Under the pieces are notes generated by a model, which made no database searches, was not told where the DNA came from, and saw nothing but the letters and a program-made list of their open reading frames with translations. A program made the position numbers and the translations under genes. Source: Candidatus Gastranaerophilales bacterium (lineage in GTDB: Bacteria; Cyanobacteriota; Vampirovibrionia; Gastranaerophilales; Gastranaerophilaceae). Taken from it: DNA of 64,000 nt. Within the stretch, counting starts at the first letter, position 1; each line of letters begins with the position of its first letter. Shown here in pieces: positions 1 through 64,000 of this stretch. The stretch covers positions 124,001-188,000 of the forward strand of contig CALUWA010000001.1 in NCBI GenBank assembly GCA_944324365.1, given 5' to 3'.

Positions 1-112
1 CGCCGCACCCATCGGCACAGATATCTATATTAACACCAACAGACGGAATAAAAACTTTTTTCATTACATTGCCGCATGCAGGGCATCTGATTGATTGATA
101 CGTATCTGCCAT
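1..112 (-). CDS. Zinc-ribbon protein, N-terminal fragment cut by the window edge
   Basis: Reading leftward from an ATG at 112-110, the frame stays open to the window edge (37 codons). It begins MADTYQSIRCPACGNVMKK and continues with a second cysteine cluster, DICADGCG. A CxxC pair followed by a C-x(3)-C-like pair about 20 residues later is the pattern of the small TFIIB-type zinc-ribbon proteins of unknown role. The gene is divergent from the TolC-like gene. Only the N-terminus is visible, so the zinc-ribbon reading is probable and the function unknown. Confidence 0.6.
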   Translation of the reverse strand, partial: MADTYQSIRCPACGNVMKKVFIPSVGVNIDICADGCG

Positions 113-175
113 AAATTCTCCTGTTCTGTAACAATTTGTGGACATATTCTATTGAATATAATAGAATTATATAAT

Positions 176-1486
176 ATGAAAAAGGTTTTGTTATCATTTT
201 TATTATGTATATTTTTAACCCCTTCCGGCTATGCAATTGAGGACAGTGTTCAGATTAATTTGCAGCAGGCACTTGATATTGCGGTTGAAAAGAATATTGA
301 TCTTCGTGCAGAAAAAATGAATATAGATATTGCAAAGAACAGAATTAAATCCGCAAACCGTCTGCAAAACCCTGAATTTAACATGTTTTATAATATCGGA
401 ACAGCCGGCAGAAGCGAGCCGCAACAGCTTGGTTTCAGTGAATTAGTTGAAATTGGGAAAAGAGGAGCAAGAAAAAATCTCGCAAAATCCTATCTAGACC
501 TTCAAAGTGAAAATTTGCGATATGCAAAATTTAACCTAAAAATGGATGTTCGAGTTGCATATATAAATCTTGTTGCAGAAAAGTCTGTTCTTGATACTTT
601 ACAGCAACAGGAAAAATTGCAAGAACAGCTTCTTAATATAGTAAAGAAAAAAGTTCACAGCGGAAAAGCTCCCGAAATTGACGAGTTACAGGCTGAAATT
701 GCTCTAAATCAGCTTAGAACACAAGTTAATTCCGCAAAAATATCCGCAAGAAATGCACTTGTTAATTTTAATAAAGTCATAAATCCGGGCGAAGATTCAA
801 ATTATGATACTCGCGATAAAATATTTGCGGAAGAAAATAACTTTGATGAGCTATTGACTCCAAGTCCGAGTGACGGCATGCCGGAATTTGAAGAGATTAG
901 AGAGCACGCGCTTGAGCACAGATATGATATTAAAATTGCCAAGCAGCAGATAAATGTTGCAAAGAAGCAGCTCAAGGTTGTGTCCCATCAGAGAATTCCT
1001 GATATCGAAATTGTCGGAGGATACCTGTATCAAAGTAGGGCACAGACCGATGAAGGGTTTAAAAGCGGAGCGTTCGCGGGCGCAAACATTGTAAATTTAC
1101 CTCTTTTTTACACATTTAAACCGGAAATCCAAAATGCACAGCTTGAACTCCAGCAGGCCGAACTTAAATATATTTCCACTGTAAACAAAGCTCTAAAAGA
1201 TGTTGATGCAGCTTATGCAAAGTTTTTGACTGCGAGAGATAATCTTAATTGTTACGAAAAAAATATACTTACAAGTTCACAAAAACTTATAGAATCTTCT
1301 ATTAAAAGTTATGAATCGGGTAAAACAGACCTGACTGCCCTAATTGTTATGAAACAATCTTACAAGTCTATAATAGTCGGTTACACGTATGCTCTTGCCG
1401 AATATTACAACAGCTGGACTAATTTTTTGCGGGAAGTTAATGATGAAAGCTTTGATTTGTACGATGATATAGATGAAAATTTATAA
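176..1486 (+). CDS. TolC-family outer-membrane efflux channel
   Basis: 436 residues. An upstream in-frame ATG at 95 exists, but the ATG at 176 opens a clean signal peptide (MKKVLLSFLLCIFLTPSGYA), so I start there. The mature part begins with the helical LQQALDIAVEKN segment typical of outer-membrane efflux proteins (CusC/TolC type), and a second such repeat starts near residue 240 (EFEEIREHALEHRYDIKIAK). Long coiled-coil helices fill the rest. These proteins form trimeric channels with periplasmic adaptors and RND or ABC pumps. No pump gene lies beside it here, so its substrate is unknown. A TATAAT box at about 157 lies just upstream. Confidence 0.85.
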   Translation: MKKVLLSFLLCIFLTPSGYAIEDSVQINLQQALDIAVEKNIDLRAEKMNIDIAKNRIKSANRLQNPEFNMFYNIGTAGRSEPQQLGFSELVEIGKRGARKNLAKSYLDLQSENLRYAKFNLKMDVRVAYINLVAEKSVLDTLQQQEKLQEQLLNIVKKKVHSGKAPEIDELQAEIALNQLRTQVNSAKISARNALVNFNKVINPGEDSNYDTRDKIFAEENNFDELLTPSPSDGMPEFEEIREHALEHRYDIKIAKQQINVAKKQLKVVSHQRIPDIEIVGGYLYQSRAQTDEGFKSGAFAGANIVNLPLFYTFKPEIQNAQLELQQAELKYISTVNKALKDVDAAYAKFLTARDNLNCYEKNILTSSQKLIESSIKSYESGKTDLTALIVMKQSYKSIIVGYTYALAEYYNSWTNFLREVNDESFDLYDDIDENL

Positions 1487-1542
1487 TGCGCAAAATTTAT
1501 TATTCAGGGATTTTACAATAGTACAAATAACATGGAGAAAAG

Positions 1543-1854
1543 ATGAAAGTACAAAATTCTTATAATACAAATACCCCGTCATTTGGTAAATTTATTAAAA
1601 TTAGCGGGAAAACACATTCCATTAATGCTTTTCGTACTGAACTTAACAGTAAAAGCGACAGATTTATGACACTCGGCGTTAAAAAAGATAAGCATAAGTC
1701 AATTCTGTATTTGTTCAGCGGAAAACATTTTGATGAATTTATTGATATCAGCAGTAATATGCATTTTGGAACGTTTAGAAGAAATGTTGAAAAATATATG
1801 AAGAGCAAACCTGAAAAATTCAGCTTAAAAAAAGCTGAGAAAAAATTTCTCTAA
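1543..1854 (+). CDS. Small protein with N-terminal PSFG motif, function unknown
   Basis: 103 residues, started at the ATG behind a GGAGAAAAG ribosome site. The first 15 residues are polar and Asn-rich and end in TPSFG (P12-G15). The remainder is basic (Lys-rich C-terminus) with no signal peptide or membrane segment. I do not recognise the family. The same short PSFG-like motif opens several unrelated proteins in this window. The stop codon overlaps the stop of the convergent HNH-like gene by 4 nt. Confidence 0.75.
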   Translation: MKVQNSYNTNTPSFGKFIKISGKTHSINAFRTELNSKSDRFMTLGVKKDKHKSILYLFSGKHFDEFIDISSNMHFGTFRRNVEKYMKSKPEKFSLKKAEKKFL

Positions 1855-3395
1855 TCGCCGCGTTTTTTTATCCGCCTAGACCTGATAGTTTTATTTATTT
1901 CGGTATCTTCAGCAGCTTTTCTTTTGGCAATATTAAAGTTTGCTTCAGAAGCTTTTAATGTATTTGCTGATCTTTCTCTTTTCTCCGCGGCTTCAGTAAC
2001 AGAACGGCTAATCATTTGACGAGTCTTTTTTAGCTGGCGTACGGTTTTTAAGGCCTCTGCTATTTTTTCATCAACATCTTCAAGACTTTTTGATATATCA
2101 TTATACCACTTGTCATCCCGGGCAAAAATAGCTTCTGAACGTTTCAATTTCAACTCAGCCTGCTTTTCTTTAAATTTTAAATATTTGCTTATATTGAGCT
2201 TTATAATATTATCTGTTTCTTCAAGAAGTGTTTTTTTAATTTCAATCGGGTAATTATCAGCTCCGGTCAGTTTTCCATGCATAATAAATGTCATAACTTT
2301 ATTGCACTGCTGCTGAATATTTTTTTTCATCTGCGGGAAAAAGCTTAAAAAGAACGGGTACGGTAAGTCAGCACGTTTTCTGTTACATCTTTGGCAAAAA
2401 ACTATTCCGTTTTCCCACTTATCACTGCCGTCTTTGCTGTATGGCTTAGCATGCTCAAATGTCGCTCTCATATCCTTAAGAAACATCATAACAATATCCT
2501 TATCACTTCTTTTCTTATTTACGGATGTTGCTACAAACATATCAACCGGCGAAACAACATCATAAGGAAATCCCGCAACAGTTTGCATAAGCTTCTTTTT
2601 TATACGCCTGTTTGAACAGTCTTTATAAAAATTTAAATATAAATCTTCTACCAAAGCTTTTTTCATATCGGGTTCGTAAATACCTAAATTCAAGAGTTTG
2701 AGGGCGTCAGAGTTAGTTTTTAAAAGTCTTACTTTATCTTGAGGTGATAATTTTTCTCCTAACTCACGCAGCTGCTTAAATACCTCAATCTGCTGGCTCA
2801 TTTTCAACTGTTTTGAGTCGTTGTAGCGCTTTATATGTATATCTTTTACTTCCGGCTTATTAAAAATCTCCGCAAATGTATTTTTCGGATACTTCTCTGC
2901 ATAAATTTCCATTGCTTCAAATACAGTTTTGAGATCATCTCCGAAGTGTTCTTGGTATTTCATTAATTTGTCAATAACTCTTGGAGCTTTTACTGTTATT
3001 CCCTCTGAAATCAAGGCAATATGCCTTACATCAAGCTCTGCTCTTTGGGATAAATTTTTAATTTTATCGGCGGCAGAGTCTGTGCTGATAAGATTCCGTA
3101 TTGTTGCCTTAGGATTAGTTTTAGATAATTCTGTTAAAAAAGCAAAAGCTTCCGTGTCTTTAAACCTGGCTAAAGCTTCATTTTCCAGGGCTCGCTTGGA
3201 ACCTGCTTCAAAACTTTTGAAAATATGAGCGATATCGTTTGTGCGGAAGGTATCTTTACCGCAGCAGCCGCACTTCAAATGTGGAATATCTTTTATATCT
3301 GTAAAGATTATCTTTGGCAGCCTGTAGCCGAACGTTGGCTGTTTATTGTATTTATAATCCGGGTTAACGGAATTACAGTAATTAAAAATTTGCAT
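1851..3395 (-). CDS. Split HNH-like protein with long helical insert and N-terminal PTFG motif
   Basis: 514 residues. It starts with a polar tail containing PTFG (20-23), then a zinc-type CxxC at 42-45 (KCGCCGKDTF). Around residues 314-338 comes EHAKPYSKDG, then WENGIVFCQRCN. This matches the second half of an HNH nuclease: His315, Asn329, the Cys334/Cys337 pair and Asn338. In ordinary HNH domains the two CxxC pairs are a few dozen residues apart; here about 270 mostly helical residues separate them. The C-terminal 120 residues are a highly charged coiled coil. The usual Asp before the active His is Glu (E314). The nuclease assignment is inferred from motifs only. Confidence 0.6.
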   Translation of the reverse strand: MQIFNYCNSVNPDYKYNKQPTFGYRLPKIIFTDIKDIPHLKCGCCGKDTFRTNDIAHIFKSFEAGSKRALENEALARFKDTEAFAFLTELSKTNPKATIRNLISTDSAADKIKNLSQRAELDVRHIALISEGITVKAPRVIDKLMKYQEHFGDDLKTVFEAMEIYAEKYPKNTFAEIFNKPEVKDIHIKRYNDSKQLKMSQQIEVFKQLRELGEKLSPQDKVRLLKTNSDALKLLNLGIYEPDMKKALVEDLYLNFYKDCSNRRIKKKLMQTVAGFPYDVVSPVDMFVATSVNKKRSDKDIVMMFLKDMRATFEHAKPYSKDGSDKWENGIVFCQRCNRKRADLPYPFFLSFFPQMKKNIQQQCNKVMTFIMHGKLTGADNYPIEIKKTLLEETDNIIKLNISKYLKFKEKQAELKLKRSEAIFARDDKWYNDISKSLEDVDEKIAEALKTVRQLKKTRQMISRSVTEAAEKRERSANTLKASEANFNIAKRKAAEDTEINKTIRSRRIKKRGD

Positions 3396-3459
3396 GATGA
3401 GTTAGTAAAAACTCATAAAATATTTTTTTTGCTAGCAGTTCGCAAATTTTTATATTAAC

Positions 3460-3777
3460 TTATGCCGATAAAAGTTTTAGACCCGTTATGCCGCTTACTA
3501 TGAGCAAAATACAGACAAACCTTAAAATACTTGCCGGTTCTTTAAACAAAAGAATACCAAGAATAACCGTTCCGATGGTTCCAATTCCGGTCCAGACTGC
3601 ATAAGCTGTACCAAGCGGTATATTCTTAAGTGCCAGAGCAAGAAAATAAAAACTTGCAATCATACCGATAACCGTAAGAATGCTAATCCACAGGTTTGTA
3701 AACCCATGTGACATTTTTAGCCCAATTGCCCAAAATACTTCAAAAAATCCTGCAACTAATAAATGTATCCATGCCAT
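3460..3777 (-). CDS. gdx: SMR-family guanidinium exporter (Gdx/SugE type)
   Basis: 105 residues with four membrane helices. It begins MAWIHLLVAGFFEVFWAIGLK, where Glu13 sits in the position of the essential SMR carboxylate, and contains the WTGIGTIGTVILGI segment of helix 3, as in SugE/Gdx proteins. Gdx exports guanidinium in exchange for protons at the inner membrane. The leader directly upstream is a guanidine-I riboswitch, which supports Gdx rather than a multidrug EmrE role. It is a single gene, so the protein probably works as a homodimer. Confidence 0.92.
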   Translation of the reverse strand: MAWIHLLVAGFFEVFWAIGLKMSHGFTNLWISILTVIGMIASFYFLALALKNIPLGTAYAVWTGIGTIGTVILGILLFKEPASILRFVCILLIVSGITGLKLLSA

Positions 3778-3817
3778 AATTTAATTCCCTTTCATATAAA
3801 AATACCTGCGAGATATA

Positions 3818-3914
3818 TATTATCTCCCAGGCTTTTGTCCTTCCGTGTATGCAAAGTATCCCTTGCAAGTTTTCTCTCGGACCAGCTGCATCTAAGCACG
3901 GAACCCTAGAAAAC
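3818..3914 (-). promoter_or_regulatory. Guanidine-I (ykkC) riboswitch
   Basis: Read on the minus strand, the leader contains the conserved blocks in the right order: CTAGGGTTCCG, CTGGTCCGAGAG, ACACGGA followed by GGACAAAAGCC, and GGGAGATAA. These are the hallmark segments of the ykkC guanidine-I aptamer. It ends about 40 nt before the exporter's ATG. Guanidine binding is expected to switch on expression of the exporter. Confidence 0.92.
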
Positions 3915-4004
3915 ATTTGCTAGTATTATATTATAAATATTTTAATTCAACAAATTTACTGGCAAATTTTATTTTTATAGGTTTTATACTATTGGAGGTA
4001 AAGC

Positions 4005-4559
4005 ATGAATACAAAAATTATTACAGGCACCAATAGATTTATAAATTTCTTTACGAAAAAAGGACGTACAAAAAATCAAATATACAACGATTTACACGAG
4101 ATGGGTATGCGTGAGATACGTGAAAGAAACATCGCAAAAGACAGATTTGTACTCTTAGCCTCTAAAGTTCCGGGTAAAGGTAAAAGTGATATTACTATCG
4201 GTGTTGATTTAAAAATGGGCTACATTCAAAAAGAAACAAATTTATCAAAATTTATGACATGTTTTGATAAAAAAATATCCGGTATTACGAAATGCTTTTC
4301 GGATTGGAATGGAAACCTTCTGCGAAAAGTATCACAATATAAAACATTTATTAACGGAAGAACTTCAGCCTCAAAAATTGTAACTGAAGTTCCGGAAAAA
4401 TATACAAAAACTTCTGAAACCGGCGGTCCTGTTGTCAAAAGACTAAGTATAGATTATGCTAACGGTAACAAGTATGCTTTCAGCGAATATGAAAGCGGAC
4501 ACAGGGTTTATAACAAAATTATTGACGGTGTTGAATACAGCTTTGCAAGTAAAAATTAA
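4005..4559 (+). CDS. Hypothetical protein, 184 residues
   Basis: It starts at an ATG with a strong ribosome site (GGAGG, 7 nt upstream). The N-terminus, MNTKIITGTNRFINFFTKKG, is basic and amphipathic but not a signal peptide. The C-terminal half is rich in Tyr, Gly and Ser, with short strand-like repeats (KRLSIDYANGNKYAFSEYES). The basic opening resembles that of the 234-residue protein at 40569-41273 (FALKKLAGFAARK), but I cannot show homology. It is followed at once by a strong terminator, so it is monocistronic. Confidence 0.7.
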   Translation: MNTKIITGTNRFINFFTKKGRTKNQIYNDLHEMGMREIRERNIAKDRFVLLASKVPGKGKSDITIGVDLKMGYIQKETNLSKFMTCFDKKISGITKCFSDWNGNLLRKVSQYKTFINGRTSASKIVTEVPEKYTKTSETGGPVVKRLSIDYANGNKYAFSEYESGHRVYNKIIDGVEYSFASKN

Positions 4560-4560
4560 A

Positions 4561-4596
4561 AATAAAGAGCTCCGAAAGCATCGGAGCTCTTTATTT
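4561..4596. terminator. Rho-independent terminator, usable on both strands
   Basis: Hairpin AAAGAGCTCCGA / TCGGAGCTCTTT with a short AAGCA loop and flanking A and T runs. It ends the 184-residue gene, and on the minus strand it abuts the stop of the 47-residue gene. Confidence 0.9.
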
Positions 4597-4738
4597 ATTT
4601 AAGTCCCTTTAAGGTAACTTTTGTTTTCTGAAGTACAGGAACATTACCATGAACTTTTTGCTCTTCAAAATTTTTCTTGCCTAAAGTCCATCTAAAGCCC
4701 ATCTGCAAACAGCCTATGTTTTTTCCTCCATTTGTCAT
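4595..4738 (-). CDS. Small protein, 47 residues, coupled to the upstream ART-like gene
   Basis: The start ATG overlaps the TGA stop of the preceding gene (ATGA), a standard translational-coupling arrangement. The product begins MTNGGKNIGCLQMGFRWTLG, is basic and ends LKGLK. No family is recognised. Its position directly behind a possible ADP-ribosyltransferase-like gene makes a partner or antidote role conceivable, but nothing in the sequence proves it. Confidence 0.5.
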   Translation of the reverse strand: MTNGGKNIGCLQMGFRWTLGKKNFEEQKVHGNVPVLQKTKVTLKGLK

Positions 4739-5286
4739 ATATGTTTGGAAGTACTTCCAAAAAATTCCTCAAGAGTCATAACAGCGTCAATGTCTTTTAC
4801 ACTTATTTTATCCTTATAAATATATTCATAAGCTTTGTCTTTATTTGCAAAATTTTTTAAAAAAGCAAAACTTCCATATCTTAAATGCAAAAAGTCAATA
4901 AGATTTTTAATAAATTTTAAAGGATTTTTCGGCATTTTCTCATTGTTACCAGTAAATGCATCAAAAAACTTTACTTGGTTTCGAACAAACAGATTTCTGA
5001 GTTTTAAATTTTTAGTCGAAATTTTTAATACAACAATATCGTTTGCACGATTAGCATGCTGCAATAATCTGTTTTTCAGACTATCATTATCAACAATTGT
5101 TTTTTCCCATGCATTCAGAAAATTCTTCTTATCAATTGTAAAAATAGCTTCTTTATTCAACACACGGTCTTGTGACGGTCTTATAAAAGAATCCCGAATG
5201 ATATCCTTATAACTGCCTTTAGTCGTAATGTGATATAATTCCCCTGGAATATTTTTTCTGGTGATTAAATTTACAATCCTTACCAT
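4735..5286 (-). CDS. Hypothetical protein with ART/DarT-like N-terminal motif
   Basis: 183 residues, no signal peptide. Near residue 16 it reads GELYHITTKGSYKDIIRDSF, followed by IRPSQD and AIFTIDKKNF. A YHxT block followed by an I..G/S.I.PS segment is how several small ADP-ribosyltransferase-fold families (DarT/DUF4433-like, DUF952-like) begin. The catalytic Glu cannot be identified with confidence. The C-terminal half is Lys/Phe-rich and helical. The assignment is a weak motif-based inference; an unrelated fold is quite possible. Confidence 0.6.
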   Translation of the reverse strand: MVRIVNLITRKNIPGELYHITTKGSYKDIIRDSFIRPSQDRVLNKEAIFTIDKKNFLNAWEKTIVDNDSLKNRLLQHANRANDIVVLKISTKNLKLRNLFVRNQVKFFDAFTGNNEKMPKNPLKFIKNLIDFLHLRYGSFAFLKNFANKDKAYEYIYKDKISVKDIDAVMTLEEFFGSTSKHI

Positions 5287-5545
5287 ATTATTATAAAGTC
5301 TTTTACCTATTGAAAATTGCCTACTGATTGGTCATTTTTTTGGGGGACAGTTCAAGTATGCTCAACCGACACGCTACAAGCTACACTCAAAAGAAAAATA
5401 GAAGCAATCGAAGTATTAAATTCATATAGCTAGTATTTTATTCAAATAAAAATTTACCCACAAATTACACACAGAGCAAAAATCTAAGAAATTTAGTAAA
5501 AAACGTAAAAGCCAAAAAAGCTTGCTACAAAACACAAAAAAAATA
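5287..5545. other. Intergenic stretch, possible decayed coding remnant
   Basis: AT-rich with no start-bearing gene. On the plus strand, 39 codons stay open from about 5309 to a TAG at about 5431, with protein-like composition (TLQATLKRKIEAIEVLNSYS), but there is no start codon or ribosome site. It may be the tail of a lost gene or chance. Confidence 0.3.
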
Positions 5546-5618
5546 TGCCGCGTCTCGGAATCGAACCAAGGACACAGGGATTTTCAGTCCCTTGCTCTAC
5601 CAACTGAGCTAACGCGGC
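5546..5618 (-). tRNA. tRNA-Phe (anticodon GAA)
   Basis: A 73-nt cloverleaf on the minus strand. It has acceptor GCCGCGT/ACGCGGC, D-arm AGCTCAGTTGGTAGAGC, anticodon loop CTGAAAA, T-arm GGTTCGATTCC and discriminator A. CCA is not encoded. Its first 13 nt and the D-arm sequence are partly copied in the repeat immediately upstream. Confidence 0.97.
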
Positions 5619-5792
5619 ATATTATATTCAATTATCAATGGAGTTGGTAGAGCAAGCTCTACATTTTTTGAACTCCGTTCCGTTTCACTCCACTGGGGGA
5701 GCTAACGCGGCATATTATATTCAATTATCAATGGAGTTGGTAGAGCAAGCTCTACGTTTTTTTGAACTCCGTTCCGTTTCACTCCACTGGGG
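5606..5792. repeat. Tandem 93/94-bp duplication containing the 5' end of tRNA-Phe
   Basis: Units at 5606-5698 and 5699-5792 differ by one substitution and one T in a homopolymer. Each contains the first 13 nt of tRNA-Phe, a 15-nt inverted copy of its D-arm (AGTTGGTAGAGCAAG), and a GTAGAG-CAAG-CTCTAC hairpin followed by six or seven Ts. A degenerate third copy of the ATTATCAAT part lies at about 5797-5833. An ORF spanning the units is repeat-derived and not a gene. Confidence 0.9.
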
Positions 5793-5947
5793 AAGTCTAG
5801 ACGGTATAACTTATTTAATTATCAATAACTCTCATTTAAAACTAATGGCAATAAAATCTTCTTTGGGATAAATGGATTCGAATATTCAATTGCCACGTTT
5901 TTAATAATACCTGCTAAAGATTTAAAGTCAAGAACTTTTTATCCAGT

Positions 5948-6469
5948 CTATTGCGGAGCAAGATATAATGTAACATTACGCCCTTCCAGCATAGGTTTCT
6001 TTTCTACAACAAGAGGTTCACCCTTTAAATCTTCAATAAATCTGTTTGCCAAATCAAATGCCAAAGTAGCATGCTGCATTTCACGACCTCTGAGCATGAC
6101 AACAATCTTAACTTTGTTACCTTGAGATATAAATTTCTGGATACTTTTAATCCTGACCATATAGTCATGAGTATCGATTTTATATCTGATTTTTATTTCT
6201 TTAACTTCAACTGTATGCTGTTTTTTCTTAGCTTCTTTTGCCTTTTTTTCCTGCTCATACTTATATTTGCCGTAATTCAAAATTTTAGCAACCGGCGGAG
6301 CCTGGTTCGGGCTTATTACTACTAAATCCAAATCTTCATCATAAGCCATTTTTAAAGCTTTTGAAGTTTCTATAATTCCGATATTTTCGCCATCCTTACC
6401 TATCAAACGAACTTCTTTGGCTCTTATACGTTCATTCATCAATACTTTATCTTTGTTGTCCCTGTTCAT
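5948..6469 (-). CDS. infC: Translation initiation factor IF-3
   Basis: 173 residues from the first ATG. It has the N-terminal block MNERIRAKEVRLIGKDGENIG, the lysine-rich linker YEQEKKAKEAKKKQ and the C-domain EIKIRYKIDTHDY, as in IF-3. IF-3 binds the 30S subunit and controls start-codon selection. The ATG at 6469 has no ribosome site; instead an AGGAG lies 8 nt before an in-frame ATA at 6487, which would add six residues. infC is known in other bacteria for rare, self-regulating start codons (AUU in E. coli), so the true start may be 6487. Confidence 0.97.
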   Translation of the reverse strand: MNRDNKDKVLMNERIRAKEVRLIGKDGENIGIIETSKALKMAYDEDLDLVVISPNQAPPVAKILNYGKYKYEQEKKAKEAKKKQHTVEVKEIKIRYKIDTHDYMVRIKSIQKFISQGNKVKIVVMLRGREMQHATLAFDLANRFIEDLKGEPLVVEKKPMLEGRNVTLYLAPQ

Positions 6470-6570
6470 TCTGGTCTCGTTAACTATTGTTTTATCTCCT
6501 ATTACTGTTTAGTATCACCAATTTTATACTATCACAACAACATTTTTTTTGAATAGTCCGTATTATAAAA

Positions 6571-6588
6571 AATGTAACAAAATGTAAA
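6571..6588 (-). promoter_or_regulatory. HLR1-type direct repeat (predicted RpaB site)
   Basis: On the minus strand: TTTACATT TT GTTACATT, an exact fit to the cyanobacterial HLR1 consensus (two (G/T)TTACA(T/A)(T/A) boxes 2 nt apart). It ends 3 nt before a TATAAT in the infC direction, so it would cover the -35 region. It also sits upstream of the divergent 54-residue gene. Binding is inferred. Confidence 0.5.
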
Positions 6589-6628
6589 AATGAAAATTAT
6601 TGCCTCAAATATAGTAAATACAAGTATT

Positions 6629-6648
6629 TCTTAAGTATATACTTAAGA
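6629..6648. promoter_or_regulatory. Perfect 20-bp palindrome, candidate operator
   Basis: TCTTAAGTATATACTTAAGA is its own reverse complement. It lies about 75 nt upstream of the 54-residue gene in an otherwise gene-free region, as expected for a dimeric regulator site. No regulator can be named. Confidence 0.4.
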
Positions 6649-6722
6649 TAGCATTAAAGTTTATAAAAAATATTCCGATAAGTAATTTGTTAGACGGATA
6701 AAATTAAATAGGAGTATGATTT

Positions 6723-6887
6723 ATGAAAACAATTACCCCAGAAAATGAGACGGCTGCAATGAGTATTTTATGTGCACTTGAACATGAAAATGCCTTGCTC
6801 CCGGAATCTTCTGTATCAATGGAGAGACCTCTTGAGCAGATGTTTAATGACTTTTTGGTCTTTATTTCGAAAACAGATTTTGAGTAA
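6723..6887 (+). CDS. Small protein, 54 residues
   Basis: An ATG behind TAGGAGTATGATTT. The product begins MKTITPENETAAMSILCALE and ends FISKTDFE; it is acidic and helical with no membrane segment. A good ribosome site and a terminator 16 nt after the stop support a real monocistronic gene. It sits between a palindromic operator candidate and the terminator. Function unknown. Confidence 0.6.
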   Translation: MKTITPENETAAMSILCALEHENALLPESSVSMERPLEQMFNDFLVFISKTDFE

Positions 6888-6902
6888 TTAAGGCTCTAAC
6901 AT

Positions 6903-6933
6903 AAAAAATCCCTGCTGATGCGGGGATTTTTTG
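6903..6933 (+). terminator. Rho-independent terminator
   Basis: Stem AAAAAATCCC / GGGGATTTTTT with loop TGCTGATGC and a T run, directly after the 54-residue gene. Confidence 0.85.
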
Positions 6934-7074
6934 TATGCAAAAATTTCTACACTATATACATTACTTAAATTCATTAAAACTATATAATCAGTTGATGTAA
7001 AAAATTTTAGATTTATCCATAATAATAATGTGCCAGTCGGCGTTATTATTTTATTTTACAGGTGGTTATTATAA

Positions 7075-7248
7075 ATGAATTTGCACGAACAATGCTTATT
7101 AAGATACTTAAAAAATCCCGATGAACTTGCTTACTCAACTGAAATATTGAAGCTAAATAATTTTATTCTTGAAAAACGTTTTATTGTCAAAAATTTTGTT
7201 GCCAAATCTGCCCGAATCCATTATACTGATAATGTAGATTTGGGTTAG
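7075..7248 (+). CDS. Small protein, 57 residues, upstream of the cyclase gene
   Basis: An ATG behind AGGTGG. The product begins MNLHEQCLLRYLKNPDELAY, with no membrane segment. Its TAG stop is 4 nt before the ATG of the CHASE2-GGDEF gene, so the two are probably co-transcribed. No family is recognised. It may be a small partner of the cyclase or a translated leader. Confidence 0.5.
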   Translation: MNLHEQCLLRYLKNPDELAYSTEILKLNNFILEKRFIVKNFVAKSARIHYTDNVDLG

Positions 7249-7252
7249 GTAT

Positions 7253-9025
7253 ATGCTTAAAAAGATTTTATATACTATTTGGTTATTTTTGTTTATATTG
7301 ACAGTTCTGGTTAGTGTCAAGAATACTAATTTCAAAACATTTATCTCGATGATTGAGAACAGAACGTTTGACTTGCGTCAAAATGTAATGATAAAAGAAC
7401 GCAGCAAGGCAGTTAGCGACAAGATTGTAATTGTTGCAATTGATGATGCAACTTATGAGTACATACTTGACAGATATGGGGAATGGCCGCTTCCTCGTGA
7501 TGTTTATGTAAGACTTGTTGATTATATAGAAAAACAAAACCCTCAAAGTATTGCATTTGACCTGATGTTTGTTAAGTCCATGAAAAGTAATCCAAATGCA
7601 GATAAAATGCTCGTGGATATGATGAAAAAGTACGATAATGTATTTGTTTCAATGAATTTAGATGACCAATCTCCTGATTTGCGGACTCCTCCTGAGCTGC
7701 CAGATACTATAAGTATTAAAATTGATAATAAGTCAAGTAATGTAAACTTTGATGCTCAAACATATACAAATTGCAGAACAATAATTGAGGATATTTTAAA
7801 AAATTCCTCAAATATCGGCATGATAAATGTAACCCGCGCTGATGACGGTATTTTGAGAAAAATGCCGGCTTTAGTTAAGTACCAGGATAAGTTTTATCCG
7901 CAGCTTGGTCTTAAAGTTGGGATGGATTACCTGAATCTAAAAACTGACAAACTTGAAATTGATACAAACTCAAATCTCATACTCGGCGACAGAAAGATAT
8001 ATCTGGATGAAGATGGAAGTGCTATTTTAAACTGGTACGGGCCTCAAGAAACTTATGAATATATTCCTATGTTTAAGCTTATACAAGTCGTAAACGGCAA
8101 ACATTCTGTTCAAGGTTTTGATTTTAAGGATAAAATTGTATATTTCGGGACCACGGCATCAAGTCTGTTTGATATCAAGACGGTGCCTTCATCAAAAATA
8201 TACCCCGGAGTTGAGGTTCAGGCAACATATGTTAATAACATTATTGATAACAATTTTATTCGCAGGCTGGATAAGTCGTTTACGGTATTTTTCGGTGTAC
8301 TGCTCGCTATTATAACAATATGCATCGTTATGAATGAAGGATCAGCGTTTGTCGGTTCTCTTGCAGCATTTTCGGTGTATCTTCTTTATGTTTTTGCAGC
8401 TTATTATGCGATGAAATATTTTAACCTGTGGATTGATATAATCTACCCGCTGCTTTTGGCTATTGTAACATTTATCTCGGCTTATATAGTCAAATACCTT
8501 ATCAAATCCCGTGACTTTGAGCAGCAATATGTGCTTGCAACAACAGACGGGCTTACAGATTTATATAATCACAGGTATTTTCAAGAACAAATGAGAATGA
8601 TGATTGAAGCTTCAAAGCGTTATGAAACTTCTTTTTCTCTTATTATTCTAGATATAGACTTTTTTAAAAAGTTTAACGATACTTTCGGGCATCAGGCTGG
8701 AGATGCGGTATTAAGACAAGTTGCACAGACTTTGAAAAAGAATATTCGTTCAACGGATATTGCATGCCGTTACGGCGGGGAAGAAATGAGTATTATTCTT
8801 CCGAAAACTGACCACGAAATTGCCATATTTACTGCAAATAAAATTTGTGCAAGAGTTTCATCAAAGCAATTTAAGCTTCCTAACGGCCGTGAAACTTCTG
8901 TTACTATTAGTTTAGGGGTTTCAACATTTCCTGTAGACGGAACTACCCCAGAAGAATTAATTGAAGCTGCCGACAAGCGTCTTTATCACGCAAAACATAA
9001 TGGAAGAAATCAGGTTGGAGTTTAA
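7253..9025 (+). CDS. CHASE2-domain membrane diguanylate cyclase
   Basis: 590 residues. One N-terminal membrane anchor precedes an extracytoplasmic CHASE2 domain (about 25-330; typical IVIVAIDDATYEYI and PQSIAFDLMFV blocks). Two or three membrane helices follow (about 338-420), then a GGDEF domain. The active-site loop is RYGGEEMSI (GGEEM near residue 508), compatible with GTP cyclisation, with an RSTD inhibitory I-site five residues ahead. It should make cyclic di-GMP in response to an external signal. Preceded by a 57-residue gene. Confidence 0.93.
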   Translation: MLKKILYTIWLFLFILTVLVSVKNTNFKTFISMIENRTFDLRQNVMIKERSKAVSDKIVIVAIDDATYEYILDRYGEWPLPRDVYVRLVDYIEKQNPQSIAFDLMFVKSMKSNPNADKMLVDMMKKYDNVFVSMNLDDQSPDLRTPPELPDTISIKIDNKSSNVNFDAQTYTNCRTIIEDILKNSSNIGMINVTRADDGILRKMPALVKYQDKFYPQLGLKVGMDYLNLKTDKLEIDTNSNLILGDRKIYLDEDGSAILNWYGPQETYEYIPMFKLIQVVNGKHSVQGFDFKDKIVYFGTTASSLFDIKTVPSSKIYPGVEVQATYVNNIIDNNFIRRLDKSFTVFFGVLLAIITICIVMNEGSAFVGSLAAFSVYLLYVFAAYYAMKYFNLWIDIIYPLLLAIVTFISAYIVKYLIKSRDFEQQYVLATTDGLTDLYNHRYFQEQMRMMIEASKRYETSFSLIILDIDFFKKFNDTFGHQAGDAVLRQVAQTLKKNIRSTDIACRYGGEEMSIILPKTDHEIAIFTANKICARVSSKQFKLPNGRETSVTISLGVSTFPVDGTTPEELIEAADKRLYHAKHNGRNQVGV

Positions 9026-9036
9026 ATTTTAAAATC

Positions 9037-9054
9037 GTTACAAAAATTTACAAA
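9037..9054 (+). promoter_or_regulatory. HLR1-type direct repeat (predicted RpaB site)
   Basis: GTTACAAA AA TTTACAAA fits the HLR1 consensus exactly. It lies about 120 nt upstream of the 163-residue gene, just after the cyclase stop. Binding is inferred from the RpaB-like regulator encoded at 38061. Confidence 0.5.
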
Positions 9055-9176
9055 ATATATCCGAATTTTTTGTAAATTTTTTGTTAAGTTATATTACAAC
9101 TTGCCTTCATGTAAGCAATTTTCGAGTATATATATCGTTTATATATTTAAGAGCAATTAACACGAAGGATACTTAT

Positions 9177-9668
9177 ATGGGTTTCTTAACCTCGACATTT
9201 ATGAAATCATATGCGATCAGGATGAAACTTCAAGCAGAAAGAAACTTGATGAGCATCAACCTGCGTGCCGGTCGTGTTCAAAGACAAATGAAAAATGTTC
9301 AAAGAATGGTTAAGACGCAGCAGCGTTATCAAAATATGGCCTCACAAGCCACTTTACAAGCATCTCTTGCTCCACTCCAGCGTGATCTGCAAGCATATCA
9401 GCAGGCCGGAGATACCGCAAACATGAATAGTATATTTTCACAAATGCAAAATATACAGATGAAATATTCAATGGAAAAGCAATATAATGATGGTTATTGG
9501 GATGAGTGGATGGAAGCTCAGTTAGCACCGTTGCAAGATGAAGAAGAAAGTTTACAGCTCGAAAAAACAATGGCCGAACAAGAAAAAGTCTTCTGGGATG
9601 AAACACTGAAATCATACAGTCAGCAAAATAAAGACGATGTTAAATCAGTTGTCCCTGATGTAGGTTAA
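9177..9668 (+). CDS. Coiled-coil protein, 163 residues, function unknown
   Basis: The ATG at 9177 (MGFLTSTFMKSYAIRMKLQA) has a GAAGGA ribosome site; the longer upstream frame is probably not translated. The protein is almost entirely helical, rich in Gln, Met and Lys, and contains MERNLMSIN-like and QRQMKNVQRMVKTQQ segments. It has no signal peptide. The make-up recalls secretion- or flagellum-associated helical proteins such as the one at 20669-21481, but homology is not established. Confidence 0.7.
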   Translation: MGFLTSTFMKSYAIRMKLQAERNLMSINLRAGRVQRQMKNVQRMVKTQQRYQNMASQATLQASLAPLQRDLQAYQQAGDTANMNSIFSQMQNIQMKYSMEKQYNDGYWDEWMEAQLAPLQDEEESLQLEKTMAEQEKVFWDETLKSYSQQNKDDVKSVVPDVG

Positions 9669-9764
9669 TATATTTAAAAATCTGGGATTAAATATTCAAT
9701 AAGTGATTTATTTTATATCTTTGTGCTATAATAACTTTGAAAAAGAAAGAGGTTGATAGTACAG

Positions 9765-10712
9765 ATGAAAGTCAGCGTTAAAGTACCGGCAACCACAGCC
9801 AATTTAGGGCCGGGATTTGATTGTTTAGGGCTTGCACTGCCATTATATAACACAATCACAATTGAAGAAACAGTTTTGCCGGGTACCGGTGTTGAAATTA
9901 ACGTATTAGTTAACGAAAATATGACAGATGAGTTTTCCTTGGAACATGTTCCGATGGATGAAAACAGCATTATCTACAAAGCTGTTGAGCTTTTGTATAA
10001 TTCTATCGGGCAGACTCCGAGTGAATTAAGAATCACAATTCATTCTGAAATTCCTATTTCAAGGGGACTTGGAAGCAGTGCTTCTGTTATAGTCGGCGGT
10101 TTGATAGCCGCGAATGAACTGCTTGGACATCCGGCTGATGAAGCAGCACTTTTATCTATAGCAACAGAAGTGGAAGGCCATCCTGATAATGTCACTCCTG
10201 CAATCGTTGGCGGGCTTACTATGGCATCAACCGAAGAAGACGGCAGCATTGTGTACAGAAAACTTGAGTGGCCTCAAGAGTGGGTTTTGACACTTTGCGT
10301 GCCTGAATATGAGCTTCCGACGGAAATTTCACGTTCAGTACTTCCAAAAGAAGTGCCTATGGAAGATGCAATATTTAACGCACAAAGAATGGGAATGTTC
10401 ATTCAGGCTGTGCACACGCATGATGCCGAATTAATGAAACTGGCACTGAAAGACAGATTGCATCAGCCATATAGAATGAAGCTTGTACCGGGACTTGAAA
10501 AAATTATTGAAAATCTTAAGCATGAGGATAATGTGCTTGGATGTGTCCTTAGCGGTGCTGGGCCTTCAATACTGATTGTTTCTTTAAAAAATAATATTGA
10601 CCGTATGAAAGCTATCGTAAAAGATACCTGGGATGATCTTAATGTAAAGGCTCGTTTGTATACTTTCCCGGTAGAAACCAAGGGTGCACAGGTAATTTCG
10701 CATACAGATTAG
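9765..10712 (+). CDS. thrB: Homoserine kinase
   Basis: 315 residues, GHMP kinase family. N-terminal VKVPATTANLGPGFDCLGLA, ATP loop ISRGLGSSASVIVGG (about 85-100) and the C-terminal VLGCVLSGAGPSILI are the three GHMP motifs of ThrB. It phosphorylates homoserine with ATP in threonine synthesis. I start at the ATG at 9765, with GAGG 12 nt upstream, rather than the TTG at 9753 that touches the ribosome site. No other thr genes are adjacent. Confidence 0.95.
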   Translation: MKVSVKVPATTANLGPGFDCLGLALPLYNTITIEETVLPGTGVEINVLVNENMTDEFSLEHVPMDENSIIYKAVELLYNSIGQTPSELRITIHSEIPISRGLGSSASVIVGGLIAANELLGHPADEAALLSIATEVEGHPDNVTPAIVGGLTMASTEEDGSIVYRKLEWPQEWVLTLCVPEYELPTEISRSVLPKEVPMEDAIFNAQRMGMFIQAVHTHDAELMKLALKDRLHQPYRMKLVPGLEKIIENLKHEDNVLGCVLSGAGPSILIVSLKNNIDRMKAIVKDTWDDLNVKARLYTFPVETKGAQVISHTD

Positions 10713-10766
10713 CCTTTGTTCCTTGTATAATAAGGCTTTTGCGGTCATAACCATTGGGATAGATGT

Positions 10767-12134
10767 ATGTATAAACTATATCCATACTTTACAAATGACG
10801 GCTCAGTAGGGCTTTTTAGTCCTGTGGATGACGATATATATCATTCAACACTGGGGGCTGCAACAGAAGCATACGAAAAATTTATATTACCATCAGAACT
10901 TGATAATTTCTTTGTCCAAAACACGGAAATAAAAGTTTTAGATATTTGTTTTGGAATCGGCTATAACACAAAAAGTTTTATAAATTATTTTTTGAATTTC
11001 GAAAAAAAATTTTTCAAAATTTCAAAAAATAAAAACAATGAGCAAAAATCATTATCGCCATATAACGTAACGTTATATACTGATAAGATTTCTACTATTG
11101 GATATAACGATAAGATACATACCAATAATAATTTATTAGAATGTTATAACGGCGAGATATATACCGATAACACTTTTGATAATATTTCACATGCGGACAT
11201 TAATAACGTAGAAAATTTTAAAATTTATGTTAAAGCAATAGACACTGATAAAACTCTTGCATTTTTATCACCGTTTTTTATTTCAAACGGAAAAGCTCCG
11301 GGCAAGAATTATAAATTACCATTTAACAATGAAAGAATTGAGAAATATTTGGCATTCAAGGACAAGAAAATTTACGATAAAAATTTTATCACCTATCCTG
11401 ACGAGTTAAATATTATTTTGCTCTCAAAAATTTGTCAATCAAACCCGGAAATTTTCCAAAACACTGATATATCGCAAATATTATCAGATAAAAATTTAAG
11501 GAAGTATTTTTCACCTTATATTTGCCATTTATACAAATTTTTACAATTTCAGACCTATAAGAATACCCCTAAAATTGATTTAAGCGGCTTCTTACATAAT
11601 ATATATTATAGGTACATATCAAAACGTTATAAAAAGGCACTGAATAGCCCATTATTTAAGAATTTTAATTTCGACCTTAAAATTAAGGATGCAAGATTTG
11701 AACTTCTTGAAGATAATAATCTATATGATTTTATCTTTTTGGATGCTTTTACCCCGGCAAAGTGTCCCGCGCTTTGGACTGTGGATTTTTTTAAGCTGCT
11801 TTTTAACCATTTAAGCGATAGCGGAAGAATTTTAACGTACTCAAATTCTGCCGCAGTTAGGAATGCCATGATAACTGCCGGATTTAATGTCGGGAAAATT
11901 CATAACGAACTTGAAAATAAATTTACAGGCACTATAGCGGTTAAAAATAAGGCTTTAATAAAAAATGAGCTCTCAGAATACGATTTAGGGCTTTTAAAAA
12001 CGCGGGCAGGTATATTTTATCGTGACGAAAATTTAACGGGGCAAAATGAGGCTATTATAAAGCGGCATAAAATTGAAGTTAGTAATTCATCCTTAATCTC
12101 ATCTTCAAAATATATTAAACAATTTAAACATTAA
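10767..12134 (+). CDS. MnmC/MnmD-like tRNA methyltransferase (DUF752 type) with in-frame insert
   Basis: 455 residues. The N-terminus (TNDGSVGLFSPVDDDIYHS; then VLDICFGIGYNTKSF, the SAM loop near 60-72) and the C-terminus (DFIFLDAFTPAKCPALWTVD near 325) form a Rossmann methyltransferase like the cyanobacterial MnmC-type proteins that act on wobble uridine of tRNA. Between strand 1 and strand 2, about residues 80-150 are a low-complexity, AT-rich insert with repeated YNDKIHT/YTDKI/YNGEIYT peptides, encoded by palindromic DNA. The rest of the fold looks intact, so activity is plausible. Confidence 0.75.
   Translation: MYKLYPYFTNDGSVGLFSPVDDDIYHSTLGAATEAYEKFILPSELDNFFVQNTEIKVLDICFGIGYNTKSFINYFLNFEKKFFKISKNKNNEQKSLSPYNVTLYTDKISTIGYNDKIHTNNNLLECYNGEIYTDNTFDNISHADINNVENFKIYVKAIDTDKTLAFLSPFFISNGKAPGKNYKLPFNNERIEKYLAFKDKKIYDKNFITYPDELNIILLSKICQSNPEIFQNTDISQILSDKNLRKYFSPYICHLYKFLQFQTYKNTPKIDLSGFLHNIYYRYISKRYKKALNSPLFKNFNFDLKIKDARFELLEDNNLYDFIFLDAFTPAKCPALWTVDFFKLLFNHLSDSGRILTYSNSAAVRNAMITAGFNVGKIHNELENKFTGTIAVKNKALIKNELSEYDLGLLKTRAGIFYRDENLTGQNEAIIKRHKIEVSNSSLISSSKYIKQFKH
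11050..11172. repeat. Palindromic repeats inserted in frame in the methyltransferase gene
   Basis: A near-palindrome spans 11050-11088 (arms TTATCGCCATATAACGT / ACGTTATATACTGATAA). Related blocks follow: ATATAACGATAAGATACA at 11102-11119, and TATAACGGCGAGATATATACC then GATAA at about 11144-11169. The 18-nt block at 11102 recurs exactly at 13155-13172 in a different gene. Confidence 0.7.
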
Positions 12135-12253
12135 TGATTTTTTATTGGTATATAACTGTTCGATACAAATATTTCTGTTATGTTAACATATTCACTTAAT
12201 CTCAATTATGTGATAAAATATTATTATAAGTTTTAAATATGAAGGAGAGTTTT

Positions 12254-12703
12254 GTGAAAAGATTATTACTTTTGGTTGCGTTGTTTGGTATTACGGTAAG
12301 TCCTGCGTTTTGCTCGCATTGGGTTGCTGTTGGCAATGGGCATTACGTTGATGTTGACACAATTGTGCCAAAACAAAACTTTGAAGGATATGAATTAAAC
12401 GGCCGTTATTACGAGTTTTGGACAAAATATATATCTAATAAACCCTATAAAACTATTCTTGGAAAAGGTGTATATGCCTCTGCTAATAAAGTTCTTCTTG
12501 ACTGCCAGACAAGATATGCAAGACGTTTGTCTTACTTTGCTTATGACGCACAAGGTAATGAGATAATCGGCCTAAAAATGGTTAATGAGCAGTGGCATCA
12601 TATACATCCTAAAACGGTTCCATTTGAAGCTTATCAGTTTGTATGCAGTGGAAAGTACGACTTGCATAACTTTAAACACTTAGACAGCCAGCTTCGCCAT
12701 TAA
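12254..12703 (+). CDS. Secreted protein resembling surface-adhesin E family
   Basis: 149 residues. I choose the GTG at 12254 because AAGGAG lies 7 nt upstream of it, while the in-frame ATG at 12239 precedes that ribosome site. Signal peptide MKRLLLLVALFGITVSPAFC; the residues before Cys do not make a good lipobox. The mature part (WVAVGNGHYVDVDTI, YYEFWTKYISNKPY, LDCQTRYARRLSYF, AYQFVCSGKYD) has the strand pattern and two Cys of small secreted SAM/adhesin-E-like proteins. Role unknown. Confidence 0.75.
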   Translation: MKRLLLLVALFGITVSPAFCSHWVAVGNGHYVDVDTIVPKQNFEGYELNGRYYEFWTKYISNKPYKTILGKGVYASANKVLLDCQTRYARRLSYFAYDAQGNEIIGLKMVNEQWHHIHPKTVPFEAYQFVCSGKYDLHNFKHLDSQLRH

Positions 12704-12718
12704 TATAAATTTACCTTT

Positions 12719-12747
12719 TTGCCACAAGTATCGCATATTTGTATAAT
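12719..12747 (+). promoter_or_regulatory. Promoter giving an apparently leaderless mRNA
   Basis: TTGCCA, 17 nt, TATAAT, then exactly 6 nt to the ATG at 12754. Transcription would start at or next to the start codon, and no ribosome site is present. Confidence 0.65.
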
Positions 12748-12753
12748 TTTTAT

Positions 12754-14055
12754 ATGGCAAAATATGATTTAATAGTTGTCGGAGGGGGCACTGCCGGTTG
12801 TGCAGCGGCTTATACTGCCGGTAAACTTGGACTTAAGACGCTTATAATTGAAAAAAGTATTCATCTAGGCGGTACAATTACGTCAGGACTCGTTGTTCCT
12901 GCCATGAAATCATCCAAAAATCAGATAAATACTGATTTTTACAATGATTTAATTAATGAATTAAGAGCGATTGGCGGCCAGGTTACTTATCAAAACAACC
13001 CCGGCTGGTTCAATCCTGAGTTGATGAAGATCGCATTAGATTCACTTATGGCAAAAGCCAATGTGGATACTTATTTTGATACCCATATTACTGCTATAGA
13101 GCTTGATAACAGAGAAATTAAGAATATTACAATATCCAAAGAAATCTTATCGGTATATAACGATAAGATACAACAATCTAAAAAAACATTATCGGAACCT
13201 ATCGAAACGATATATGTTGTAGATGCGACAGGAAATTGCGAAATCGGAAAATTTTGCAATTGCAAATTTTTAGAAAAAAAATCCGAAAATCAGCCGGTGA
13301 GTCTGCGTTTTATGATGAGCGGAATTGATTTGAATGTATTTTCAAAGTGGCTTTTGGAATATGATAAGGATAGAAATGTTACGACAGTAGAGGATATAGG
13401 CGGCCAGATACACCTCTCTACGGCTTACACCTGGGATATGGACAGAGCATGGGCATTAAGGCCTCTGTTTAAGGACGCTGAGGATAAGGGTATCCTTAAA
13501 CCTCACGACAGCAACTATTTCCAGGTGTTTACAGTGGCCGGAATGCCTGATACTATTGCGTTTAACTGCCCTAGAATCATAGACTACAACAATACTTTGG
13601 CTGTAAAAGACACCTCAAAAGCACTTATACTGGCTCGTAAGACCATATTACGACTCAGCGAATTTTGTAAAACATATTTCCCGGGATTTGAAAATGCATA
13701 TATATCAAATATTGCGGATATGCTTGGAGTCAGAACTTCTCGTCGAATAAGGGGAAAATATATTTATACAATGGAGGATATAGTTACGGGTAAAAAGTTC
13801 GAAAACCCTGTTGTAGTGGCAAATTACCCTATTGATGTTCACTCCAGAAAAAAGAACTCCTCGACGCTTAAAATGGTTCAGGACTATGAAATTCCGATTG
13901 AATGCATGATGTCTAATGATATAGATAACCTTTTTGTTGCTGGCAGATGCATTTCGGCTGATTTTATGGCACAAGGTGCTTTAAGAGTTCAGACAAGCTG
14001 TTTTTCTATGGGAGAAGGCGTTGCCAGGTACATAGCAAAACTTATTTCCCGCTAA
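12754..14055 (+). CDS. FAD-dependent oxidoreductase (FAD_oxidored/PF12831 type)
   Basis: 433 residues. N-terminal dinucleotide fold DLIVVGGGTAGCAAAYTAG and IIEKSIHLGGTITSG; a second flavin element, YVVDATGNCEIG, near 150; and a C-terminal DNLFVAGRCISADFMAQGA that closes the FAD site. The substrate is unknown. Residues about 127-150 contain an in-frame palindromic insert (SVYNDKIQQ). The ATG at 12754 has no ribosome site but sits 6 nt after a -10 box. The 3' end overlaps the convergent reductase by 14 nt. Confidence 0.88.
   Translation: MAKYDLIVVGGGTAGCAAAYTAGKLGLKTLIIEKSIHLGGTITSGLVVPAMKSSKNQINTDFYNDLINELRAIGGQVTYQNNPGWFNPELMKIALDSLMAKANVDTYFDTHITAIELDNREIKNITISKEILSVYNDKIQQSKKTLSEPIETIYVVDATGNCEIGKFCNCKFLEKKSENQPVSLRFMMSGIDLNVFSKWLLEYDKDRNVTTVEDIGGQIHLSTAYTWDMDRAWALRPLFKDAEDKGILKPHDSNYFQVFTVAGMPDTIAFNCPRIIDYNNTLAVKDTSKALILARKTILRLSEFCKTYFPGFENAYISNIADMLGVRTSRRIRGKYIYTMEDIVTGKKFENPVVVANYPIDVHSRKKNSSTLKMVQDYEIPIECMMSNDIDNLFVAGRCISADFMAQGALRVQTSCFSMGEGVARYIAKLISR
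13146..13172. repeat. Palindromic element inside the oxidoreductase gene
   Basis: CTTATCG, 8 nt, CGATAAG. The right part, ATATAACGATAAGATACA, is identical over 18 nt to 11102-11119 in the methyltransferase gene. TTATCGGTATATA also occurs there, reverse-complemented. Confidence 0.65.
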
Positions 14056-15400
14056 TCTTTTCTTGAAGAATTTCCGAAGCATTGATAAGTAAATCTATAG
14101 TTGTTGAAAACGGCGGGGCATATGTCATATCGTTTCGTCTGAATTCATCAACTGTCAAACCGGCAAGAAGTGCAGTTGCAAGCGTATTAATTCTTTTATC
14201 GCTGTCCCCTGCACCAATAGCCTGGCCGCCCAACAGCTTTCCCGATCTTTTATCAGCGACAATTTTTAGGGTTATGTTATTTGCATCCGGCATATACCCG
14301 ACTTTATCATATTTTGTTACTATAGCTGAAACCGGATCAAATCCTGCTTTTCTCGCATCTTTTTCTGTTAAGCCGGTCATTGATATTGTTAAACCCAGGC
14401 ACCTGGTTACAGCCGAGGATAGCACGCCGAAAAACTCATCACGTCCGCCGCAGCAGTTAATTGCCGCACATCTTCCTTCCTTATTTGCATTTGAACCAAG
14501 CGGCATCCAAACCGGAGCCTGCGTAATAATTTGTATTTCTTCGCAGCAGTCACCGCAAGCATATATATCCGGTTCAGAGGTTTCCATACGGCGGTTAACT
14601 CTTATTGCACCCGTTACCCCTAATTTTATCCCTGCATCAACAGCTAATTCAACATTTGGCCTTACTCCTGTACAAATAATTGCCAAATCCGCGTCGTAAA
14701 TTTCGCCGCTATTAACTTCTACCGTAGAAATTCCTTCAGTATCACCGCAAAATTCAGTAACGGATTTTCCTGTGATTATTTCAAACCGGTTTTCGTGTAT
14801 TTTTTCAAGTTCATTTTTAATAAGTTCCGACATATCCTCATCCATCGCCGGCATAAGATAATTACCGCGTTCGATTAAGGTTGTCTTTACATTATTTCTT
14901 ACAAATGCCTCGAGCATTTCAAGCCCGATATATCCTCCGCCGATAATGACTGCTCGTTTTGTATCCTTTAGCTTTGCTTTGATATTAATTGCATCTTCTA
15001 TTTTCCTTACGGTAAATACATTGTTGAAGCAATTATTCTTAATCGGCGGTATTATAGGGCTTGCTCCCGTCGCGATAATCAATTTGTCATAATTATCAAG
15101 AAAGGAGCTGTTTTCATCTAAATTGTTTACAAGAATTTGTTTTGAAGATGGAATGATTTTTGTGACTTTGTGCCTTAAATGTACCCGTATTCCGCTATGC
15201 TCGAATTCTTCCGGAGAACGGACAAGCAAAGTTTTGTAGTCGTCAAAGTTACCCTCAATGTAATAAGGAATACCGCATGCAGAATAGGAAACATGTGTAT
15301 CATCCGTATAAATATGAATTTCTGCATCAGGCAGCATTCTTTTTGCTTTTGCTGCAGCTTTAGAGCCGGCTGCAACGGCACCTATTACGATAATTTTCAT
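14042..15400 (-). CDS. CoA-disulfide reductase / NADH oxidase-like flavoprotein
   Basis: 452 residues. It has N-terminal FAD fold MKIIVIGAVAAGSKAAAKAK and the catalytic Cys in SYSACGIPYYI (Cys42), the single active cysteine of the CoADR/Nox/Npx branch. An NAD(P) fold (RAVIIGGGYIGLEMLEAF, about 150) and the FAD-closing PDIYACGDCCEE (about 280) follow, then a dimerisation domain. It would reduce CoA-disulfide, persulfide or oxygen, and the family cannot be split further by eye. TATAAT lies directly against the ATG, so the promoter is probably further upstream. Confidence 0.88.
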   Translation of the reverse strand: MKIIVIGAVAAGSKAAAKAKRMLPDAEIHIYTDDTHVSYSACGIPYYIEGNFDDYKTLLVRSPEEFEHSGIRVHLRHKVTKIIPSSKQILVNNLDENSSFLDNYDKLIIATGASPIIPPIKNNCFNNVFTVRKIEDAINIKAKLKDTKRAVIIGGGYIGLEMLEAFVRNNVKTTLIERGNYLMPAMDEDMSELIKNELEKIHENRFEIITGKSVTEFCGDTEGISTVEVNSGEIYDADLAIICTGVRPNVELAVDAGIKLGVTGAIRVNRRMETSEPDIYACGDCCEEIQIITQAPVWMPLGSNANKEGRCAAINCCGGRDEFFGVLSSAVTRCLGLTISMTGLTEKDARKAGFDPVSAIVTKYDKVGYMPDANNITLKIVADKRSGKLLGGQAIGAGDSDKRINTLATALLAGLTVDEFRRNDMTYAPPFSTTIDLLINASEILQEKISGK

Positions 15401-15453
15401 ATTATAAGACTAACAAGCAGTAATAAATTTTTATATTCCCATATCAGCCTATT

Positions 15454-15594
15454 TTAATTTTGACCTGACGTGCTTAAAAAGGATTCAAGCATAAATTCGC
15501 AGTAGCAGTCCAGGTCGCTTTTAAATTCATCCGCCTTATCAACAAGAGCTTTGAGTTCTACAATAATCCCATCATTTTTTAGTTCTTCAAACAT
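15454..15594 (-). CDS. Small acidic protein, 46 residues
   Basis: An ATG 9 nt after GGAG. The product begins MFEELKNDGIIVELKALVDK, is helical and acidic, and contains a CYC pair (residues 30-32). It lies in the gap between the reductase and the orphan permease, which is also on the minus strand. No family is recognised; the good ribosome site and codon pattern support a real gene. Confidence 0.5.
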   Translation of the reverse strand: MFEELKNDGIIVELKALVDKADEFKSDLDCYCEFMLESFLSTSGQN

Positions 15595-15678
15595 TAATAA
15601 TACTCCATACAATCTCTGATTATATGTACGGAAAATATTCTATATAACTTTAGAAATTTGATAAAAATTTTACAAAAA

Positions 15679-16566
15679 TTAATCAACTGCTTCGTTATAA
15701 ACCAGCTTTTTTCTTAAACTCCACTGGATAAGCGTAAGAACAAGGATTATGAAGAAAAGTACATAAGCAATGGCAGAAGCTCTTCCTACATTAAAATATT
15801 CAAAAGCATTTTGATAAATTGAATATACCAATACATTAGTGCTGTCAAAAGGCCCGCCCTGAGTCATAAGATAAATTAAATCAAATACCTGGAATGAGCT
15901 TATTGCGGTAATTATTATTACAAAAAATATAGTCGGCGAAAGCATCGGAACCGTAACATTAAAAAATGTCTGTATAGGGTTAGCACCGTCAATTTTAGCA
16001 GCTTCATATATATTTTGCGGAATTCCGCCAAACGCAGAAAGAAAAATTATCATATTGTAACCTATAAGTTTCCAAACCGAAACAAAGATTAATGCCGGCA
16101 TTGCAAACACAACATCGTAAAGCCAGTTGATATGCAAGTGCAAAATGTGGTTTAGAAGCCCTATATTAGGATCAAATATCCATTCCCAAACTATTCCGAT
16201 TACTATCATCGGCGTTATGAACGGCAGAAAATATGCCGTTTTGTAAAATTCACTCCCTCTGACTTTTGAATTAATAACGGCCGCCAAAATCAGAGGAATA
16301 ATTACTCCGAAAACGGAAGTAGAGATTGCAAACACAATAGTATTAAGTAATATTTTAAAAAATACCGCATCGCTGAAGATATCTGTGTAATTCTTAAACC
16401 CTACAAATTCCATAGGATTTAAAAGATCCCATTTCATAAAACTTAAACCAAAAGAGCAAAATACCGGGATTATAATAAAAATTATCGTACCCAAGAGCGC
16501 CGGAAGTATGAAAAGCCAGGCAGCACAGCTTTGATTATTAACAAGGGTTTTCCAGAACATTTTCAT
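15679..16566 (-). CDS. Sugar ABC transporter permease (MalF/UgpA type), orphan
   Basis: 295 residues with six membrane helices and the cytoplasmic EAA loop (EAAKIDGANPIQTFFNVTVP, about residue 205), which contacts the ATPase. It resembles the MalF/UgpA/LacF permeases of carbohydrate importers. No binding protein, second permease or ATPase gene is beside it, so its partners must lie elsewhere. I start at the ATG at 16566, 6 nt after a TATAAT; the longer frame adds only five residues. Confidence 0.88.
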   Translation of the reverse strand: MKMFWKTLVNNQSCAAWLFILPALLGTIIFIIIPVFCSFGLSFMKWDLLNPMEFVGFKNYTDIFSDAVFFKILLNTIVFAISTSVFGVIIPLILAAVINSKVRGSEFYKTAYFLPFITPMIVIGIVWEWIFDPNIGLLNHILHLHINWLYDVVFAMPALIFVSVWKLIGYNMIIFLSAFGGIPQNIYEAAKIDGANPIQTFFNVTVPMLSPTIFFVIIITAISSFQVFDLIYLMTQGGPFDSTNVLVYSIYQNAFEYFNVGRASAIAYVLFFIILVLTLIQWSLRKKLVYNEAVD

Positions 16567-16572
16567 GCTATA

Positions 16573-16578
16573 ATTATA
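16573..16578 (-). promoter_or_regulatory. -10 box of an apparently leaderless permease mRNA
   Basis: TATAAT TATAGC ATG on the minus strand: a 6-nt spacing to the start codon with no ribosome site and a weak -35 (TTCTCC). It faces the divergent phosphohexomutase gene. Confidence 0.5.
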
Positions 16579-16608
16579 CAATAAAGGGAAGATTAGGAGA
16601 AATAATAA

Positions 16609-18084
16609 ATGGAAAACAAGTATTCACATGCTTTCGGTAAAAATGATATCAGAGGAATCTATGAAGAGGACATAACAGAAGAACTCTTTTACAACGTTGG
16701 AAGAGGGTTTGTTAAATATCTAAAATCATTATCCTCAAAAGAGGAAGCTTCGATGTATATTACCGTCTGCATGGATGCAAGAACCCATTCTCCATCGCTT
16801 TCCGATGCGCTGCAGGCAGGTATTACTTCAACCGGAGCACACGTAATTAATTTAGGTCTTGCTCCAACCCCTATCGGCTATTATTCCGAAGCTGCTGGTG
16901 TGCCTTCCTGGCTTACAAACGGAGAAAAAGTCATTGCTGCATGTATTATTACTGCAAGCCACAACCCTAAAGAATATAACGGCTTAAAAATGACTTATAA
17001 CCGCCAAACACTAAACGAGGAGCAGATAAAAGAACTCAAAGCACTTACACTTGATAATTGGACAAATGAGATTAAACCGGCAAATACTCAGCTTATTCAG
17101 GATTATAACATTATACCGTCTTATATTGATGATATGGTATCAAGATTTGGCAGAATTGGTGATGGAGTAAAGGTCGTTGTTGACAGTGCAAATGCAACAG
17201 GCGGAATTGTCGGGCCAGAATTATACAGAAAACTCGGATGCGAAGTTGTTGAATTATTCTCCGAACCTGACGGAACTTTCCCGAACCACCACCCAAATCC
17301 TAGTGTTGAAAAAACGTTAGATACTTTAAAAGAAGTTGTTGTAAAAGAACATGCCGATGTTGGTATTGCTTATGACGGTGACAGCGACAGAATTGGTGTT
17401 GTTGATAACTGCGGAAAATTTCTTACGGGAGATAAGTTGCTGCTTATATATGCACAAGAGCTTATTAATACTTGTAAAAATGATAATATTTGCCCGATAG
17501 TGGTTAGTGAAGTTAAGTGCTCGCAAGTGTTGTTTGATACGATAAATAAACTCGGCGGAGAAGCTGTTATGTGTAAAACCGGCCACGGTTATATTAAATC
17601 AAAAATGAAAGAAACCGGAGCAATTCTTGCCGGAGAAATGAGCGGTCATACGTTCTTTAAAGACAGATACTACGGTTATGATGATGCAATATACGCCGGA
17701 TGCAGAATTATTGAAATTATAGCAAAACATAAAAAGAGTAATCCTGCCTTTACAATATGCGATATGCTAAAACCGTTTGATGCGGTATATTCTTCACCGG
17801 AATTAAGATATCCGTGTCCAAATGAATTGAAAAAGGCTACGCTTGAAACAGTTAAAGAAAAAATTAACAGTGACAAAAGTATTTTCGGCTCAGAAATTAA
17901 GGATATAATTACGCTTGACGGCATGAGAATAGTCTTTGACGGCGGATTTGCACTAATAAGACAAAGCAACACTGAACCCGTTTTCACTTTGCGTTTTGAG
18001 GCTAAAACAAAAGACGAATGCGATAAAATACAAGCTGCCATGACGGGTATGCTTGATGAAATTTTGAAAGTCGGGACTAAATAA
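16609..18084 (+). CDS. Phosphomannomutase/phosphoglucomutase
   Basis: 491 residues of the alpha-D-phosphohexomutase family. It has the phosphoserine loop IITASHNPKEYNGLK (Ser near residue 127), metal loop AYDGDSDRIGVVD (about 255), sugar-binding loop GEMSGHTFF (about 345) and C-terminal RQSNTEPVFTLRFEA phosphate-binding loop. It interconverts hexose 1- and 6-phosphates for nucleotide-sugar and LPS synthesis. GATTAGGAG upstream is a clear ribosome site. Whether mannose or glucose is the main substrate cannot be told. Confidence 0.93.
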   Translation: MENKYSHAFGKNDIRGIYEEDITEELFYNVGRGFVKYLKSLSSKEEASMYITVCMDARTHSPSLSDALQAGITSTGAHVINLGLAPTPIGYYSEAAGVPSWLTNGEKVIAACIITASHNPKEYNGLKMTYNRQTLNEEQIKELKALTLDNWTNEIKPANTQLIQDYNIIPSYIDDMVSRFGRIGDGVKVVVDSANATGGIVGPELYRKLGCEVVELFSEPDGTFPNHHPNPSVEKTLDTLKEVVVKEHADVGIAYDGDSDRIGVVDNCGKFLTGDKLLLIYAQELINTCKNDNICPIVVSEVKCSQVLFDTINKLGGEAVMCKTGHGYIKSKMKETGAILAGEMSGHTFFKDRYYGYDDAIYAGCRIIEIIAKHKKSNPAFTICDMLKPFDAVYSSPELRYPCPNELKKATLETVKEKINSDKSIFGSEIKDIITLDGMRIVFDGGFALIRQSNTEPVFTLRFEAKTKDECDKIQAAMTGMLDEILKVGTK

Positions 18085-18112
18085 TTTTTAACCGCAAATT
18101 TTGATAAAAAAA

Positions 18113-18138
18113 ACCTGATTTTAGGGATAAAATCAGGT
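18113..18138 (-). terminator. Rho-independent terminator for the minus-strand small gene
   Basis: Perfect 11-bp stem ACCTGATTTTA / TAAAATCAGGT. On the minus strand it is followed by eight Ts; on the plus strand there is no T run. Confidence 0.8.
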
Positions 18139-18189
18139 ACAAAATTTGTAGGGGAAAAATTAATTGGAGTTATATTATAAAAAAATTAT

Positions 18190-18357
18190 TTAAATCAAAT
18201 GTAATGCTTGTTTATTTGCTACAGCGATGAAATTCATCTGTGCAAGAAGAACCTCTGATCTGTCAACAAAATTTTCAGCTTTAGTGTTTGTTGTGATCTG
18301 GTCTTTATACATATCATTGAGTTTTTTATCGATTTTCTTTAAGTTAGCTACTGCCAT
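18190..18357 (-). CDS. Small protein, 55 residues
   Basis: An ATG 7 nt after AGAGAGG. The product begins MAVANLKKIDKKLNDMYKDQ, is helical and Lys/Asn-rich, and ends ANKQALHLI. A terminator follows 52 nt downstream, giving a complete transcription unit. It diverges from the 709-residue PSFG protein, with an HLR1 site in between. Function unknown. Confidence 0.6.
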   Translation of the reverse strand: MAVANLKKIDKKLNDMYKDQITTNTKAENFVDRSEVLLAQMNFIAVANKQALHLI

Positions 18358-18438
18358 CTTATTGCCTCTCTTCTTTTTAACTCTCTGTGTATATATAAAG
18401 TATATACAAATTTAAAAATTTCACATCTAATGTTTTTT

Positions 18439-18456
18439 GTTACATTTCTTTACATT
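18439..18456 (+). promoter_or_regulatory. HLR1-type direct repeat (predicted RpaB site)
   Basis: GTTACATT TC TTTACATT fits the HLR1 consensus exactly. It lies in the divergent region between the 55-residue gene and the 709-residue gene, so it could act on either. Confidence 0.5.
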
Positions 18457-18534
18457 AAAAATTATAAGGGTATATATAAGCAATTTTTGAACTTTAAATG
18501 TTTTATTATAATATATAGGAGAAATTTGTAGGTA

Positions 18535-20664
18535 ATGTTAGATAATAAATTGGACTTTATGAATAGACCCTCATTCGGAAATTCCCAAAATAACTTCGGG
18601 ATGACGGTTCAGCCTGCAAATACTCAATATAACCCCGCAATGCAGGCTGAAATTAATACTGAAAATATCAAACAAGCCGCAAACGACAACTATATTGCAA
18701 ACAGAGTCAATGCTTTTTCTGAAGTTGATCCTGTACAGCAAATGGGGATTGCTCTTCCTGTTTGGGTTGCAATGAACATTGCCATGGATAAATATCTCCA
18801 AGCATGCTCAGGAGATTATTCAAAATCAATACCCGGCAGAATAGGTAATTTCGGGGATAAAATAACAAATTTCTTTACTAAAAATCCGGTAGCAGAGGCT
18901 ATTAACAGCAAACTTAAATCAGGGGAAAGGTTTGCGAAAAAGAAAATATATGACAATTCTGCATTACTGAGGGCATTTGACAGAACCCCGTCACAGCCTG
19001 AATTAACACTTGTACGCCATCAGTTTGAAGGCGTAAGAGGTATGATAGCGCACGATATATCAAATCCTTGTGAAGCTTTTATCAAGCCTATAGAAACAGC
19101 CAAGGATTTAGATACACTCGGTGCAACCAAAGCTGATATTCAAAGAGTTGAAAATTTATTAAAGAAAGCTGCTACTGCAGAAGAAAAAGCTCTTATTCTT
19201 CAAAGCGAAGAGTTTAGACTTTTAAATCCTGATAAATCACCTAAAACAATACGTGCATTTAAATATAATACAAAACCGGCAGTACGCGAAAAAATAATTA
19301 AAGATTTAAAAATTAAAGCCATGGGCTTTAGGGATGCAGCGCACTTTGAACTCATAAAAAGTAATCCGATAAAATATCAGGATGAAATACTTGCAGCATT
19401 TAAAAGAGCAAAAAAGGATATCTTTGCGAAGGTAAGCTGGTCAGATAAGAATATCGCTACAAAAATAAACGGGCAGCTTTTGGGAAGAAAAGTAAGTTTT
19501 AGTGAAATGTTTAACCTGCTTCAATCTTCCAAAGGGCTTTCAAACACAATGCATAGCTCTAAGCTTGGACGTTCTATGGCTAAGCTTTCAAATATGATTA
19601 TGGAAGGTGCAACAAGCAGAATGGCCGGCGGAAAAATTATGGCTTTGATGCAGGCATATTTCCTTGCAGAAGCAATAATTATGGCTAACAAGCAGGAAAC
19701 TACAAGCGATAAAGTTAAATCACTTGCGGAAAGAATGACAGAACTTATCGGCTTCTTTGTATTTATGCCTCCGTCAATCAAACTTATGCACAAAATCGGC
19801 GGTCTGCAATACAGCGGAATGACACCGGAACAGGTTGAAAATTACAGGCGGGCTGTTAAGGAATTTAACGAAAAAGTTATGAATTGTGCATTTGCAAACA
19901 AAAAAGAATATAAAGCCGCAAGAAAAGCTTTAAGAGCACAGTTCCGCCCTAAGACGAAAAATCCGTTTGTCTGGGCGGCAAGGAAATGCGCTGACATTAT
20001 AACAGTAGGCCTGGAACAGGTAAGACCTTATACAAGATTTAAACAAAAAGAAGTAAACCTGTGTATTAGCGAAATTCTAAAAAGTCCGCTCCAATACATT
20101 AAAAATATCGGTCCAAGACTTAAAGACTTTGCCTGCAATCCTAAATACTGGCTCAAACAGATGGCAGGTTATCCTGTAAGATTTATTCTGCCGATGGTTG
20201 TCTTTGTTACCTTCTTTAACAAACTTGCAGTAAAAGGATGTCACTTAATCTTCGGCAAACCTAAATACTCAATTCTCGATAAAGAAAAAATTGAAGAAGA
20301 ACAGGCAAAACAGGCAGAGTTACAAAACAAGCAGCCGCAGGCAATGCCGCAACAGCAGCCTGCACAGGTGGCAGCTGCAACAGGAGCTTCTGATACAAAT
20401 TTATTAAACAAATATAAAACCCCGCAGCAGCCAAAACCGGCACAAATAAGCAGCCAGGGCAGCCTTTTAAATAATGTTAAGCCTAAAAATCAAACTGATA
20501 CCCAAAAACAAGCACCAGAAACACCTAAATCAAGATATATCCCGTCACCGGAAGGTGTAAAACTTAAAAATGAAGCCCCTTCCGCAGAAGTTGACGTTGC
20601 TTTAAGGCAGGCTGATGCCGCTGAAAAGCAGGCATTAGATATTTTAGGCGGTAAATTAGGATAA
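18535..20664 (+). CDS. Large protein with N-terminal PSFG motif, function unknown
   Basis: 709 residues. The first 15 residues end in RPSFG, with a second NNFG close behind. The body is Lys/Ala-rich and mostly helical. Two hydrophobic stretches are visible (about 400-415, ELIGFFVFMPPSIKL; about 550-565, RFILPMVVFVTFF). The C-terminal 130 residues are a Pro/Gln/Ala-rich linker with repeated PQ blocks. No signal peptide and no recognised domain. The ribosome site is TAGGAG, 16 nt before the ATG, with a nearer GTAGG. Possibly an envelope or surface protein; this is a guess. Confidence 0.75.
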   Translation: MLDNKLDFMNRPSFGNSQNNFGMTVQPANTQYNPAMQAEINTENIKQAANDNYIANRVNAFSEVDPVQQMGIALPVWVAMNIAMDKYLQACSGDYSKSIPGRIGNFGDKITNFFTKNPVAEAINSKLKSGERFAKKKIYDNSALLRAFDRTPSQPELTLVRHQFEGVRGMIAHDISNPCEAFIKPIETAKDLDTLGATKADIQRVENLLKKAATAEEKALILQSEEFRLLNPDKSPKTIRAFKYNTKPAVREKIIKDLKIKAMGFRDAAHFELIKSNPIKYQDEILAAFKRAKKDIFAKVSWSDKNIATKINGQLLGRKVSFSEMFNLLQSSKGLSNTMHSSKLGRSMAKLSNMIMEGATSRMAGGKIMALMQAYFLAEAIIMANKQETTSDKVKSLAERMTELIGFFVFMPPSIKLMHKIGGLQYSGMTPEQVENYRRAVKEFNEKVMNCAFANKKEYKAARKALRAQFRPKTKNPFVWAARKCADIITVGLEQVRPYTRFKQKEVNLCISEILKSPLQYIKNIGPRLKDFACNPKYWLKQMAGYPVRFILPMVVFVTFFNKLAVKGCHLIFGKPKYSILDKEKIEEEQAKQAELQNKQPQAMPQQQPAQVAAATGASDTNLLNKYKTPQQPKPAQISSQGSLLNNVKPKNQTDTQKQAPETPKSRYIPSPEGVKLKNEAPSAEVDVALRQADAAEKQALDILGGKLG

Positions 20665-20668
20665 TGAG

Positions 20669-21481
20669 TTAAGAAAATGCCTTAAAAGAGCGTTCTACGT
20701 TTTTCTCAACAGTAGTTTTAACGCTGTCATACTCTGTTTCCAGTGCAGAATGTTCGGTATCGAGATTTTTTAGTTCGTTATCGTATTCTTTATCTTTTGC
20801 CTGAATTTGCTGTAATGCAAGATTATATTCGGCTTCTGCCTTTGCTATATCACTGTCATCAGTTTCCTCTACAATATCAAGTGCCGATGTATATGAAACA
20901 GCCTTCCACTCTATTTTATCAACAGCGTTATCAATATCATCCTGTTCCGCGTATGTAGCTTGCTCAAGGGTAACATAACCGTTTTGAAGCGCATGCTGTA
21001 TCCATTTTGAGCTGTTCATATCCGCATCGCTTAAAACTGTCCAGCTCTGCTGCGACGGTGCAGATTTGCTGTCATCATTACCGTTCATTCTATACCAAAG
21101 ATTTGTATACCAATCTTTTGCATCAGAGTCATATTTTTCTAAAAACTCTTCAAGCGTGCTGCTATTTTCAAAATTAGAAGCATCTTTTTCGCTTACCATT
21201 GCCTGTCCGGCAGCATTTACGATTACATATTGGTTTTTCAAAGGAGAATACTCGGTTAAAAGTGCGCCGGTTAATTTTTGATACGATACATTGCCCTGGG
21301 AATCATAGGTTGAATACTTAAGCTGTGTTTTATTTAAAGCTTCAATATATTCATCTCCTATTGCAGACATACTGTCGGAAAGCCTTGTTTTTGCACGCGT
21401 AATACTTTGAGCCTTAAGCTCATTGTCATTTAACCTTTGAGTTATTGAGAGTAATCTTGCCTGACCGGCTGTCATGCCCAT
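20669..21481 (-). CDS. Helical protein with AGQARLLSIT N-terminus, possibly secretion-related
   Basis: 270 residues from the ATG 9 nt after AAGGA. It opens MGMTAGQARLLSITQRLNDN, a pattern I recall from uncharacterised proteins of this lineage. The N- and C-terminal thirds are coiled coils; the middle is Ser/Asp/Trp-rich. It has no Sec signal. Helical ends with a variable centre are usual in flagellar and type III-exported proteins, and flhB is present in the window, but the link is inference only. Confidence 0.65.
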   Translation of the reverse strand: MGMTAGQARLLSITQRLNDNELKAQSITRAKTRLSDSMSAIGDEYIEALNKTQLKYSTYDSQGNVSYQKLTGALLTEYSPLKNQYVIVNAAGQAMVSEKDASNFENSSTLEEFLEKYDSDAKDWYTNLWYRMNGNDDSKSAPSQQSWTVLSDADMNSSKWIQHALQNGYVTLEQATYAEQDDIDNAVDKIEWKAVSYTSALDIVEETDDSDIAKAEAEYNLALQQIQAKDKEYDNELKNLDTEHSALETEYDSVKTTVEKNVERSFKAFS

Positions 21482-21556
21482 ATGCACATATCCTTATAGT
21501 TGTATACTACTTTCTACGTCCCGGATTTATACAAACTTTAAAATCATATATAAAAT

Positions 21557-21585
21557 TTTACAAATGTTAACATTTATGGTAAAAT
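21557..21585 (+). promoter_or_regulatory. nadD promoter, apparently leaderless, overlapping an HLR1-like repeat
   Basis: TTTACA, 17 nt, TAAAAT, then 6 nt to the ATG. The -35 lies in TTTACAAA TG TTAACATT, which deviates from the HLR1 consensus in the second box (TTAACA for TTTACA). Confidence 0.5.
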
Positions 21586-21591
21586 CAGCAT

Positions 21592-22182
21592 ATGGAATTA
21601 TGTTTATACCAGGGAACGTTTAATCCTATACATAATGCACACTTGAGAGCTGCGGAATACGTTTTGGAACATTGCAATGTCGATAAAATTTTATTTATTC
21701 CGGCATTTATTCCGCCGCATAAAAGTTGTAATGATTTTGAAGCTGTGCAGCGGCTTAATATGGTTAAACTTGCAACAGAAAGCAACAGCAGGTTTGAAGT
21801 TTCTGATATTGAATTCCGATTAGGCGGAAAATCTTACACATACAGGACAATATGCGAACTTTATAAAAAATATGCCCCTAATAATAAGATAAAATTTATT
21901 ATAGGAACTGATGCTTTTAAACTGATTGAAAGCTGGTATGAAACGGATAAACTGAAGGAATTAGTGCATTTTCTTGTCTTTTTAAGAGAAAATAACTTTA
22001 GCGATAAAGAATTATATAAGTTAAAAGAAAAAGGGTACGAATTTGAAATAATGCCGCTCACATTTGAGGATATTTCATCGACAGAAATTCGAGAAATGGC
22101 AGCCAAAGGATTAGATTTAAGCAAATTTGTACCTCAAAAAGTAGAGGAATATATAAGACAAAATGAATTATACAAAAATTAA
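21592..22182 (+). CDS. nadD: Nicotinate-nucleotide adenylyltransferase
   Basis: 196 residues. GTFNPIHNAHLRAAEYVL is the nucleotidyltransferase (T/H)xGH-type motif, and the C-terminal ISSTEIREMA contains the SSTxIR ATP-binding block; both are standard in NadD. It adenylates nicotinate mononucleotide in NAD synthesis. It overlaps yqeK by 20 nt, the usual partner. The start is 6 nt after a TAAAAT box without a ribosome site. Confidence 0.95.
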   Translation: MELCLYQGTFNPIHNAHLRAAEYVLEHCNVDKILFIPAFIPPHKSCNDFEAVQRLNMVKLATESNSRFEVSDIEFRLGGKSYTYRTICELYKKYAPNNKIKFIIGTDAFKLIESWYETDKLKELVHFLVFLRENNFSDKELYKLKEKGYEFEIMPLTFEDISSTEIREMAAKGLDLSKFVPQKVEEYIRQNELYKN

Positions 22183-22753
22183 CAAGCAGGAAATAAAAGA
22201 ATGGTTAAAAAATAATTTAAGCAGTGAAAGGTATTCGCATTCACTCGGAACAGCACAATGCGCAAGAGAACTTGCAGAACAATATGGAGAGAATACGGAA
22301 AAAGCTTATATAGCAGGACTGTTGCATGACTGTGCTAAATGCTTTTCAAACGAAAAATTGCTTGAAATTATTCATAATAACTTGGAAGTTGAAGAAAGCG
22401 AACTGCAAAATTATAAAACGCTCCATGCTCCGGTAAGTGCTTATATCGCCCAAAAAGACTTTGGAGTGACGGATGCGGAAATTCTTTCGGCTATAAGATG
22501 GCATACTCTCGGCAAATTAAATATGTCTGAATTTGAAAAAATAATATTTCTTGCCGACAAAATAGAGCCTAATACCAGAAATCCGGAACATACGGCAGAT
22601 ATCAAAGAACTTTTAAAAGAAGAAAACGGGTTGAATAAGGCTTTATTAAAGTGTTACAAAAATACAATAATAAGTCTTGTTAACAGAAATTTAAAGATAT
22701 GCCTTCTTACAATTGAAATATATAACAAGCTGGAGAGTGAAATAAATAATTAA
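22163..22753 (+). CDS. yqeK: YqeK-type HD-domain diadenosine tetraphosphatase
   Basis: 196 residues with HD-domain landmarks ERYSHSLGTAQCARELA (His), AGLLHDCAK (HD pair, near residue 55) and IRWHTLG (His). Members hydrolyse Ap4A symmetrically. The gene overlaps nadD, the common bacterial arrangement. The C-terminal 40 residues are less conserved. Confidence 0.92.
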   Translation: MNYTKINKQEIKEWLKNNLSSERYSHSLGTAQCARELAEQYGENTEKAYIAGLLHDCAKCFSNEKLLEIIHNNLEVEESELQNYKTLHAPVSAYIAQKDFGVTDAEILSAIRWHTLGKLNMSEFEKIIFLADKIEPNTRNPEHTADIKELLKEENGLNKALLKCYKNTIISLVNRNLKICLLTIEIYNKLESEINN

Positions 22754-22832
22754 ATGTTTCATTTATTTAAACATTTGACACCAAACGGGCATGTTCATGA
22801 TAGAATTATTACGGTAGTAAAAGGAAGTATCA

Positions 22833-25226
22833 ATGAAAATATTAGAAGTAAAAAATAATCTGGTAAAAATTTCGTATACTGCACAGGATAATTTGGTTTT
22901 ATCGGGTTTTGTCATTATTGAGGATTCAAAGCAGCCGTATGTGGCTCAGGTTATGAGTTTGAAAGCTGAAAGCGGACTAAATTATGCAATAGTAAAACTC
23001 TTATTTACTTTTAATGAAGAAGGTGTTGTAAAAAACTACAACGGAACAATTCCGGAGCTTAATGCATCTATAACAAGACTTTCTTCCGATGAACTTTTAG
23101 ATATATTACCGATTGAAAAGCCAGTAAAAGCAGGGAAATTAGCCCAGCAGAATTTTTTACTAAATATTGACTACTCCGTATTTGAAAAAAATCTTCTTAT
23201 CTGCTCTGATAAAGTAGAAAATACGGATATAATGCTTTCTAATATTGCCAAACAAATAACCGAAAACGATGATAAATCCGTAATTTTTGATACTGATGCT
23301 ACCATTAATGCTGAAAACTCCCTGGTTTTTGGCAGAGATTTTAAACTACCGCTAAATTACGATACTATCAACTTTATATATGAAAATGATCTTACGGATG
23401 TTTCACCGGAAAGTAAAGCTGTTATTCAGGATATATTCCTTGAAGTGCAGGAATACTCAAGAACTGTTCTGGATCAGTTTATACCTTTTGACAACTTCAT
23501 ATCAGTTGTGGAAGCTCAATACAGAGAAACAAATATCCCTGAACTTGCACTTTTAAAAAGCAGGCTTCTAAAATATAAGGAAGAATCTGTTTTTGCACAA
23601 AATGCCAAGGAGATACATTCTCTGAGAGCTGCCATAAGAGGCAATATGTCTACATTACTTGATATTTCAAGAGCGGATGACAAATTGCAGAAACTTATAA
23701 TCAGCTATGTATATGATGAAATAAGCGCAATGGATTTATTTGTTTATTCGCTGGTAAAAATAAACAACGATAATGCGGATAAAAAACTTATACGTAAATT
23801 TTTCTCGCAGAATAAAATTTATACAATAATTGCTGCTCCGCACAATTACAAATATTTGTATGAATTAAAAGACCGAGCAAGTAATATGTGCTTATTCGCC
23901 CCGCAGACAATGCAGCATGATTTTGCTTCGTATAATATATTCTTAAATAAATTAAATGACGATGAATGTATTGTTTACGGTAAGGCAACACAAAACATTC
24001 CGTTAATTATTGAAGTAATGCCTCTTGAGGATTTGGATGCTTCAATCGTTCCGGAAGAAGAACCGCAAGCGGCAACCGATGAACAGGAACCTGAGGTTCC
24101 GAAAGATGATTTTGCGGAAGACTCTAATTCTTATCCGATGGAATCAATGATAAATGATACTCCGGCGCAGCCTGCTGAAGAAAAGCTTGAAGAATTACCT
24201 GTGTCAGAGCCTGAATCATTGGTTGATCTTCCTCAAATAGATGAACCAGTACAGCCTGCACTTGAAGAAATTCAAGAACCGGAAGCTACGGAAGAATCTG
24301 ATAATTCTATATCTATGGAAACTATTGATGACAGTGAGGAAATAGTTGAGCCGGAGCAGGTGGAAGAGGAATTTTCTGCAGTTGAAATGCCGAATTTGGA
24401 ATCTGATCTGCAATCCGAAGATTATACACTTAATGAAGAAGATTTAACTTTGCCGGTTTTAGATGATGAGCAGTTGACAGAGCCTATGTTAGACGAAGAA
24501 CTTCCGGCTATTGAAGAAGAAGCGGATAATAACAGTGACAGTATGGTTAATACCGACGATAGTGACTATGTTGAAGAAGAGCAGCCTCAGCTTGAATATT
24601 CGGAAGAAAGTATCGCAGAAGTGGAAGAGGTACAGCCTCAATTTGAAGAACCGGAAGAAAATGCTATGGAACCGCTAGAGGAAGAAGCATTCCCGGCTGA
24701 TGATATAGCAGAAGCGCCGGAACCTGTTCTGCAAGAGGAAGAAACTCTTGATATCCCGGAAGAATTACCGGCACTTGAGCCTGCGGAGGAAGTTGTTGAA
24801 GAAGCATCAGAACGTGAAGTAATTGAAAATATGGATGGCAGTCTTGATGAGTTACTGCCTGATTTGCCTGAAATCGAAGAAATTAACGAACCGGAAGCTC
24901 CAAAACAGGACAATTTGACTGAGGATGATTTAGATTTTATTCAGGGTATGAATTTACTTGAAGAAAATAACGAAGTTGATACCGAACTTAACGATAAAGT
25001 TCAGGATGAACAGCCGCAGGTTGTTCCTGTATATCCTGCCGAAGAAATGTCAACCGGTTCAAGTGCAGACAACTTTGAAGCAGGGGACAGAGTATTCCAT
25101 CCGAAATACGGAGAAGGTGTTGTTGAAAAAATGATAAAATACGGGAACAAGATTCTGTGTTCAATAAGCTTTGAAGGCGGACGCAGACTGCTTGATCCGG
25201 CGATATCAGACATAAGAAAAATGTAA
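22833..25226 (+). CDS. Acidic protein with C-terminal PcrA/UvrD-type tudor domain
   Basis: 797 residues. The first 65 residues (ILEVKNNLVKISYTAQDN, GFVIIEDSKQPYVAQVMSL) form a beta-barrel-like segment that could be a HAS barrel as in HerA. Residues 100-410 are a globular helical region without an obvious P-loop. About 420-735 is an extremely Glu/Pro-rich disordered linker. The last 55 residues, AGDRVFHPKYGEGVVEKM and CSISFEGGRRLL, match the tudor-like tail that UvrD/PcrA helicases use to bind RNA polymerase. The helicase itself is absent. Function unknown, possibly transcription- or DNA-linked. Confidence 0.7.
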   Translation: MKILEVKNNLVKISYTAQDNLVLSGFVIIEDSKQPYVAQVMSLKAESGLNYAIVKLLFTFNEEGVVKNYNGTIPELNASITRLSSDELLDILPIEKPVKAGKLAQQNFLLNIDYSVFEKNLLICSDKVENTDIMLSNIAKQITENDDKSVIFDTDATINAENSLVFGRDFKLPLNYDTINFIYENDLTDVSPESKAVIQDIFLEVQEYSRTVLDQFIPFDNFISVVEAQYRETNIPELALLKSRLLKYKEESVFAQNAKEIHSLRAAIRGNMSTLLDISRADDKLQKLIISYVYDEISAMDLFVYSLVKINNDNADKKLIRKFFSQNKIYTIIAAPHNYKYLYELKDRASNMCLFAPQTMQHDFASYNIFLNKLNDDECIVYGKATQNIPLIIEVMPLEDLDASIVPEEEPQAATDEQEPEVPKDDFAEDSNSYPMESMINDTPAQPAEEKLEELPVSEPESLVDLPQIDEPVQPALEEIQEPEATEESDNSISMETIDDSEEIVEPEQVEEEFSAVEMPNLESDLQSEDYTLNEEDLTLPVLDDEQLTEPMLDEELPAIEEEADNNSDSMVNTDDSDYVEEEQPQLEYSEESIAEVEEVQPQFEEPEENAMEPLEEEAFPADDIAEAPEPVLQEEETLDIPEELPALEPAEEVVEEASEREVIENMDGSLDELLPDLPEIEEINEPEAPKQDNLTEDDLDFIQGMNLLEENNEVDTELNDKVQDEQPQVVPVYPAEEMSTGSSADNFEAGDRVFHPKYGEGVVEKMIKYGNKILCSISFEGGRRLLDPAISDIRKM

Positions 25227-25231
25227 AAAAT

Positions 25232-25260
25232 ACCCGCCTTATAAAGGCGGGTTATTTTTT
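25232..25260. terminator. Rho-independent terminator, bidirectional
   Basis: Stem ACCCGCCTT / AAAGGCGGGT with A and T runs on either side, between two convergent genes. Confidence 0.9.
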
Positions 25261-25280
25261 GTTCAGATTTTAGCAATAGC

Positions 25281-25952
25281 CTAATCCTGTTTAATTTCAG
25301 CCGGATTTAGGATTGCACAATTTGTATTATTTACCTGCATCAACTGGATAAAACGTTTCAAATCAGCCTGAATTTCAGGGAATGTGTTGTAATGCATAGG
25401 AATTACGGTTTTTGCCCCCAACCAGTCAGCAGCAACTACGGCATGCTCAACATCCATAGTGTAAGTTCCGCCAATAGGAAGAAGGGCAATATTTGGTCTG
25501 TAAATTTCTTTGTATGTTTTGAAATCAGGAGTCAGACAGGTATCACCTGCATGAAAAATTCTAACACCTTCAATATCAAACAGAATGCTAGCAGCTACAC
25601 CGCCGTATGAACCGTCAGGAAGCGAACTTGAGTGGTACGCCGGTAGAAATATTGCGCGGCCCCAATCGTAATTAAGCCAGCTGCCAAGGCAAACAGGTCT
25701 TGTCTTAACTTTTTTGTCCGCACAGTAGCGTGCAACTTCCGTGATTGCAGTAATAGGAGCTTTTTTAGCTTTTGAAATTTCAACAGCCTCTCCTAAATGA
25801 TCAGAGTGGCCGTGAGTTACAAAAATATCTACTATATTAGATTTTTTATAATCGTACTTGTCATTAATAGAAACATACGGATCAACAAGTATAGATTTAT
25901 CACCTGTCTTAAACTCAAAGGCACTGTGCCCGATGTATTTTAAATCAACCAT
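25281..25952 (-). CDS. UPF0173-family metallo-beta-lactamase-fold hydrolase
   Basis: 223 residues from the ATG behind AGAAGGAG (MVDLKYIGHSAFEFKTGDK); the longer upstream frame is unlikely. It has the metal motif VTHGHSDHLGEA (about 50-61), a later AGDTCLTPDF and the C-terminal IPMHYNTFPEI, as in the YtkL/UPF0173 family of predicted metal-dependent hydrolases. The substrate is not known for the family. It is soluble, with no signal peptide. Confidence 0.92.
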   Translation of the reverse strand: MVDLKYIGHSAFEFKTGDKSILVDPYVSINDKYDYKKSNIVDIFVTHGHSDHLGEAVEISKAKKAPITAITEVARYCADKKVKTRPVCLGSWLNYDWGRAIFLPAYHSSSLPDGSYGGVAASILFDIEGVRIFHAGDTCLTPDFKTYKEIYRPNIALLPIGGTYTMDVEHAVVAADWLGAKTVIPMHYNTFPEIQADLKRFIQLMQVNNTNCAILNPAEIKQD

Positions 25953-26009
25953 TCTTCTCTCCTTCTTTTTAAAGGTTAAACACACATACAAGATTATCAT
26001 TTTTTTTGA

Positions 26010-26015
26010 TAAAAT
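26010..26015 (+). promoter_or_regulatory. -10 box of an apparently leaderless ribD mRNA
   Basis: TAAAAT ACAAGT ATG: 6 nt to the start codon, with no ribosome site. No clear -35. Confidence 0.5.
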
Positions 26016-26021
26016 ACAAGT

Positions 26022-27062
26022 ATGGACTATAAACCGTTTATGAAACAATGCATAGAACTTGCCAAACTCGGGAGCGGAAATGTTTCACCAAACCCCTTAG
26101 TGGGCTGCGTTGTATTAGATAAGGATAATAATATAATATCAACAGGGTATCATCACTATTGCGGGGGCAATCATGCGGAAAGAGATGCTCTGTTAAAATT
26201 AACAAGCAATGAGGCAGAAAACGGCACTCTTATTGTCAATCTTGAGCCGTGCTCACATTACGGGAAAACTCCGCCATGTGCTGATTTTATTATTGAAAAA
26301 CATTTAAAACGGGTTGTAATAGGCATGAGAGATGTTAACCCGATTGTTGCAGGTAAAGGAATTAAAAAGTTAAAAGATGCGGGCATTGAAGTTATTGAGG
26401 GAATACTTGAGAATGAGTGCAGGCAATTAAATGAAGTTTTTATAAAAAATATGAGCGAACACAAAACATTTGTTGCAATTAAAACAGCAACAACACTTGA
26501 CGGCAAAATTGCCACCTCAATCGGGGATTCAAAATGGATTACTTCGGATTTGGCAAGAGATGAAGTTAAAAACATCCGCAAACGCTATGATGCAATTCTA
26601 ACTTCCTCAGGAACAGTTATCGCAGACAATCCTACAATGGCGCATAAGAAAAAAATCATAGTAGACAGAGAGTTAAAAACAAATTTTGAAGGTGCCAAAA
26701 TTTATAAGGAAGGCGAAATTTACGTTTTTTATGATGAAGCGTTAAATCCGCCGGCTATTTCGAATATACATTTTATAAAATCCCCGGTAACCAATAACAA
26801 AATATTTCCGGAATTCATTTTAAAAAAACTCTATGAACTCGGTATTATGAGTGTTCTGGTAGAAGCCGGAGGGCATATGAACGGTTCATTTTTGGACTAT
26901 GCAGATAAGATTTACCAGTTTATAGCACCAAAAATTATTGGCGATAACAGCGCAAAATCCGCTTATGATTACAGGCAAATTGATAAAATATCTGATGCAA
27001 AGAAGTTTACCGTTCAAGAGATACAGCAATTTTCGCCTGATTTTTTAGTCATATTAAAATAA
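26022..27062 (+). CDS. ribD: Bifunctional riboflavin deaminase/reductase
   Basis: 346 residues. The N-terminal zinc deaminase has GGNHAERDAL (His/Glu) and EPCSHYGKTPPCADFI (the two Cys ligands). The C-terminal reductase domain begins FVAIKTATTLDGKIATSIGDSKWIT and ends with the VEAGGHMNGSFLD block. It catalyses the second and third steps of riboflavin synthesis. No other rib genes are adjacent and no FMN riboswitch precedes it. Confidence 0.96.
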   Translation: MDYKPFMKQCIELAKLGSGNVSPNPLVGCVVLDKDNNIISTGYHHYCGGNHAERDALLKLTSNEAENGTLIVNLEPCSHYGKTPPCADFIIEKHLKRVVIGMRDVNPIVAGKGIKKLKDAGIEVIEGILENECRQLNEVFIKNMSEHKTFVAIKTATTLDGKIATSIGDSKWITSDLARDEVKNIRKRYDAILTSSGTVIADNPTMAHKKKIIVDRELKTNFEGAKIYKEGEIYVFYDEALNPPAISNIHFIKSPVTNNKIFPEFILKKLYELGIMSVLVEAGGHMNGSFLDYADKIYQFIAPKIIGDNSAKSAYDYRQIDKISDAKKFTVQEIQQFSPDFLVILK

Positions 27063-27119
27063 TCATACTTTACAATAAATTTTCACAGGATTATCATGGA
27101 GTAAGCAGGGGGAAGAGAT

Positions 27120-28538
27120 ATGTATAATCCTAAATCACATACAGCAGAAGAATTTATTAATCATGAAGAGATTTTGTCTACATTAGATTATGCCGAAAAA
27201 AATAAGAATAATGTTGCGCTAATAGATGAAATTATTGCCAAAGCTAAAAAAGAAAAAGGCTTAACACATAGAGAAGCATCTGTGCTGCTGGCTTGTGACA
27301 TCCCTGAAAAAAATGAAGAAATATATAAACTTGCCAGAAAAATCAAAAATGATTACTACGGGAACAGAGTCGTTCTATTTGCTCCGCTATATCTTTCAAA
27401 TTATTGCGTAAATGGCTGTGTATACTGTCCTTACCACAAGAAAAACACTCACATTCCACGCAAAAAATTGACACAGGAAGAAATAAAACAGGAAGTTATT
27501 GCGCTTCAGGACATGGGGCACAAACGTCTTGCTATAGAATCAGGCGAAGATCCTGTTAATAACCCTATAGAATACATTCTTGAATCAATAAAGACAATTT
27601 ACAGTGTAAAACATAAAAACGGCGCAATACGCAGGGTTAACGTAAATATTGCGGCAACAAGCGTTGAAAATTACAAAAAACTGCATGATGTAGGTATCGG
27701 AACATACGTTCTATTCCAAGAAACTTACAACAAAGAAAGTTACGAAAAACTTCATCCGACCGGTCCGAAACATAACTACGCTTATCATACAGAAGCCATG
27801 GACAGAGCTATGGAAGCGGGTATTGATGATGTAAGCCTTGGTGTATTGTTCGGCTTGGAATCTTACAAATATGAATTTGCAGGATTATTAATGCATGCAG
27901 AACACCTGGAAGCGGCATTTGGGGTAGGCCCTCACGCAATCAGTGTACCGCGCATCAGAAAAGCTGATGATATTGACCCTAACGTATTTGACAACGGAAT
28001 TGACGATGAAACGTTCGAAAAAATTGTAGCCTGCATAAGGATTTCTGTTCCATATACGGGTATGATTATTTCAACACGCGAAAGCCAAAAAGTCAGAGAA
28101 AAAGTATTAAGCCTTGGAGTATCACAAATCAGCGGCGGGTCAAAAACAAGTGTCGGCGGATACTATAACCCGATGCCAGAGGATGAAAATTCCGCACAAT
28201 TTGATATATCAGACCGCCGTCCGCTTGATGAAGTTATGCGCTGGCTAATAGATTTAGGATATATTCCGAGTTTTTGTACGGCATGCTACAGAAAAGGACG
28301 CACCGGGGAAAGATTTATGGCTATCTGTAAAAACGAACAGATACATAACTTCTGCCATCCGAATGCCCTTATGACGCTAAAGGAATACATAGAAGATTAT
28401 GCGTCTCCGGAAACACGTGCTGCCGGTGAAAAACTTATTGAAAAAGAATTAAAATTATTTAATGACAAAAATCTGGAAGCAGATTTAGAAGATAAACTCG
28501 CAAAAATTCATAACGGAGAACGGGATTTTAGATATTAA
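27120..28538 (+). CDS. hydG: [FeFe]-hydrogenase maturase HydG
   Basis: 472 residues. The radical-SAM motif NYCVNGCVYCPYHKKN gives CX3CX2C at Cys96, Cys100 and Cys103. The C-terminal auxiliary cluster block CTACYRKGRTGERF, with a further Cys in IHNFCHPNAL, separates HydG from its relative ThiH. HydG splits tyrosine to make the CO and CN ligands of the hydrogenase H-cluster. HydE, HydF and the hydrogenase are not in the window. This implies fermentative hydrogen metabolism. Confidence 0.95.
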   Translation: MYNPKSHTAEEFINHEEILSTLDYAEKNKNNVALIDEIIAKAKKEKGLTHREASVLLACDIPEKNEEIYKLARKIKNDYYGNRVVLFAPLYLSNYCVNGCVYCPYHKKNTHIPRKKLTQEEIKQEVIALQDMGHKRLAIESGEDPVNNPIEYILESIKTIYSVKHKNGAIRRVNVNIAATSVENYKKLHDVGIGTYVLFQETYNKESYEKLHPTGPKHNYAYHTEAMDRAMEAGIDDVSLGVLFGLESYKYEFAGLLMHAEHLEAAFGVGPHAISVPRIRKADDIDPNVFDNGIDDETFEKIVACIRISVPYTGMIISTRESQKVREKVLSLGVSQISGGSKTSVGGYYNPMPEDENSAQFDISDRRPLDEVMRWLIDLGYIPSFCTACYRKGRTGERFMAICKNEQIHNFCHPNALMTLKEYIEDYASPETRAAGEKLIEKELKLFNDKNLEADLEDKLAKIHNGERDFRY

Positions 28539-29433
28539 ATTTCTTAAACCTGCTGTATTTTTGCAGTTCATCAAATCTAATAACAATGCCGTCTTTTGCC
28601 GCAACCAGCAATGAATTTTTGCCGGCAGTTATAATTGTGCCCGGTGCGGCAGACTCATTGGTGATTACGGTTTTGTAAGGATTCGTTATGTAAAAATCTT
28701 TGCCGTACTGAATATAGGTAGGCAAAAACGGGTAAAATGCCCTAACATGGGCATAAATTTCTTCTGCAGTTTCGGCAAGAAAATCCAATGTCATATCCTC
28801 GGGCTTTACATTGCCGAAATAAGTAGCTTTGCTTTCGTCCTGTGCGACCGGCACAACAAAGCCAAGCTTTAACTTTTCAAGCAACTCAGCACACAAAATA
28901 CGCGCAAGAAATACCGTTTTATTTTTTAGCTCTTTAGAAGTATCACCTTCCAAAATATCAACTTTTGCCTGTGCTAAGATTGCACCTTCATCAAATTTTT
29001 CACTCATAAGATGGAATGTTACACCGGATTTTTTCTCTCTATGCCAAATAGTTTGTATATAAGGATTAGGGCCTCTGTATTTTGGCAAAAGAGAAGGATG
29101 AACGTTAATCATCCCAAGCGGCGGAAGGTTAATTATCTCCTTTTTAATTTTTTCCCGCCAGGTACCGACAAGAATTACATCCGGGTTTAGTTTTAAAATT
29201 ATCTTCTTAAACTGTTCAGAATTTGCGGATTTGCATTGGATATCATATAAATTATGATTTTTAATGAGAGTAGTAACAGTCGACGGATAAAAGAAATCAT
29301 GCAGGAATAAGCGCAAAGGAGAATACATCAACTGTTCATAGCGAAATACTCCGACAATTTCCGCATTGGCAAGTAAAGCTCCGCGGATTAAATTAGCAAG
29401 CATTGCATCTTTACCGAGAATTACAACTTTCAT
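28528..29433 (-). CDS. Fmt-like formyltransferase
   Basis: 301 residues. The formyltransferase core is MINVHPSLLPKYRGPNPY (Asn and His of the catalytic set) and SGVTFHLMSEKFDEGAIL (catalytic Asp), and a C-terminal domain follows. It is either the methionyl-tRNA formyltransferase or a paralogue that formylates another amine. The N-terminus, MKVVILGKDAMLANLIRGAL, is less like classic Fmt, so I leave the symbol open. It overlaps hydG convergently by 11 nt and follows the matrixin gene by 3 nt. Confidence 0.85.
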   Translation of the reverse strand: MKVVILGKDAMLANLIRGALLANAEIVGVFRYEQLMYSPLRLFLHDFFYPSTVTTLIKNHNLYDIQCKSANSEQFKKIILKLNPDVILVGTWREKIKKEIINLPPLGMINVHPSLLPKYRGPNPYIQTIWHREKKSGVTFHLMSEKFDEGAILAQAKVDILEGDTSKELKNKTVFLARILCAELLEKLKLGFVVPVAQDESKATYFGNVKPEDMTLDFLAETAEEIYAHVRAFYPFLPTYIQYGKDFYITNPYKTVITNESAAPGTIITAGKNSLLVAAKDGIVIRFDELQKYSRFKKFNI

Positions 29434-29436
29434 ATC

Positions 29437-30231
29437 CTAATCCCTTTTCTTATGGTCATGCGGAGCCTTTTTGAAAAACTCTTTTGCCTTTGAGGATAAA
29501 GTAACATTTTGGAGCGACATATGATACATATGCAGCCGGGCAATATTTTCTGTTTCCTCAAGCAAATCCCGTTTTGGCATTTTTATTGATTTTTTAACCT
29601 TTTCAAATTCACTCGGCACATTTTTAGCCATAATCCGCTCAATCACCTGATCAATATCACTGCCGCCGACACCATACATGGAAGCAATTTCCGCAGTTGT
29701 AGCGCCTTGAGGCAGCTTATAAAGCCAGTTTACTGTTAATACATCTCCTTCCGAAACACTGTGAATACCGCTTTGATGCGGAGTATACATAATATCGGTT
29801 TTATATGGACTATGCCCTAGCCCTATTGCATGACCGATTTCGTGCAAAATTGTGTGATAAACTTCATTTTCGCTTCCGTATTCCTGATGGATTAACCCGT
29901 CAGTAAGCCCGATTGCAACTTCTGCACCATACAGTCTGTTGCTGGCGTCAAAGCTGAAATAACAATGTCCGAGAGCCTTTCTTTCAACACGTTTCCAATC
30001 AATATTAACATTGGATTCCAAAAGAGTATTTACGACCGTAAAAGAAATTCTGCCTTTAGTCGCCTTTTGCCATTCATTAAGAGCCTTTCTGACAAGCGAA
30101 TTATACTTATAGTCCTGCCCCTGTTTTGCATAAAACTTCATCGGCGCAATATAAACTTTTAACGGCATAAAAGTCCAGCGCATTAACCTGCCGTTTTTTA
30201 AGGATTGTGAAACATATGTTTTACTTACCAT
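29437..30231 (-). CDS. Matrixin-like zinc metalloprotease
   Basis: 264 residues from the ATG at 30231 (MVSKTYVSQSLKNGRLMRWT). The zinc site HEIGHAIGLGHS (HExxHxxGxxH), followed six residues on by the Met-turn DIMYTP, is diagnostic of metzincins of the matrixin type. A structural Zn or Ca loop may precede it. There is no signal peptide, unusual for this family, so it acts inside the cell or leaves by another route. The start lies 6 nt after TACAAT. Probably co-transcribed with the formyltransferase gene. Confidence 0.88.
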   Translation of the reverse strand: MVSKTYVSQSLKNGRLMRWTFMPLKVYIAPMKFYAKQGQDYKYNSLVRKALNEWQKATKGRISFTVVNTLLESNVNIDWKRVERKALGHCYFSFDASNRLYGAEVAIGLTDGLIHQEYGSENEVYHTILHEIGHAIGLGHSPYKTDIMYTPHQSGIHSVSEGDVLTVNWLYKLPQGATTAEIASMYGVGGSDIDQVIERIMAKNVPSEFEKVKKSIKMPKRDLLEETENIARLHMYHMSLQNVTLSSKAKEFFKKAPHDHKKRD

Positions 30232-30237
30232 ATTTTT

Positions 30238-30243
30238 ATTGTA
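30238..30243 (-). promoter_or_regulatory. -10 box of an apparently leaderless metalloprotease mRNA
   Basis: TACAAT AAAAAT ATG on the minus strand; a TACACA lies 17 nt upstream as a possible -35. No ribosome site. Confidence 0.45.
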
Positions 30244-30308
30244 TAATAAAAAGTACGAAATGTGTATCATGTATCAGTCATATTAAGTAAGAAGATTAGG
30301 AGGAAAGA

Positions 30309-30623
30309 ATGAATATAATGCAAATAATGAAGCAGGCTCAAAATGTGCAGGCAAAACTTAAATCTGCTCAGGAAGAACTTTCAAAAATGGAAATCGTGGG
30401 AGAAGCAGGCGGCGGAGCCGTAAAAATTATTTGTGACGGGCAGGGAAAATTTAAATCAATTAAACTTACAAGCGATGCCGTAAACGTAGATGATGACGCA
30501 CGCGAAATGCTTGAAGATTTAATCACCTCCGCAATGAACCAGGCAAGTGAAAAAGCTTCTAAAGAAATGGAATCAAGAATGAAGCAAGCTACAGGCGGAT
30601 TGAATATTCCGGGATTATTCTAA
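30309..30623 (+). CDS. Nucleoid-associated protein YbaB/EbfC
   Basis: 104 residues. MQIMKQAQNVQAKLKSAQEE followed by GEAGGGAVKIICDGQGKFKS and a C-terminal MNQASEKASKEMESRMKQAT match YbaB/EbfC, a dimeric DNA-binding protein. AGGAGG precedes the ATG. It sits 1 nt before recR, the arrangement found in most bacteria. Confidence 0.95.
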   Translation: MNIMQIMKQAQNVQAKLKSAQEELSKMEIVGEAGGGAVKIICDGQGKFKSIKLTSDAVNVDDDAREMLEDLITSAMNQASEKASKEMESRMKQATGGLNIPGLF

Positions 30624-30624
30624 T

Positions 30625-31221
30625 ATGATATACCCAAAATCCGTTGCTGCGCTGATAGAGCAGTTTCAAAAATTCCCGTCAGTCGGGCCGAAATCTGCCC
30701 AAAGAATGGCATTTTATCTTCTCAGAATGCCTATGTCTGAAGTGCAAAAACTGGCACAAAGTATTATAGAGGCAAAACAGAACACAAGGACATGCGAGAT
30801 ATGTTTTAACCTATCTTCGACAAGTCCTTGTGAAATTTGCCAATCTACGCGCAGGGATAAATCCACAATCTGCGTTGTTGCGGAAACCAAAGATTTAATC
30901 GCAATTGAAAAAACCAACGAATATAATGGTCTTTATCACGTGCTGCAGGGTTTAATTTCACCTATGGACGGTATAGGTGCCGATGATATAAGGATAAAGG
31001 AGCTCCTTACAAGGTTAACAGATGAACAGGTAAAAGAAGTCATCCTTGCTCTCAGCCCTTCTGTCGAAGGCGAGGCTACAAGTTTATATTTGAGTAAATT
31101 AATTAAGCCTTTCGGTATAAAAATTTCGCGTATTGCATTCGGACTTCCGGTAGGAGCAGATTTAGAGTATGCGGACGAAATAACCATAGCCCGCGCAATT
31201 GAAGGAAGAAGGGAAATCTAG
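30625..31221 (+). CDS. recR: Recombination protein RecR
   Basis: 198 residues. Helix-hairpin-helix FPSVGPKSAQRMAFYLL, zinc finger CEICFNLSSTSPCEICQ (four Cys, about 54-69), TOPRIM domain ICVVAETKDLIAIEK and C-terminal Walker-like FGLPVGADLEYADE are all in the normal RecR order. It acts with RecO and RecF to load RecA at gaps. It follows ebfC by 1 nt. Confidence 0.96.
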   Translation: MIYPKSVAALIEQFQKFPSVGPKSAQRMAFYLLRMPMSEVQKLAQSIIEAKQNTRTCEICFNLSSTSPCEICQSTRRDKSTICVVAETKDLIAIEKTNEYNGLYHVLQGLISPMDGIGADDIRIKELLTRLTDEQVKEVILALSPSVEGEATSLYLSKLIKPFGIKISRIAFGLPVGADLEYADEITIARAIEGRREI

Positions 31222-31275
31222 CCCATACTCATCCAGCTAATTGCATTTAGAGTCGAATTAATATAAACTCATATT

Positions 31276-32250
31276 ATGGTCGAAAATCTTCTTGAAATAA
31301 AAGATTTATATGTTGAATATAAAACCGATAAAGGATTTACCGGCGAAAAACAGATAATACATGCCGTAAACGGGGTTAATTTGGATATTAAAAAAGGAGA
31401 AATTCTTGCAATTGCGGGAGAATCCGGCTGTGGCAAGTCTACACTCGCACGCGCTGTTATAAGGCTTGAGACCTCAAAATCAGGAGAAATTATTTTTGAG
31501 GGCAAAAATGTTTTTGAAATGAATAAAACGGAATTGAAAGATTACCGCAAAAAGGCTCAAATGGTATTTCAAAACCCGTATGCAAGTCTTAACCCAAAAA
31601 TGAAAATTATCGACATTTTAAAAGAACCGCTAAAAATAAATACAAAACTTTCCGATATTGAGATTTATGAAGTAATTAAAGAAAAGTTTGAAAAAGTCGG
31701 TCTGGATATAGAATCTCTTAACTTATACCCGCATGAATTTTCAGGGGGGCAGCGCCAGCGTATAGCAATAGCACGTGCTCTTGTTTTAAATCCGGAGTTT
31801 ATATTGGCTGACGAACCGGTAAGCGCGCTGGATGTAAGTATTCAGGCGCAAATTATTAATCTGCTCAGAGAATTAAAAAATGACTACAAATTAACATTTT
31901 TGCTTATAACGCATGATATGAGCGTAATAAAGTACCTTGCAGACAGGGTTGCTATTATGTATTTGGGTGAAATAGCAGAAATTGGCTCGACTTCGCAAAT
32001 ATTTATAAATCCGAAACATCCTTATACAAAAGCCCTGCTCAGTGCCGTTCCTCAAATTTCGGGAGAACAGCAGGAAAGAATCCGCCTTGAGGGCGAGCTT
32101 CCATCTGCTGCAAATCTGCCTAAGGGGTGCAAATTTCATACACGCTGCCCGAACTGCATGGATATATGCACGCAGTGCGCCCCTTCGGAAATTGAAACCG
32201 GAGAAGGCCATAAAGTTAAATGTTTTTTATATATGAAATTAAATAAATAG
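31276..32250 (+). CDS. Oligopeptide/dipeptide ABC transporter ATPase (OppF/DppF type)
   Basis: 324 residues. Walker A AGESGCGKSTLARA (about 55), signature FSGGQRQRIAIARAL, Walker B FILADEPVSALD, and the C-terminal OppF-type Cys-rich tail CKFHTRCPNCMDICTQ, which usually binds an Fe-S cluster. It energises peptide or nickel import with an OppD-type partner. No OppABCD genes are adjacent. The start lacks a ribosome site; TATAAA lies 8 nt upstream of the ATG. Confidence 0.92.
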   Translation: MVENLLEIKDLYVEYKTDKGFTGEKQIIHAVNGVNLDIKKGEILAIAGESGCGKSTLARAVIRLETSKSGEIIFEGKNVFEMNKTELKDYRKKAQMVFQNPYASLNPKMKIIDILKEPLKINTKLSDIEIYEVIKEKFEKVGLDIESLNLYPHEFSGGQRQRIAIARALVLNPEFILADEPVSALDVSIQAQIINLLRELKNDYKLTFLLITHDMSVIKYLADRVAIMYLGEIAEIGSTSQIFINPKHPYTKALLSAVPQISGEQQERIRLEGELPSAANLPKGCKFHTRCPNCMDICTQCAPSEIETGEGHKVKCFLYMKLNK

Positions 32251-32262
32251 TATTATTTGTGT

Positions 32263-32268
32263 TATAAT
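32263..32268 (+). promoter_or_regulatory. -10 box of an apparently leaderless smpB mRNA
   Basis: TATAAT GCCCTT ATG: 6 nt between the -10 box and the start codon, with no ribosome site. Confidence 0.5.
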
Positions 32269-32274
32269 GCCCTT

Positions 32275-32727
32275 ATGGAAAAGAAAGTAATTACAACTAA
32301 CAGAAAAGCATTTCACGATTTTACGATTTTTGAAAAGTACGATGCCGGTATTGTGCTTACGGGCACCGAGATTAAATCCGTGCGCAAAAGTGCCGTAAAT
32401 CTGAAAGACAGCTTCTGCAAAATTGAAGATAACGAAATTTTCCTTTATAAGTGCCATATTTCGCCATATGAACAGGGGAACAGATTTAATCACGAAGCGG
32501 AAAGAACAAGAAAGCTTCTCTTGACCAAAAAAGAGATTTTAAAAATGCAAAATAAAGTAAAACAAAACGGATATACGATTGTTCCGCTGGAATTATATAT
32601 TATAAAAGGTTTTGCAAAACTGCAAATAGGTCTTGCAAAAGGTAAAAAACTCCACGACAAACGCGATGCTTTGGCTCAAAAAGATCAAAAAAGAGAAATG
32701 GACAGGGCGTCTAAGATAAGATATTAA
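32275..32727 (+). CDS. smpB: tmRNA-binding protein SmpB
   Basis: 150 residues. TNRKAFHDFTIFEKYDAGIV, LTGTEIKSVRKSAVNLKDSF and the C-terminal GLAKGKKLHDKRDALAQKDQ are the SmpB core and tail that place tmRNA on stalled ribosomes. The tmRNA gene itself is not seen in the window. The ATG at 32275 sits 6 nt after TATAAT. Confidence 0.96.
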   Translation: MEKKVITTNRKAFHDFTIFEKYDAGIVLTGTEIKSVRKSAVNLKDSFCKIEDNEIFLYKCHISPYEQGNRFNHEAERTRKLLLTKKEILKMQNKVKQNGYTIVPLELYIIKGFAKLQIGLAKGKKLHDKRDALAQKDQKREMDRASKIRY

Positions 32728-32795
32728 TAAGAGATTGCAAACTGTTTTTCTTTGATATAAAATTAGTGTGTAAATAGAATTTAGGGATATTATTT

Positions 32796-33659
32796 ATGAC
32801 AATACAAGATTGGTTTGAAAAGCGTAAAGAAGCTCAAATTCAGCGCAGAGCTCTTGAGGCTCGTATAGATAACGGAACAGATCCGGCACTTTGGACAAAA
32901 TGTGTACATTGCGATGCGCAAATTTTAAAAGAAGATTTAGATAACAATGATATGGTCTGCCCGGTTTGTGACTACCATTTCAGAATTAACGCGAGAAGAA
33001 GAATTAAGCAGCTGTTTGATGAAAATTCGTTTGAAGAGTTATTTACTAATATCAAACCTACTGATCCTTTGGAATTTGTTGATACGGAATCTTACAAGGA
33101 CAGATTATCCCGTGCACAGGAAAAAACAGGGCTTGACGATGCTGTTGTAACTGGTCTTGCAAAAATTGAAGGTCATAAAATTGCTGTTGCAATTATGGAT
33201 TTTGATTTTATGGGCGGTTCCATGGGCAGTGTTGTCGGGGAAAAAGTTACCAAGCTAATGGAAAAAGCCATTGAGTTAAGACTTCCCGTATTGGCAATTA
33301 CTTCTTCCGGCGGCGCCAGAATGCAAGAAAGCGCGTTGAGTCTTATGCAGATGGCAAAAACTTCACTTGCGGCTTCAAGACTTGATGATGAAGGTATTTT
33401 GTATGTAAACCTTATAACAGAACCTACATTTGGAGGTGTTACTGCAAGTTTTGGAATGCTCGGAGATATTATTGTTGCGGAACAAGGCGCAAGAGTCGGT
33501 TTTGCCGGCAGACGTGTTATTGAACAAACTATCCGCCAAAAACTCCCGGCTGATTTCCAGACTGCGGAATACCTGCTTAAATACGGTCAGGTAGACATTG
33601 TATCTAAACGCAAAGATTTAAGAAAAACTTTGGCTAATATCTTTGCTATGCACGAATAG
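32796..33659 (+). CDS. accD: Acetyl-CoA carboxylase carboxyltransferase beta subunit
   Basis: 287 residues. N-terminal zinc ribbon CVHCDAQ ... CPVCDYHF (residues about 32-55), then the crotonase-like carboxyltransferase core MDFDFMGGSMGSVVGEK and ITSSGGARMQESALSLMQMA. With AccA it transfers carboxyl from biotin to acetyl-CoA for fatty acid synthesis. First gene of a likely accD-accA-prmA-hypothetical-kdsB operon. Confidence 0.96.
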   Translation: MTIQDWFEKRKEAQIQRRALEARIDNGTDPALWTKCVHCDAQILKEDLDNNDMVCPVCDYHFRINARRRIKQLFDENSFEELFTNIKPTDPLEFVDTESYKDRLSRAQEKTGLDDAVVTGLAKIEGHKIAVAIMDFDFMGGSMGSVVGEKVTKLMEKAIELRLPVLAITSSGGARMQESALSLMQMAKTSLAASRLDDEGILYVNLITEPTFGGVTASFGMLGDIIVAEQGARVGFAGRRVIEQTIRQKLPADFQTAEYLLKYGQVDIVSKRKDLRKTLANIFAMHE

Positions 33660-33680
33660 AGAGTAATAAGGAACACAAGA

Positions 33681-34637
33681 ATGGCAACAATTTTGGACTT
33701 TGAGAAACCAATTATGGAAATTGAAAAGAAAATTGAAGAATTTAAAAAAATAAGTGCGGAGTCCGGTATGGATTTAAACAAAGAAATAGAAACATTTGAA
33801 CAGCAGGCAGAAGACTACAAAAAGGATTTGTACGCAAACCTTAAGCCTGCACAGAAATTACAAATCGCAAGACATCCTGAACGTCCGAATTTTCTGGATT
33901 ACGTATCCGGCATGTGCGAAGATTTTATCGAGCTTCACGGGGACAGAACCGGGATGGATGACAGAGCCATAATCGGCGGCTTGGCAAAACTTGACGGTAA
34001 GCCTGTTATGATTATCGGGACAATGAAAGGCAAAACGACCAAAGAAAATCTTGAATACAACTTTGGGATGCCGCAGCCGCAAGGATACAGAAAAGCAATG
34101 CGATTAATGAAGCATGCAAGCAAGTTTAATATTCCTATTATTACTTTAATCGATACTCCGGGAGCTTATCCGGGTATAAGTGCCGAAGAAACCGGCCAGG
34201 GACTTGCAATTGCAACTAACCTTCGTGATATGGGTAAATTAAATGTTCCGATTATTGCAATTATCACAGGGGAAGGCTGTTCCGGAGGCGCCCTCGGGCT
34301 TGCTGTTGCAGATAAGGTTTATTTGCTTGAACATGCTTATTATACAGTCATTTCTCCGGAAGGCTGCGCTTCTATACTTTGGCGTGATGCCTCAAGAGCC
34401 GGAGATGCTGCTGAAGCATTAAAAATCACTGCAAAAGATTTAATGAAATTTGATATTATTGACGGAGCAATAAAAGAGCCTGTAGGCGGTGCACACCACG
34501 ATTACGCTCTGATGTGCGAAGAAATGAAAAAGACTATCAAAGAAGCTCTTGAAGAACTTTCAAACCTATCTGCCGAAGATTTGAAGAAGCTCAGATATGA
34601 TAAATACAGAAAAATGGGTGCTTTTATCGAAGGATAG
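33681..34637 (+). CDS. accA: Acetyl-CoA carboxylase carboxyltransferase alpha subunit
   Basis: 318 residues. LDFEKPIMEIEKKIEEFKKI at the start; YVSGMCEDFIELHGDR, GRKTTKEN-like KGKTTKENLEYNFGMPQPQG and DTPGAYPGISAEETGQG in the core; ITGEGCSGGALGLAVADKV after it. These are the normal AccA blocks. It sits 21 nt after accD and works as an alpha2-beta2 complex with it. Confidence 0.96.
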   Translation: MATILDFEKPIMEIEKKIEEFKKISAESGMDLNKEIETFEQQAEDYKKDLYANLKPAQKLQIARHPERPNFLDYVSGMCEDFIELHGDRTGMDDRAIIGGLAKLDGKPVMIIGTMKGKTTKENLEYNFGMPQPQGYRKAMRLMKHASKFNIPIITLIDTPGAYPGISAEETGQGLAIATNLRDMGKLNVPIIAIITGEGCSGGALGLAVADKVYLLEHAYYTVISPEGCASILWRDASRAGDAAEALKITAKDLMKFDIIDGAIKEPVGGAHHDYALMCEEMKKTIKEALEELSNLSAEDLKKLRYDKYRKMGAFIEG

Positions 34638-34638
34638 A

Positions 34639-35544
34639 ATGATGTCTGACTGCTATTACGAATTAAGAATAAAAATTAATCCGGAATTGGAAGATATTAT
34701 TTCTGAATTTTGTTTTGAAGAATTGCCTTGTGAAGGTGTTGTTCTGGCTGAAGAAACCTATAAGGATTTAGAAATGGTTTCTACAACTGAAGGCACTTTA
34801 CGGGTATTCTTAACTGAAAAACCCGATAAAAATATTTCTGATATTCTCTTGGAACAACGAAAACTTCTTAAATCAAGAGGATTTTCAGATGCTGAACTTG
34901 GAAGCTGGGATTTTACATTTGAAGAAAAAGTAAACCAGGATTGGTCTAAAAAATGGAAAGAAAAGTGGGATATTACCCGTGTATCTGACAAAATCGTCGT
35001 AGTACCTGATTGGCTTGACTACACTCCGAAAGAAAATGAAGTTACCATCACACTTGAGCCAGGTTGCGCATTTGGAACTGGAACCCATCAGACAACTCAG
35101 CTTTGCATGAAAGCAATTGAAAAATATATGCCAAAAGATGCTGATGTTGCAGACATCGGAACAGGCTCCGGTATTCTTGCAATTTGTGCAATGAAATTCG
35201 GGGCAAAATCTGCTTGCGGATGCGATAATGATGAAACAGTAATTGATGTAGCAAAAGAAAACGCTTTCAAAAACAATACAGAGTGTACATTTGAACTTAA
35301 TACCACGGACAAAATAACAGAAAAATTCGACTTTGTCTGTGCAAATATTCTCCATAATGTTCTTGCTGAGATTATGGAGGATTTGAAAAATATAATGCAT
35401 AGAGGTGCAATAATGGTTTTGTCAGGCATTCTGGATGAAAAAAAGCCTGTTGTTATTGAGGCTGTTGAAAAATGTAGATTAAAAATAATAGAGGAAATGC
35501 ATCAAGACCAATGGGTTGCGCTGGTTATTAAAAATGAGGAGTAG
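34639..35544 (+). CDS. prmA: Ribosomal protein L11 methyltransferase
   Basis: 301 residues, started at ATGATG directly after accA (AAGGA 5 nt upstream). PrmA-specific LEPGCAFGTGTHQTTQLCM (about 150) precedes the SAM loop VADIGTGSGILAICAMKFG and the catalytic-site block VCANILHNVLAEIM. It trimethylates L11. The N-terminal 100 residues form the L11-recognition domain. Confidence 0.95.
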   Translation: MMSDCYYELRIKINPELEDIISEFCFEELPCEGVVLAEETYKDLEMVSTTEGTLRVFLTEKPDKNISDILLEQRKLLKSRGFSDAELGSWDFTFEEKVNQDWSKKWKEKWDITRVSDKIVVVPDWLDYTPKENEVTITLEPGCAFGTGTHQTTQLCMKAIEKYMPKDADVADIGTGSGILAICAMKFGAKSACGCDNDETVIDVAKENAFKNNTECTFELNTTDKITEKFDFVCANILHNVLAEIMEDLKNIMHRGAIMVLSGILDEKKPVVIEAVEKCRLKIIEEMHQDQWVALVIKNEE

Positions 35545-35552
35545 TGTTATTG

Positions 35553-35978
35553 ATGTACGGAAAAGAATTTGAAATATTTTTTTTACTAGTTTTTGTAGCC
35601 TTCGTGTTTGGTTTAATAGCTTATCTTGTGTTCAACATAATTAAAGATTCATTTAACACAATATTTGACTGTGATTATTACGATGTAATTAAATCATATT
35701 CAACAGCTGAACCGCTGGAAATATTTAGAACACGTATTTCCAGCATAAACGGGCTCATTTATAGAGGTTTTTATGCTGATGTTGAAATTTATTCAGATTT
35801 TATAGTTTTTAAGATTTTTAAAAGAGCTTTAGTTGTTAATGATTTTTCAAAATTAAAGTTAACCGGCAAATTTACCTCAACTTTAATTGTTAATTCAGGT
35901 AAAAATAAAATAAAACTTCCGTTAGGTATGGAAGAATATGAATATATAAAGAAATTTTTGGAGGAACACAATGTCTAA
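35553..35978 (+). CDS. Small membrane-anchored protein, function unknown
   Basis: About 141 residues. One N-terminal membrane helix (FFLLVFVAFVFGLIAYLVF), then a compact domain with strand pattern FRTRISSINGLIYRGFYADVEIY that may have a PH-like fold. The start is uncertain: ATG at 35553 or the GTG at 35544, both near GAGGAG. Lies between prmA and kdsB and overlaps kdsB by 8 nt, so it belongs to that operon. No family recognised. Confidence 0.75.
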   Translation: MYGKEFEIFFLLVFVAFVFGLIAYLVFNIIKDSFNTIFDCDYYDVIKSYSTAEPLEIFRTRISSINGLIYRGFYADVEIYSDFIVFKIFKRALVVNDFSKLKLTGKFTSTLIVNSGKNKIKLPLGMEEYEYIKKFLEEHNV

Positions 35979-36708
35979 AACAGCAATAATTATACCGGCA
36001 AGATATGGTTCAAGCAGGCTTGAGGGAAAACCACTAATTGAAGTCGGCGGAAAGCCGATTATTCAGTGGGTTTATGAAAAAGCCCTACAGTCAAAACTGG
36101 CTGATATAGTTATTGTTGCAACTGATGATGAGAGAATTTTTAATGCAGTAAAACAATTCGGCGGCAATGTAGAAATGACATCAGCTGATCACCAATGCGG
36201 CAGCGACAGAATTAGAGAGGTAGCCGACAGACACCCGGAATTTTCATACATTGTAAACTTGCAAGGCGATGAACCGCTGATTAAACCTGAAAGCATTGAT
36301 TCAATTATCAAAAATATAAAAGGAGATGAAAAAGCTGATATTTCAACCCTTATACGCGTAATTAAAGACGAAGATGAAATAAACAATCCCAATTTGGTAA
36401 AATGTGTAATTGATAATAACGGTTTTGCATTATATTTTTCACGCTCTAAAATTCCGTTTGAACGTAAAGCTGGTATTGCAACATTTTACGGACATCTTGG
36501 TATTTACGGCTATAAACGTAATGCGTTATTCAAAATGACCGAAGCCGCACAAACTCCGCTTGAAAGAACAGAAAGTTTGGAGCAGCTGCGTGCTCTTGAA
36601 ACCGGTATGAAGATTAAAACTACCGTAGTTGATTTTGTCCCTGTCGGGATTGATACGCTTGAAGATTTGGCGAAGTTTAAAAGCATTGTGACAGAAAAAT
36701 TAATTTAA
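35971..36708 (+). CDS. kdsB: 3-deoxy-manno-octulosonate cytidylyltransferase (CMP-Kdo synthetase)
   Basis: 245 residues. MSKTAIIIPARYGSSRLEGK at the CTP-binding N-terminus, ADHQCGSDRIREVA, YIVNLQGDEPLI, and the C-terminal ETGMKIKTTVVDFVPVGIDT are standard KdsB blocks. It activates Kdo for attachment to lipid A. Together with lpxK (56371) it indicates LPS with a Kdo core. Confidence 0.96.
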   Translation: MSKTAIIIPARYGSSRLEGKPLIEVGGKPIIQWVYEKALQSKLADIVIVATDDERIFNAVKQFGGNVEMTSADHQCGSDRIREVADRHPEFSYIVNLQGDEPLIKPESIDSIIKNIKGDEKADISTLIRVIKDEDEINNPNLVKCVIDNNGFALYFSRSKIPFERKAGIATFYGHLGIYGYKRNALFKMTEAAQTPLERTESLEQLRALETGMKIKTTVVDFVPVGIDTLEDLAKFKSIVTEKLI

Positions 36709-36797
36709 TATTTCGTTACAAATCTGTAATATCTGACAATTTATTTTTATCAGAACTTTTTATATATGTATGTAGAAGATAATTATAGGTTAACAGT

Positions 36798-37874
36798 ATG
36801 GTAAGTATCTCAAGAATAGGGTTTACCGGAGATTTGCTGAATAATGCGGCAGCAAATGTAAATAAAACACCGGAACAGGAAACAAAAGTTGAAGTAAAAT
36901 CCGACATAAAACAGGAAGAACCTGCTAAAGCGGACAAAAAGAAAGATAAGAAACCAAAAGAAAAGGTTGTTTATGTTTCTAAAACTCCCGATAGAGCAGT
37001 ATCTGCAACCGGCGTTGTAGCGGGAACAAGCGGAATGATTGGCGGTGCCGTGCTTGGCGGTCTTGTTGGGGTTTCAAAACTTCCGGGAGAATACATGAGA
37101 ACGCTTGCCGGACAAGATTATGCGAAAATTGTCAGTGACTCTGCAAACGGCTTTAAGGCAGCAATACAAAACTCTCCTGAAATGCAAAACTTCATGCAAA
37201 CACTGCGAAGCGCTAAATCACCGCAGGTGGCAGAAGAAATTTTAAATATTGCAGGCACAATGTCCGAACGCTTGCACGGTGCATTTGCAAACGATCCGCA
37301 TGCATCAGCGGTTATAGATAAGGTGCTTGACCCAATAATTAAGGGAGTTTCAGTTAAAAAGAATATAAGAAACTACGGCAGCGGTGTTAGAGGTCAGATT
37401 AAATCACCAGTAGGCCAAACGATAATGAAATTCCTCGGATTTAACAAGAAATCCAGTAAAATTATCGGCAGCGTAACAGGCAACTTTGCGGAAGGCTTTA
37501 CAAAAGCCGTTGAAAATATTAAAAACTTCACTCCTGAAGAAAAACAGGCTTGGAGCAAGGTCGCCAAACAGATGTTTGCCGAATTTGATAATAATCCGAA
37601 AATTAAGGTAAGTAAAGATATGCTAAAAGCAATCGGCGGATTCGGAAAAGATTTCAAATGGTTTACAGAGCCTTTTAAAGCTATGCAGGAAGCAATATTG
37701 AGCGGCATAAAACGCCTTGATAAAGGTCTTGGCATGGCTCCGGTTAAAACGGTAGGCAAATGGTCTGCAATAGGCGCCGCAGCCTGCACTGTAGTTTCAG
37801 TACTCGGCTGGCTCGGACTCAAAGGCATGTTAATGAAAAAAGAAACCTCAAAAGTCCAAAATGTTGAAGCATAA
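36798..37874 (+). CDS. Membrane-associated protein with N-terminal IGFTG motif, function unknown
   Basis: 358 residues. It opens MVSISRIGFTGDLL, a variant of the PSFG-type N-terminus seen elsewhere in the window, then a Lys/Glu/Pro-rich linker (20-58). A Gly-rich hydrophobic helix follows (GVVAGTSGMIGGAVLGGLVG, about 73-92), and a second helix lies at the C-terminus (SAIGAAACTVVSVLGWLGLK). The middle is helical and basic. No signal peptide, no recognised domain. General plan is like the proteins at 18535 and 62383. Confidence 0.75.
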   Translation: MVSISRIGFTGDLLNNAAANVNKTPEQETKVEVKSDIKQEEPAKADKKKDKKPKEKVVYVSKTPDRAVSATGVVAGTSGMIGGAVLGGLVGVSKLPGEYMRTLAGQDYAKIVSDSANGFKAAIQNSPEMQNFMQTLRSAKSPQVAEEILNIAGTMSERLHGAFANDPHASAVIDKVLDPIIKGVSVKKNIRNYGSGVRGQIKSPVGQTIMKFLGFNKKSSKIIGSVTGNFAEGFTKAVENIKNFTPEEKQAWSKVAKQMFAEFDNNPKIKVSKDMLKAIGGFGKDFKWFTEPFKAMQEAILSGIKRLDKGLGMAPVKTVGKWSAIGAAACTVVSVLGWLGLKGMLMKKETSKVQNVEA

Positions 37875-37883
37875 AAATAGATA

Positions 37884-37912
37884 AAAAAGTCGAAATTTTC
37901 TTTCGGCTTTTT
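37884..37912 (+). terminator. Rho-independent terminator
   Basis: Stem AAAAAGTCGAAA / TTTCGGCTTTTT with loop TTTTC (one G-T pair), followed by a broken T run. Confidence 0.8.
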
Positions 37913-38060
37913 CTGTTTTTTACTAAAAAAGTACTTGCAATTTTGGTAAAATTATATTAATATTACGTTATAAATATTTAAGAAAATTTAGAAAACTAAA
38001 TATTTTGTAATATTTAATATGTTTAGGTGTTAGATTATCAATGTAAGGAACAAAACAAGT

Positions 38061-38810
38061 ATGACAGAGAACATGGAATATTCTAATGAATCGGAAGATC
38101 GTCAAAGAATTCTTTTAGCAGATGATGAGGCAAGTATCCGCCGTATTTTAGAAACAAGGTTGAAAATGGCAGGTTATGATGTATATACGGCAGCAGATGG
38201 TGAAGAAGCAGTAAATGCTTTTAATAAATATAATCCGGATTTGGTAGTATTGGATGTTATGATGCCAAAAATGGATGGTTATGGTGTAACAAGAGAAATC
38301 AGAAGAACAGCGGATGTACCGATTATTATTTTGACTGCGCTTGGTGATGTTTCTGAAAGAATTACAGGGTTAGAACTTGGTGCTGACGATTATGTTATTA
38401 AACCGTTTTCACCAAAAGAGTTGGAAGCCCGTGTAAAAGCAGTTCTCAGAAGAACTAATAACCGTGAATCTGTGACACCTTCCGGTAAAGTTACAAAAAA
38501 TGTAATTACAACAGGAAATATAAAAATTGATACTGCCCGTCGTCAGGTATTCAGAAAAAATGAGAGAATCCGCCTAACGGGTATGGAATTCAGTTTGCTT
38601 GAGCTTTTGGTAAATAATTCAGGACAAGCATTTTCAAGAAACGAAATATTGCAGCATGTTTGGGCTTATCCGCCTGATCATCGCATTGATACACGTGTTG
38701 TTGACGTTCATATTTCAAGATTACGTTCCAAGCTTGAAACAGACCCGGCAAATCCGGAATTGATATTGACAGCTCGCGGTATCGGTTATATGTTTCAAAG
38801 AATCAGTTAA
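38061..38810 (+). CDS. rpaB: OmpR-family response regulator, RpaB/Ycf27-like
   Basis: 249 residues. Receiver domain with ILLADDEASIRRILETRLKM, phosphoacceptor Asp65 in LVVLDVMMPKMDGYGV and Lys114 in YVIKPFSPKELEARV; winged-helix output domain with RLTGMEFSLLELLVNNSGQ and RVVDVHISRLRSKLE. From memory, these segments match the cyanobacterial and plastid RpaB/Ycf27 family almost word for word. RpaB binds HLR1 repeats in Cyanobacteria, and three exact HLR1 matches occur in this window. No histidine kinase gene is adjacent. AT-rich leader of about 120 nt; a terminator follows. Confidence 0.9.
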   Translation: MTENMEYSNESEDRQRILLADDEASIRRILETRLKMAGYDVYTAADGEEAVNAFNKYNPDLVVLDVMMPKMDGYGVTREIRRTADVPIIILTALGDVSERITGLELGADDYVIKPFSPKELEARVKAVLRRTNNRESVTPSGKVTKNVITTGNIKIDTARRQVFRKNERIRLTGMEFSLLELLVNNSGQAFSRNEILQHVWAYPPDHRIDTRVVDVHISRLRSKLETDPANPELILTARGIGYMFQRIS

Positions 38811-38813
38811 TAC

Positions 38814-38840
38814 AAAATGCCATCTATAAGGTGGCATTTT
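38814..38840 (+). terminator. Rho-independent terminator of the rpaB-like gene
   Basis: Stem AAAATGCCA / TGGCATTTT, starting 3 nt after the stop codon. It overlaps an ATG at 38817, which argues that this ATG is not the start of the next gene. Confidence 0.75.
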
Positions 38841-38849
38841 GGCTTTATG

Positions 38850-39260
38850 GTGATTATGCACAGAGTTTATTTTCTTATTTTTATAATAGTAATTTATATA
38901 GGTTCATATATTTTCGGCTATCTCGGGCGGTATAAATCCGAGAAGCTGATATGCAATGTGCAGGAAAAAAGATGTGAAGTTGAACGAATAACAAATTCAA
39001 ATAAGGTCGAAAGACAATTTGTTGTGGATCCGCACGAGGTTAAAGATTTAATAGTTACAAGTGAATCTTACCGTAAAAGATATAGACGCCACAGACATCG
39101 TACATATACTTATTACACAGTTAAGTTTGTAAAATTTGATGACAAATACCGTGCAATTTTTGCCAGAGGATTTAATACAGAAGAAGAAGCTGAAGCCAAG
39201 GCTGATGAGATTAAAGCAGCTTTCAAAAGCGGCAATAATATATTTGAAGTTTCCAGATAA
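38850..39260 (+). CDS. Single-pass membrane protein, function unknown
   Basis: 136 residues from ATG 38850 (or 130 from 38859); an upstream ATG lies inside the rpaB terminator. One N-terminal helix (VYFLIFIIVIYIGSYIFGYL), then a basic domain with an unusual Arg/His/Tyr stretch (YRKRYRRHRHRTYTYYTVK) and a helical C-terminus. No family recognised. Confidence 0.65.
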   Translation: MIMHRVYFLIFIIVIYIGSYIFGYLGRYKSEKLICNVQEKRCEVERITNSNKVERQFVVDPHEVKDLIVTSESYRKRYRRHRHRTYTYYTVKFVKFDDKYRAIFARGFNTEEEAEAKADEIKAAFKSGNNIFEVSR

Positions 39261-39314
39261 AAACTTCTGGACAAAAAATCTTTTTATGTTATGATTAAAA
39301 AGAACCGATTATAT

Positions 39315-39391
39315 GGCGGGTGTCGTCAAGTGGTTAAGACCTCGGATTGTGGTTCCGATATGCATGGGTTCGAATCCCATCTCCCGCCCCA
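39315..39391 (+). tRNA. tRNA-His (anticodon GTG) with encoded CCA
   Basis: It has the extra 5' G paired to C73, D-arm GTCGTCAAGTGGTTAAGAC, anticodon loop TTGTGGT and T-arm ATGGGTTCGAATCCCAT, ending CCCGCC then CCA. One T-T mismatch sits in the acceptor stem. The last 19 nt plus the following Ts are repeated 195 bp downstream. Confidence 0.97.
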
Positions 39392-39591
39392 TTTTTGAAA
39401 GCTCTCCAGAAGGAGAGTTTTTTAATGTGCATGATGAGGATGAGAACCCATCAAGGCGAAGCCTTTAAAAGGGTTCGAGCGCGAGGCGGCAGAGAGCGGA
39501 GTGTTTTGCGAAAGTGTGAAACACTAAAGCAAAATACGAAGACTCGTTTAATGCCGCCGAGCAAGACAATCCCATCTCCCGCCCCATTTTT
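39373..39591 (+). repeat. tRNA-tailed palindromic element (copy C) flanked by duplicated tRNA-His 3' end
   Basis: A 24-nt exact direct repeat (AATCCCATCTCCCGCC, then CCATTTTT) occurs at 39373-39396, inside and just after tRNA-His, and at 39568-39591. Between the copies, after a terminator, lies element C (39433-39588): GATGAGGATGAGAACCC, an AAGGCGAAGCCTT hairpin, GAGCGCGAGGCGGCAGAGAG, CGGAGTGTTTTG and GCCGCCGAGCAAGACAATCC. It shares these blocks with copies A and B near tRNA-Ser. No recombinase is encoded in it. Confidence 0.85.
39402..39424 (+). terminator. Rho-independent terminator after tRNA-His
   Basis: Stem CTCTCC / GGAGAG with loop AGAA, followed by six Ts. Confidence 0.88.
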
Positions 39592-39619
39592 AAAAATTTT
39601 AGTGCATAAGTTAGTAAGC

Positions 39620-40141
39620 ATGAAAATAAGTTATGAATTTACATTAGAAGCTTGCAATATATATGTTAAAGAAACGTTCTTTATTAAAAAGTTATTTCTT
39701 TATTTTCTAAAGGATAATATACGTAGAGTGTTAATTTGTGCTTTATTACTATCTCTAGGCTTCGCCTGTTTATTTTATAGTTTCAACATTGCATTAATAG
39801 TTGTTCTATTTATAGTTATATTCTTATCTGAATATATTATTTGGAGTCTAATGGGTTACTTTTCAGGAGGAAAGTATGTTTATAGATTATTAGACGGTTT
39901 TGACAAGAATTACGAATTAATTGTAGAAAATGATATTATTAGAAGAAGATCAGGTTCCGGTGAAGTTTCTTTTACTTGGAACAATGTAAAGGACATCTAT
40001 AATACAAAGAAAAATATACTTATATTTGTATCGGATAGACAGGCTCTCATTATTCCTAAGAGAGTTTTTAATAGCGAACGAGAAATCAATGATTTCTGGC
40101 ATTTAGTTTCATCATGCTATCAAAGAACTAACAGTAAGTAA
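39620..40141 (+). CDS. YcxB-like membrane protein
   Basis: 173 residues from the ATG at 39620 (MKISYEFTLEACNIYVKETF); the longer open frame upstream only runs through the tRNA and repeat and is not coding. Two membrane helices (about 35-75), then a soluble tail with FTWNNVKDIYNTKKNILIFV and ALIIPKRVFNSE, the signature of YcxB-like C-terminal domains. Role unknown. It directly follows the tRNA-tailed element. Confidence 0.75.
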   Translation: MKISYEFTLEACNIYVKETFFIKKLFLYFLKDNIRRVLICALLLSLGFACLFYSFNIALIVVLFIVIFLSEYIIWSLMGYFSGGKYVYRLLDGFDKNYELIVENDIIRRRSGSGEVSFTWNNVKDIYNTKKNILIFVSDRQALIIPKRVFNSEREINDFWHLVSSCYQRTNSK

Positions 40142-40226
40142 GGTGCAATTATTACATTAAAAACATCTAAACTCTCTGTTTAAAATCATCAAAGCAACTG
40201 TCTTTTGTAACAGATTAAGGCTTTTC

Positions 40227-40529
40227 ATGGACAAATTTGGGCTGCCGAAAAGAACTGTCAATGAACTCATAAATTATTTCAAATCAAAACCGGAAATTGA
40301 AATGATAAAGATATATGGCTCCAGAGTAACCGGCAGGTATCATAATGGTTCAGATATTGATTTTGCAATTTAGACCGATGACCACCAAAATTTTCTAAGA
40401 ATAGCCGGCGAATTAGACGATCTTCCGCCCCCATACAGCTTTGATATAACGGATTATAAAACCTTAACTCATGAAGGCATGAAAAATAACATTGACCAAG
40501 AGGGTATATTATTCTATAAAAATAACTAA
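40227..40529 (+). pseudogene. MNT-type minimal nucleotidyltransferase interrupted by one TAG
   Basis: Reading from the ATG at 40227 gives a complete small nucleotidyltransferase: IEMIKIYGSRVTGRYHNGSD then IDFAI, with the GSxxxGxxxxxSDID active site. Codon 49 (40371-40373) is TAG; the frame then continues as a normal protein (TDDHQNFLRIAGELDDLPPP) to TAA at 40527. A single nonsense change is the only visible lesion, so it is a recent pseudogene. TAG is an ordinary stop elsewhere in the window. Such enzymes usually pair with a HEPN toxin; none is adjacent. Confidence 0.8.
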
Positions 40530-40530
40530 T

Positions 40531-40564
40531 AAAAAAGCGGACAGATAGACCTGCCCGCTTTTTA
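40531..40564. terminator. Rho-independent terminator, bidirectional
   Basis: Stem AAAAAAGCGG..CAG / CTG..CCGCTTTTT between convergent units. Confidence 0.85.
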
Positions 40565-40568
40565 TTCT

Positions 40569-41273
40569 CTAATTGTAATCTATTTTGATATAATCTCCGA
40601 ACGGATTAACTCGTGTTCGCCGCAAGTATTCGCCATCCAACGGAGAAATACCTTTATCAAAACCTATCCTGCCATTATGGACTGCACCTCCCGGGAATTT
40701 AAAATTATTTAATTCAAAATATGTTTGAGTATTTTGCCAGTCAGGAGCATACTTATTTTCTGTTACGCTCTTTGTTATACCGGGACGCTCATGGAGTGTC
40801 CATTTCCAATTTGGATTACCTGCCTGGGTCCACTGGGAAGTTCCATCTACAAACTTATCAAAGCTGGCACTATTATACCTGGATTTGGAGGTATAATTTA
40901 CGGTATCTCCTGGTTTAAAAAATCTGCCTAACCAAGATAAATCTGTCTTTACATCAGTTTTAGACCTTTGGATATACAAGCCTTCATTTTTACTATAGTT
41001 TCTAACCAAAGTTTGACTGCCCTCAGTTGTCATATAACCGCGATTTTGTTTGTATTTTTCTTGTTTAACTAACTTAAGAGGTGAACCGTCTTTTTTAAAC
41101 GACACTGTATATTTGGCACCATGCTCATCAATGCCCCTATAAACTTTTAAACCGTTTTTTGACTTGCCGATTTGTTTTAATTTCGGCAATCCTTGCTCAC
41201 CAAGACGTTCAGCATAGTTAACTTTTCTGGCAGCAAAACCAGCCAACTTTTTTAAAGCAAATGCAATTCCCAT
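40569..41273 (-). CDS. Hypothetical protein, 234 residues
   Basis: Starts behind AAAGGAGTAAGGAA. N-terminus MGIAFALKKLAGFAARKVNY is basic and amphipathic, not a signal peptide. The rest is rich in Gly, Tyr, Asn and Trp with strand-like spacing (WTQAGNPNWKWTLHE). Its composition resembles the 184-residue protein at 4005. No family recognised; an exported effector or adhesin-like role is only a guess. Confidence 0.7.
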   Translation of the reverse strand: MGIAFALKKLAGFAARKVNYAERLGEQGLPKLKQIGKSKNGLKVYRGIDEHGAKYTVSFKKDGSPLKLVKQEKYKQNRGYMTTEGSQTLVRNYSKNEGLYIQRSKTDVKTDLSWLGRFFKPGDTVNYTSKSRYNSASFDKFVDGTSQWTQAGNPNWKWTLHERPGITKSVTENKYAPDWQNTQTYFELNNFKFPGGAVHNGRIGFDKGISPLDGEYLRRTRVNPFGDYIKIDYN

Positions 41274-41460
41274 TTCCTTACTCCTTTCAAGATTTAATTA
41301 TTAGTATTTTCCCCTATATACCTTAAATAAAAAAATACGCGTCCAAAAATTGCCATTAAGTAACAAATATTTACAAATTTTGAACCACAACGGCCTAAGT
41401 AATTAACAATATCTTAACAAATATATTTTACGATATAATATATAAATATAGGAAAATAGC

Positions 41461-42360
41461 ATGAAAACACTAGATATAGTAATACCATTTTATAATGAAG
41501 AAGATTGTATTGAGGAGCTGTTTAAGCGGCTGCTTGACGTACGAAAAGACCTTGCTGTTGAAGGATTGGAAACAAATTTTATATTTGTAAATGACGGTTC
41601 CGTTGACGGCAGCAGTATAATTGTTGAAAATTTAGCCAGAGCTAATAAATTTATTAAACTGGTAAATTTTTCAAGGAATTTCGGGCATGAAATAGCTGTA
41701 ACTGCAGGCTTAGATTATTCAAACGGAGATTATACGGCTATTATCGATTCAGATTTGCAAGATCCGCCGGAACTTTTAATTGAAATGTACAAAAAATTAA
41801 AAGAAGGCGACTACCAGGTTGCTTATGGAAAACGGCTTAAACGTAAATCAGAAACTGCATTTAAAAAAGTTACTGCATTTATTTTTTACAGATTGTTGAA
41901 CAGTCTGTGCGAAACGAAATTACCGACTGACACAGGCGATTTCAGAATTATAACAGCAAGTGTACGAGAATCAGTAAAACAGCTTAGAGAACACCATAGA
42001 TTTATGAGGGGACTCTTGACTTGGGTTGGATTTAAGAGTGTTCCTGTTTATTATAACAGAGATGAAAGAATTGCCGGAACTACAAAATACTCGCCACTGT
42101 CTTTGATAAAACTCGCACTTACAGCGATTACCGAATTATCGACAACTCCGCTTAAATTGATTTGGTGGCTAGCCGGTATTATGGCATTATTATCTATAAT
42201 AATGATAGTTTTAGGAAAAAATCTTTATAGCGTAATATTGTTTGCAGGTTTTGTACCAACATTTGCATTGGGGCTTACAACAGCATATATCGGCAGAATT
42301 TACGACGAAACCAGAAACCGTCCTCTATATATAGTTGATAAAACATTCAATTTGGACTAA
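41461..42360 (+). CDS. Family 2 glycosyltransferase with two C-terminal membrane helices (DPM1/GtrB type)
   Basis: 299 residues. N-terminal GT-A fold DIVIPFYNEEDCIEELFKRL, IFVNDGSVDGSS, LVNFSRNFGHEIAVTAGLDY and nucleotide-metal motif AIIDSDLQDPPEL, then two membrane helices (about 235-285). The plan is that of polyprenyl-phosphate sugar transferases (GtrB, ArnC, Dpm1), which load a sugar onto undecaprenyl phosphate. An HLR1-like repeat with one mismatch (GTAACAAA TA TTTACAAA) lies about 100 nt upstream. Confidence 0.9.
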   Translation: MKTLDIVIPFYNEEDCIEELFKRLLDVRKDLAVEGLETNFIFVNDGSVDGSSIIVENLARANKFIKLVNFSRNFGHEIAVTAGLDYSNGDYTAIIDSDLQDPPELLIEMYKKLKEGDYQVAYGKRLKRKSETAFKKVTAFIFYRLLNSLCETKLPTDTGDFRIITASVRESVKQLREHHRFMRGLLTWVGFKSVPVYYNRDERIAGTTKYSPLSLIKLALTAITELSTTPLKLIWWLAGIMALLSIIMIVLGKNLYSVILFAGFVPTFALGLTTAYIGRIYDETRNRPLYIVDKTFNLD

Positions 42361-42415
42361 TTGAATGTTAAATTAATATATTTGCCGGGACTTATTCAAA
42401 AGCTAAGTATTAGAT

Positions 42416-43042
42416 TTAGCTTTCTTTTAAGTGTTTAATGTGTTTATACACATATAACCCGCCAAGAATAACAAATATTGCAATTATTAAAATATCAAAT
42501 TTATGCCAGATATGCTTAAAGGCCTCAATATTCTGCCCCATTTTTACACCGACATAAATTAGTAAATAACTCCAAATAAGAGAACCTAAAAAAGTAAATG
42601 TGAAAAAGAAACGTTTTTTAGCTCGCAATATGCCTGCCGGAAGAGAAATGAAAGTCCTTACTACAGGCAGCATTCTGCAGAGGAAAAATGCCCAATCGCC
42701 GTATTTTTCAACCCACTTATCGGCTTCTTCCAAATCCTTTTTTGAAACAAGGAAATATTTTCCGTATTTTTCAACAAAAGTTCTTCCGCCAAAATAACCA
42801 ATATAATAAGAAGGCAATGAACCCAAAACACAACCTATAGCACTTGCAAATGCTGCAACATGAAAATTCATTTCACCTTTTGACACAATATACCCGGCAA
42901 AAGGTAAAACAGCTTCACTCGGAAGCGGAATATTACAAGATTCAATTGCCATCAAAAGAGCAACCCCTGAAGGCCCCATAATAGTAATGACATGTTCAAT
43001 CCAACTAATCAAATGAGCTAATACTGCATTTATAAATTCCAT
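42416..43042 (-). CDS. DedA-family membrane protein
   Basis: 208 residues, five or six membrane helices. SCNIPLPSEAVLPFAGYIVS, GSLPSYYIGYFGGRTFVEKYG and the loop FFLCRMLPVVRTFISLPAGI carry the conserved Glu and Arg residues of DedA/VTT proteins. These flip or transport lipids such as undecaprenyl phosphate or phosphatidylethanolamine. The gene stands alone. Confidence 0.93.
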   Translation of the reverse strand: MEFINAVLAHLISWIEHVITIMGPSGVALLMAIESCNIPLPSEAVLPFAGYIVSKGEMNFHVAAFASAIGCVLGSLPSYYIGYFGGRTFVEKYGKYFLVSKKDLEEADKWVEKYGDWAFFLCRMLPVVRTFISLPAGILRAKKRFFFTFTFLGSLIWSYLLIYVGVKMGQNIEAFKHIWHKFDILIIAIFVILGGLYVYKHIKHLKES

Positions 43043-43158
43043 ATACTCTTCTCCCTAAAACAATATATATTATAATACCAGAAACACAAGAAATGTGCAC
43101 TATATGAAATTTTGTTGTAAAATGAAATTGGTATTAAGAAGAATAAGGAGAGTTTTAT

Positions 43159-44316
43159 ATGTATAATTTCAACTTTTGCTGTCCGACACGTGTAATTTTC
43201 GGAAAAGGAACAATTGCTGAACTTCCGAAATACATTGACCGTAACAAAAAAGTTTTAATGATATACGGCGGCGGTTCGATTAAGCGTAACGGAGTTTATG
43301 ACCAGGTAAAAAGAGCTCTCGAAGGATATAATTTACTTGAATTTGGCGGAATTGAACCTAATCCTAAGTACGAAACCTGTATGAGAGCTGTTGAAATGAT
43401 TAAACGTGAGGGAGTGGAATTTCTGTTAGCCGTTGGCGGCGGCTCTACTCTTGACGGAACAAAATTCATAGCCGCTGCCTCAAAATATGAAGGCGGAGAC
43501 CCTTACGAAGATATTATGGTCAAAGGAATTGAGGTAAGGGATGCACTTCCGCTGGCTGATGTTATCACACTTCCTGCAACAGGTTCGGAGATGAACAGCG
43601 GAGCAGTTGTTTCAAGACTTGCTACGGAAGAAAAACTGGCTTTCCATTCGGATTATGTTTTTCCGCAGTTTTCAATAATTGATCCGGAGGTAACGTACTC
43701 GCTTCCTATAAGACAAACTATTAACGGCATAGTTGATACTTTTGTACATGTAATGGAACAGTATTGTACATTTGATGTTAATTCTCCACTCCAGGATTCG
43801 TGGGCTCTGGGTATTTTAAAGACATTGATAGAAGAAGCACCAAAGGTGCTTGCTAACCCGACAGATTACGATACAAGAGCAAATATTTTCTGGTGTGCAA
43901 CTTGCGGATTAAACAATTGGATATCTCAAGGAGTACCGCAAGACTGGGCAACACACCTGATAGGGCATGAACTTACCGCATTCTACGGCATTGACCACGG
44001 ACAGAGCCTTGCAATTATTGAACCGCGCCTTTTAAAAAACCAAAAAGTAAGCAAAGCAAAAAAACTTGCGAAATTAGCTCGCGAAGTATTCGGCATAGAA
44101 GAATCAGTTGACCTAAAAGCCGCAGACAAAGCCATTGAAGCCGTAGAAGCCTTCTACAATTCAATAGGTATGAAAACAAAGCTTTCGGATTACGAAATTG
44201 ATGCAAATGAGGCCGCTGAAAAAATAAGAGAACGTTTCAAACAAAGAGATGTACATCTCGGTGAAAAAGGCGCAATAGATGCAGATGTTGCTTATGATAT
44301 AGTTAAAGCATGCTAA
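43159..44316 (+). CDS. Iron-containing alcohol dehydrogenase (YqhD/BdhA type)
   Basis: 385 residues. NAD(P)-binding GGGSTLDGTKFIAAASKYEGGDPYEDI-type N-domain (YGGGSIKRNGVYDQVK, LLAVGGGSTLDGTKF) and metal-binding C-domain with His residues in FVHVMEQY and HLIGHELTAFYGIDHGQSL. The subfamily reduces C4 and other aldehydes, usually with NADPH. Fits a fermentative metabolism alongside HydG. AAGGAG ribosome site. Confidence 0.93.
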   Translation: MYNFNFCCPTRVIFGKGTIAELPKYIDRNKKVLMIYGGGSIKRNGVYDQVKRALEGYNLLEFGGIEPNPKYETCMRAVEMIKREGVEFLLAVGGGSTLDGTKFIAAASKYEGGDPYEDIMVKGIEVRDALPLADVITLPATGSEMNSGAVVSRLATEEKLAFHSDYVFPQFSIIDPEVTYSLPIRQTINGIVDTFVHVMEQYCTFDVNSPLQDSWALGILKTLIEEAPKVLANPTDYDTRANIFWCATCGLNNWISQGVPQDWATHLIGHELTAFYGIDHGQSLAIIEPRLLKNQKVSKAKKLAKLAREVFGIEESVDLKAADKAIEAVEAFYNSIGMKTKLSDYEIDANEAAEKIRERFKQRDVHLGEKGAIDADVAYDIVKAC

Positions 44317-44340
44317 ATATATCTTTGATTAATATACAAA

Positions 44341-44374
44341 CAGCCTTCTTTACTTAGAAGGCTGTTTTGTTTTG
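44341..44374. terminator. Rho-independent terminator at convergent gene ends
   Basis: Perfect 9-bp stem CAGCCTTCT / AGAAGGCTG followed by TTTTGTTTT. The stop codon of the convergent nuclease gene lies in its loop. Confidence 0.88.
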
Positions 44375-46161
44375 GGCTTGCACCCGTCATCTGCCAAATC
44401 AATCTTATTATCAAAATCATTATCTATACCGTCATTGCAGGAACCTACAGAATATCTGCTTTCGGCAGAAACATTATATTTTAAATATTTATCAGGAATT
44501 TTAGCCCAAAAATATTCAAAATAATCCTTATAAAAATTCGCAAGCCGTTTATTATCTATAACAACCATATTCTCATCATTTTTATTTTCAGCGCTGTTTG
44601 AAAAATTCGCAGAACCGAGTACAAGATAACGTCCGTCAATTATCATGGCTTTTGCATGCATTTTACCAGCGTAATTTTCAGCCTTAACAGGTATTCCGCT
44701 TTGGCGCATCAGCTTTACTTTCGAATGGGTAACGCCGGTACTTGTGGCATCAATTATAACTCTTACATCAACTCCGCGTTTTTTGGCGGCAGCCAGTTCA
44801 TTAAAAAGTTCGTCATGAGTAAGGATAAAAGTCGGAATTAAAACAAAATCTTTTGCATTTCTAACCAGAGGAATTACACCGTTAATAATACCCTTATCCT
44901 GCGGGGAGAAAAATACGGAAACCAATGAAGAACCGCTTTTTATGCCGGTATTATTTGCACTCTTCTCCTTTAATGTATGGAACTTTCCGGAATACATCCG
45001 ATTAAATTCTTCCGTATACAACCCGGCAATTTCGGCAGAATTTATAACCAGGACATTATTATGATTAAAGCCTGAAAATCCGGTGGTACTGAAATTCATA
45101 GAACCCGTATAAACTACCTTGCGGTCAAATATTGCAAATTTATTGTGCATAAGCATATTAGTCAGTTTTTTATCCCCGTCAATGTTATCTGAACGCACAT
45201 TGCTACACTTTTTAACAAAATCCTCCGTTTCAGTATAGTAATTTTCTTTTCCTAAAGATGTATCATATACAATCCTAATCATTACACCGCGCTTTGAGGC
45301 ATTTTCAAGTGCAGTGTTTACTTTTGGAATATTTGCCCAGCCGTATAAAGCTATATCAATAGTTTCTTTTGAATTATCAATTTGTTTTACAAACTCCCTG
45401 CATACAGCATGATTACAGCTTCTGTCAGGTTTTAAAATTGTTGTAAAGTCGGTCAAAATAAGTTTAAAATTACCGTCTGTTATTATGTTTGGCGGAGGTA
45501 ATATTGTTTTATTTTGGTCTATATGTTTTTGTTCTGTTTTTGATAAATGACAAAATTTGCAAGGAAGAGCATTCTTAGGAATTTCACGTTCCTCAAGAAC
45601 CACCGTATCATGTGCAGCCTTGCCGTATTTACAGTCAAGAGTGTGATACTTTCCGCTTTTGTGATTTATAATGGCAAGTTTTAGAGTATTTGCTTTTGAA
45701 AGAACGTTTTTATAGGCATCACTTACCGCACCATCAAGAGCAATCCCCAAACCCTGTTCAAAAAGCAACTTACCGTAATCCTTATCTTCCACTAAAATAT
45801 CAGCATACCTGCATTCCGGAGTAACTTCACCTGTAAAATTGAGCTTAACGGAATTTCCAACCAGAATACTATTTGCGAAACTATCCGCAAGATAACCGAC
45901 AGCAACTGCCTTATCATAGGGTAATTTCATTTCATCAGCAAGAGAATCAGAATAATGCGACAGATTGGAAGTAAATGCTCTAACTCCGTTTACACAAATA
46001 GTTTCACCCTCATCAAACATGTTATTAGCGTTTAAATCAGCCTGAAACATTACCGGGGTAATAACTTTTAGGACAGGTATTTTGGTTTTTAAAGCGTATT
46101 GCCGGCATAAAACCGCAATCAAAATTAACAGCAATAAAATTACACTAAGCTTCTCTTTCAT
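44350..46161 (-). CDS. Multidomain phospholipase D-like nuclease with SNase-like, Ada-like and Ca-binding segments
   Basis: 603 residues. N-terminal membrane anchor (about 5-19); DLNANNMFDEGE, an EF-hand/dockerin-like loop (42-53); an SNase-like stretch (RYADILVEDKDYGKLLFEQG, 118-137); an Ada-type metal site KYHTLDC ... PCKFC (His173, Cys177, Cys201, Cys204). Two HKD motifs follow: HNKFAIFD (His339, Lys341, Asp346) and HAKAMIID (His502, Lys504, Asp509). The C-terminal SCNDGIDNDFDNKIDLADDGC is a calcium-type repeat. Likely a surface or periplasmic nuclease. Coupled to the deacetylase gene (TAATG overlap). Confidence 0.85.
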   Translation of the reverse strand: MKEKLSVILLLLILIAVLCRQYALKTKIPVLKVITPVMFQADLNANNMFDEGETICVNGVRAFTSNLSHYSDSLADEMKLPYDKAVAVGYLADSFANSILVGNSVKLNFTGEVTPECRYADILVEDKDYGKLLFEQGLGIALDGAVSDAYKNVLSKANTLKLAIINHKSGKYHTLDCKYGKAAHDTVVLEEREIPKNALPCKFCHLSKTEQKHIDQNKTILPPPNIITDGNFKLILTDFTTILKPDRSCNHAVCREFVKQIDNSKETIDIALYGWANIPKVNTALENASKRGVMIRIVYDTSLGKENYYTETEDFVKKCSNVRSDNIDGDKKLTNMLMHNKFAIFDRKVVYTGSMNFSTTGFSGFNHNNVLVINSAEIAGLYTEEFNRMYSGKFHTLKEKSANNTGIKSGSSLVSVFFSPQDKGIINGVIPLVRNAKDFVLIPTFILTHDELFNELAAAKKRGVDVRVIIDATSTGVTHSKVKLMRQSGIPVKAENYAGKMHAKAMIIDGRYLVLGSANFSNSAENKNDENMVVIDNKRLANFYKDYFEYFWAKIPDKYLKYNVSAESRYSVGSCNDGIDNDFDNKIDLADDGCKPKTKQPSK

Positions 46162-47006
46162 TAAATATCCCTGTGAGAAGAAATTTCGTACCCCATTCTG
46201 TAAATCGTATCTTCAAGCAGCTTATCCTGAGTTAACTTAAATTCCTTTGAATGGGTGTCATTAATATTGCGTAAATAACTTGCCGGATAAATGACTCCTT
46301 CAACTATAAAATTATCTTCATCAGACAACGTCTTTAGACCGGCTTCAAGAACTTTATTTGAAAGCATTCCGCCATAAGTAATTCCTAAAATATAGTTATT
46401 GGTCTTTAGAGGATATTTTTGAAGCGTTTTACGGTTTTTAAGGGTGAGGAGATTTAACAAAATCAGCCTTGAGATATTATAAGGATACCTTATATGCAGA
46501 TTTGACTTCAAATCCGGTACCACATAAAATTCTTCAAAAGCAGTTCTTACGTATGGAATTTTGTATTCAACAGCAAGTTTGCAAACTAAATCAAATACTT
46601 CCGGAATACAGTGCACATCATCCATTGAATCTATATGCGTTGGCTTTAAATACCCGGATACTTTTTCAATTTGAGCTCTGAACTCTTTTTCAATCTGTTT
46701 TAAAAAATTTTCTTTATTAATATTCAGCCACAGAGCAGTAAAACTATGCTTAAAATTTCCGGCATCATCTGTCAGCAAATCAGAATAAGTAAGAGATTTA
46801 CCGACAGTTAAATTCAGATGAACTCCGACACTTAATTTCTGGCATTCCGGCAAGATTTCATTAACCGCAGATTCAAATGCTGCTCCGTTTGTAGTAAGGC
46901 TTGCACTTTTTAAGAACCCGTTATTAAAACCGTTAAGAACAGCACGGTTAAAATCCGGCGAAAGTCCAAAACTATCTGAATTTAAAATAAACCTTTTCAC
47001 ACCCAT
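46161..47006 (-). CDS. YdjC/ChbG-family carbohydrate deacetylase
   Basis: 281 residues. FILNSDSFGLSPDFNRAVL gives the metal Asp, VGVHLNLTVGKSL the metal His pair, and PTHIDSMDDVHCIPEVF the second His set of the YdjC fold, which removes N-acetyl groups from amino sugars (ChbG, HpnK). Substrate unknown. Its TAA overlaps the ATG of the phospholipase-like gene, so the two are translated together. Confidence 0.88.
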   Translation of the reverse strand: MGVKRFILNSDSFGLSPDFNRAVLNGFNNGFLKSASLTTNGAAFESAVNEILPECQKLSVGVHLNLTVGKSLTYSDLLTDDAGNFKHSFTALWLNINKENFLKQIEKEFRAQIEKVSGYLKPTHIDSMDDVHCIPEVFDLVCKLAVEYKIPYVRTAFEEFYVVPDLKSNLHIRYPYNISRLILLNLLTLKNRKTLQKYPLKTNNYILGITYGGMLSNKVLEAGLKTLSDEDNFIVEGVIYPASYLRNINDTHSKEFKLTQDKLLEDTIYRMGYEISSHRDI

Positions 47007-47089
47007 AAACGCCCCGTTATATTAAAAAAGCCGTGCCACTGTCTATCGAATTTATACAAACAAAATATCAGATAATATTTTCTCCTTTT

Positions 47090-47287
47090 AAAACAAAAAC
47101 ACCCGCAAAGGTTACCTTAGTGCTGCTATGTTTCCATCCTGACACGGTTCGGCATTTTACGCCGCTCAAGCCTTAAATATCAACAAAAATATTAACTTTT
47201 ATCCTGATGCACAAACCCTCACAACAGGCTCTGCACCCCGCCTACACTTCGGGTCAAGAGATTGCAATTCCCCGTGGAGCACGGCTT
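47090..47287 (-). ncRNA. ffs: Signal recognition particle RNA (large, Bacillus/cyanobacterial type)
   Basis: On the minus strand, the conserved helix-8 block reads CCGTGTCAGGATGGAAACAT followed by AGCAGCACTAAGG, containing GTCAGG..GGAA...AGCAG. It is preceded by GCCGTGCTCC..CGGGGA at the 5' end. The roughly 190-nt length implies an Alu-type domain. A T-rich tract (TTTTTGTTTT) follows the 3' end. It fills most of the 416-nt gap between the deacetylase and the 79-residue gene. Confidence 0.85.
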
Positions 47288-47422
47288 AATATATTTTAGC
47301 TTCAAAATCAAAAATTTTCAAGTAAAAAAAATTGTAAAAAAATATTACAAATGGTCAATTCCTATAAAAAAAAATAACTTATATATTATATCGGGGATAC
47401 TTTAAAATTAAGGAGGAAAATT

Positions 47423-47662
47423 ATGGGATACATTGCACCTTTAGGTGAAAAATCATGGATTACACAAGACAGTATAAAAACAGCACCACACAGAAGCGAC
47501 TTAAATAAAAATGATTCGATTGAATATAAAAAAATATATAAAGAAATTGCGGAGAAATATGCTGAAAAATATCCGGAGAAACTAGCTGAACTTGAAAAAG
47601 AAATTGAAGCAGAAAAAGCCAGATTAGAAAAACAACTAAAAGCAATGCAAAATAAAAGATAA
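47423..47662 (+). CDS. Small coiled-coil protein, 79 residues
   Basis: AAGGAGG ribosome site. N-terminal 30 residues are polar; the rest is one charged helix (EKYPEKLAELEKEIEAEKAR). Upstream are TTGTAA/TTACAA inverted repeats. It lies 92 nt before flhB. No family recognised; a chaperone-like or secretion-linked role is possible from context only. Confidence 0.65.
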   Translation: MGYIAPLGEKSWITQDSIKTAPHRSDLNKNDSIEYKKIYKEIAEKYAEKYPEKLAELEKEIEAEKARLEKQLKAMQNKR

Positions 47663-47754
47663 ACAAGGAAACTGGCCTCGGGGGTTCCTCTATAGAATTA
47701 CATCTGACTTTTCTTTCTTTCGTGTTATAATATAGAAAGAAAGGAAGAGCTTGG

Positions 47755-48849
47755 ATGGGTGATGAGGATAAGCAGTTTGATGCCACTCCGCGAAAACTGG
47801 AACAAGCAAGAAAAGAAGGTCAGGTTGTAAAATCAAAAGATTTTTCAACCGCGGTTTCTCTTTTAGTTCTATTCTCGGCAATAGTCGGTATTGCTCCTTT
47901 CATTTGGAACCAGATTGTACAGCTTTTTGAGCTGATGTATGAGCAAATTCCAAATGCCCACGTGGGTACAATAGGAATAGCGTATATATTTACCATAACA
48001 GTAAAAGCTGCAGTCCTTATTATTGGCCCTATTCTGTTTCTGGCATGGCTTGTCGCAGTATTAGCCGATTTTATCCAGGTTGGGCCGCTTGTAGCAACTG
48101 CACCTTTAATGCCAAAGCTGGATAAACTTAATCCTACAAAATATTTTAAAAATATCATGTCCATAAAGACACTCTTTGAATTATTTAAAAATATTTTAAA
48201 GGTTGTGCTTTTGGGATATATCGGCTGGATGGTATATACCGCACACATAGAGCATATCCTTATGCTGGCGGCAATTGACAACAATTTTGCGGTTATGAAA
48301 GAATTCGGCGAACTTATTATCGATTTTATATTCAAAGCATGCATTGCGTTTCTGGTGATATCTGCCGCGGATTACGGAGTAACAAAATGGAAATTCTTAA
48401 AAGATCAAAAAATGTCTTTTAAAGAGATTAAAGATGAATATAAAAACACGGAAGGCGACCCGAATGTTAAAGCAGCACTACGACAACGAAGAATGCAAAT
48501 GCTCCAAAGGGGCATGATGGACGCGGTTCCTGATGCGGATTTTGTAGTAACGAACCCGATACACGTTGCCTGCGCGCTTAAATACAAAGCAGAGGAGATG
48601 GAATCTCCAATGCTTATTGCAAAAGGTACAGAGTTGATTGCTAAAAAAATTATAAATATAGCAAGAGAACATGGGGTACCGGTTATAGAAAATCCGCCGG
48701 TTGCACGTGCACTGTTTAAAATGGTGGATTTGAATCAGCAAATACCGCCGGAACTATACAAAGCTGTTGCAGAAATTTTACTTTTTGTTTACAACTTGAA
48801 AAATAAACAAAAACAAGGTAATATTGGAAATGGGCATAGCGGGCTCTAA
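47755..48849 (+). CDS. flhB: FlhB/SctU-family export switch protein with an NPIH cleavage motif
   Basis: 364 residues. N-terminal DKQFDATPRKLEQARKEGQV, four membrane helices (about 33-52, 75-105, 145-165, 185-207) and cytoplasmic domain with VKAALRQRRMQMLQRGMM, VVTNPIHVACALKY and IENPPVARALFKMV. This is the flagellar or type III autocleaving export-gate protein. The usual NPTH is NPIH here (Asn267-His270); cleavage occurs between Asn and Pro, which are kept. It is followed 9 nt later by a FliA-like sigma factor, favouring a flagellar FlhB. No other flagellar genes are in the window. Confidence 0.88.
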   Translation: MGDEDKQFDATPRKLEQARKEGQVVKSKDFSTAVSLLVLFSAIVGIAPFIWNQIVQLFELMYEQIPNAHVGTIGIAYIFTITVKAAVLIIGPILFLAWLVAVLADFIQVGPLVATAPLMPKLDKLNPTKYFKNIMSIKTLFELFKNILKVVLLGYIGWMVYTAHIEHILMLAAIDNNFAVMKEFGELIIDFIFKACIAFLVISAADYGVTKWKFLKDQKMSFKEIKDEYKNTEGDPNVKAALRQRRMQMLQRGMMDAVPDADFVVTNPIHVACALKYKAEEMESPMLIAKGTELIAKKIINIAREHGVPVIENPPVARALFKMVDLNQQIPPELYKAVAEILLFVYNLKNKQKQGNIGNGHSGL

Positions 48850-48858
48850 ATTTAAACA

Positions 48859-49518
48859 ATGATGATTATGCAAGATAACAACAAAATACAAGAATATTTA
48901 GACATAGTTCAAAAGGTTGCGAGAGTTGAATATCACAGAATCCCGTCTCATATGCTGGACTATGAAGAATTGCTTTCGATAGGTATTATTGCAATTCAGG
49001 TTTTAATAAAAAATAAAACTCCGGAACAGTTAGAAAAATACAATTCCGCTTATATTGCAACTGCCGTAAGATGGGCAATACGAAATGAATTAAGAATAAG
49101 ATATAAATGGTATTCATTAAAACACAAACCTGATGAAGAAGAATTTTCTGACGGAGATGATGAAGAAACCAAAAAGACAAAAGTTCGTGAAGCCATTTAT
49201 GAAACCGTCTTGTCTATAGACGGGCTTGCTGATGCCGCAAGTGATAATGACTCCCCGTTTGATTTTCTGAAAGACCCGCATGCGACTCCGGATGAGAGTG
49301 CCGAGCTTTCTGAACTTGCAAGAATGATAAAAGAAGCGATTGCAAAATTACCTCCGAAAGAAAGAACCGTTGTTGAATACAGATTCTACAGAAACATGCA
49401 GGTAAAAGATATTGCAACACAAGTAGGGCTTTCACCATCTCGCGTAACACGTATCGTACAATCGTCTTTGCATCAGATTAAAGAATATCTTAATAATAAA
49501 GAACAATATGGTTTTTAA
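48859..49518 (+). CDS. FliA-like sigma-70 family factor
   Basis: 219 residues. Region 2 includes LDYEELLSIGIIAIQVLI and YIATAVRWAIRNELRIR; an acidic spacer (EEEFSDGDDEETKKTK) follows; region 4 is AKLPPKERTVVEYRFYRNMQ and DIATQVGLSPSRVTRIVQSS. The spacing is close to sigma-28 (FliA/SigD), fitting its place after flhB. It would direct RNA polymerase to flagellar or late export genes. Convergent overlap of 4 nt with the nucleotidase gene. Confidence 0.85.
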   Translation: MMIMQDNNKIQEYLDIVQKVARVEYHRIPSHMLDYEELLSIGIIAIQVLIKNKTPEQLEKYNSAYIATAVRWAIRNELRIRYKWYSLKHKPDEEEFSDGDDEETKKTKVREAIYETVLSIDGLADAASDNDSPFDFLKDPHATPDESAELSELARMIKEAIAKLPPKERTVVEYRFYRNMQVKDIATQVGLSPSRVTRIVQSSLHQIKEYLNNKEQYGF

Positions 49519-51113
49519 TTCGAAGAAGGAATTATCTTAACTCTTTCATCGTTGATTATATTCATAGGCTGCGGAAGCTTCTTTATATAGCTGCAGGTTA
49601 ATTTATTCTTATCAAAATCGAATTTTTTAATTATAAAATCCGGATTTTCATTAGTAGGCATATAGTTGTCGCCGCCTGTAGCAAAGAAATCATCCATAGC
49701 CACGGTATATTTTCTTTCCGTACCCGGATTATTAACATCGATAGGATGTTCCGCGCCTGATTTATCAATAAACGTTAATGATACCAGTTCACCTTTATCG
49801 GTCATTGTATACTTCAAACCGGACGGGATAATTATACCCGGCTTATGTCCTGTTCTTGTAAATGATTGTCCGCCTACTTTTATAGCATCAACAAGTTCCT
49901 TTTCACTTAACTTGCCAATCAGGATTTTATCTTCGAAAGGGGTAACGTCATTAACTAACCTAGAATCAATATTACCTACTCCGAAATGACCGCGGATATT
50001 TCCGGCATTTAACACTGCTATATCCGTTCCGAGTTCAGCACGCATTGCATCTACAACAATATTTGCATCCGGATTATTTTCAATTAATCTTTCTTTAGGC
50101 GGATCTACGGTAGAAGCCACAGTCCCGACTACTTCCGGCTTTCCGATAATACTTTCAACCGCGGCACGCGATGAAAGTGTTCTGTTAAATGCCCTGGTTT
50201 TTATTAAATTATTTTGAGCCTTTGTAATAACACCGTCTTTTGAAAATTCCAAATTCAAAATACCGATATTTTCACCATCCTTACCTGCCTGAGTAATAAT
50301 AACCGGCTCACCGGATTTTGAATACAAAAGATTTTCCCCGGATTTAACATCTTGTACCAAATCATGAGTATGAGCTCCGAGAATAACATCTATACCTTCT
50401 GTTTCGGCAGCAAGACGTTTATCATGTTTCAATCCGCTGTGAGAAAGAACAATTATTTTATTAATTCCTTGAGATTTTAAATTATTTACTTCGTCCTGAA
50501 CTTTTTTAACAGTTGTATTAAAATCATCTATTTTAATATCTTTAACCGAATCGTTTAATTTCACACGTTCAGCCATGTCAGAAGGAGCAACACCGATAAT
50601 ACCGTACTTATTGCCGTCAATTTCTTTTATCAGAGATTTGCCGATTTTACCGTACATCGGACTGGAAGGGGCAACCGTTGCATTTACTGCAAGAAGTTTA
50701 TAATTAGCCTTATCCATTAATACTGCCAGATTTTTCGGAACAACATCAAGTTCGTGATTACCCAATGCATTTGCACTGACTCCAACCCAGTTTAAGAAGT
50801 TGTTTGCAACCTGATTTGATATAAAATTAGCACCTAAAATAACATCACCGGAGGCCAGTTTTAACTTATCGGTTCCAGGTAAATTCATACTGTCAAAAGC
50901 CTTTGTTACGGAACAAATACGCTCCATATTAGTCATTTTGCCATGAATATCATTCATATATAAAATACTGGTTTTAACAGGCTGGAGATTCAAATTATTA
51001 TTTGACGAAGGAACAGAATCTGAAGCCGGCGGTTCCGCTGCGGGCCGGCTGTTTGGTTTAGAGTATTGTTGGAATTTTTTGGGAGTGTTATAAGGTGTTA
51101 TACCGTTTATCAT
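49515..51113 (-). CDS. UshA-like 5'-nucleotidase/metallophosphatase without a signal peptide
   Basis: 532 residues. Metallophosphatase motifs: ILYMNDIHGKMTNME (about 51), LASGDVILG, NALGNHELDV, IIVLSHSG and VILGAHTHDLV. Then the C-terminal 5'-nucleotidase substrate domain, with NAGNIRGHFG and AMDDFFATGGDNY. Such enzymes are normally periplasmic, but this one starts with a 45-residue polar Pro/Ser/Asn tail (TPKKFQQYSKPNSRP) and no signal peptide. A substrate such as UDP-sugars or nucleotides is inferred from the family. Confidence 0.9.
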   Translation of the reverse strand: MINGITPYNTPKKFQQYSKPNSRPAAEPPASDSVPSSNNNLNLQPVKTSILYMNDIHGKMTNMERICSVTKAFDSMNLPGTDKLKLASGDVILGANFISNQVANNFLNWVGVSANALGNHELDVVPKNLAVLMDKANYKLLAVNATVAPSSPMYGKIGKSLIKEIDGNKYGIIGVAPSDMAERVKLNDSVKDIKIDDFNTTVKKVQDEVNNLKSQGINKIIVLSHSGLKHDKRLAAETEGIDVILGAHTHDLVQDVKSGENLLYSKSGEPVIITQAGKDGENIGILNLEFSKDGVITKAQNNLIKTRAFNRTLSSRAAVESIIGKPEVVGTVASTVDPPKERLIENNPDANIVVDAMRAELGTDIAVLNAGNIRGHFGVGNIDSRLVNDVTPFEDKILIGKLSEKELVDAIKVGGQSFTRTGHKPGIIIPSGLKYTMTDKGELVSLTFIDKSGAEHPIDVNNPGTERKYTVAMDDFFATGGDNYMPTNENPDFIIKKFDFDKNKLTCSYIKKLPQPMNIINDERVKIIPSSN

Positions 51114-51128
51114 GATTTCATCCTTATA

Positions 51129-52583
51129 TTATGCTGCGACTTTAAATGGATTAGTTTGTGATTGTTTTTGTTTTTTTAGTTCATTATAACTGTTAAGACC
51201 TTCTACCCAGTTCTCAACAAGCTTCATATCACCTGCAACGATCTGCTGCGGCAATGCTGCGTGATGAATTTTCGGGAGAAGATAATCTTCGCTGTATTCA
51301 ACAGGTCTTGACAAATTATCATCCGTATCGTTACAAATAAATGTCAATTTACCGTTTAAATTTTTCTTATAACCGACAACAGTAATTTCATGTCCGTTGA
51401 TTATTATATTGTTGCTGTCAGTTTGTGTATAACCGAGAATAACATTTTCTCCGGCATCAAGTGCTGTTGTTAAGTGGCGTTTCAGAGTATTCATATCGGT
51501 TTCATAACCTACAAGACGGGCATTTTCATCAACTGTTTGGTAAGTTACCGAAATTTTATTTTTATCTTCCACAACTGATTCTGCGAATGTTTTTTCAAAC
51601 TCAATCAGCCCCTTATCGTTCTGATTAAATTTACCGGTACGTTTATCTGTCAAAGAATTGTATGACTGCTGAGAACCGAGCTGCATAAAAGTAGACTGCA
51701 TTAAAACATCAACAGGAGAACGTTCTCCTTCATCTTTGTTTGTAGTTTGAATTTTTGCTCTTGTAACCGCGTCCTTATCAGGTTTGAAAGTAAGTTTTGC
51801 GGTTTTGAAGTCATTCATTTGATACGGAACTTCAAAAGCATTTAACAGCCATACTGCATCAAGAGTATTATCTGCGAGTTTATCAAGGTGAATTTCTTTT
51901 TCAACTGCTACTTTAGGAGAAGTAAGACCTTCCGCAAATCTTGCAAACTCAGCAGGAGATTGTTTTGCAAGACTAAATTCAATACTTGCGGCAACACAAG
52001 TACCCGAATGAGTAACATTTACTTCATTTTCGGCGTTATGCCTTGCATTTGCGTCAGCCTTATTCAAGTTCTTATCAGTCATATAAGTATCAACTATTGA
52101 ATTTTTATAACTTGACGGAATATCACCAAACTGCTGGGTAATTACATAAGGATTAGCAATTGCCGAAATAACATCTTTTGCTAAAGAATTTGCATTAAGC
52201 CCATCTGCACGCTGGGTAGATATAATTTTATATAAATTATCAAGGACAGTAGAATTATCAGCTGAATCTGCATTCAGGAGAGTTCCGTTTTTAAGCATTA
52301 TATCAAGCTCCTTTTTACCTTTTTTATCAAGAACTTTCTGTAATGCATTATACTTATTCTTTTCATCATTTGAAATAAGACGGGTTCTTAAATCTGAAGC
52401 GCTAAATGCAGGATTAAACGGAACAGAGGTCATCTGATTGTAAGATTTTCTGTGATAAGGCTGATTTATTCTGCCAGTGGTTTCAAGCGCTACTGGAGCA
52501 GCATTCTTTGCCGAACTGTTATTCTTTACGGCAGTTGTGTTATAATAGTTATTGTTAAAATAAGAATTATATGAATACACCAT
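51129..52583 (-). CDS. Cysteine-protease-like protein, function unknown
   Basis: 484 residues from the ATG 5 nt after GGAG at 52583. Asn/Tyr-rich N-terminus (YNSYFNNNYYNTT), no signal peptide. THSGTCVAASIEFSLA (Cys196), INGHEITVVGYKK (His398) and FICNDTDDN (Asn418/Asp419) are in the order and context of papain/C39-type cysteine peptidases. No named family is recognised, so peptidase activity is an inference. Lies 15 nt upstream of the nucleotidase gene and is probably co-transcribed. Confidence 0.7.
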   Translation of the reverse strand: MVYSYNSYFNNNYYNTTAVKNNSSAKNAAPVALETTGRINQPYHRKSYNQMTSVPFNPAFSASDLRTRLISNDEKNKYNALQKVLDKKGKKELDIMLKNGTLLNADSADNSTVLDNLYKIISTQRADGLNANSLAKDVISAIANPYVITQQFGDIPSSYKNSIVDTYMTDKNLNKADANARHNAENEVNVTHSGTCVAASIEFSLAKQSPAEFARFAEGLTSPKVAVEKEIHLDKLADNTLDAVWLLNAFEVPYQMNDFKTAKLTFKPDKDAVTRAKIQTTNKDEGERSPVDVLMQSTFMQLGSQQSYNSLTDKRTGKFNQNDKGLIEFEKTFAESVVEDKNKISVTYQTVDENARLVGYETDMNTLKRHLTTALDAGENVILGYTQTDSNNIIINGHEITVVGYKKNLNGKLTFICNDTDDNLSRPVEYSEDYLLPKIHHAALPQQIVAGDMKLVENWVEGLNSYNELKKQKQSQTNPFKVAA

Positions 52584-52682
52584 TCTAACTCCACACTTGT
52601 ATTTATATAAAAGAACAAAAAAGATAAAAATTGCTAAATTAATATTAAAATTGTAAAAAATGTTACAAAACAGAGGAAAAGT

Positions 52683-53684
52683 TTGGAAAAGATTAAAATA
52701 AAACCGCTTACAAAAGAACAACTAATTATATCGGCTGACAGGCTGACAAGATTTAAAGATACTGAAACAAAATATCTAAGAGTTTACAAAGAAATTATCC
52801 TGTCTAACCTCATTACCCCAAAATATAAAAAAAGCGAACTTGACAAACTTGATTACAAAACCTTATGCTGCCTGGCAGAATACATTATAAATGAATCTCT
52901 CAAAACTTATTTACCGGAAGAAGAAAGTGATTACAGTATAAACCAAAGACTTTATGATTATGAAAAATCTGTTTTTGTAATCGACAATGAAACAGAAGCT
53001 CTCTTAAAAAACAAAATAAATTACAAAGGACTGATAAAACTGCTTGATGAGAATATTCCGCTTAATCTCAAATGGCTTAAAACACTTGCATTTTCATCTA
53101 ACCCCGAAAAAGAAAGCCACGATTGCGGATACAGATTTCCTATAAAGCAGCTTATTATATGTGAAGGAATAACAGAAGAAATTCTTCTGCCGGAATTTGC
53201 AAAAGTATTAGACTATGATTTTGATAAGCACGGTATTCAAATTATTTCCGCCGGGGGAAAAAATCAGGTAGTAAAGACATTTTATAAATTTGCTTCAAAT
53301 ATAAAAATTCCTGTATTTGTACTGCTAGATAGCGATGCCAAAGAAAATTACAATGAAATCTTACCTAAACTTCAGCCGAAAGATAAAATCCATATATTAT
53401 CAAAAGGTGAATTTGAAGATGTTTTACCTGTAAAATTAATAGAAAAAACTCTTAAATACGCAACCGAAAACATATCTCTGCCAATGGATAATGAAATTAA
53501 ACCGACAGATGGCATGGTGCATTATCTTGAGGAATTTTTTAAAAACCGCGGAGCTCACGAATTTAAAAAAGCTGAATTTGCCGCACTTGTTAAACAAAAC
53601 ATATCAGGAATCGAAGATATATCCCCTGAGTTTGAAAAAATCATCAATGAATTAAAAAATCCCGTTATAATTGACAAAAACTAA
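52683..53684 (+). CDS. Stand-alone TOPRIM-domain protein (OLD-like)
   Basis: 333 residues, TTG start with GAGGAAAAG upstream. Residues about 155-260 form a TOPRIM fold: QLIICEGITEEILLPEFAKV (catalytic Glu), IQIISAGGKNQVVKTF, VFVLLDSDAKENY (DxD) and HILSKGEFEDVLP, as in OLD-family nucleases and related TOPRIM proteins. The ABC ATPase half of OLD is missing. The N-terminal 150 residues are helical and unassigned. Possibly a nuclease in DNA repair or defence; no partner gene is adjacent. Confidence 0.8.
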   Translation: MEKIKIKPLTKEQLIISADRLTRFKDTETKYLRVYKEIILSNLITPKYKKSELDKLDYKTLCCLAEYIINESLKTYLPEEESDYSINQRLYDYEKSVFVIDNETEALLKNKINYKGLIKLLDENIPLNLKWLKTLAFSSNPEKESHDCGYRFPIKQLIICEGITEEILLPEFAKVLDYDFDKHGIQIISAGGKNQVVKTFYKFASNIKIPVFVLLDSDAKENYNEILPKLQPKDKIHILSKGEFEDVLPVKLIEKTLKYATENISLPMDNEIKPTDGMVHYLEEFFKNRGAHEFKKAEFAALVKQNISGIEDISPEFEKIINELKNPVIIDKN

Positions 53685-53764
53685 AAAATCATTAATTTAT
53701 ATGATAACAACGGTGTTAGTTTAGGTCTATAATTACAATACCAAGATAAGGGTAGGGTATAGTT

Positions 53765-54514
53765 ATGTTTTCAGAAATGATACAGAATTTATTAAACTCG
53801 GGAGGCAAAACTGCTGCAATGCAGCGTTATGCGGCTTTATCCAATCAGGTGAGAAATTTGCGTGAAAAACTGGAAGGTCCTGTTCAGCAAGTAAACCAGA
53901 ATCCGATGGATACAATTTATCCCGCAGACAGAAAAGTCAGTGAATTTGAAAATATTCTAAAAACTTCGAACCAAGCCAATTTTGGGAATTTACTGCTTAA
54001 CCAGCAGTCCATGAGTGTTAACGGGAATATTCTCAAAAATCCGGGGATTTCAAGTATCGAAAGTGCAATCCGCGATATGAGCAGTATTAATTCAGTATCC
54101 CAGGCTGCTGCGGCATCTTTATCCGCTCCTACAGCGTCAAGAACTCAGCTTTTGACAATGATAGAAAAAATTTCCGAAAAACACGGCGTTGATGACAAAC
54201 TCGTTAAAGCCCTTATAAGACAAGAATCAGGTTTTAATCCTAACGCAAAATCAAAGGCCGGTGCTATGGGGTTAATGCAATTAATGCCGCAAACAGCGAA
54301 GCATTTAGGAGTTGCTGATCCATACAACCCTATACAAAATGTTGAGGGCGGAGTAAGGTATCTCAAATCCATGTTAAATAAATATAACGGTAATATTATA
54401 CTGGCACTTGCGGCTTATAATGCCGGCCCGGGAGCCGTTGACAAATATTCCGGGGTGCCGCCATATAAAGAAACACAAAATTATGTAAAGAATATTTTAG
54501 CAAATTACTTGTAA
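53765..54514 (+). CDS. Soluble lytic transglycosylase (SLT domain)
   Basis: 249 residues. The C-terminal SLT domain contains [19 protein letters not shown] (catalytic Glu), [14 protein letters not shown] and [18 protein letters not shown]. The N-terminal 130 residues are helical and polar with NQANFGNLL, and there is no signal peptide. Lack of a Sec signal is known for transglycosylases that serve flagella or type III systems (FlgJ-like use), and flhB is 5 kb away, but this is inference. Confidence 0.92.
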
Positions 54515-54568
54515 CTAGCAAAAACTTTTTTTTTCATATTTTAATCTGACTAATAAAAGGAGATAATT

Positions 54569-54907
54569 ATGAGAATTCAAGCAGTAACAAACAGATATAA
54601 TCATAATCTTTTGACACCGGCCTCCAATAACAGAAATAATATGTCAAAACCGAGTTTTGGCATAAGAAAAGATTTTGATAATGAATTTTGTAACGATGAA
54701 TTTGAAAATTCCTTTGATTACATGTATGAACCGAATGAGCCGTTCTCACCGCAACGGCAAGCTATTGAAAACACCTACGGAAGAAAAGTTGCTGAACTTG
54801 CAGATTTAGCAGAATGCGGTTTTGTGACTAACGCCGAGTATCAGGTTCGCCTTAAACAAATCAAAAAAGAACGAACTATTGCACTGAAAAGATTACAGGG
54901 CAATTAA
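54569..54907 (+). CDS. Small protein with PSFG motif, function unknown
   Basis: 112 residues, AGGAGA ribosome site. The polar Asn-rich N-terminus ends in KPSFG (28-31), then an acidic stretch with many Phe/Asp/Glu, then a C-terminal helical part (KVAELADLAECGFVTNAEYQ and YQVRLKQIKKER) that resembles a short SHOCT-like helical hairpin. No signal peptide. Confidence 0.75.
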   Translation: MRIQAVTNRYNHNLLTPASNNRNNMSKPSFGIRKDFDNEFCNDEFENSFDYMYEPNEPFSPQRQAIENTYGRKVAELADLAECGFVTNAEYQVRLKQIKKERTIALKRLQGN

Positions 54908-54990
54908 CAGACCTTCTATTGTGAAATTTTTGCAATCCTGAATTGTTTTTGTTACAATGGGAAAGTGATATAGTAACAGGAAGGTTTGTA

Positions 54991-56355
54991 ATGAAATTTT
55001 CATCATCATTTAAAGTAGGGCTTTTGACTCTTTTATCATTAATACTTTTGATTGGTGTGGTTTTAAGAGTTAAAGGACGTGCTTTTTCATCAGCTCCCCG
55101 TGTAGAAATTCAATTTAAGGATGTCAATGGCATGCGTCCGGGTGCAGGTGTTCAAATGATGGGCCTAAAAGTCGGTCAGGTAGAAGAGATTACCCCTAAA
55201 ATTAACGGGGATGACAGTTATGTTAACGTAAAATTTGTTATAACTGACCCGAACGTTACAATACCTAAGGCTTCCGTATTTTCAATACAGCAATCTGGTT
55301 TAATCGGCGAACTTTTCCTGGAAATTACTCCGCCAAAAATCAGAACAATTTATATCCCGATGGTTTCAAAAGACGTTTTGTACAAAGACGATCCTGTTCA
55401 AATGAAATTAAGCGACCAATATTATGATGTCGGGGTTATAAAAGATATTCAGGTAATTGCACGCGATGCACTTCCTTACTCTTTTAAAGATAAAATAAAA
55501 ACACAATACGCTTACAGAGTGGATTACATAATTAACCTGCCGGGTTTGATTATGCCTGAGTTTATTAAAGGTGAAGCAATAAGTACGAAAAATGGAGACA
55601 AGAAGTTACGTATATCATCTATTGATAATGTCGTACCGCCTTACCCGAAACAAACCTCTCCCTATACTATAATTGAACCTATGAGAATAGCGGATTTTCT
55701 TGACTGGCAATATAAAGCAGCCGAAAGTTTAACTGAAACGAACATGAAAATTAACACATTACTTTCGGATAAAACTATCGCTGAATTACAGGTTACAGTT
55801 AATAATATTGACGAAATTACCCGTAAAGCCTCTGTTACCGTTGATAAAGTCAACCAGCTCATAGATGATTCTAAAGATGATATCAAGGAGCTTATAGCCC
55901 TTGCAAATCATTCAGCTGCTGACTTTAATGCTCTTGCCGGAAATATTAATAATATTGTCGGTGACCCGGTATTTAAGAAAAATATAATTTCGGCAACAAT
56001 GTCTGTCGAACAAATGGCCAATAATTTGAATAAAATTATGGGTAACGAAGAAGAAGCTCAAAAATTAGCGGAAGACATAAGAACAATTACCAATAATTTG
56101 TCAGAAATTTCAACATCCGTAAACAAGATGACAAAAGACGAGCAGCTAAAAAAAGATTTGCAATACACATTGGCCAGTACAAACATGGCTTTGGATAATG
56201 TAAATACAACGCTGTCCTCTTTAAATAAAATGACACCGGAAAATAAAACAGAACTTGATGCAATTTTGGAAGATACTAAAGTTACAACTTGCAATTTAAG
56301 AAAATTCTCTGAAAAACTGAATAAACGCTTCTTAATATTCAGATTACTATTCTAA
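54991..56355 (+). CDS. MlaD/MCE-domain lipid transport protein
   Basis: 454 residues from the ATG behind GGAAGG (MKFSSSFKVGLLTLLSLILL). One N-terminal membrane anchor, MCE domain (about 38-115: VEIQFKDVNGMRPGAGVQMM, GLKVGQVEEI), then a second beta region, and a long coiled-coil tail (270-445). MCE proteins carry phospholipids between membranes with an MlaE/MlaF-type ABC pair; neither is adjacent. Followed 16 nt later by lpxK, so outer-membrane genes are grouped here. Confidence 0.9.
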   Translation: MKFSSSFKVGLLTLLSLILLIGVVLRVKGRAFSSAPRVEIQFKDVNGMRPGAGVQMMGLKVGQVEEITPKINGDDSYVNVKFVITDPNVTIPKASVFSIQQSGLIGELFLEITPPKIRTIYIPMVSKDVLYKDDPVQMKLSDQYYDVGVIKDIQVIARDALPYSFKDKIKTQYAYRVDYIINLPGLIMPEFIKGEAISTKNGDKKLRISSIDNVVPPYPKQTSPYTIIEPMRIADFLDWQYKAAESLTETNMKINTLLSDKTIAELQVTVNNIDEITRKASVTVDKVNQLIDDSKDDIKELIALANHSAADFNALAGNINNIVGDPVFKKNIISATMSVEQMANNLNKIMGNEEEAQKLAEDIRTITNNLSEISTSVNKMTKDEQLKKDLQYTLASTNMALDNVNTTLSSLNKMTPENKTELDAILEDTKVTTCNLRKFSEKLNKRFLIFRLLF

Positions 56356-56370
56356 TACGGCAGGTGTATC

Positions 56371-57384
56371 TTGAATATAAAAACAAACATAACAAAATTA
56401 CATTATGATAAGAACGCCTCAGGACTTTTATTTAATATCTTGAAATTTGCGTCACTGTTTTACGGTATAGGAAGCGGCACGAAAAATTTTCTTTACGACA
56501 AAGGTATATTAAAGCCTGCTAAAGTTAACGCAAAAGTAATATCGGTTGGAAATCTTACAACAGGAGGAGTTGGCAAAACCCCTGTTGTTGCAGAGATAGC
56601 AAAATATTTGCTCGCCAAAGGAGAAAAAACTGCAATTATTTCACGCGGGTATGGAGGCAAGCTTTCTAACAAACAGATTAATGTAATTTCAGACGGCAAA
56701 AAAATCTATCACAATGCACAAATGGCAGGTGATGAACCGTTCTGGCTTGCTGAAAACACAAATACTGTCGTCATAACGTCTAAAAACAGAGTAAAAGCCG
56801 CACAATTTGCAATAAAGGAATTCGGGGTAAAAAATATAATACTTGATGACGGCTTTCAACACAGAAAATTATATAGAGATTTAGATATCGTACTTGCCGA
56901 CAGTGAAAAAATGTTCGGAAATGAAAATTTACTTCCTGCTGGGCCCTTAAGAGAAGGAAAAGAAGCTTTTTCCAGAGCAGACCGGCTTGTTATAGTAAGT
57001 AAAAATCTAAATCATGAAAAAGCTGAAAAATTAGCTAGAATTATGGAGAAAAAGCTAAAAATAAAAACTGCTTTATGCAAAACAGAACCGGATATCGTTT
57101 ACAATATAAATACAAACGAATCACTCAAAGAAGGTACAGAAATAACTGCACTCTGTGCAATCGGTCAGCCTGAGCAATTTTATCAGTTTTTAAACAATTA
57201 TAAAATCTCGAAAAAAATAACCTTTGATGATCATCATCAATATGCACCGGAGGATATACAAGAAATTAAAACTACAATTGTTACAACCGAAAAAGATGCC
57301 GTCAAACTTAAAAAGTTTAACTTTGATAACATATATGCACTAAAGTTAAAAACAACTATTGATATTGAAGCCCTTCTCAACTAG
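56371..57384 (+). CDS. lpxK: Tetraacyldisaccharide 4'-kinase
   Basis: 337 residues, TTG start behind GGCAGGTG. P-loop VGNLTTGGVGKTPVVAEIA (about 55-73), AIISRGYGGKL, MAGDEPFWLAENTN and ILDDGFQHRKLYRDLDIVL are the LpxK signature blocks. It phosphorylates the lipid A precursor at the 4' position. Convergent 4-nt overlap with the acyltransferase gene. Confidence 0.95.
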   Translation: MNIKTNITKLHYDKNASGLLFNILKFASLFYGIGSGTKNFLYDKGILKPAKVNAKVISVGNLTTGGVGKTPVVAEIAKYLLAKGEKTAIISRGYGGKLSNKQINVISDGKKIYHNAQMAGDEPFWLAENTNTVVITSKNRVKAAQFAIKEFGVKNIILDDGFQHRKLYRDLDIVLADSEKMFGNENLLPAGPLREGKEAFSRADRLVIVSKNLNHEKAEKLARIMEKKLKIKTALCKTEPDIVYNINTNESLKEGTEITALCAIGQPEQFYQFLNNYKISKKITFDDHHQYAPEDIQEIKTTIVTTEKDAVKLKKFNFDNIYALKLKTTIDIEALLN

Positions 57385-58505
57385 GTTTCAAACCTGCTCA
57401 TATTTACACTCTCATCCAAGCGAGAACATAAAAGTTTAGTAATATTTTTTATTGTCTTTTTATGGTTTGCACTGCCCAAATTAATATAATTTTCCGAATC
57501 CTGTACATAAAAAATATAGTCATCTGCGCGTTTCAAAAGTATTTTATCCCCAATATGAATATTGCCCATATGGTTTTTAGTTTCCGGATAAAAGAGCCCA
57601 AGCGGAACGACATTAACCGTGTCTCTGCTATCCAGGATATTTTTTATCATCCTGGAAACACCAGGCTGAAACTTTTCTTCAAGTGTTTTATTTTTATACA
57701 CTGAATTATTTCCTTCCGGAAAAACAAACAAATTACATTTATCATGGATAAATTTTAAAATCAAAGACTTAACGGGAACTACATTTTTGTCACTACACCT
57801 GTCAGTCATTGAAGCATCCACAGGTATAAGCCCCATTTTTCTATAAATACTCTGAAATTTGGAACTTGCCAGTTTTATGAAATTTTTACTTACAAGGATA
57901 TTCGGACGCGGGCAGTCATTTTGTTTTCCAAAAGCTGTATAAGCATAGTTTAAAAAGGAATTAAATATAGGATAAATAAATTTATCACGTTCAGGATTGT
58001 TATGATTTAATATAAAAATAACAGGCTCATTCATTTGCGCAATCTTTTCAATTCTGCCATCTTCAATATTCATATTTATGAATTTATTATTGACGGAATT
58101 GCCAAGTTTTGCCCATTCTTCAATATATTGCGGAGATGCCGGAGTCATCTTGCGTATTGTTCGATATGAGGTATAGAAAGATTTTGCATGCCCCAGAACA
58201 AGAATTTTACTCGCTATAGAACGCAGCTTATTTGCAGCAACAAAAGCTTTTCTTAAAGCAAGCCTTTTATATTTTGAGTTGCCGGGCTTTTCCTGTTCTT
58301 TACGTATTCGATTTTTAATTCTTATTGAAAGTGCATCAAGATTTTTTTTAGATTTAGATTCCTTATAGAAAAAATCCATAGGGCTTGTACAGTACAATAT
58401 ATCAGTTTTTTGCGGCAAATTTAAAAGCCCCTTATCACAAAGACGAATACGTGCACCGAAACTAATCCTGTTATCTTGGTCATTTAATGAATTTATCTTT
58501 AACAT
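57381..58505 (-). CDS. PlsC-like acyltransferase with N-terminal ISFG motif
   Basis: 374 residues. The N-terminus ends in RISFG (14-17). The acyltransferase core has FILNHNNPERDKF, an HX5D form of the usual HX4D site, MGLIPVDAS and FVFPEGNNSVYKNKTLEEKF (FPEGxxS). It would transfer an acyl chain to a phospholipid or LPS precursor. The spacing change in the catalytic box makes activity less certain. Neighbour of lpxK, suggesting envelope lipid work. Confidence 0.75.
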   Translation of the reverse strand: MLKINSLNDQDNRISFGARIRLCDKGLLNLPQKTDILYCTSPMDFFYKESKSKKNLDALSIRIKNRIRKEQEKPGNSKYKRLALRKAFVAANKLRSIASKILVLGHAKSFYTSYRTIRKMTPASPQYIEEWAKLGNSVNNKFINMNIEDGRIEKIAQMNEPVIFILNHNNPERDKFIYPIFNSFLNYAYTAFGKQNDCPRPNILVSKNFIKLASSKFQSIYRKMGLIPVDASMTDRCSDKNVVPVKSLILKFIHDKCNLFVFPEGNNSVYKNKTLEEKFQPGVSRMIKNILDSRDTVNVVPLGLFYPETKNHMGNIHIGDKILLKRADDYIFYVQDSENYINLGSANHKKTIKNITKLLCSRLDESVNMSRFET

Positions 58506-58547
58506 ATAAGTAGTAAACCGTATGAAAGATTTTTTTGCTAGTAAATG

Positions 58548-58817
58548 TTATTTTAATACTCTATCTAGAATTTCGGCAATTTCATCTAATTTTTTCTGTT
58601 TTGAAAATTTATTTTCAGCAGCAAATGTCTCTTCAACGGATTCAGAAAGATAATTTCTCAGCATACCAATATTAGCTCTTTTCAGAATTGATTGAGATGC
58701 CATAATCTGAGTACTGATATCAAGACAATCTCTGTTCTCCTCAATCATCTTCAAAATTCCGTCAAGCTGGCCCTTCGCAGTCTTTATCAATCTTACAACA
58801 TTCTGATCCAAAAGCAT
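58548..58817 (-). CDS. CsoR/FrmR-family regulator lacking most metal ligands
   Basis: 89 residues with the DUF156 helical plan: VVRLIKTAKGQLDGILKMIE, DCLDISTQIMASQSILKRAN, GMLRNYLSESVEE. The first ligand Cys31 is kept, but by alignment the His becomes Tyr56 and the second Cys becomes Ser60. A copper, nickel or persulfide sensor of the usual kind is therefore unlikely; a formaldehyde-type or other single-Cys sensor remains possible. No transporter gene adjoins it. Confidence 0.85.
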   Translation of the reverse strand: MLLDQNVVRLIKTAKGQLDGILKMIEENRDCLDISTQIMASQSILKRANIGMLRNYLSESVEETFAAENKFSKQKKLDEIAEILDRVLK

Positions 58818-58892
58818 ACAATAACCTCAAAAATATAATAACATAAACAACAGCACAGTAAAATATTACAGCTAATATGAAGGAGAGAAAAT

Positions 58893-59366
58893 TTAAACTT
58901 TGATTTGACAAACATCAACCCACATTTTGCTTTTGGAAATCTTGAACAACTCCTCACAAGTAAGCTCAATTGCGGAATTAGCGGTACCGCACGCAGGAAA
59001 TATAGTATTAAATCTCTTCATCGATATATCACAATAAACACAAATATCATCAGATTGTATTGCAAACGGACAAACTCCACCGACTGGATGCCCGGTTAAG
59101 TTCAACACTTCATCTGGATTTAACATCTTAGCTTTAAATCCAAACACATTCTTGAATTTTTTATTATCAATTTTTGTATCACCAGCAGTCACGACAAGAA
59201 TACAGGTATCCTCTTTTTTAAAAGAAAGAGTTTTTGCTATACGAGCAGGAATAACATTAAGAGCTTTTGCAGCCAATTCAACCGTCGCACTTGATGTATC
59301 AAACTCCATAACTTCATTATCCTTATTATAATAGCTTAAGTATTCTTTTACACTTTCCAACGACAT
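58893..59366 (-). CDS. YbaK/ProX-family aminoacyl-tRNA deacylase
   Basis: 157 residues. ATVELAAKALNVIPARIAKT, LSFKKEDTCILVVTAGDTKI (conserved Lys) and LTGHPVGGVCPFAI (GxxxGGxxP loop) are diagnostic of the YbaK superfamily, which hydrolyses mischarged Cys- or Ala-tRNA(Pro). GGAGG ribosome site. It lies just downstream of element A, which carries a tRNA-Ser tail. Confidence 0.92.
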   Translation of the reverse strand: MSLESVKEYLSYYNKDNEVMEFDTSSATVELAAKALNVIPARIAKTLSFKKEDTCILVVTAGDTKIDNKKFKNVFGFKAKMLNPDEVLNLTGHPVGGVCPFAIQSDDICVYCDISMKRFNTIFPACGTANSAIELTCEELFKISKSKMWVDVCQIKV

Positions 59367-59400
59367 TATTAAACCTCCAACATATATATTTTAGCAAAAA

Positions 59401-59494
59401 CAGAGAGGATGGGATTGTCTTGCTCGTCGGCGATAAACAAGTCTACGTGTTTTGCTATTGCAAAACACTCCGCTCTCTGCCTCCTCGCGCTCAA
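59401..59494 (-). repeat. tRNA-tailed palindromic element, copy A (tRNA-Ser tail)
   Basis: On the minus strand it runs GAGCGCGAGGAGGCAGAGAG, CGGAGTGTTTTG, loop, GCAAAACAC, GTAGACTTGTTTATCGCCGA and CGAGCAAGACAA, ending TCCCATCCTCTCTG, the last 14 nt of tRNA-Ser. About 93% identical to copy B. It lies directly after the antitoxin gene, about 1 kb from tRNA-Ser. Confidence 0.85.
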
Positions 59495-59548
59495 AAGTTA
59501 TATCCAAAATGAAAAACAAGTTGAGTGTTTTTATAAATTTTGAGTATT

Positions 59549-59845
59549 TTAGGCAACCTGAACAGTATAGCCTAACTCTTTAATAATTTTTAGAGTAGTA
59601 ACCAATTGAGGCTGTTGCTCACCATTAAAAATGGCATAAAGATTACTTCTTGAAATACCCGTTTTTTTAGATATTCCCGATATAGAGTCTTTTGCTCTTA
59701 CTGCATATTCTAAAGCCTTTACAAAGGCATTTAGATCATTGTCTTGCAAAAACTCTTCAAATCCGATATTTATCCATTCTTTTATATCTTCATCCGTTTT
59801 TAAATCATTTAAAATATATTCATTAAAAGATTTTGATTTAGTCAT
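59549..59845 (-). CDS. HTH antitoxin (HigA-like, addiction-module antidote family)
   Basis: 98 residues from the ATG behind GGAGG (MTKSKSFNEYILNDLKTDED). C-terminal helix-turn-helix: GISKKTGISRSNLYAIFNGE. The match is to small antidote proteins that pair with RelE/ParE-like killers. It overlaps the toxin gene by 8 nt and comes second, the HigBA-type order. It should bind the operator upstream of the toxin. Confidence 0.9.
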   Translation of the reverse strand: MTKSKSFNEYILNDLKTDEDIKEWINIGFEEFLQDNDLNAFVKALEYAVRAKDSISGISKKTGISRSNLYAIFNGEQQPQLVTTLKIIKELGYTVQVA

Positions 59846-60164
59846 ATCTATGCCTCCATTGTTTAAGAAGTTCTTGTGCATTTTGAATATCTTTTGATTG
59901 TTTTGATTTATCACCGCCATTTATCAGTAAAACTATTTTATAATCTATTTCTGTATAATAAATTCTGTATCCCTTGTCAAAATTAAAACGTAGTTCTGAA
60001 ATATCCTCGGATAACTTTTTGAAATCTCCGAAATTTCCATCTTCAATCCTGAGTATTCTTTGAGTTATTCGTTTTCTGATGCCACTGTCTAAGGCATTCA
60101 ACCACTCAATTATTGGAGCTTTACCATTTGGCAATATCAGGTACTCAATAACATATTCATTCAT
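59838..60164 (-). CDS. RelE/ParE-superfamily toxin (HigB-like)
   Basis: 108 residues from the ATG at 60164. IIEWLNALDSGIRKRITQRI, FGDFKKLSEDISELRFNFDK, YRIYYTEIDYKIVLLINGGD and KSKQSKDIQNAQELLKQW are the phage-derived Gp49-like/HigB fold. Such toxins usually cut mRNA at the ribosome. The start codon lies 6 nt after the -10 box, so its mRNA appears leaderless, whereas the antitoxin has a strong ribosome site. Confidence 0.9.
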   Translation of the reverse strand: MNEYVIEYLILPNGKAPIIEWLNALDSGIRKRITQRILRIEDGNFGDFKKLSEDISELRFNFDKGYRIYYTEIDYKIVLLINGGDKSKQSKDIQNAQELLKQWRHRYD

Positions 60165-60170
60165 AATTAT

Positions 60171-60199
60171 ATTGTACTGTATACAGGACATATTGTCAA
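60171..60199 (-). promoter_or_regulatory. Toxin-antitoxin promoter with palindromic operator
   Basis: TTGACA (60199-60194), 17 nt, TACAAT (60176-60171), then 6 nt to the toxin ATG. The perfect palindrome CTGTATACAG (60177-60186) sits against the -10 box, as expected for autorepression. Confidence 0.75.
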
Positions 60200-60263
60200 G
60201 CAATATAAGAGCATGTTCGCAATAATTAAGCACATACACGATTTTTATATTTTTTAACATAAA

Positions 60264-60396
60264 CAGAGAGGATGGGACTGCCTTGCTCGTCAGCGATAAA
60301 CAAGTCTACGTGTTTTGCAATACAAAACACTCCGCTCTCTACCTCCTCGCGCTCAAACCTTCTACCAAGCTCACGCTTGGTGGTTCTCATCCCATC
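60264..60396 (-). repeat. tRNA-tailed palindromic element, copy B (tRNA-Ser tail)
   Basis: Minus strand: GATGGGATGAGAACC, a CCAAGCGTGAGCTTGG hairpin, then GAGCGCGAGGAGGTAGAGAG and the same core as copy A, ending CAGTCCCATCCTCTCTG. Its ends GATGGGA and TCCCATC are inverted repeats. It lies between the toxin promoter and the true tRNA-Ser 3' end, 164 bp from the latter. Confidence 0.85.
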
Positions 60397-60427
60397 ATAC
60401 GTAATTTTCATATCTTTCAACAAAAAA

Positions 60428-60515
60428 CAGAGAGGATGGGATTCGAACCCACGGTGGAACATAATCCCACACAACCTTTCCAAGATTGCACCTTAAACCG
60501 CTCGGACACCTCTCT
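60428..60515 (-). tRNA. tRNA-Ser (anticodon GGA)
   Basis: 88 nt with the long variable arm (TGTGGGATTATGTTCCAC), anticodon loop TTGGAAA, T-arm GTGGGTTCGAATCCCAT-type and acceptor AGAGAGG / CCTCTCT plus discriminator G. CCA is not encoded. Its 3' 14 nt recur at 60264 and 59401. Confidence 0.96.
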
Positions 60516-60583
60516 GTATATCAAAATATTTAATTGTCTGCATACAAGATAACATAAAATATACTGATTGTAAATACAAAAAA

Positions 60584-60611
60584 TGCCCCCGAAAATACCG
60601 AGGGCAGAATT
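60584..60611 (-). terminator. Rho-independent terminator of the cupin gene
   Basis: Stem TGCCCTCGG / CCGGGGGCA-type (with one mismatch) followed on the minus strand by six Ts, starting just after the cupin stop. Confidence 0.75.
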
Positions 60612-60612
60612 T

Positions 60613-60918
60613 TTATATTTTTATCAAGAAAAATTTACTGTCCTTTAATGCCACAACCTTATGCTCAGCATCCCTCTTGAACATTAAAATCTCCCCCTTA
60701 TCGACCTTAAATTTTTCCGCATCAAAATGTAATTCAATTTCTCCATCCAAAACATACACTGCAGCATCGCAGGTTGAAGTATGTGTATCAATAATTTCAT
60801 CTTTTTTTATCGCAATTAAAGAAAAACGACTGCTACCGTTTTCAAGTAATACTTTCTTTTCAAATTTACTATCATCCAATTTTACAATATCTTTGGCTTT
60901 CTCTACGTTAAAAAACAT
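60613..60918 (-). CDS. Small cupin protein
   Basis: 101 residues, one cupin barrel: DEIIDTHTSTCDAAVYVLDG (motif 1, with His and Thr in place of a second His) and GEILMFKRDAEHKVVAL (motif 2). Metal binding is uncertain because the first motif is incomplete. Ribosome site AGGAGAT. Possibly a sugar- or effector-binding protein; no context to narrow it. Confidence 0.85.
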   Translation of the reverse strand: MFFNVEKAKDIVKLDDSKFEKKVLLENGSSRFSLIAIKKDEIIDTHTSTCDAAVYVLDGEIELHFDAEKFKVDKGEILMFKRDAEHKVVALKDSKFFLIKI

Positions 60919-60977
60919 AATATCTCCTTTCGTCTTAAATATTAAAATTTAAAATCAAAAGTATCTCATCCGCCAAT

Positions 60978-61006
60978 CCGACAAGAATGCATATTTATGC
61001 TAAAAT
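60978..61006 (+). promoter_or_regulatory. aroA promoter, apparently leaderless
   Basis: CCGACA, 17 nt, TAAAAT, then 6 nt (TGAACT) to the ATG at 61013. No ribosome site. Confidence 0.5.
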
Positions 61007-61012
61007 TGAACT

Positions 61013-62287
61013 ATGGATAAGAAAGTAAAAAAATTATATAAAGGGTTGAATGGTTCAATAAAAATTCCGGCGGATAAGTCGATTTCCCACAGAGCCATTA
61101 TGTTTTCTTCACTTGCAAAAGGGAAATCAACAATAAAAAATTTTTCAAAAGGACAAGATCCTAATTCGACCCTGAAAATATTTAAACAACTCGGCGTTGA
61201 ATTTAATTTTATTGATGAGCAAACACTTACGGTAGTTTCGCCGGGCAAATTTAATTCAACAGACACTCCGCTTGATTGCGGAAATTCAGGTACAACAATG
61301 AGGCTTGTAAGCGGTATTCTTGCCGGTATTGAAATACCTACCGTCCTTATCGGGGATGAAAGCCTCTCCAAACGTCCTATGAAAAGAATTATAGAACCGC
61401 TTTCTCTTATGGGCGCAAATATACAATCAACTGACGGGCATGCTCCGCTTATTATTCAAAAAGCGCCGCTTCATTCAATAAATTACGCCTCAAAACTTGC
61501 TTCCGCGCAGGTAAAATCGTGTATACTGCTTGCCGGACTCAACACTGATGGAACAACAACGGTTACGGAACCGAGTATTTCAAGAAACCACACAGAACTT
61601 ATGCTCAAATATATGGGCGCAGATATTAATACTAATGGAAAAACAGTTTCTATAACAAAATCCACTCTGGAGCCAAAAACAATAGAAATTTGCGGAGATA
61701 TCTCATCAGCCGCATACTTTATTGTTGCAGCACTCATTGTGCCGGGTTCTGATGTAATCCTGCAAAATGTAGGCTTAAACCCTACAAGAACTGGAATACT
61801 TGAGGTATGCCGCGCGATGGGAGCAGATATTGAGATTTTGAATCAAACAATTAAAGCCGGAGAGCCCGTCGGAGATATCAGAATAAAATATTCCTCTCTC
61901 AAAGCATGCAATATTTCCGGAGAAACAATCCCGAAACTTATTGACGAGCTTCCGGTTATTGCTGTGCTTGCAACCCAGGCTCAAGGAGAAACCAGAATTA
62001 CAGATGCAAAAGATTTAAGAAACAAAGAATCCGACAGAATTACAGTTACCGTTAATGCCCTAAAAAAACTCGGTGCAAATATTGAGGAACTCGATGACGG
62101 ATTTGTAATTCAGGGTAAAACACAGCTTCGAGGCGGAGTTTCTCTTGAAACTTTCCATGACCACAGAATAGCAATGAGCTTATTCGTTGCTGGACTTATC
62201 TGCCCTCAAGAAATTCTTATCGAAGGATTTGAATGGGCGGGCATATCATTTCCTGAATTTGAAGAGCTATTTAACTCGCTTATGTAA
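61013..62287 (+). CDS. aroA: 3-phosphoshikimate 1-carboxyvinyltransferase (EPSP synthase)
   Basis: 424 residues. GSIKIPADKSISHRAIMFSS (PEP/shikimate site), LDCGNSGTTMRLVSGILAG, SAQVKSCILLAGL, and the C-terminal RNKESDRITVTVNALKKLGA and FHDHRIAMSLFVAGL are the EPSP synthase blocks. It condenses shikimate 3-phosphate with PEP for aromatic amino acids. No neighbouring aro genes. Confidence 0.96.
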   Translation: MDKKVKKLYKGLNGSIKIPADKSISHRAIMFSSLAKGKSTIKNFSKGQDPNSTLKIFKQLGVEFNFIDEQTLTVVSPGKFNSTDTPLDCGNSGTTMRLVSGILAGIEIPTVLIGDESLSKRPMKRIIEPLSLMGANIQSTDGHAPLIIQKAPLHSINYASKLASAQVKSCILLAGLNTDGTTTVTEPSISRNHTELMLKYMGADINTNGKTVSITKSTLEPKTIEICGDISSAAYFIVAALIVPGSDVILQNVGLNPTRTGILEVCRAMGADIEILNQTIKAGEPVGDIRIKYSSLKACNISGETIPKLIDELPVIAVLATQAQGETRITDAKDLRNKESDRITVTVNALKKLGANIEELDDGFVIQGKTQLRGGVSLETFHDHRIAMSLFVAGLICPQEILIEGFEWAGISFPEFEELFNSLM

Positions 62288-62382
62288 CAATCTTGTAATA
62301 TTTTACTCGTGGCTCGCAATTTAACACCTGAAAAAAACTTTATAGGAATATAAGGTTAGGTAATAATTGGAAAGGTAGTATT

Positions 62383-63432
62383 ATGTCAGGAGAAAATGTA
62401 AGTTTAGGCAATATGGGCTATAATAATCCATATCTAATGCAGCAGTATGATGTATCAAATGACGATTTAATGGCAAATCTTCATTTCAAAGCAATTGAAC
62501 AAAGCGGAAAAATTCCGGGATTAACTGAAACCGCAGGGTCGACCTCATTCAGAGGAAATCCGGAAACTGATACATTTGAAAAATCATCAGGAGGCCCCGG
62601 ACTTCTCGGCACAACTGCACTTGCAGGCGGCGGAGCATTAGCGGGCGGCGCTGGCGGATATTATTTAATGAACAATCCTATAAAAGATTTAAAAAACCAA
62701 ACTTTAAATCCGGCTTTTTACAAAACAATTGATAAAGCAGATTTGGCAGAACAAATAAAAGTAAAACAAAATGCTCTCAAAAACAGCAAAGGCTACAACC
62801 TTGCTCAACTTGCAAAAGCTGAAAGTTTTGATACACTTCCGGATGAAGTAAAAACGTTTTTAAAGAACAACAAACTGGACAAACTCAGCCCGGAAGAGGC
62901 AAAAGGGCTGATTGAAGCTGCCGGGAAAAAGGTAGAAGATTTTGACCTTAACAAAGTTGCACAAAATGTAACTGAAAAATTCAAAGGAACGCAGTACTAC
63001 AACAATATCATCAAAACAAGTACTGACAATCATATTCTCGCAGCAATAGATAAAACAAAAAATGCTGATGAGCTGAAAGCTTTAATCTTAAAACACAAAG
63101 ACTTCTTTGGACTAAGCGGCACAGAAACAGAAATTGCGCAAAGTGCAGAAACTCTTGCAGCAAGAGGCAAAAATGAAGTTACATCTCTAGCAAACAATAT
63201 AATTACAAAAGCCGAAGATTATGTAATTGCTAGAAAGAACAAAATATTTGCTAATATAGGCAAAGACGGCAAATTGCTCGAGAATGCAGATGATGCAACA
63301 AAAGCATTATTCAAAGATTTCAAATGGCAGCAAGCTAAAAAATACGGCAAATGGGGTGCTGCAATAGCGGCAGCAGGAGCCCTGTTATACGGATTATTCA
63401 GCGGCGGCAAAAAACAAGACCCAAACATATAA
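62383..63432 (+). CDS. Protein with TSFRGN motif and Gly-rich membrane segments, function unknown
   Basis: 349 residues. The first 60 residues are polar and contain STSFRGN (about 53-59), a likely relative of the PSFG motif. A Gly/Ala helix follows (LAGGGALAGGAGGYYLM, about 83-99), then a helical Lys/Ala-rich body and a second hydrophobic helix near the end (WGAAIAAAGALLYGLFSGG). Same plan as the proteins at 18535 and 36798. A terminator follows. Confidence 0.75.
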   Translation: MSGENVSLGNMGYNNPYLMQQYDVSNDDLMANLHFKAIEQSGKIPGLTETAGSTSFRGNPETDTFEKSSGGPGLLGTTALAGGGALAGGAGGYYLMNNPIKDLKNQTLNPAFYKTIDKADLAEQIKVKQNALKNSKGYNLAQLAKAESFDTLPDEVKTFLKNNKLDKLSPEEAKGLIEAAGKKVEDFDLNKVAQNVTEKFKGTQYYNNIIKTSTDNHILAAIDKTKNADELKALILKHKDFFGLSGTETEIAQSAETLAARGKNEVTSLANNIITKAEDYVIARKNKIFANIGKDGKLLENADDATKALFKDFKWQQAKKYGKWGAAIAAAGALLYGLFSGGKKQDPNI

Positions 63433-63466
63433 TTTACCCCTTTAACCCTTTCTAATTAACTAAAAC

Positions 63467-63497
63467 AACGGCCTTCAGAAATATCTGAAGGCCGTTT
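63467..63497. terminator. Rho-independent terminator, bidirectional
   Basis: Stem AACGGCCTTCAGA / TCTGAAGGCCGTT with loop AATA, between convergent genes. Confidence 0.9.
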
Positions 63498-63503
63498 CAA
63501 AAT

Positions 63504-64000
63504 TTATTTACCCGCAATTACTATTGTAAAATCGGAAGTTCCGCACAAATAGTTATTCGGGTCATACACAAATTGATAGCCTGTTATAGAAGGCGCCTGC
63601 TTTTTCAAATAATTGTAATACTCATTTGTAACCTGAGAAGAATGAGCTATAAATTGTGAATGAGCACGCGAAATATGGGATTTGCAAGTTACATTAATAT
63701 TTGCAGCCGCCAATTCATCAAGGATAATCTGCGCTTCTGCTGAATTTTGCTCGGAATAGACAACCGATGCTGTCATTTGAACAGCCTCATCCGGCTGAAC
63801 TTTTTCTCTATATATCAATCTGTCAATAACTTCCTGAGTTTTTTCAGGGTCAAGAATCCAATAGCTTATGTGTCCTTTCTTATTTGGAGCACCTGGCAAT
63901 GTTGCGATTTCAACTTTATCCATATCAAGATGCTTAGACATCATAGCAAACTGTGTCAACTCATAAAAAGACATATTTGTTTTAACATACTGTTTTGCAA
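63504..64000 (-). CDS. LytR-CpsA-Psr (LCP) family protein, C-terminal part
   Basis: The frame stays open past the ATG at 63974 to the window edge (AKQYVKTNMSFYELTQFA), so this is the C-terminal part of a larger protein. MDKVEIATLPGAPNKKGHISYWILD is the end of an LCP catalytic domain (wall polymer ligation). The following 90 residues (ASVVYSEQNSAEAQIILDEL) are a LytR_C-type domain. The N-terminal membrane anchor and active-site Arg/Asp residues lie outside the window. Confidence 0.88.
   Translation of the reverse strand, partial: AKQYVKTNMSFYELTQFAMMSKHLDMDKVEIATLPGAPNKKGHISYWILDPEKTQEVIDRLIYREKVQPDEAVQMTASVVYSEQNSAEAQIILDELAAANINVTCKSHISRAHSQFIAHSSQVTNEYYNYLKKQAPSITGYQFVYDPNNYLCGTSDFTIVIAGK

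What the first reader, a model, noticed from the sequence alone, without database searches (positions are those of the whole stretch)
39373..39591. Second tRNA locus (tRNA-His) with the same element and a 24-nt duplicated 3' end
An exact 24-nt repeat covering the tRNA-His 3' end, its encoded CCA and the following Ts lies 195 bp downstream. The intervening DNA holds element C, related to A and B. The tail of each element matches the local tRNA (His here, Ser there). The shared TCCCATC is where tRNA and element meet, which looks like a 7-nt recombination core in the T-arm.
Basis: seen in the sequence. Interest (0 to 1): 0.75.

Follow-up and report, generated by a model that had tools for sequence, protein, structure and literature searches.

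The report
Repeat units that copy tRNA ends
About 180-base folded repeat units sit directly behind many tRNA genes in an order of gut bacteria, each ending in a copy of the 3' end of its own neighbouring tRNA, and they share the design of an old unexplained repeat behind a tyrosine tRNA gene of Escherichia coli.

Summary
The 24-nt repeat is real (39373-39396, 39568-39591). The window is from a Gastranaerophilales genome. The element between is one of about 14 clear copies there; 245 of 286 genomes of the order carry copies. Nearly all sit directly 3' of a tRNA or tmRNA gene (about 30 types). In 91 of 100 copies the tail matches the local tRNA's nt 59-73 at 14 or more of 15 bases. The junction is a position, T-loop nt 58/59; TCCCATC is only nt 60-66 of tRNA-His and tRNA-Ser(GGA). 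Units fold (tRNA-sense strand) into a three-way junction closed by the tRNA-derived tail; 31 of 33 pairs covary. Some carry genes, empty sites exist, and near-identical units at different tRNAs have matching tails. Closest known: RtT of E. coli tyrT (Rfam RF00391), with the same architecture, 178-bp steps, natural empty sites, and a Salmonella version behind tRNA-Pro with a Pro tail. Best reading: an RtT-class non-autonomous unit inserting in the T-loop and regenerating the tRNA 3' end, moved by an unidentified trans-acting enzyme. RT, IS110, Cas1, RAYT and integron integrase found no support. The enzyme and RNA-versus-DNA question stay open.

The parts
39316..39391 (+). tRNA-His(GTG), host of the insertion; T6.T67 mismatch in the acceptor stem
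   Evidence: ARAGORN, Rfam tRNA 58.6 bits; comparison with G009
39374..39388 (+). first copy of tRNA-His nt 59-73 (ATCCCATCTCCCGCC)
39402..39423 (+). S region: intrinsic terminator-like hairpin plus T6
   Evidence: sequence; 51 of 75 units have one
39433..39449 (+). head: GATGAGGAT (pairs with the tail) + GAG + AACCC (pairs with the T-arm copy)
   Evidence: RNA fold, permutation test
39453..39465 (+). small hairpin AAGGCGAAGCCTT
   Evidence: covariation, helix 2
39471..39478 (+). copy of the T-arm 5' half, GGGTTCGA
39479..39568 (+). body: structured stem with tandem GA pairs, ending CAAGACA
   Evidence: R1 match 39432-39570, 170 bits; covariation
39569..39583 (+). tail: second copy of tRNA-His nt 59-73
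60427..60516 (-). tRNA-Ser(GGA), host of elements A and B
60264..60398 (-). element A (head to tail; tail about 60264-60278)
   Evidence: R1 match 60277-60398, 92.9 bits; tail
59549..60260 (-). cargo of element B: Gp49-like (HigB-type) toxin and HI1420-type antidote genes
   Evidence: ORFs, Pfam PF05973 and PF21716
59401..59495 (-). element B: body without a clear head, tail about 59401-59415
   Evidence: R1 match 59414-59542, 82.9 bits; tail

Best explanation
The locus holds one copy of a tRNA-anchored, non-autonomous mobile repeat unit of the class so far known as the RtT repeats of the E. coli tyrT operon. The unit (terminator, head, hairpin, T-arm copy, body) sits between two copies of the tRNA's nt 59-73, so the tRNA stays intact while its original 3' end and flank are pushed downstream. 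SHOWN: position, architecture, tail identity, conserved fold of the tRNA-sense strand, empty sites, tandem arrays, occasional gene cargo, and the same unit type at different tRNAs with matching tails. INFERRED: a trans-acting enzyme recognises the folded strand, whose closing helix is made with the tRNA-derived tail, and joins the unit at T-loop 58/59, much as an integron cassette uses its folded attC. Further units stack at the same boundary, cargo lies on the tRNA side of the body, and units are lost again by recombination between tails. The enzyme, the way a new tail is copied, and whether the working strand is RNA or single-stranded DNA are unknown.
For: About 14 clear copies in G000, nearly all 3' of a tRNA or tmRNA. 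Tail matches local nt 59-73 at 14 or 15 of 15 positions in 91 of 100; random pairing 7-8. 31 of 33 pairs covary, score 0.497 vs 0.127 shuffled and at most 0.072 slid; G.T 181 vs A.C 24 and G.A 164 vs T.C 9 mark the tRNA-sense strand. Head complementary to its own tail, 0 of 2000 permutations. Empty site at Ser(TGA), z 9.2 vs -0.7. Ala/tmRNA units 94% and Leu/Gly units 88% identical with different, matching tails. Tails predicted a tRNA-His 14 kb and a tmRNA 22.7 kb away. Cargo: toxin-antitoxin, Fic, BRO-N. E. coli RtT: offsets 0/178/356/534, same head signature, exact natural empty sites and 178-bp steps; Salmonella RtT at tRNA-Pro with Pro tail.
Against: No enzyme identified. XerC and XerD are the only tyrosine recombinases in unit-bearing G046. 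No fresh insertion within a species was seen in Gastranaerophilales. Plain tandem duplication plus homologous recombination can explain array-length changes. Rfam's RtT model does not match the window elements and sequence similarity to RtT is weak.
Confidence: 0.58

Rival explanations
1. Host RNA gene (RtT-like): the tail lets tRNA 3'-processing enzymes release an RNA that starts behind the tRNA and ends at the tail's CCA. Copies arise by ordinary duplication and are kept for a regulatory role.
For: RttR as annotated in K-12 starts 8 nt behind tyrV and ends at the CCA of the first tail copy. The fold is kept on the tRNA-sense strand with G.U and tandem G.A pairs. RNA z -7.8 against DNA z -5.2.
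Against: Terminator-like hairpin between tRNA and head in 51 of 75 units against 14 of 75 shuffled. Gene cargo, absence from sister loci, units moved between tRNAs.
Confidence: 0.2
2. Scars of tRNA-targeting phages or islands: attL and attR of lost integrative elements, identical from T-loop to tRNA 3' end because attP must restore the tRNA.
For: Identity blocks that end at the tRNA 3' end are typical of such att sites (general knowledge). A large-serine-recombinase island lies between tRNA-His and a unit in G012.
Against: Units have uniform length (135-230 nt, most 160-195) with one strongly covarying fold in hundreds of genomes. No integrase lies in the compact units. The same body occurs at many different tRNAs. 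No viral carriers found.
Confidence: 0.1
3. SINE-like retro-element: RNA of the unit is copied into the target by a reverse transcriptase in trans, priming at a nick in the T-loop; the 15-nt repeat is a target-site duplication.
For: Fixed right end, while the left boundary of shared sequence varies (Ala/tmRNA pair shares S, Leu/Gly pair does not, B lacks the head). It would explain how a tail comes to match a new tRNA.
Against: No RVT_1 gene in G000, G004, G040 or G054 despite many units. Only 1 of 20 reverse-transcriptase loci lies near a unit.
Confidence: 0.1

Closest known systems
RtT RNA / tyrT repeats of E. coli (Rfam RF00391; RttR; tpr locus)
   Same: Unit behind a tRNA; copies of the tRNA's nt 59-73 at 178-bp steps; head GGATGAGAA (reverse complement of the T-arm with GAGAA in place of TTCGAA); T-arm copy; fold closed by the tail; tandem GA motif reported for RtT (PMC7657543, PMC8250186); also found behind tRNA-Pro in Salmonella; variable copy number and empty sites.
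   Different: The units here are in another phylum, behind about 30 tRNA/tmRNA types, several per genome, mostly with a terminator in front, some with gene cargo and different bodies; no match to the Rfam model.
Integron gene cassettes (attC)
   Same: Folded site at the 3' end of a unit, cargo in front of it, tandem arrays at a fixed boundary, toxin-antitoxin cargo.
   Different: No integron integrase above cut-off in G000; the boundary is a tRNA T-loop; about 15 nt of target are repeated; the tRNA-sense strand is the folded one.
Casposons (Cas1 transposons)
   Same: 14-15-bp target duplication next to a tRNA 3' end with a leader motif upstream (PMC6614799).
   Different: No terminal inverted repeats seen; no Cas1 in G000 or in most unit-bearing genomes.
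REP/BIME elements with RAYT
   Same: Short non-autonomous folded repeats; some enteric BIMEs were noted as similar to rtT (PMC2965389); genomes with a RAYT gene nearly all have units.
   Different: The RAYT gene of G000 is flanked by its own REP (GTAGGTTGGGCATACTTGCCCAAC), not by units.

Membership tests
RtT class (architecture) | Unit directly 3' of a tRNA, bounded by a repeat of that tRNA's 3' end starting in the T-loop | tested here: met
   91 of 100 units here; K-12 tyrV offsets 178/356/534; Salmonella Pro 168/337
RtT class (architecture) | Head GGATGAGAA that closes a junction with the tail | tested here: met
   GRYGAGAA in 51 of 75 units, 2.45 expected from shuffles; folds
Rfam RF00391 (RtT) | Match to the covariance model at the gathering score | tested here: not met
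   No RtT match in the window or in 20 loci, even at E<=10. Reverse test: R2 unfiltered on 12 kb of enteric DNA puts its top 11 hits on RtT heads, but with E 0.04-0.56 only
Rfam RF00391 (RtT) | RNA product released from the tRNA transcript | not testable with these tools
   No expression data
Integron | Integron integrase IntI in the genome | tested here: not met
   Four tyrosine recombinases in G000, none above the IntI cut-offs
IS110 / bridge RNA | DEDD transposase | tested here: not met
   0 of 14 unit-bearing genomes
Casposon | Cas1 in trans or in cis | tested here: not met
   Absent from G000; 10 of 60 family genomes have Cas1, not tracking units
Retro-element (SINE-like) | Reverse transcriptase available | tested here: not met
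   None in G000, G004, G040, G054; RT loci not near units
REP/RAYT | RAYT gene flanked by the repeat | tested here: not met
   1 of 20 RAYT loci has a unit nearby, next to its own tRNA; the G000 RAYT has its own REP
Tyrosine-recombinase att sites (phage, island, Xer) | Recombinase that acts on the site | tested here: inconclusive
   Recombinase number does not track units; XerC and XerD are universal

The most novel reading that the evidence does not exclude
tRNA T-loops serve as a genome-wide set of cassette insertion sites: a structure-recognising recombinase joins folded units, with or without genes, at nt 58/59 of almost any tRNA or tmRNA gene, and the unit's tail and head are rewritten to match each new tRNA. 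This would be an integron-like gene-capture system that uses tRNA genes in place of an attI, present in Gastranaerophilales and, as RtT, in enterobacteria.
Probability: 0.3. Interest if true: 0.92.

Novelty: new variant of a known kind. Interest (0 to 1): 0.76.

Why it matters
The E. coli tyrT repeats were described decades ago without an accepted origin or function. The data here indicate that they are one example of a class that occupies 17 of 38 tRNA/tmRNA genes in this genome (all body types counted), tracks the sequence of each host tRNA, and sometimes carries toxin-antitoxin and similar genes. Because K-12 carries the repeats and other natural E. coli strains lack them precisely, mobility, RNA production and enzyme need become testable in laboratory strains. 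The overwritten base in tRNA-His suggests that the units can alter essential tRNAs.

Tried and rejected
Rfam match for the element: none. TCCCATC as universal core: rejected, the junction sequence follows the tRNA. Reverse transcriptase: absent from several unit-rich genomes and not near units. Cas1/casposase: mostly absent. IS110 bridge-RNA recombinase: absent. RAYT: correlates with units but has its own REP. Dedicated tyrosine recombinase: the count does not track units and G046 has only two; the small 179-aa recombinase of G000 could not be surveyed further. Viral carriers: four unrelated matches only. The large-serine-recombinase island at tRNA-His and the Mu-like transposon at tmRNA of G012: both read as separate elements inserted into units, not as the mobiliser. 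Literature searches for Gastranaerophilales or tRNA-tail repeats found nothing direct.

Full report
OBSERVATION. tRNA-His(GTG) lies at 39316-39391. AATCCCATCTCCCGCCCCATTTTT is present exactly at 39373-39396 and 39568-39591. The DNA between is related to two elements behind tRNA-Ser(GGA), A and B, on the minus strand near 60.3 and 59.4 kb.

GENOME-WIDE. The window is G000:C1:124001-188000, a Gastranaerophilales genome (identified through near relatives). A covariance model from ten copies (R1) gives 18 matches in G000 at E<=1, of which about 14 are clear copies. Those on long enough contigs lie directly behind tRNA-His, Ser(GGA) twice, Leu(CAG), Ala(GGC), Lys(CTT), Arg(CCT) twice, Ser(TGA), Asp, Lys(TTT) and tmRNA. 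A better model (R2) matches 245 of 286 genomes of the order. In a sample of 292 genomes of the phylum every listed match is inside the order.

ANATOMY. In tRNA orientation each unit reads: tRNA nt 59-73; S (often an intrinsic terminator: 51 of 75 units, 14 of 75 shuffled); head; small hairpin; copy of the T-arm 5' half ending TTCGA; body of about 80-105 nt ending CAAGACA; second copy of nt 59-73. In 91 of 100 units the tail matches the nearest upstream tRNA at 14 or 15 of 15 positions; tails paired with other tRNAs peak at 7-8. In 17 of 100 the identity ends exactly at nt 73, sometimes with CCA encoded behind one copy only, as at tmRNA and Asp. Two tails without a nearby tRNA predicted the gene correctly: a His tail with tRNA-His about 14 kb upstream and a tmRNA tail with tmRNA 22.7 kb upstream.

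FOLD. Over 120 distinct copies 93.1% of pair cells are standard and 31 of 33 pairs change on both sides; the covariation score is 0.497 against 0.127 in shuffles and at most 0.072 in slid controls. That alignment was fitted to the model and leans towards the structure, but the controls are far away. G.T (181) far exceeds A.C (24), and G.A (164) far exceeds T.C (9), so the tRNA-sense strand is the one whose structure is kept. The His unit folds as RNA with z = -7.8 into a three-way junction: a closing helix GATGAGGAT/ATCCCATC made with the tail, a second helix AACCC/GGGTT, and the body. The head's complementarity to its own tail exceeds that to other tails (5.3 vs 4.25 pairs, 0 of 2000 permutations).

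INSERTION, RETARGETING, CARGO. In G000, 17 of 38 tRNA/tmRNA genes have a downstream copy of their nt 59-73; the sister G009 is empty at most of the same genes. At Ser(TGA) the flank behind the G000 tail matches the G009 flank directly behind the tRNA (z 9.2), while the unit's S does not (z -0.7). Other loci were too diverged to decide. Units 94% identical lie at Ala(GGC) and tmRNA of G000, and 88% identical at Leu(CAG) and Gly(CCC) of G012, each with its own tRNA's tail. Other body families with the same plan occur at Glu(CTC), Glu(TTC), Thr, Val and Leu(TAA). Gene cargo between tail and body includes a toxin-antitoxin pair (window 59549-60260), a Fic protein, a BRO-domain protein and a membrane protein. 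In the window tRNA-His has T67 where G009 has A67, and G009's tail has T67; the tRNA has apparently taken the tail's base, giving a T6.T67 mismatch.

KNOWN RELATIVE. E. coli K-12 tyrV is followed by copies of its nt 59-73 at 178, 356 and 534 bp, with head GGGGAAGGATGAGAAGC, T-arm copy AAGGTTCGA and a fold closed by the tail; these are the Rfam RtT repeats. RttR as annotated ends at the tail's CCA. A Salmonella record has two RtT copies behind tRNA-Pro, with a Pro tail and a Pro-matching head GAGGATGAGAACC. A query made of tRNA-Tyr joined to the native flank is found intact, in one piece, in at least four E. coli genomes (H93-H96), and arrays of one, two and three units give places of about 352, 529 and 707 bp. 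Strain M10 lacks all units, including the one between the two tRNA-Tyr genes. Of 5426 complete E. coli genomes 4709 match the RtT query, with 1-10 places. Published covariation work reports a tandem GA motif in RtT (PMC7657543, PMC8250186), as in the units here, and a 175-bp rtT VNTR is recorded in Salmonella (PMC2658671). The Rfam model itself does not match the window elements, and sequence similarity between the phyla is weak. The claim is therefore 'same architecture and probably the same class', not 'member of RF00391'; common descent versus convergence is not settled.

MECHANISM. I commit to a non-autonomous, structure-recognised mobile unit inserting at T-loop 58/59 with regeneration of the tRNA 3' end. 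Shown: architecture, tail matching, fold, empty sites, different hosts for near-identical units. Inferred: the enzyme, the working strand and the way a new tail is copied. Enzymes tested without support: RT, Cas1, IS110, RAYT, integron integrase, a dedicated tyrosine recombinase.

NOVELTY. A known but poorly understood kind (RtT) in a greatly enlarged, multi-tRNA, gene-carrying form in another phylum. I found no paper describing it in the library searched, which misses most subscription journals. The age of the tyrT repeat literature is from my own knowledge; Bosl and Kersten 1991 is cited in PMC2965389.

Noticed in passing
window 5606-5826: About 93-bp tandem repeats on the 5' side of tRNA-Phe hold a copy of the tRNA's 5' end, plus a reverse complement of its D-arm and an unrelated short body: a mirror-image plan at the D-loop. 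Similar 5' copies occur upstream of tRNA-Ile (L202, -139 and -279) and tRNA-Thr (L172, -89) in G000.
   Followed up: partly
L204, L207, L209, L210, L172, L175: Several further body families with the same tail logic (Leu-TAA, Val, Glu, Thr; Gly in G009), so the class is wider than the modelled family.
   Followed up: partly
L140/L089 (G012:C1): A Mu-like transposon (PF09299 transposase and AAA ATPase) carrying efflux-type and restriction-type genes appears inserted inside a unit body behind tmRNA, with a possible 5-bp duplication GCGAG.
   Followed up: partly
L139/L082 (G012:C2): A roughly 14-kb island with a large serine recombinase next to tRNA-His, a small tyrosine recombinase and a retron-like reverse transcriptase lies between tRNA-His and its unit (identities read from sequence only).
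   Followed up: partly
L151 (G000:C18:22087-22455): RAYT gene flanked by its own REP, GTAGGTTGGGCATACTTGCCCAAC.
   Followed up: partly
L035 (G000:C3:43759-43883): A weak body-like match between what read as rpoB and rpoC, without a tRNA.
   Followed up: no
window 3822-3920 and 47031-47284: Guanidine-I riboswitch and bacterial large SRP RNA.
   Followed up: no
window 39620-40141: YcxB-like gene directly behind the His tail, absent from the corresponding place in G009; possibly further cargo.
   Followed up: partly

Follow-up and report, generated by a model that had tools for sequence, protein, structure and literature searches.

Short DNA elements beside tRNA genes of Candidatus Gastranaerophilales that carry the 3' end of the adjacent tRNA

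INTRODUCTION

Why does the 3' end of a tRNA gene occur three times in one orientation, with a toxin-antitoxin pair between two of the copies? This arrangement is found at tRNA-Ser(GGA) in a 64,000-nucleotide stretch of a Candidatus Gastranaerophilales genome (the window; positions without a locus number refer to it). A sequence-only reading of the window explained the locus by stepwise site-specific insertion at a tRNA 3' end, forming integron-like cassettes, and named local duplication as the fallback. Integrating elements usually match one tRNA. The attC sites of integrons are imperfect single-strand hairpins that are recognized by pairing, not by sequence, and they form arrays at one end of an anchor. 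Tycheposons, which are small tRNA-linked satellites, insert at tRNA ends and stack there, and they carry tyrosine recombinases and gene cargo. In this study, we compared the locus with related loci throughout the family; genomes are denoted by G numbers (the source genome is G000) and loci by L numbers.

RESULTS

Elements at tRNA-Ser(GGA) and tRNA-His in the window

The tRNA-Ser(GGA) locus contains the following features.

60427..60516, minus strand: tRNA-Ser(GGA), the anchor (ARAGORN)
60264..60397, minus strand: element B, complete (covariance-model match of 106 bits), in the order left arm GATGGGATGAGAACC (inverted T-arm, 60383-60397), hairpin, half T-arm GGTTTGA, core hairpin, tRNA-Ser tail copy (60264-60279)
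59838..60164, minus strand: RelE/ParE-superfamily toxin, HigB-like, HI1419 type (PF05973, TIGR02683; start codon inferred)
59549..59845, minus strand: HigA-like antitoxin, HI1420 type (PF21716, HTH_3; start codon inferred)
59401..59492, minus strand: element A, truncated, consisting of the core and the tRNA-Ser tail (59401-59416) (covariance-model match of 97 bits)

The 14-nt tRNA-Ser tail CAGAGAGGATGGGA occurs exactly, and in the same orientation, at 59401, 60264, and 60428, as originally noted; there are no further copies with one mismatch or fewer, and shuffled sequences lead to an expectation of zero. The unit spacings of 164 and 863 bp were reproduced. Elements A and B have the core GAGCGCGAGG..AGAGAGCGGAGTGTTTTG in common. 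The left arm (GATGAGAACC hairpin), which element B and most other elements possess, is missing from element A together with the first hairpin. The proposal that each unit ends in a palindromic element followed by the tRNA tail holds for element B and does not hold for the HigBA unit, in which element A is truncated and incomplete. The toxin-antitoxin pair between the two elements matches TIGR02683 (E = 1.8e-26) and, above the cut-offs, PF05973 and PF21716; the score of the antitoxin against TIGR02684 is just below the cut-off. The pair consists of an adjacent Gp49/RelE-type toxin and XRE antidote, which is the HigBA arrangement, and the matches to HI1419/HI1420-type profiles make "HigBA-like" a fair label. 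A second HigA-like gene, 72% identical at the DNA level, is located elsewhere in the source genome (C16; L002 1456-1758), where a tRNA element is absent nearby.

The window has a second anchor, and the element beside it was missed by the sequence-only reading.

39316..39391, plus strand: tRNA-His(GTG), the second anchor (ARAGORN)
39434..39587, plus strand: His element, complete (139.6 bits, the best model match of the genome), in the order left arm, hairpin, GGGTTCGA, core, tRNA-His tail copy (39568-39587)

The His element is the third copy of the core in the window. The tail of tRNA-His forms a 20-nt exact repeat at 39373 and 39568, where none is expected. Because the core seen at tRNA-Ser ends in a tRNA-His tail at tRNA-His, the tail is a property of the place and not of the element.

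Anatomy and fold of the element

The element is noncoding and approximately 130 nt long. On the tRNA strand, the intact tRNA is followed in most cases by a terminator; then come an inverted copy of its T-arm, a small hairpin, the half T-arm GGTTCGA, the core hairpin GCG...CAAGAC, A-N59-TC, and the remaining tRNA tail, often with a second terminator. The core is located at the T-loop of a partial T-arm copy, i.e., GGGTTCGA, the core, ANTCCC, and the tRNA tail, and the intact tRNA is 30 to 80 nt further upstream. In the inverted T-arm, the loop ATTCGAA/ACTCGAA is changed to ATGAGAA/ACGAGAA. The left-arm base opposite position 59 complements the base of its own tRNA in 54 of 57 cases, and several left arms match just the inner 2 to 3 bp of the T-stem. 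With this complementarity, one strand could fold into P1 (left arm and tail), P2 (left arm and half T-arm), and P3 (core); in the geometry that we infer, P1 and P2 would stack to form a double-stranded T-arm, and P3 would project from the T-loop.

In alignment A6, which contains 43 diverse elements and from which the structure itself was partly chosen, the strongest mutual-information column pairs are mostly base pairs, both sides have changed in 34 of the 42 pairs, and there are 378 double-change cells, compared with 116 after shuffling and 48 to 86 after sliding. Quasi-palindrome correction by template switching could yield covariation limited to Watson-Crick pairs without selection; selection is favored because mismatches inside the hairpin (a tandem G-A and a GAG/CGTT loop) are conserved. 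The element pairs comprise 1503 Watson-Crick pairs, 33 G-T pairs, and 205 other mismatches, whereas the tRNA stems of the same loci contain 64 G-U pairs and 3 other mismatches. G-T is no commoner than other mismatches, unlike the situation in tRNA stems; the fold acts as DNA, and this constraint on pairing extends over the entire strand. An RNA element transcribed with the tRNA (a 3'-trailer regulator, a tRNA decoy, or a ribozyme) would be consistent with the strong base-pair covariation and with the fixed orientation to the tRNA, but G-T is as rare as other mismatches, which is the opposite of tRNA stems, a terminator usually intervenes between tRNA and element, and no Rfam family matches the element. 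On the basis of the G-T statistics and the Rfam result, RNA function was rejected, and we consider it very improbable.

Correspondence of tail and core with the tRNA

We collected 113 elements; for 97 of them, a tRNA or tmRNA on the same strand is located upstream within the stretch examined, and 75 of the 113 are within 150 nt of their tRNA, separated from it by a terminator alone and by no gene. Among the 87 elements with a tRNA or tmRNA at most 300 nt upstream, 79 match the tail of their own tRNA over a longer string than that of any tRNA for another amino acid, so that elements elsewhere are followed by tRNA 3' ends, as the insertion proposal expected. The mean common string is 15.8 nt with the own tRNA and 4.7 nt with other tRNAs; because the covariance model R1 covers just the first few tail bases, it does not influence the match in the acceptor part. 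The targets include the tRNAs for Ser, His, Lys, Tyr, Met, Asn, Arg, Ala, Asp, Gly, Thr, Gln, Val, Ile, and Leu as well as tmRNA; about 20 tRNA species and tmRNA are used by one core family, and the orientation to the tRNA is fixed.

A core fragment with a tRNA-Ser tail downstream of tRNA-His (L176 5130-5170, in G103) is the single clear case of a wrong tail. A second core family, CTCATTTTGTTTYCTCTCG..GTCGRAAACAAA, is present at tRNA-Ser(GGA) in two loci (L029 and L034), likewise with the tRNA tail after it. The tmRNA of G005 (L217 9906-10603) has an array of several tail copies with two core families that share end motifs.

The nearest-neighbor core in another genome is at the same tRNA in 7 of 93 cases, which is in the range of shuffled assignments (mean 3.5, maximum 12), and the idea that cores follow tRNA identity was rejected. 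Close cores at different tRNAs have core identities of 85 to 96%. In those pairs the core is conserved at 0.88, and the left arm, spacer, and downstream flank are at 0.65, 0.58, and 0.58, compared with backgrounds of 0.66, 0.52, and 0.58, respectively. The tRNA-Ala(GGC) and tmRNA elements of G000 are 96% identical in the core and 96% identical in the spacer and terminator, and their tails are different; in the tRNA-Ala element, base 59 is C, as in its tmRNA relative, and the tRNA-Ala tail follows. Movement of unit and terminator together is clear for this pair alone, most close pairs matching in the core only, and it was rejected as a general rule. Almost identical cores are thus found at different tRNAs, which means that the core is the mobile part and that the tail is that of the target.

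A transposon-like element whose insertion duplicates a target site of approximately 14 to 20 bp, here the tRNA tail, would account at once for a tail that always matches the new tRNA; casposons act in this way at tRNA-Leu. Casposase makes 14-bp duplications at the 3' end of tRNA-Leu (PMC6977970), and the tmRNA-type C59 kept by the tRNA-Ala element of G000 looks as if a duplication had started in the T-stem. However, the left terminus differs between elements, no terminal inverted repeats were seen in them, and the combination of a complementary, tRNA-specific left arm and tail is not predicted by such a duplication, which we judge to be an unlikely origin of the tails.

Variation between genomes

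The comparison used one genome per species and showed neither an excised circle nor movement between strains; gain and loss are visible between species. At the orthologous tRNA-Ser(GGA)/aroA locus, there are two elements in G000, one in G005, and one together with a longer second unit in G001; G010, G011, and G012 have no element, and G006 and G009 have another core family. Beyond the tRNA-His gene, 0 to 3 tail copies are found depending on the genome. Whole units therefore vary at tRNA-Ser(GGA)/aroA (0, 1, or 2 among members of the genus, between species), and this variation and the tail matches (79 of 87) support the earlier proposal of insertion keyed to tRNA 3' ends. Its fallback of local duplication alone fails because elements elsewhere carry tRNA 3' ends and whole units vary. 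Near-identical tandem units at tRNA-His of G011 and in G099 and G107 do fit a local tandem duplication of the tRNA end, but this process leaves the same core at different tRNAs across genera, and loci with different terminators on the two sides, unexplained. It is contradicted as the main process, for which we consider it extremely unlikely, and it plausibly expands arrays.

From upstream through tRNA-His and its element (window 38350-39587 against L222, 1.2 kb), G000 and G012 are approximately 99% identical, compared with a background of approximately 75%; the high identity breaks off precisely where the tail copy ends, and the DNA beyond is unrelated. The alignment points to a recent exchange between G000 and G012 that ended at the tail copy. 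The tail of tRNA-His is present four times in G011 (L224 7043-8575), where the core is of a different family and one unit contains a GNAT gene. The GNAT insert has the ends TGTAG...TTACA and is flanked by the 5-bp repeat GAGAA; by these ends, it looks like a separate transposon, possibly Tn7-like or a MITE.

Genes between units and a mirror form at tRNA 5' ends

Most units are empty of genes. HigBA, SIR2 with short Argonaute, GmrSD, restriction genes, Clp_N, and large unknown proteins are found near distal elements, either between the tRNA (or a tail) and the distal element or just upstream of the distal element with the tRNA outside the stretch examined. One example is a SIR2-domain protein with a short prokaryotic Argonaute, an anti-phage module, near an Asn-tail element of G089 (L173 2121-5305). 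At tRNA-His of G007 (L204 5041-19246), a 14-kb island has a 544-amino-acid large serine recombinase adjoining the tRNA, and its far side is bounded by an element with the same tRNA-His tail. Some gene-bearing loci, e.g., this one, are separate islands.

Such loci bear on the possibility that the elements are attR scars of tyrosine-integrase islands that crossed over in the T-loop and have since been lost. In the textbook view of island integration, the crossover is in the T-loop, the tRNA is restored, and a 3' fragment is displaced (PMC4383910). Some loci do hold islands, such as that at tRNA-His of G007; SIR2 with short Argonaute, GmrSD, restriction genes, and an integrase are present near distal elements; and the right flank in G012 resembles the native flank of G011. 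On the other hand, a given integrase normally serves a single tRNA, whereas about 20 species and tmRNA are served here by a single core family; most units have no gene, and a DNA fold with free sequence and fixed pairing is unexpected of a scar. The hopping of close cores between different tRNAs largely refutes this explanation, and we hold it to be improbable.

A mirror form is located at the 5' end of another tRNA in the window.

5621..5806, minus strand: a pair of mirror-image units in tandem, adjoining tRNA-Phe (5545-5619) at its 5' end, right boundary approximate; parts are a copied tRNA 5' end, a hairpin core unlike that above, an inverted D-arm, and a promoter copy

The mirror core also occurs at tRNA-Thr(CGT) of G000 (L289), with 93% identity over 41 bp and with the 5' end of tRNA-Thr. 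Because the mirror core repeats with the 5' end of each tRNA, both tRNA ends are used, i.e., at the D-loop and the T-loop. A related mirror core is present at tRNA-Phe of G004 (L284).

Distribution and candidate recombinases

Covariance model R1, built from six copies, has 16 matches in the source genome and has matches in 114 of the 145 genomes and in 37 of the 41 genera of the family (Candidatus Gastranaerophilales). The element-poor genera are g2, g19, g21, g36, and g37. In a phylum sample of 244 genomes, the 93 with a match are all within the family, and no element was found outside the family among the sampled genomes. The titles of records that matched in a related pattern scan name Candidatus Gastranaerophilales; a match in a "Fusobacterium" MAG (L241) was dismissed as a misnamed assembly, being identical to a stretch of a G129 contig. 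A scan of IMG/VR with a stricter pattern gave no matches. No precedent for tRNA-end repeats, T-loop insertion, folded sites, or Gastranaerophilales elements was found in the open-access literature, and the element looks like a mobile DNA site of a previously undescribed kind.

No recombinase linked to the short units was found at the loci examined, and tyrosine recombinases are present in every genome examined. G000 has four PF00589 proteins, two of which are Xer-like; these two score 149 and 154 against TIGR02249 (cut-off 265) and fit XerC/XerD best. The other two have 183 and 395 amino acids. The number of PF00589 proteins correlates weakly with the number of elements (Spearman 0.28), and genomes with just two tyrosine recombinases have up to 9 elements; a dedicated integrase was rejected on these grounds. 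Xer-type tyrosine recombinases, which are family-wide, may be the simplest candidate enzymes.

REP-like palindromes mobilized by a RAYT (Y1) transposase would also appear as small hairpins with several copies per genome, and RAYT-type genes are present in 49 of the 145 genomes, including G000. This explanation is contradicted by the absence of the Y1 transposase from the element-rich genomes G005 and G007 and by the examined RAYT loci, which have their own REPs (e.g., GTTGGGCATACCTGCCCAAC) and, apart from one weak edge match, no match to the tRNA element. We rejected RAYT/Y1 as the mover and see hardly any chance that it is correct. In L263 (3901-4229, in G000) and L272, RAYT genes are flanked by the REP hairpins GTTGGGCATAC..TGCCCAAC, which are unrelated to the tRNA elements.

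DISCUSSION

Our preferred reading, which we give an even chance of being right, is a structure-recognized mobile DNA site that targets the T-arm of tRNA and tmRNA genes, inserts in the T-loop, and leaves a copy of the tail. In one folded DNA strand, the split T-arm would pair with its inverted counterpart. A double-stranded T-arm would thereby be rebuilt, with the core hairpin projecting from its loop, much as a folded attC rebuilds its double-stranded core. A structure-specific recombinase acting in trans could then swap this strand with the T-arm present in a tRNA gene, restoring the tRNA and leaving its displaced or copied 3' end beyond the element. Repeated events would build arrays beside the tRNA, and neighboring DNA, e.g., HigBA or defense genes, would occasionally be trapped between units. 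A point against this reading is that simple integration of a circle does not account for the match between the tail and each new tRNA, because a tail brought in from elsewhere would be expected to disrupt that tRNA.

Use of the tRNA 3' end, a break in the T-loop, an intact tRNA, and a 3' fragment at the far end are known from tRNA islands (Islander principle, T-loop/T-stem subsite; PMC4383910). The elements resemble tRNA and tmRNA islands in all of these respects, with the displaced 3' fragment seen in 79 of 87. They are unlike islands in that most have no integrase or cargo, and they are approximately 130 nt long, are conserved by structure, and use about 20 tRNA species and tmRNA. A tRNA-specific integrase inside the element was not found; the small units are geneless, and the cores do not track tRNA identity.

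Similar to attC, the element is conserved by its single-strand DNA fold rather than by sequence (34 of 42 pairs double-changed), folding would rebuild a double-stranded core site, and arrays are located at one end of an anchor. The attC boxes (RYYYAAC ... GTTRRRY) are absent from the element, the termini being T-arm halves (GGGTTCGA/ANTCCC). Unlike integrons, the elements have no attI or linked integron integrase, and half of the site is the T-arm of the host tRNA. The pattern of one gene per unit was also not found, as shown by the 75 of 113 elements next to their tRNA with no gene between. The initial description as integron-like cassettes is not supported, because most units are geneless, the HigBA element is truncated, attC boxes are absent, and no integrase travels along. 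The element is thus attC-like and tRNA-island-like in some respects, yet fails the defining tests of each.

Other systems are alike in part. The elements share with REPs and REPINs the character of short, mobile, non-autonomous palindromes, but Y1 is absent in element-rich genomes. Casposons likewise insert close to the 3' end of a tRNA and duplicate a short target, whereas the elements use many tRNAs and no terminal inverted repeats were seen in them. Tycheposons also insert at tRNA ends as stacked small elements, but they bring tyrosine recombinases and gene cargo with them.

More tentatively, and at somewhat less than even weight, the T-loop elements at 3' ends and the mirror D-loop elements at 5' ends may belong to one host-wide class of structure-recognized sites, in which a strand refolds as a mimic of a tRNA arm and a single recombinase acting in trans targets nearly every tRNA gene and assembles gene arrays.

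The presence of one core at about 20 tRNA species and tmRNA, each with the right tail, is beyond standard integrase models. If the folding model is true, site-specific recombination on folded single strands would occur outside integrons, and tRNA genes would be universal docking sites. Some element loci hold toxin-antitoxin or anti-phage genes. Several contigs in these genomes break off next to a tRNA gene, and repeats of this type may be the cause. The element provides a defined substrate for finding the enzyme.
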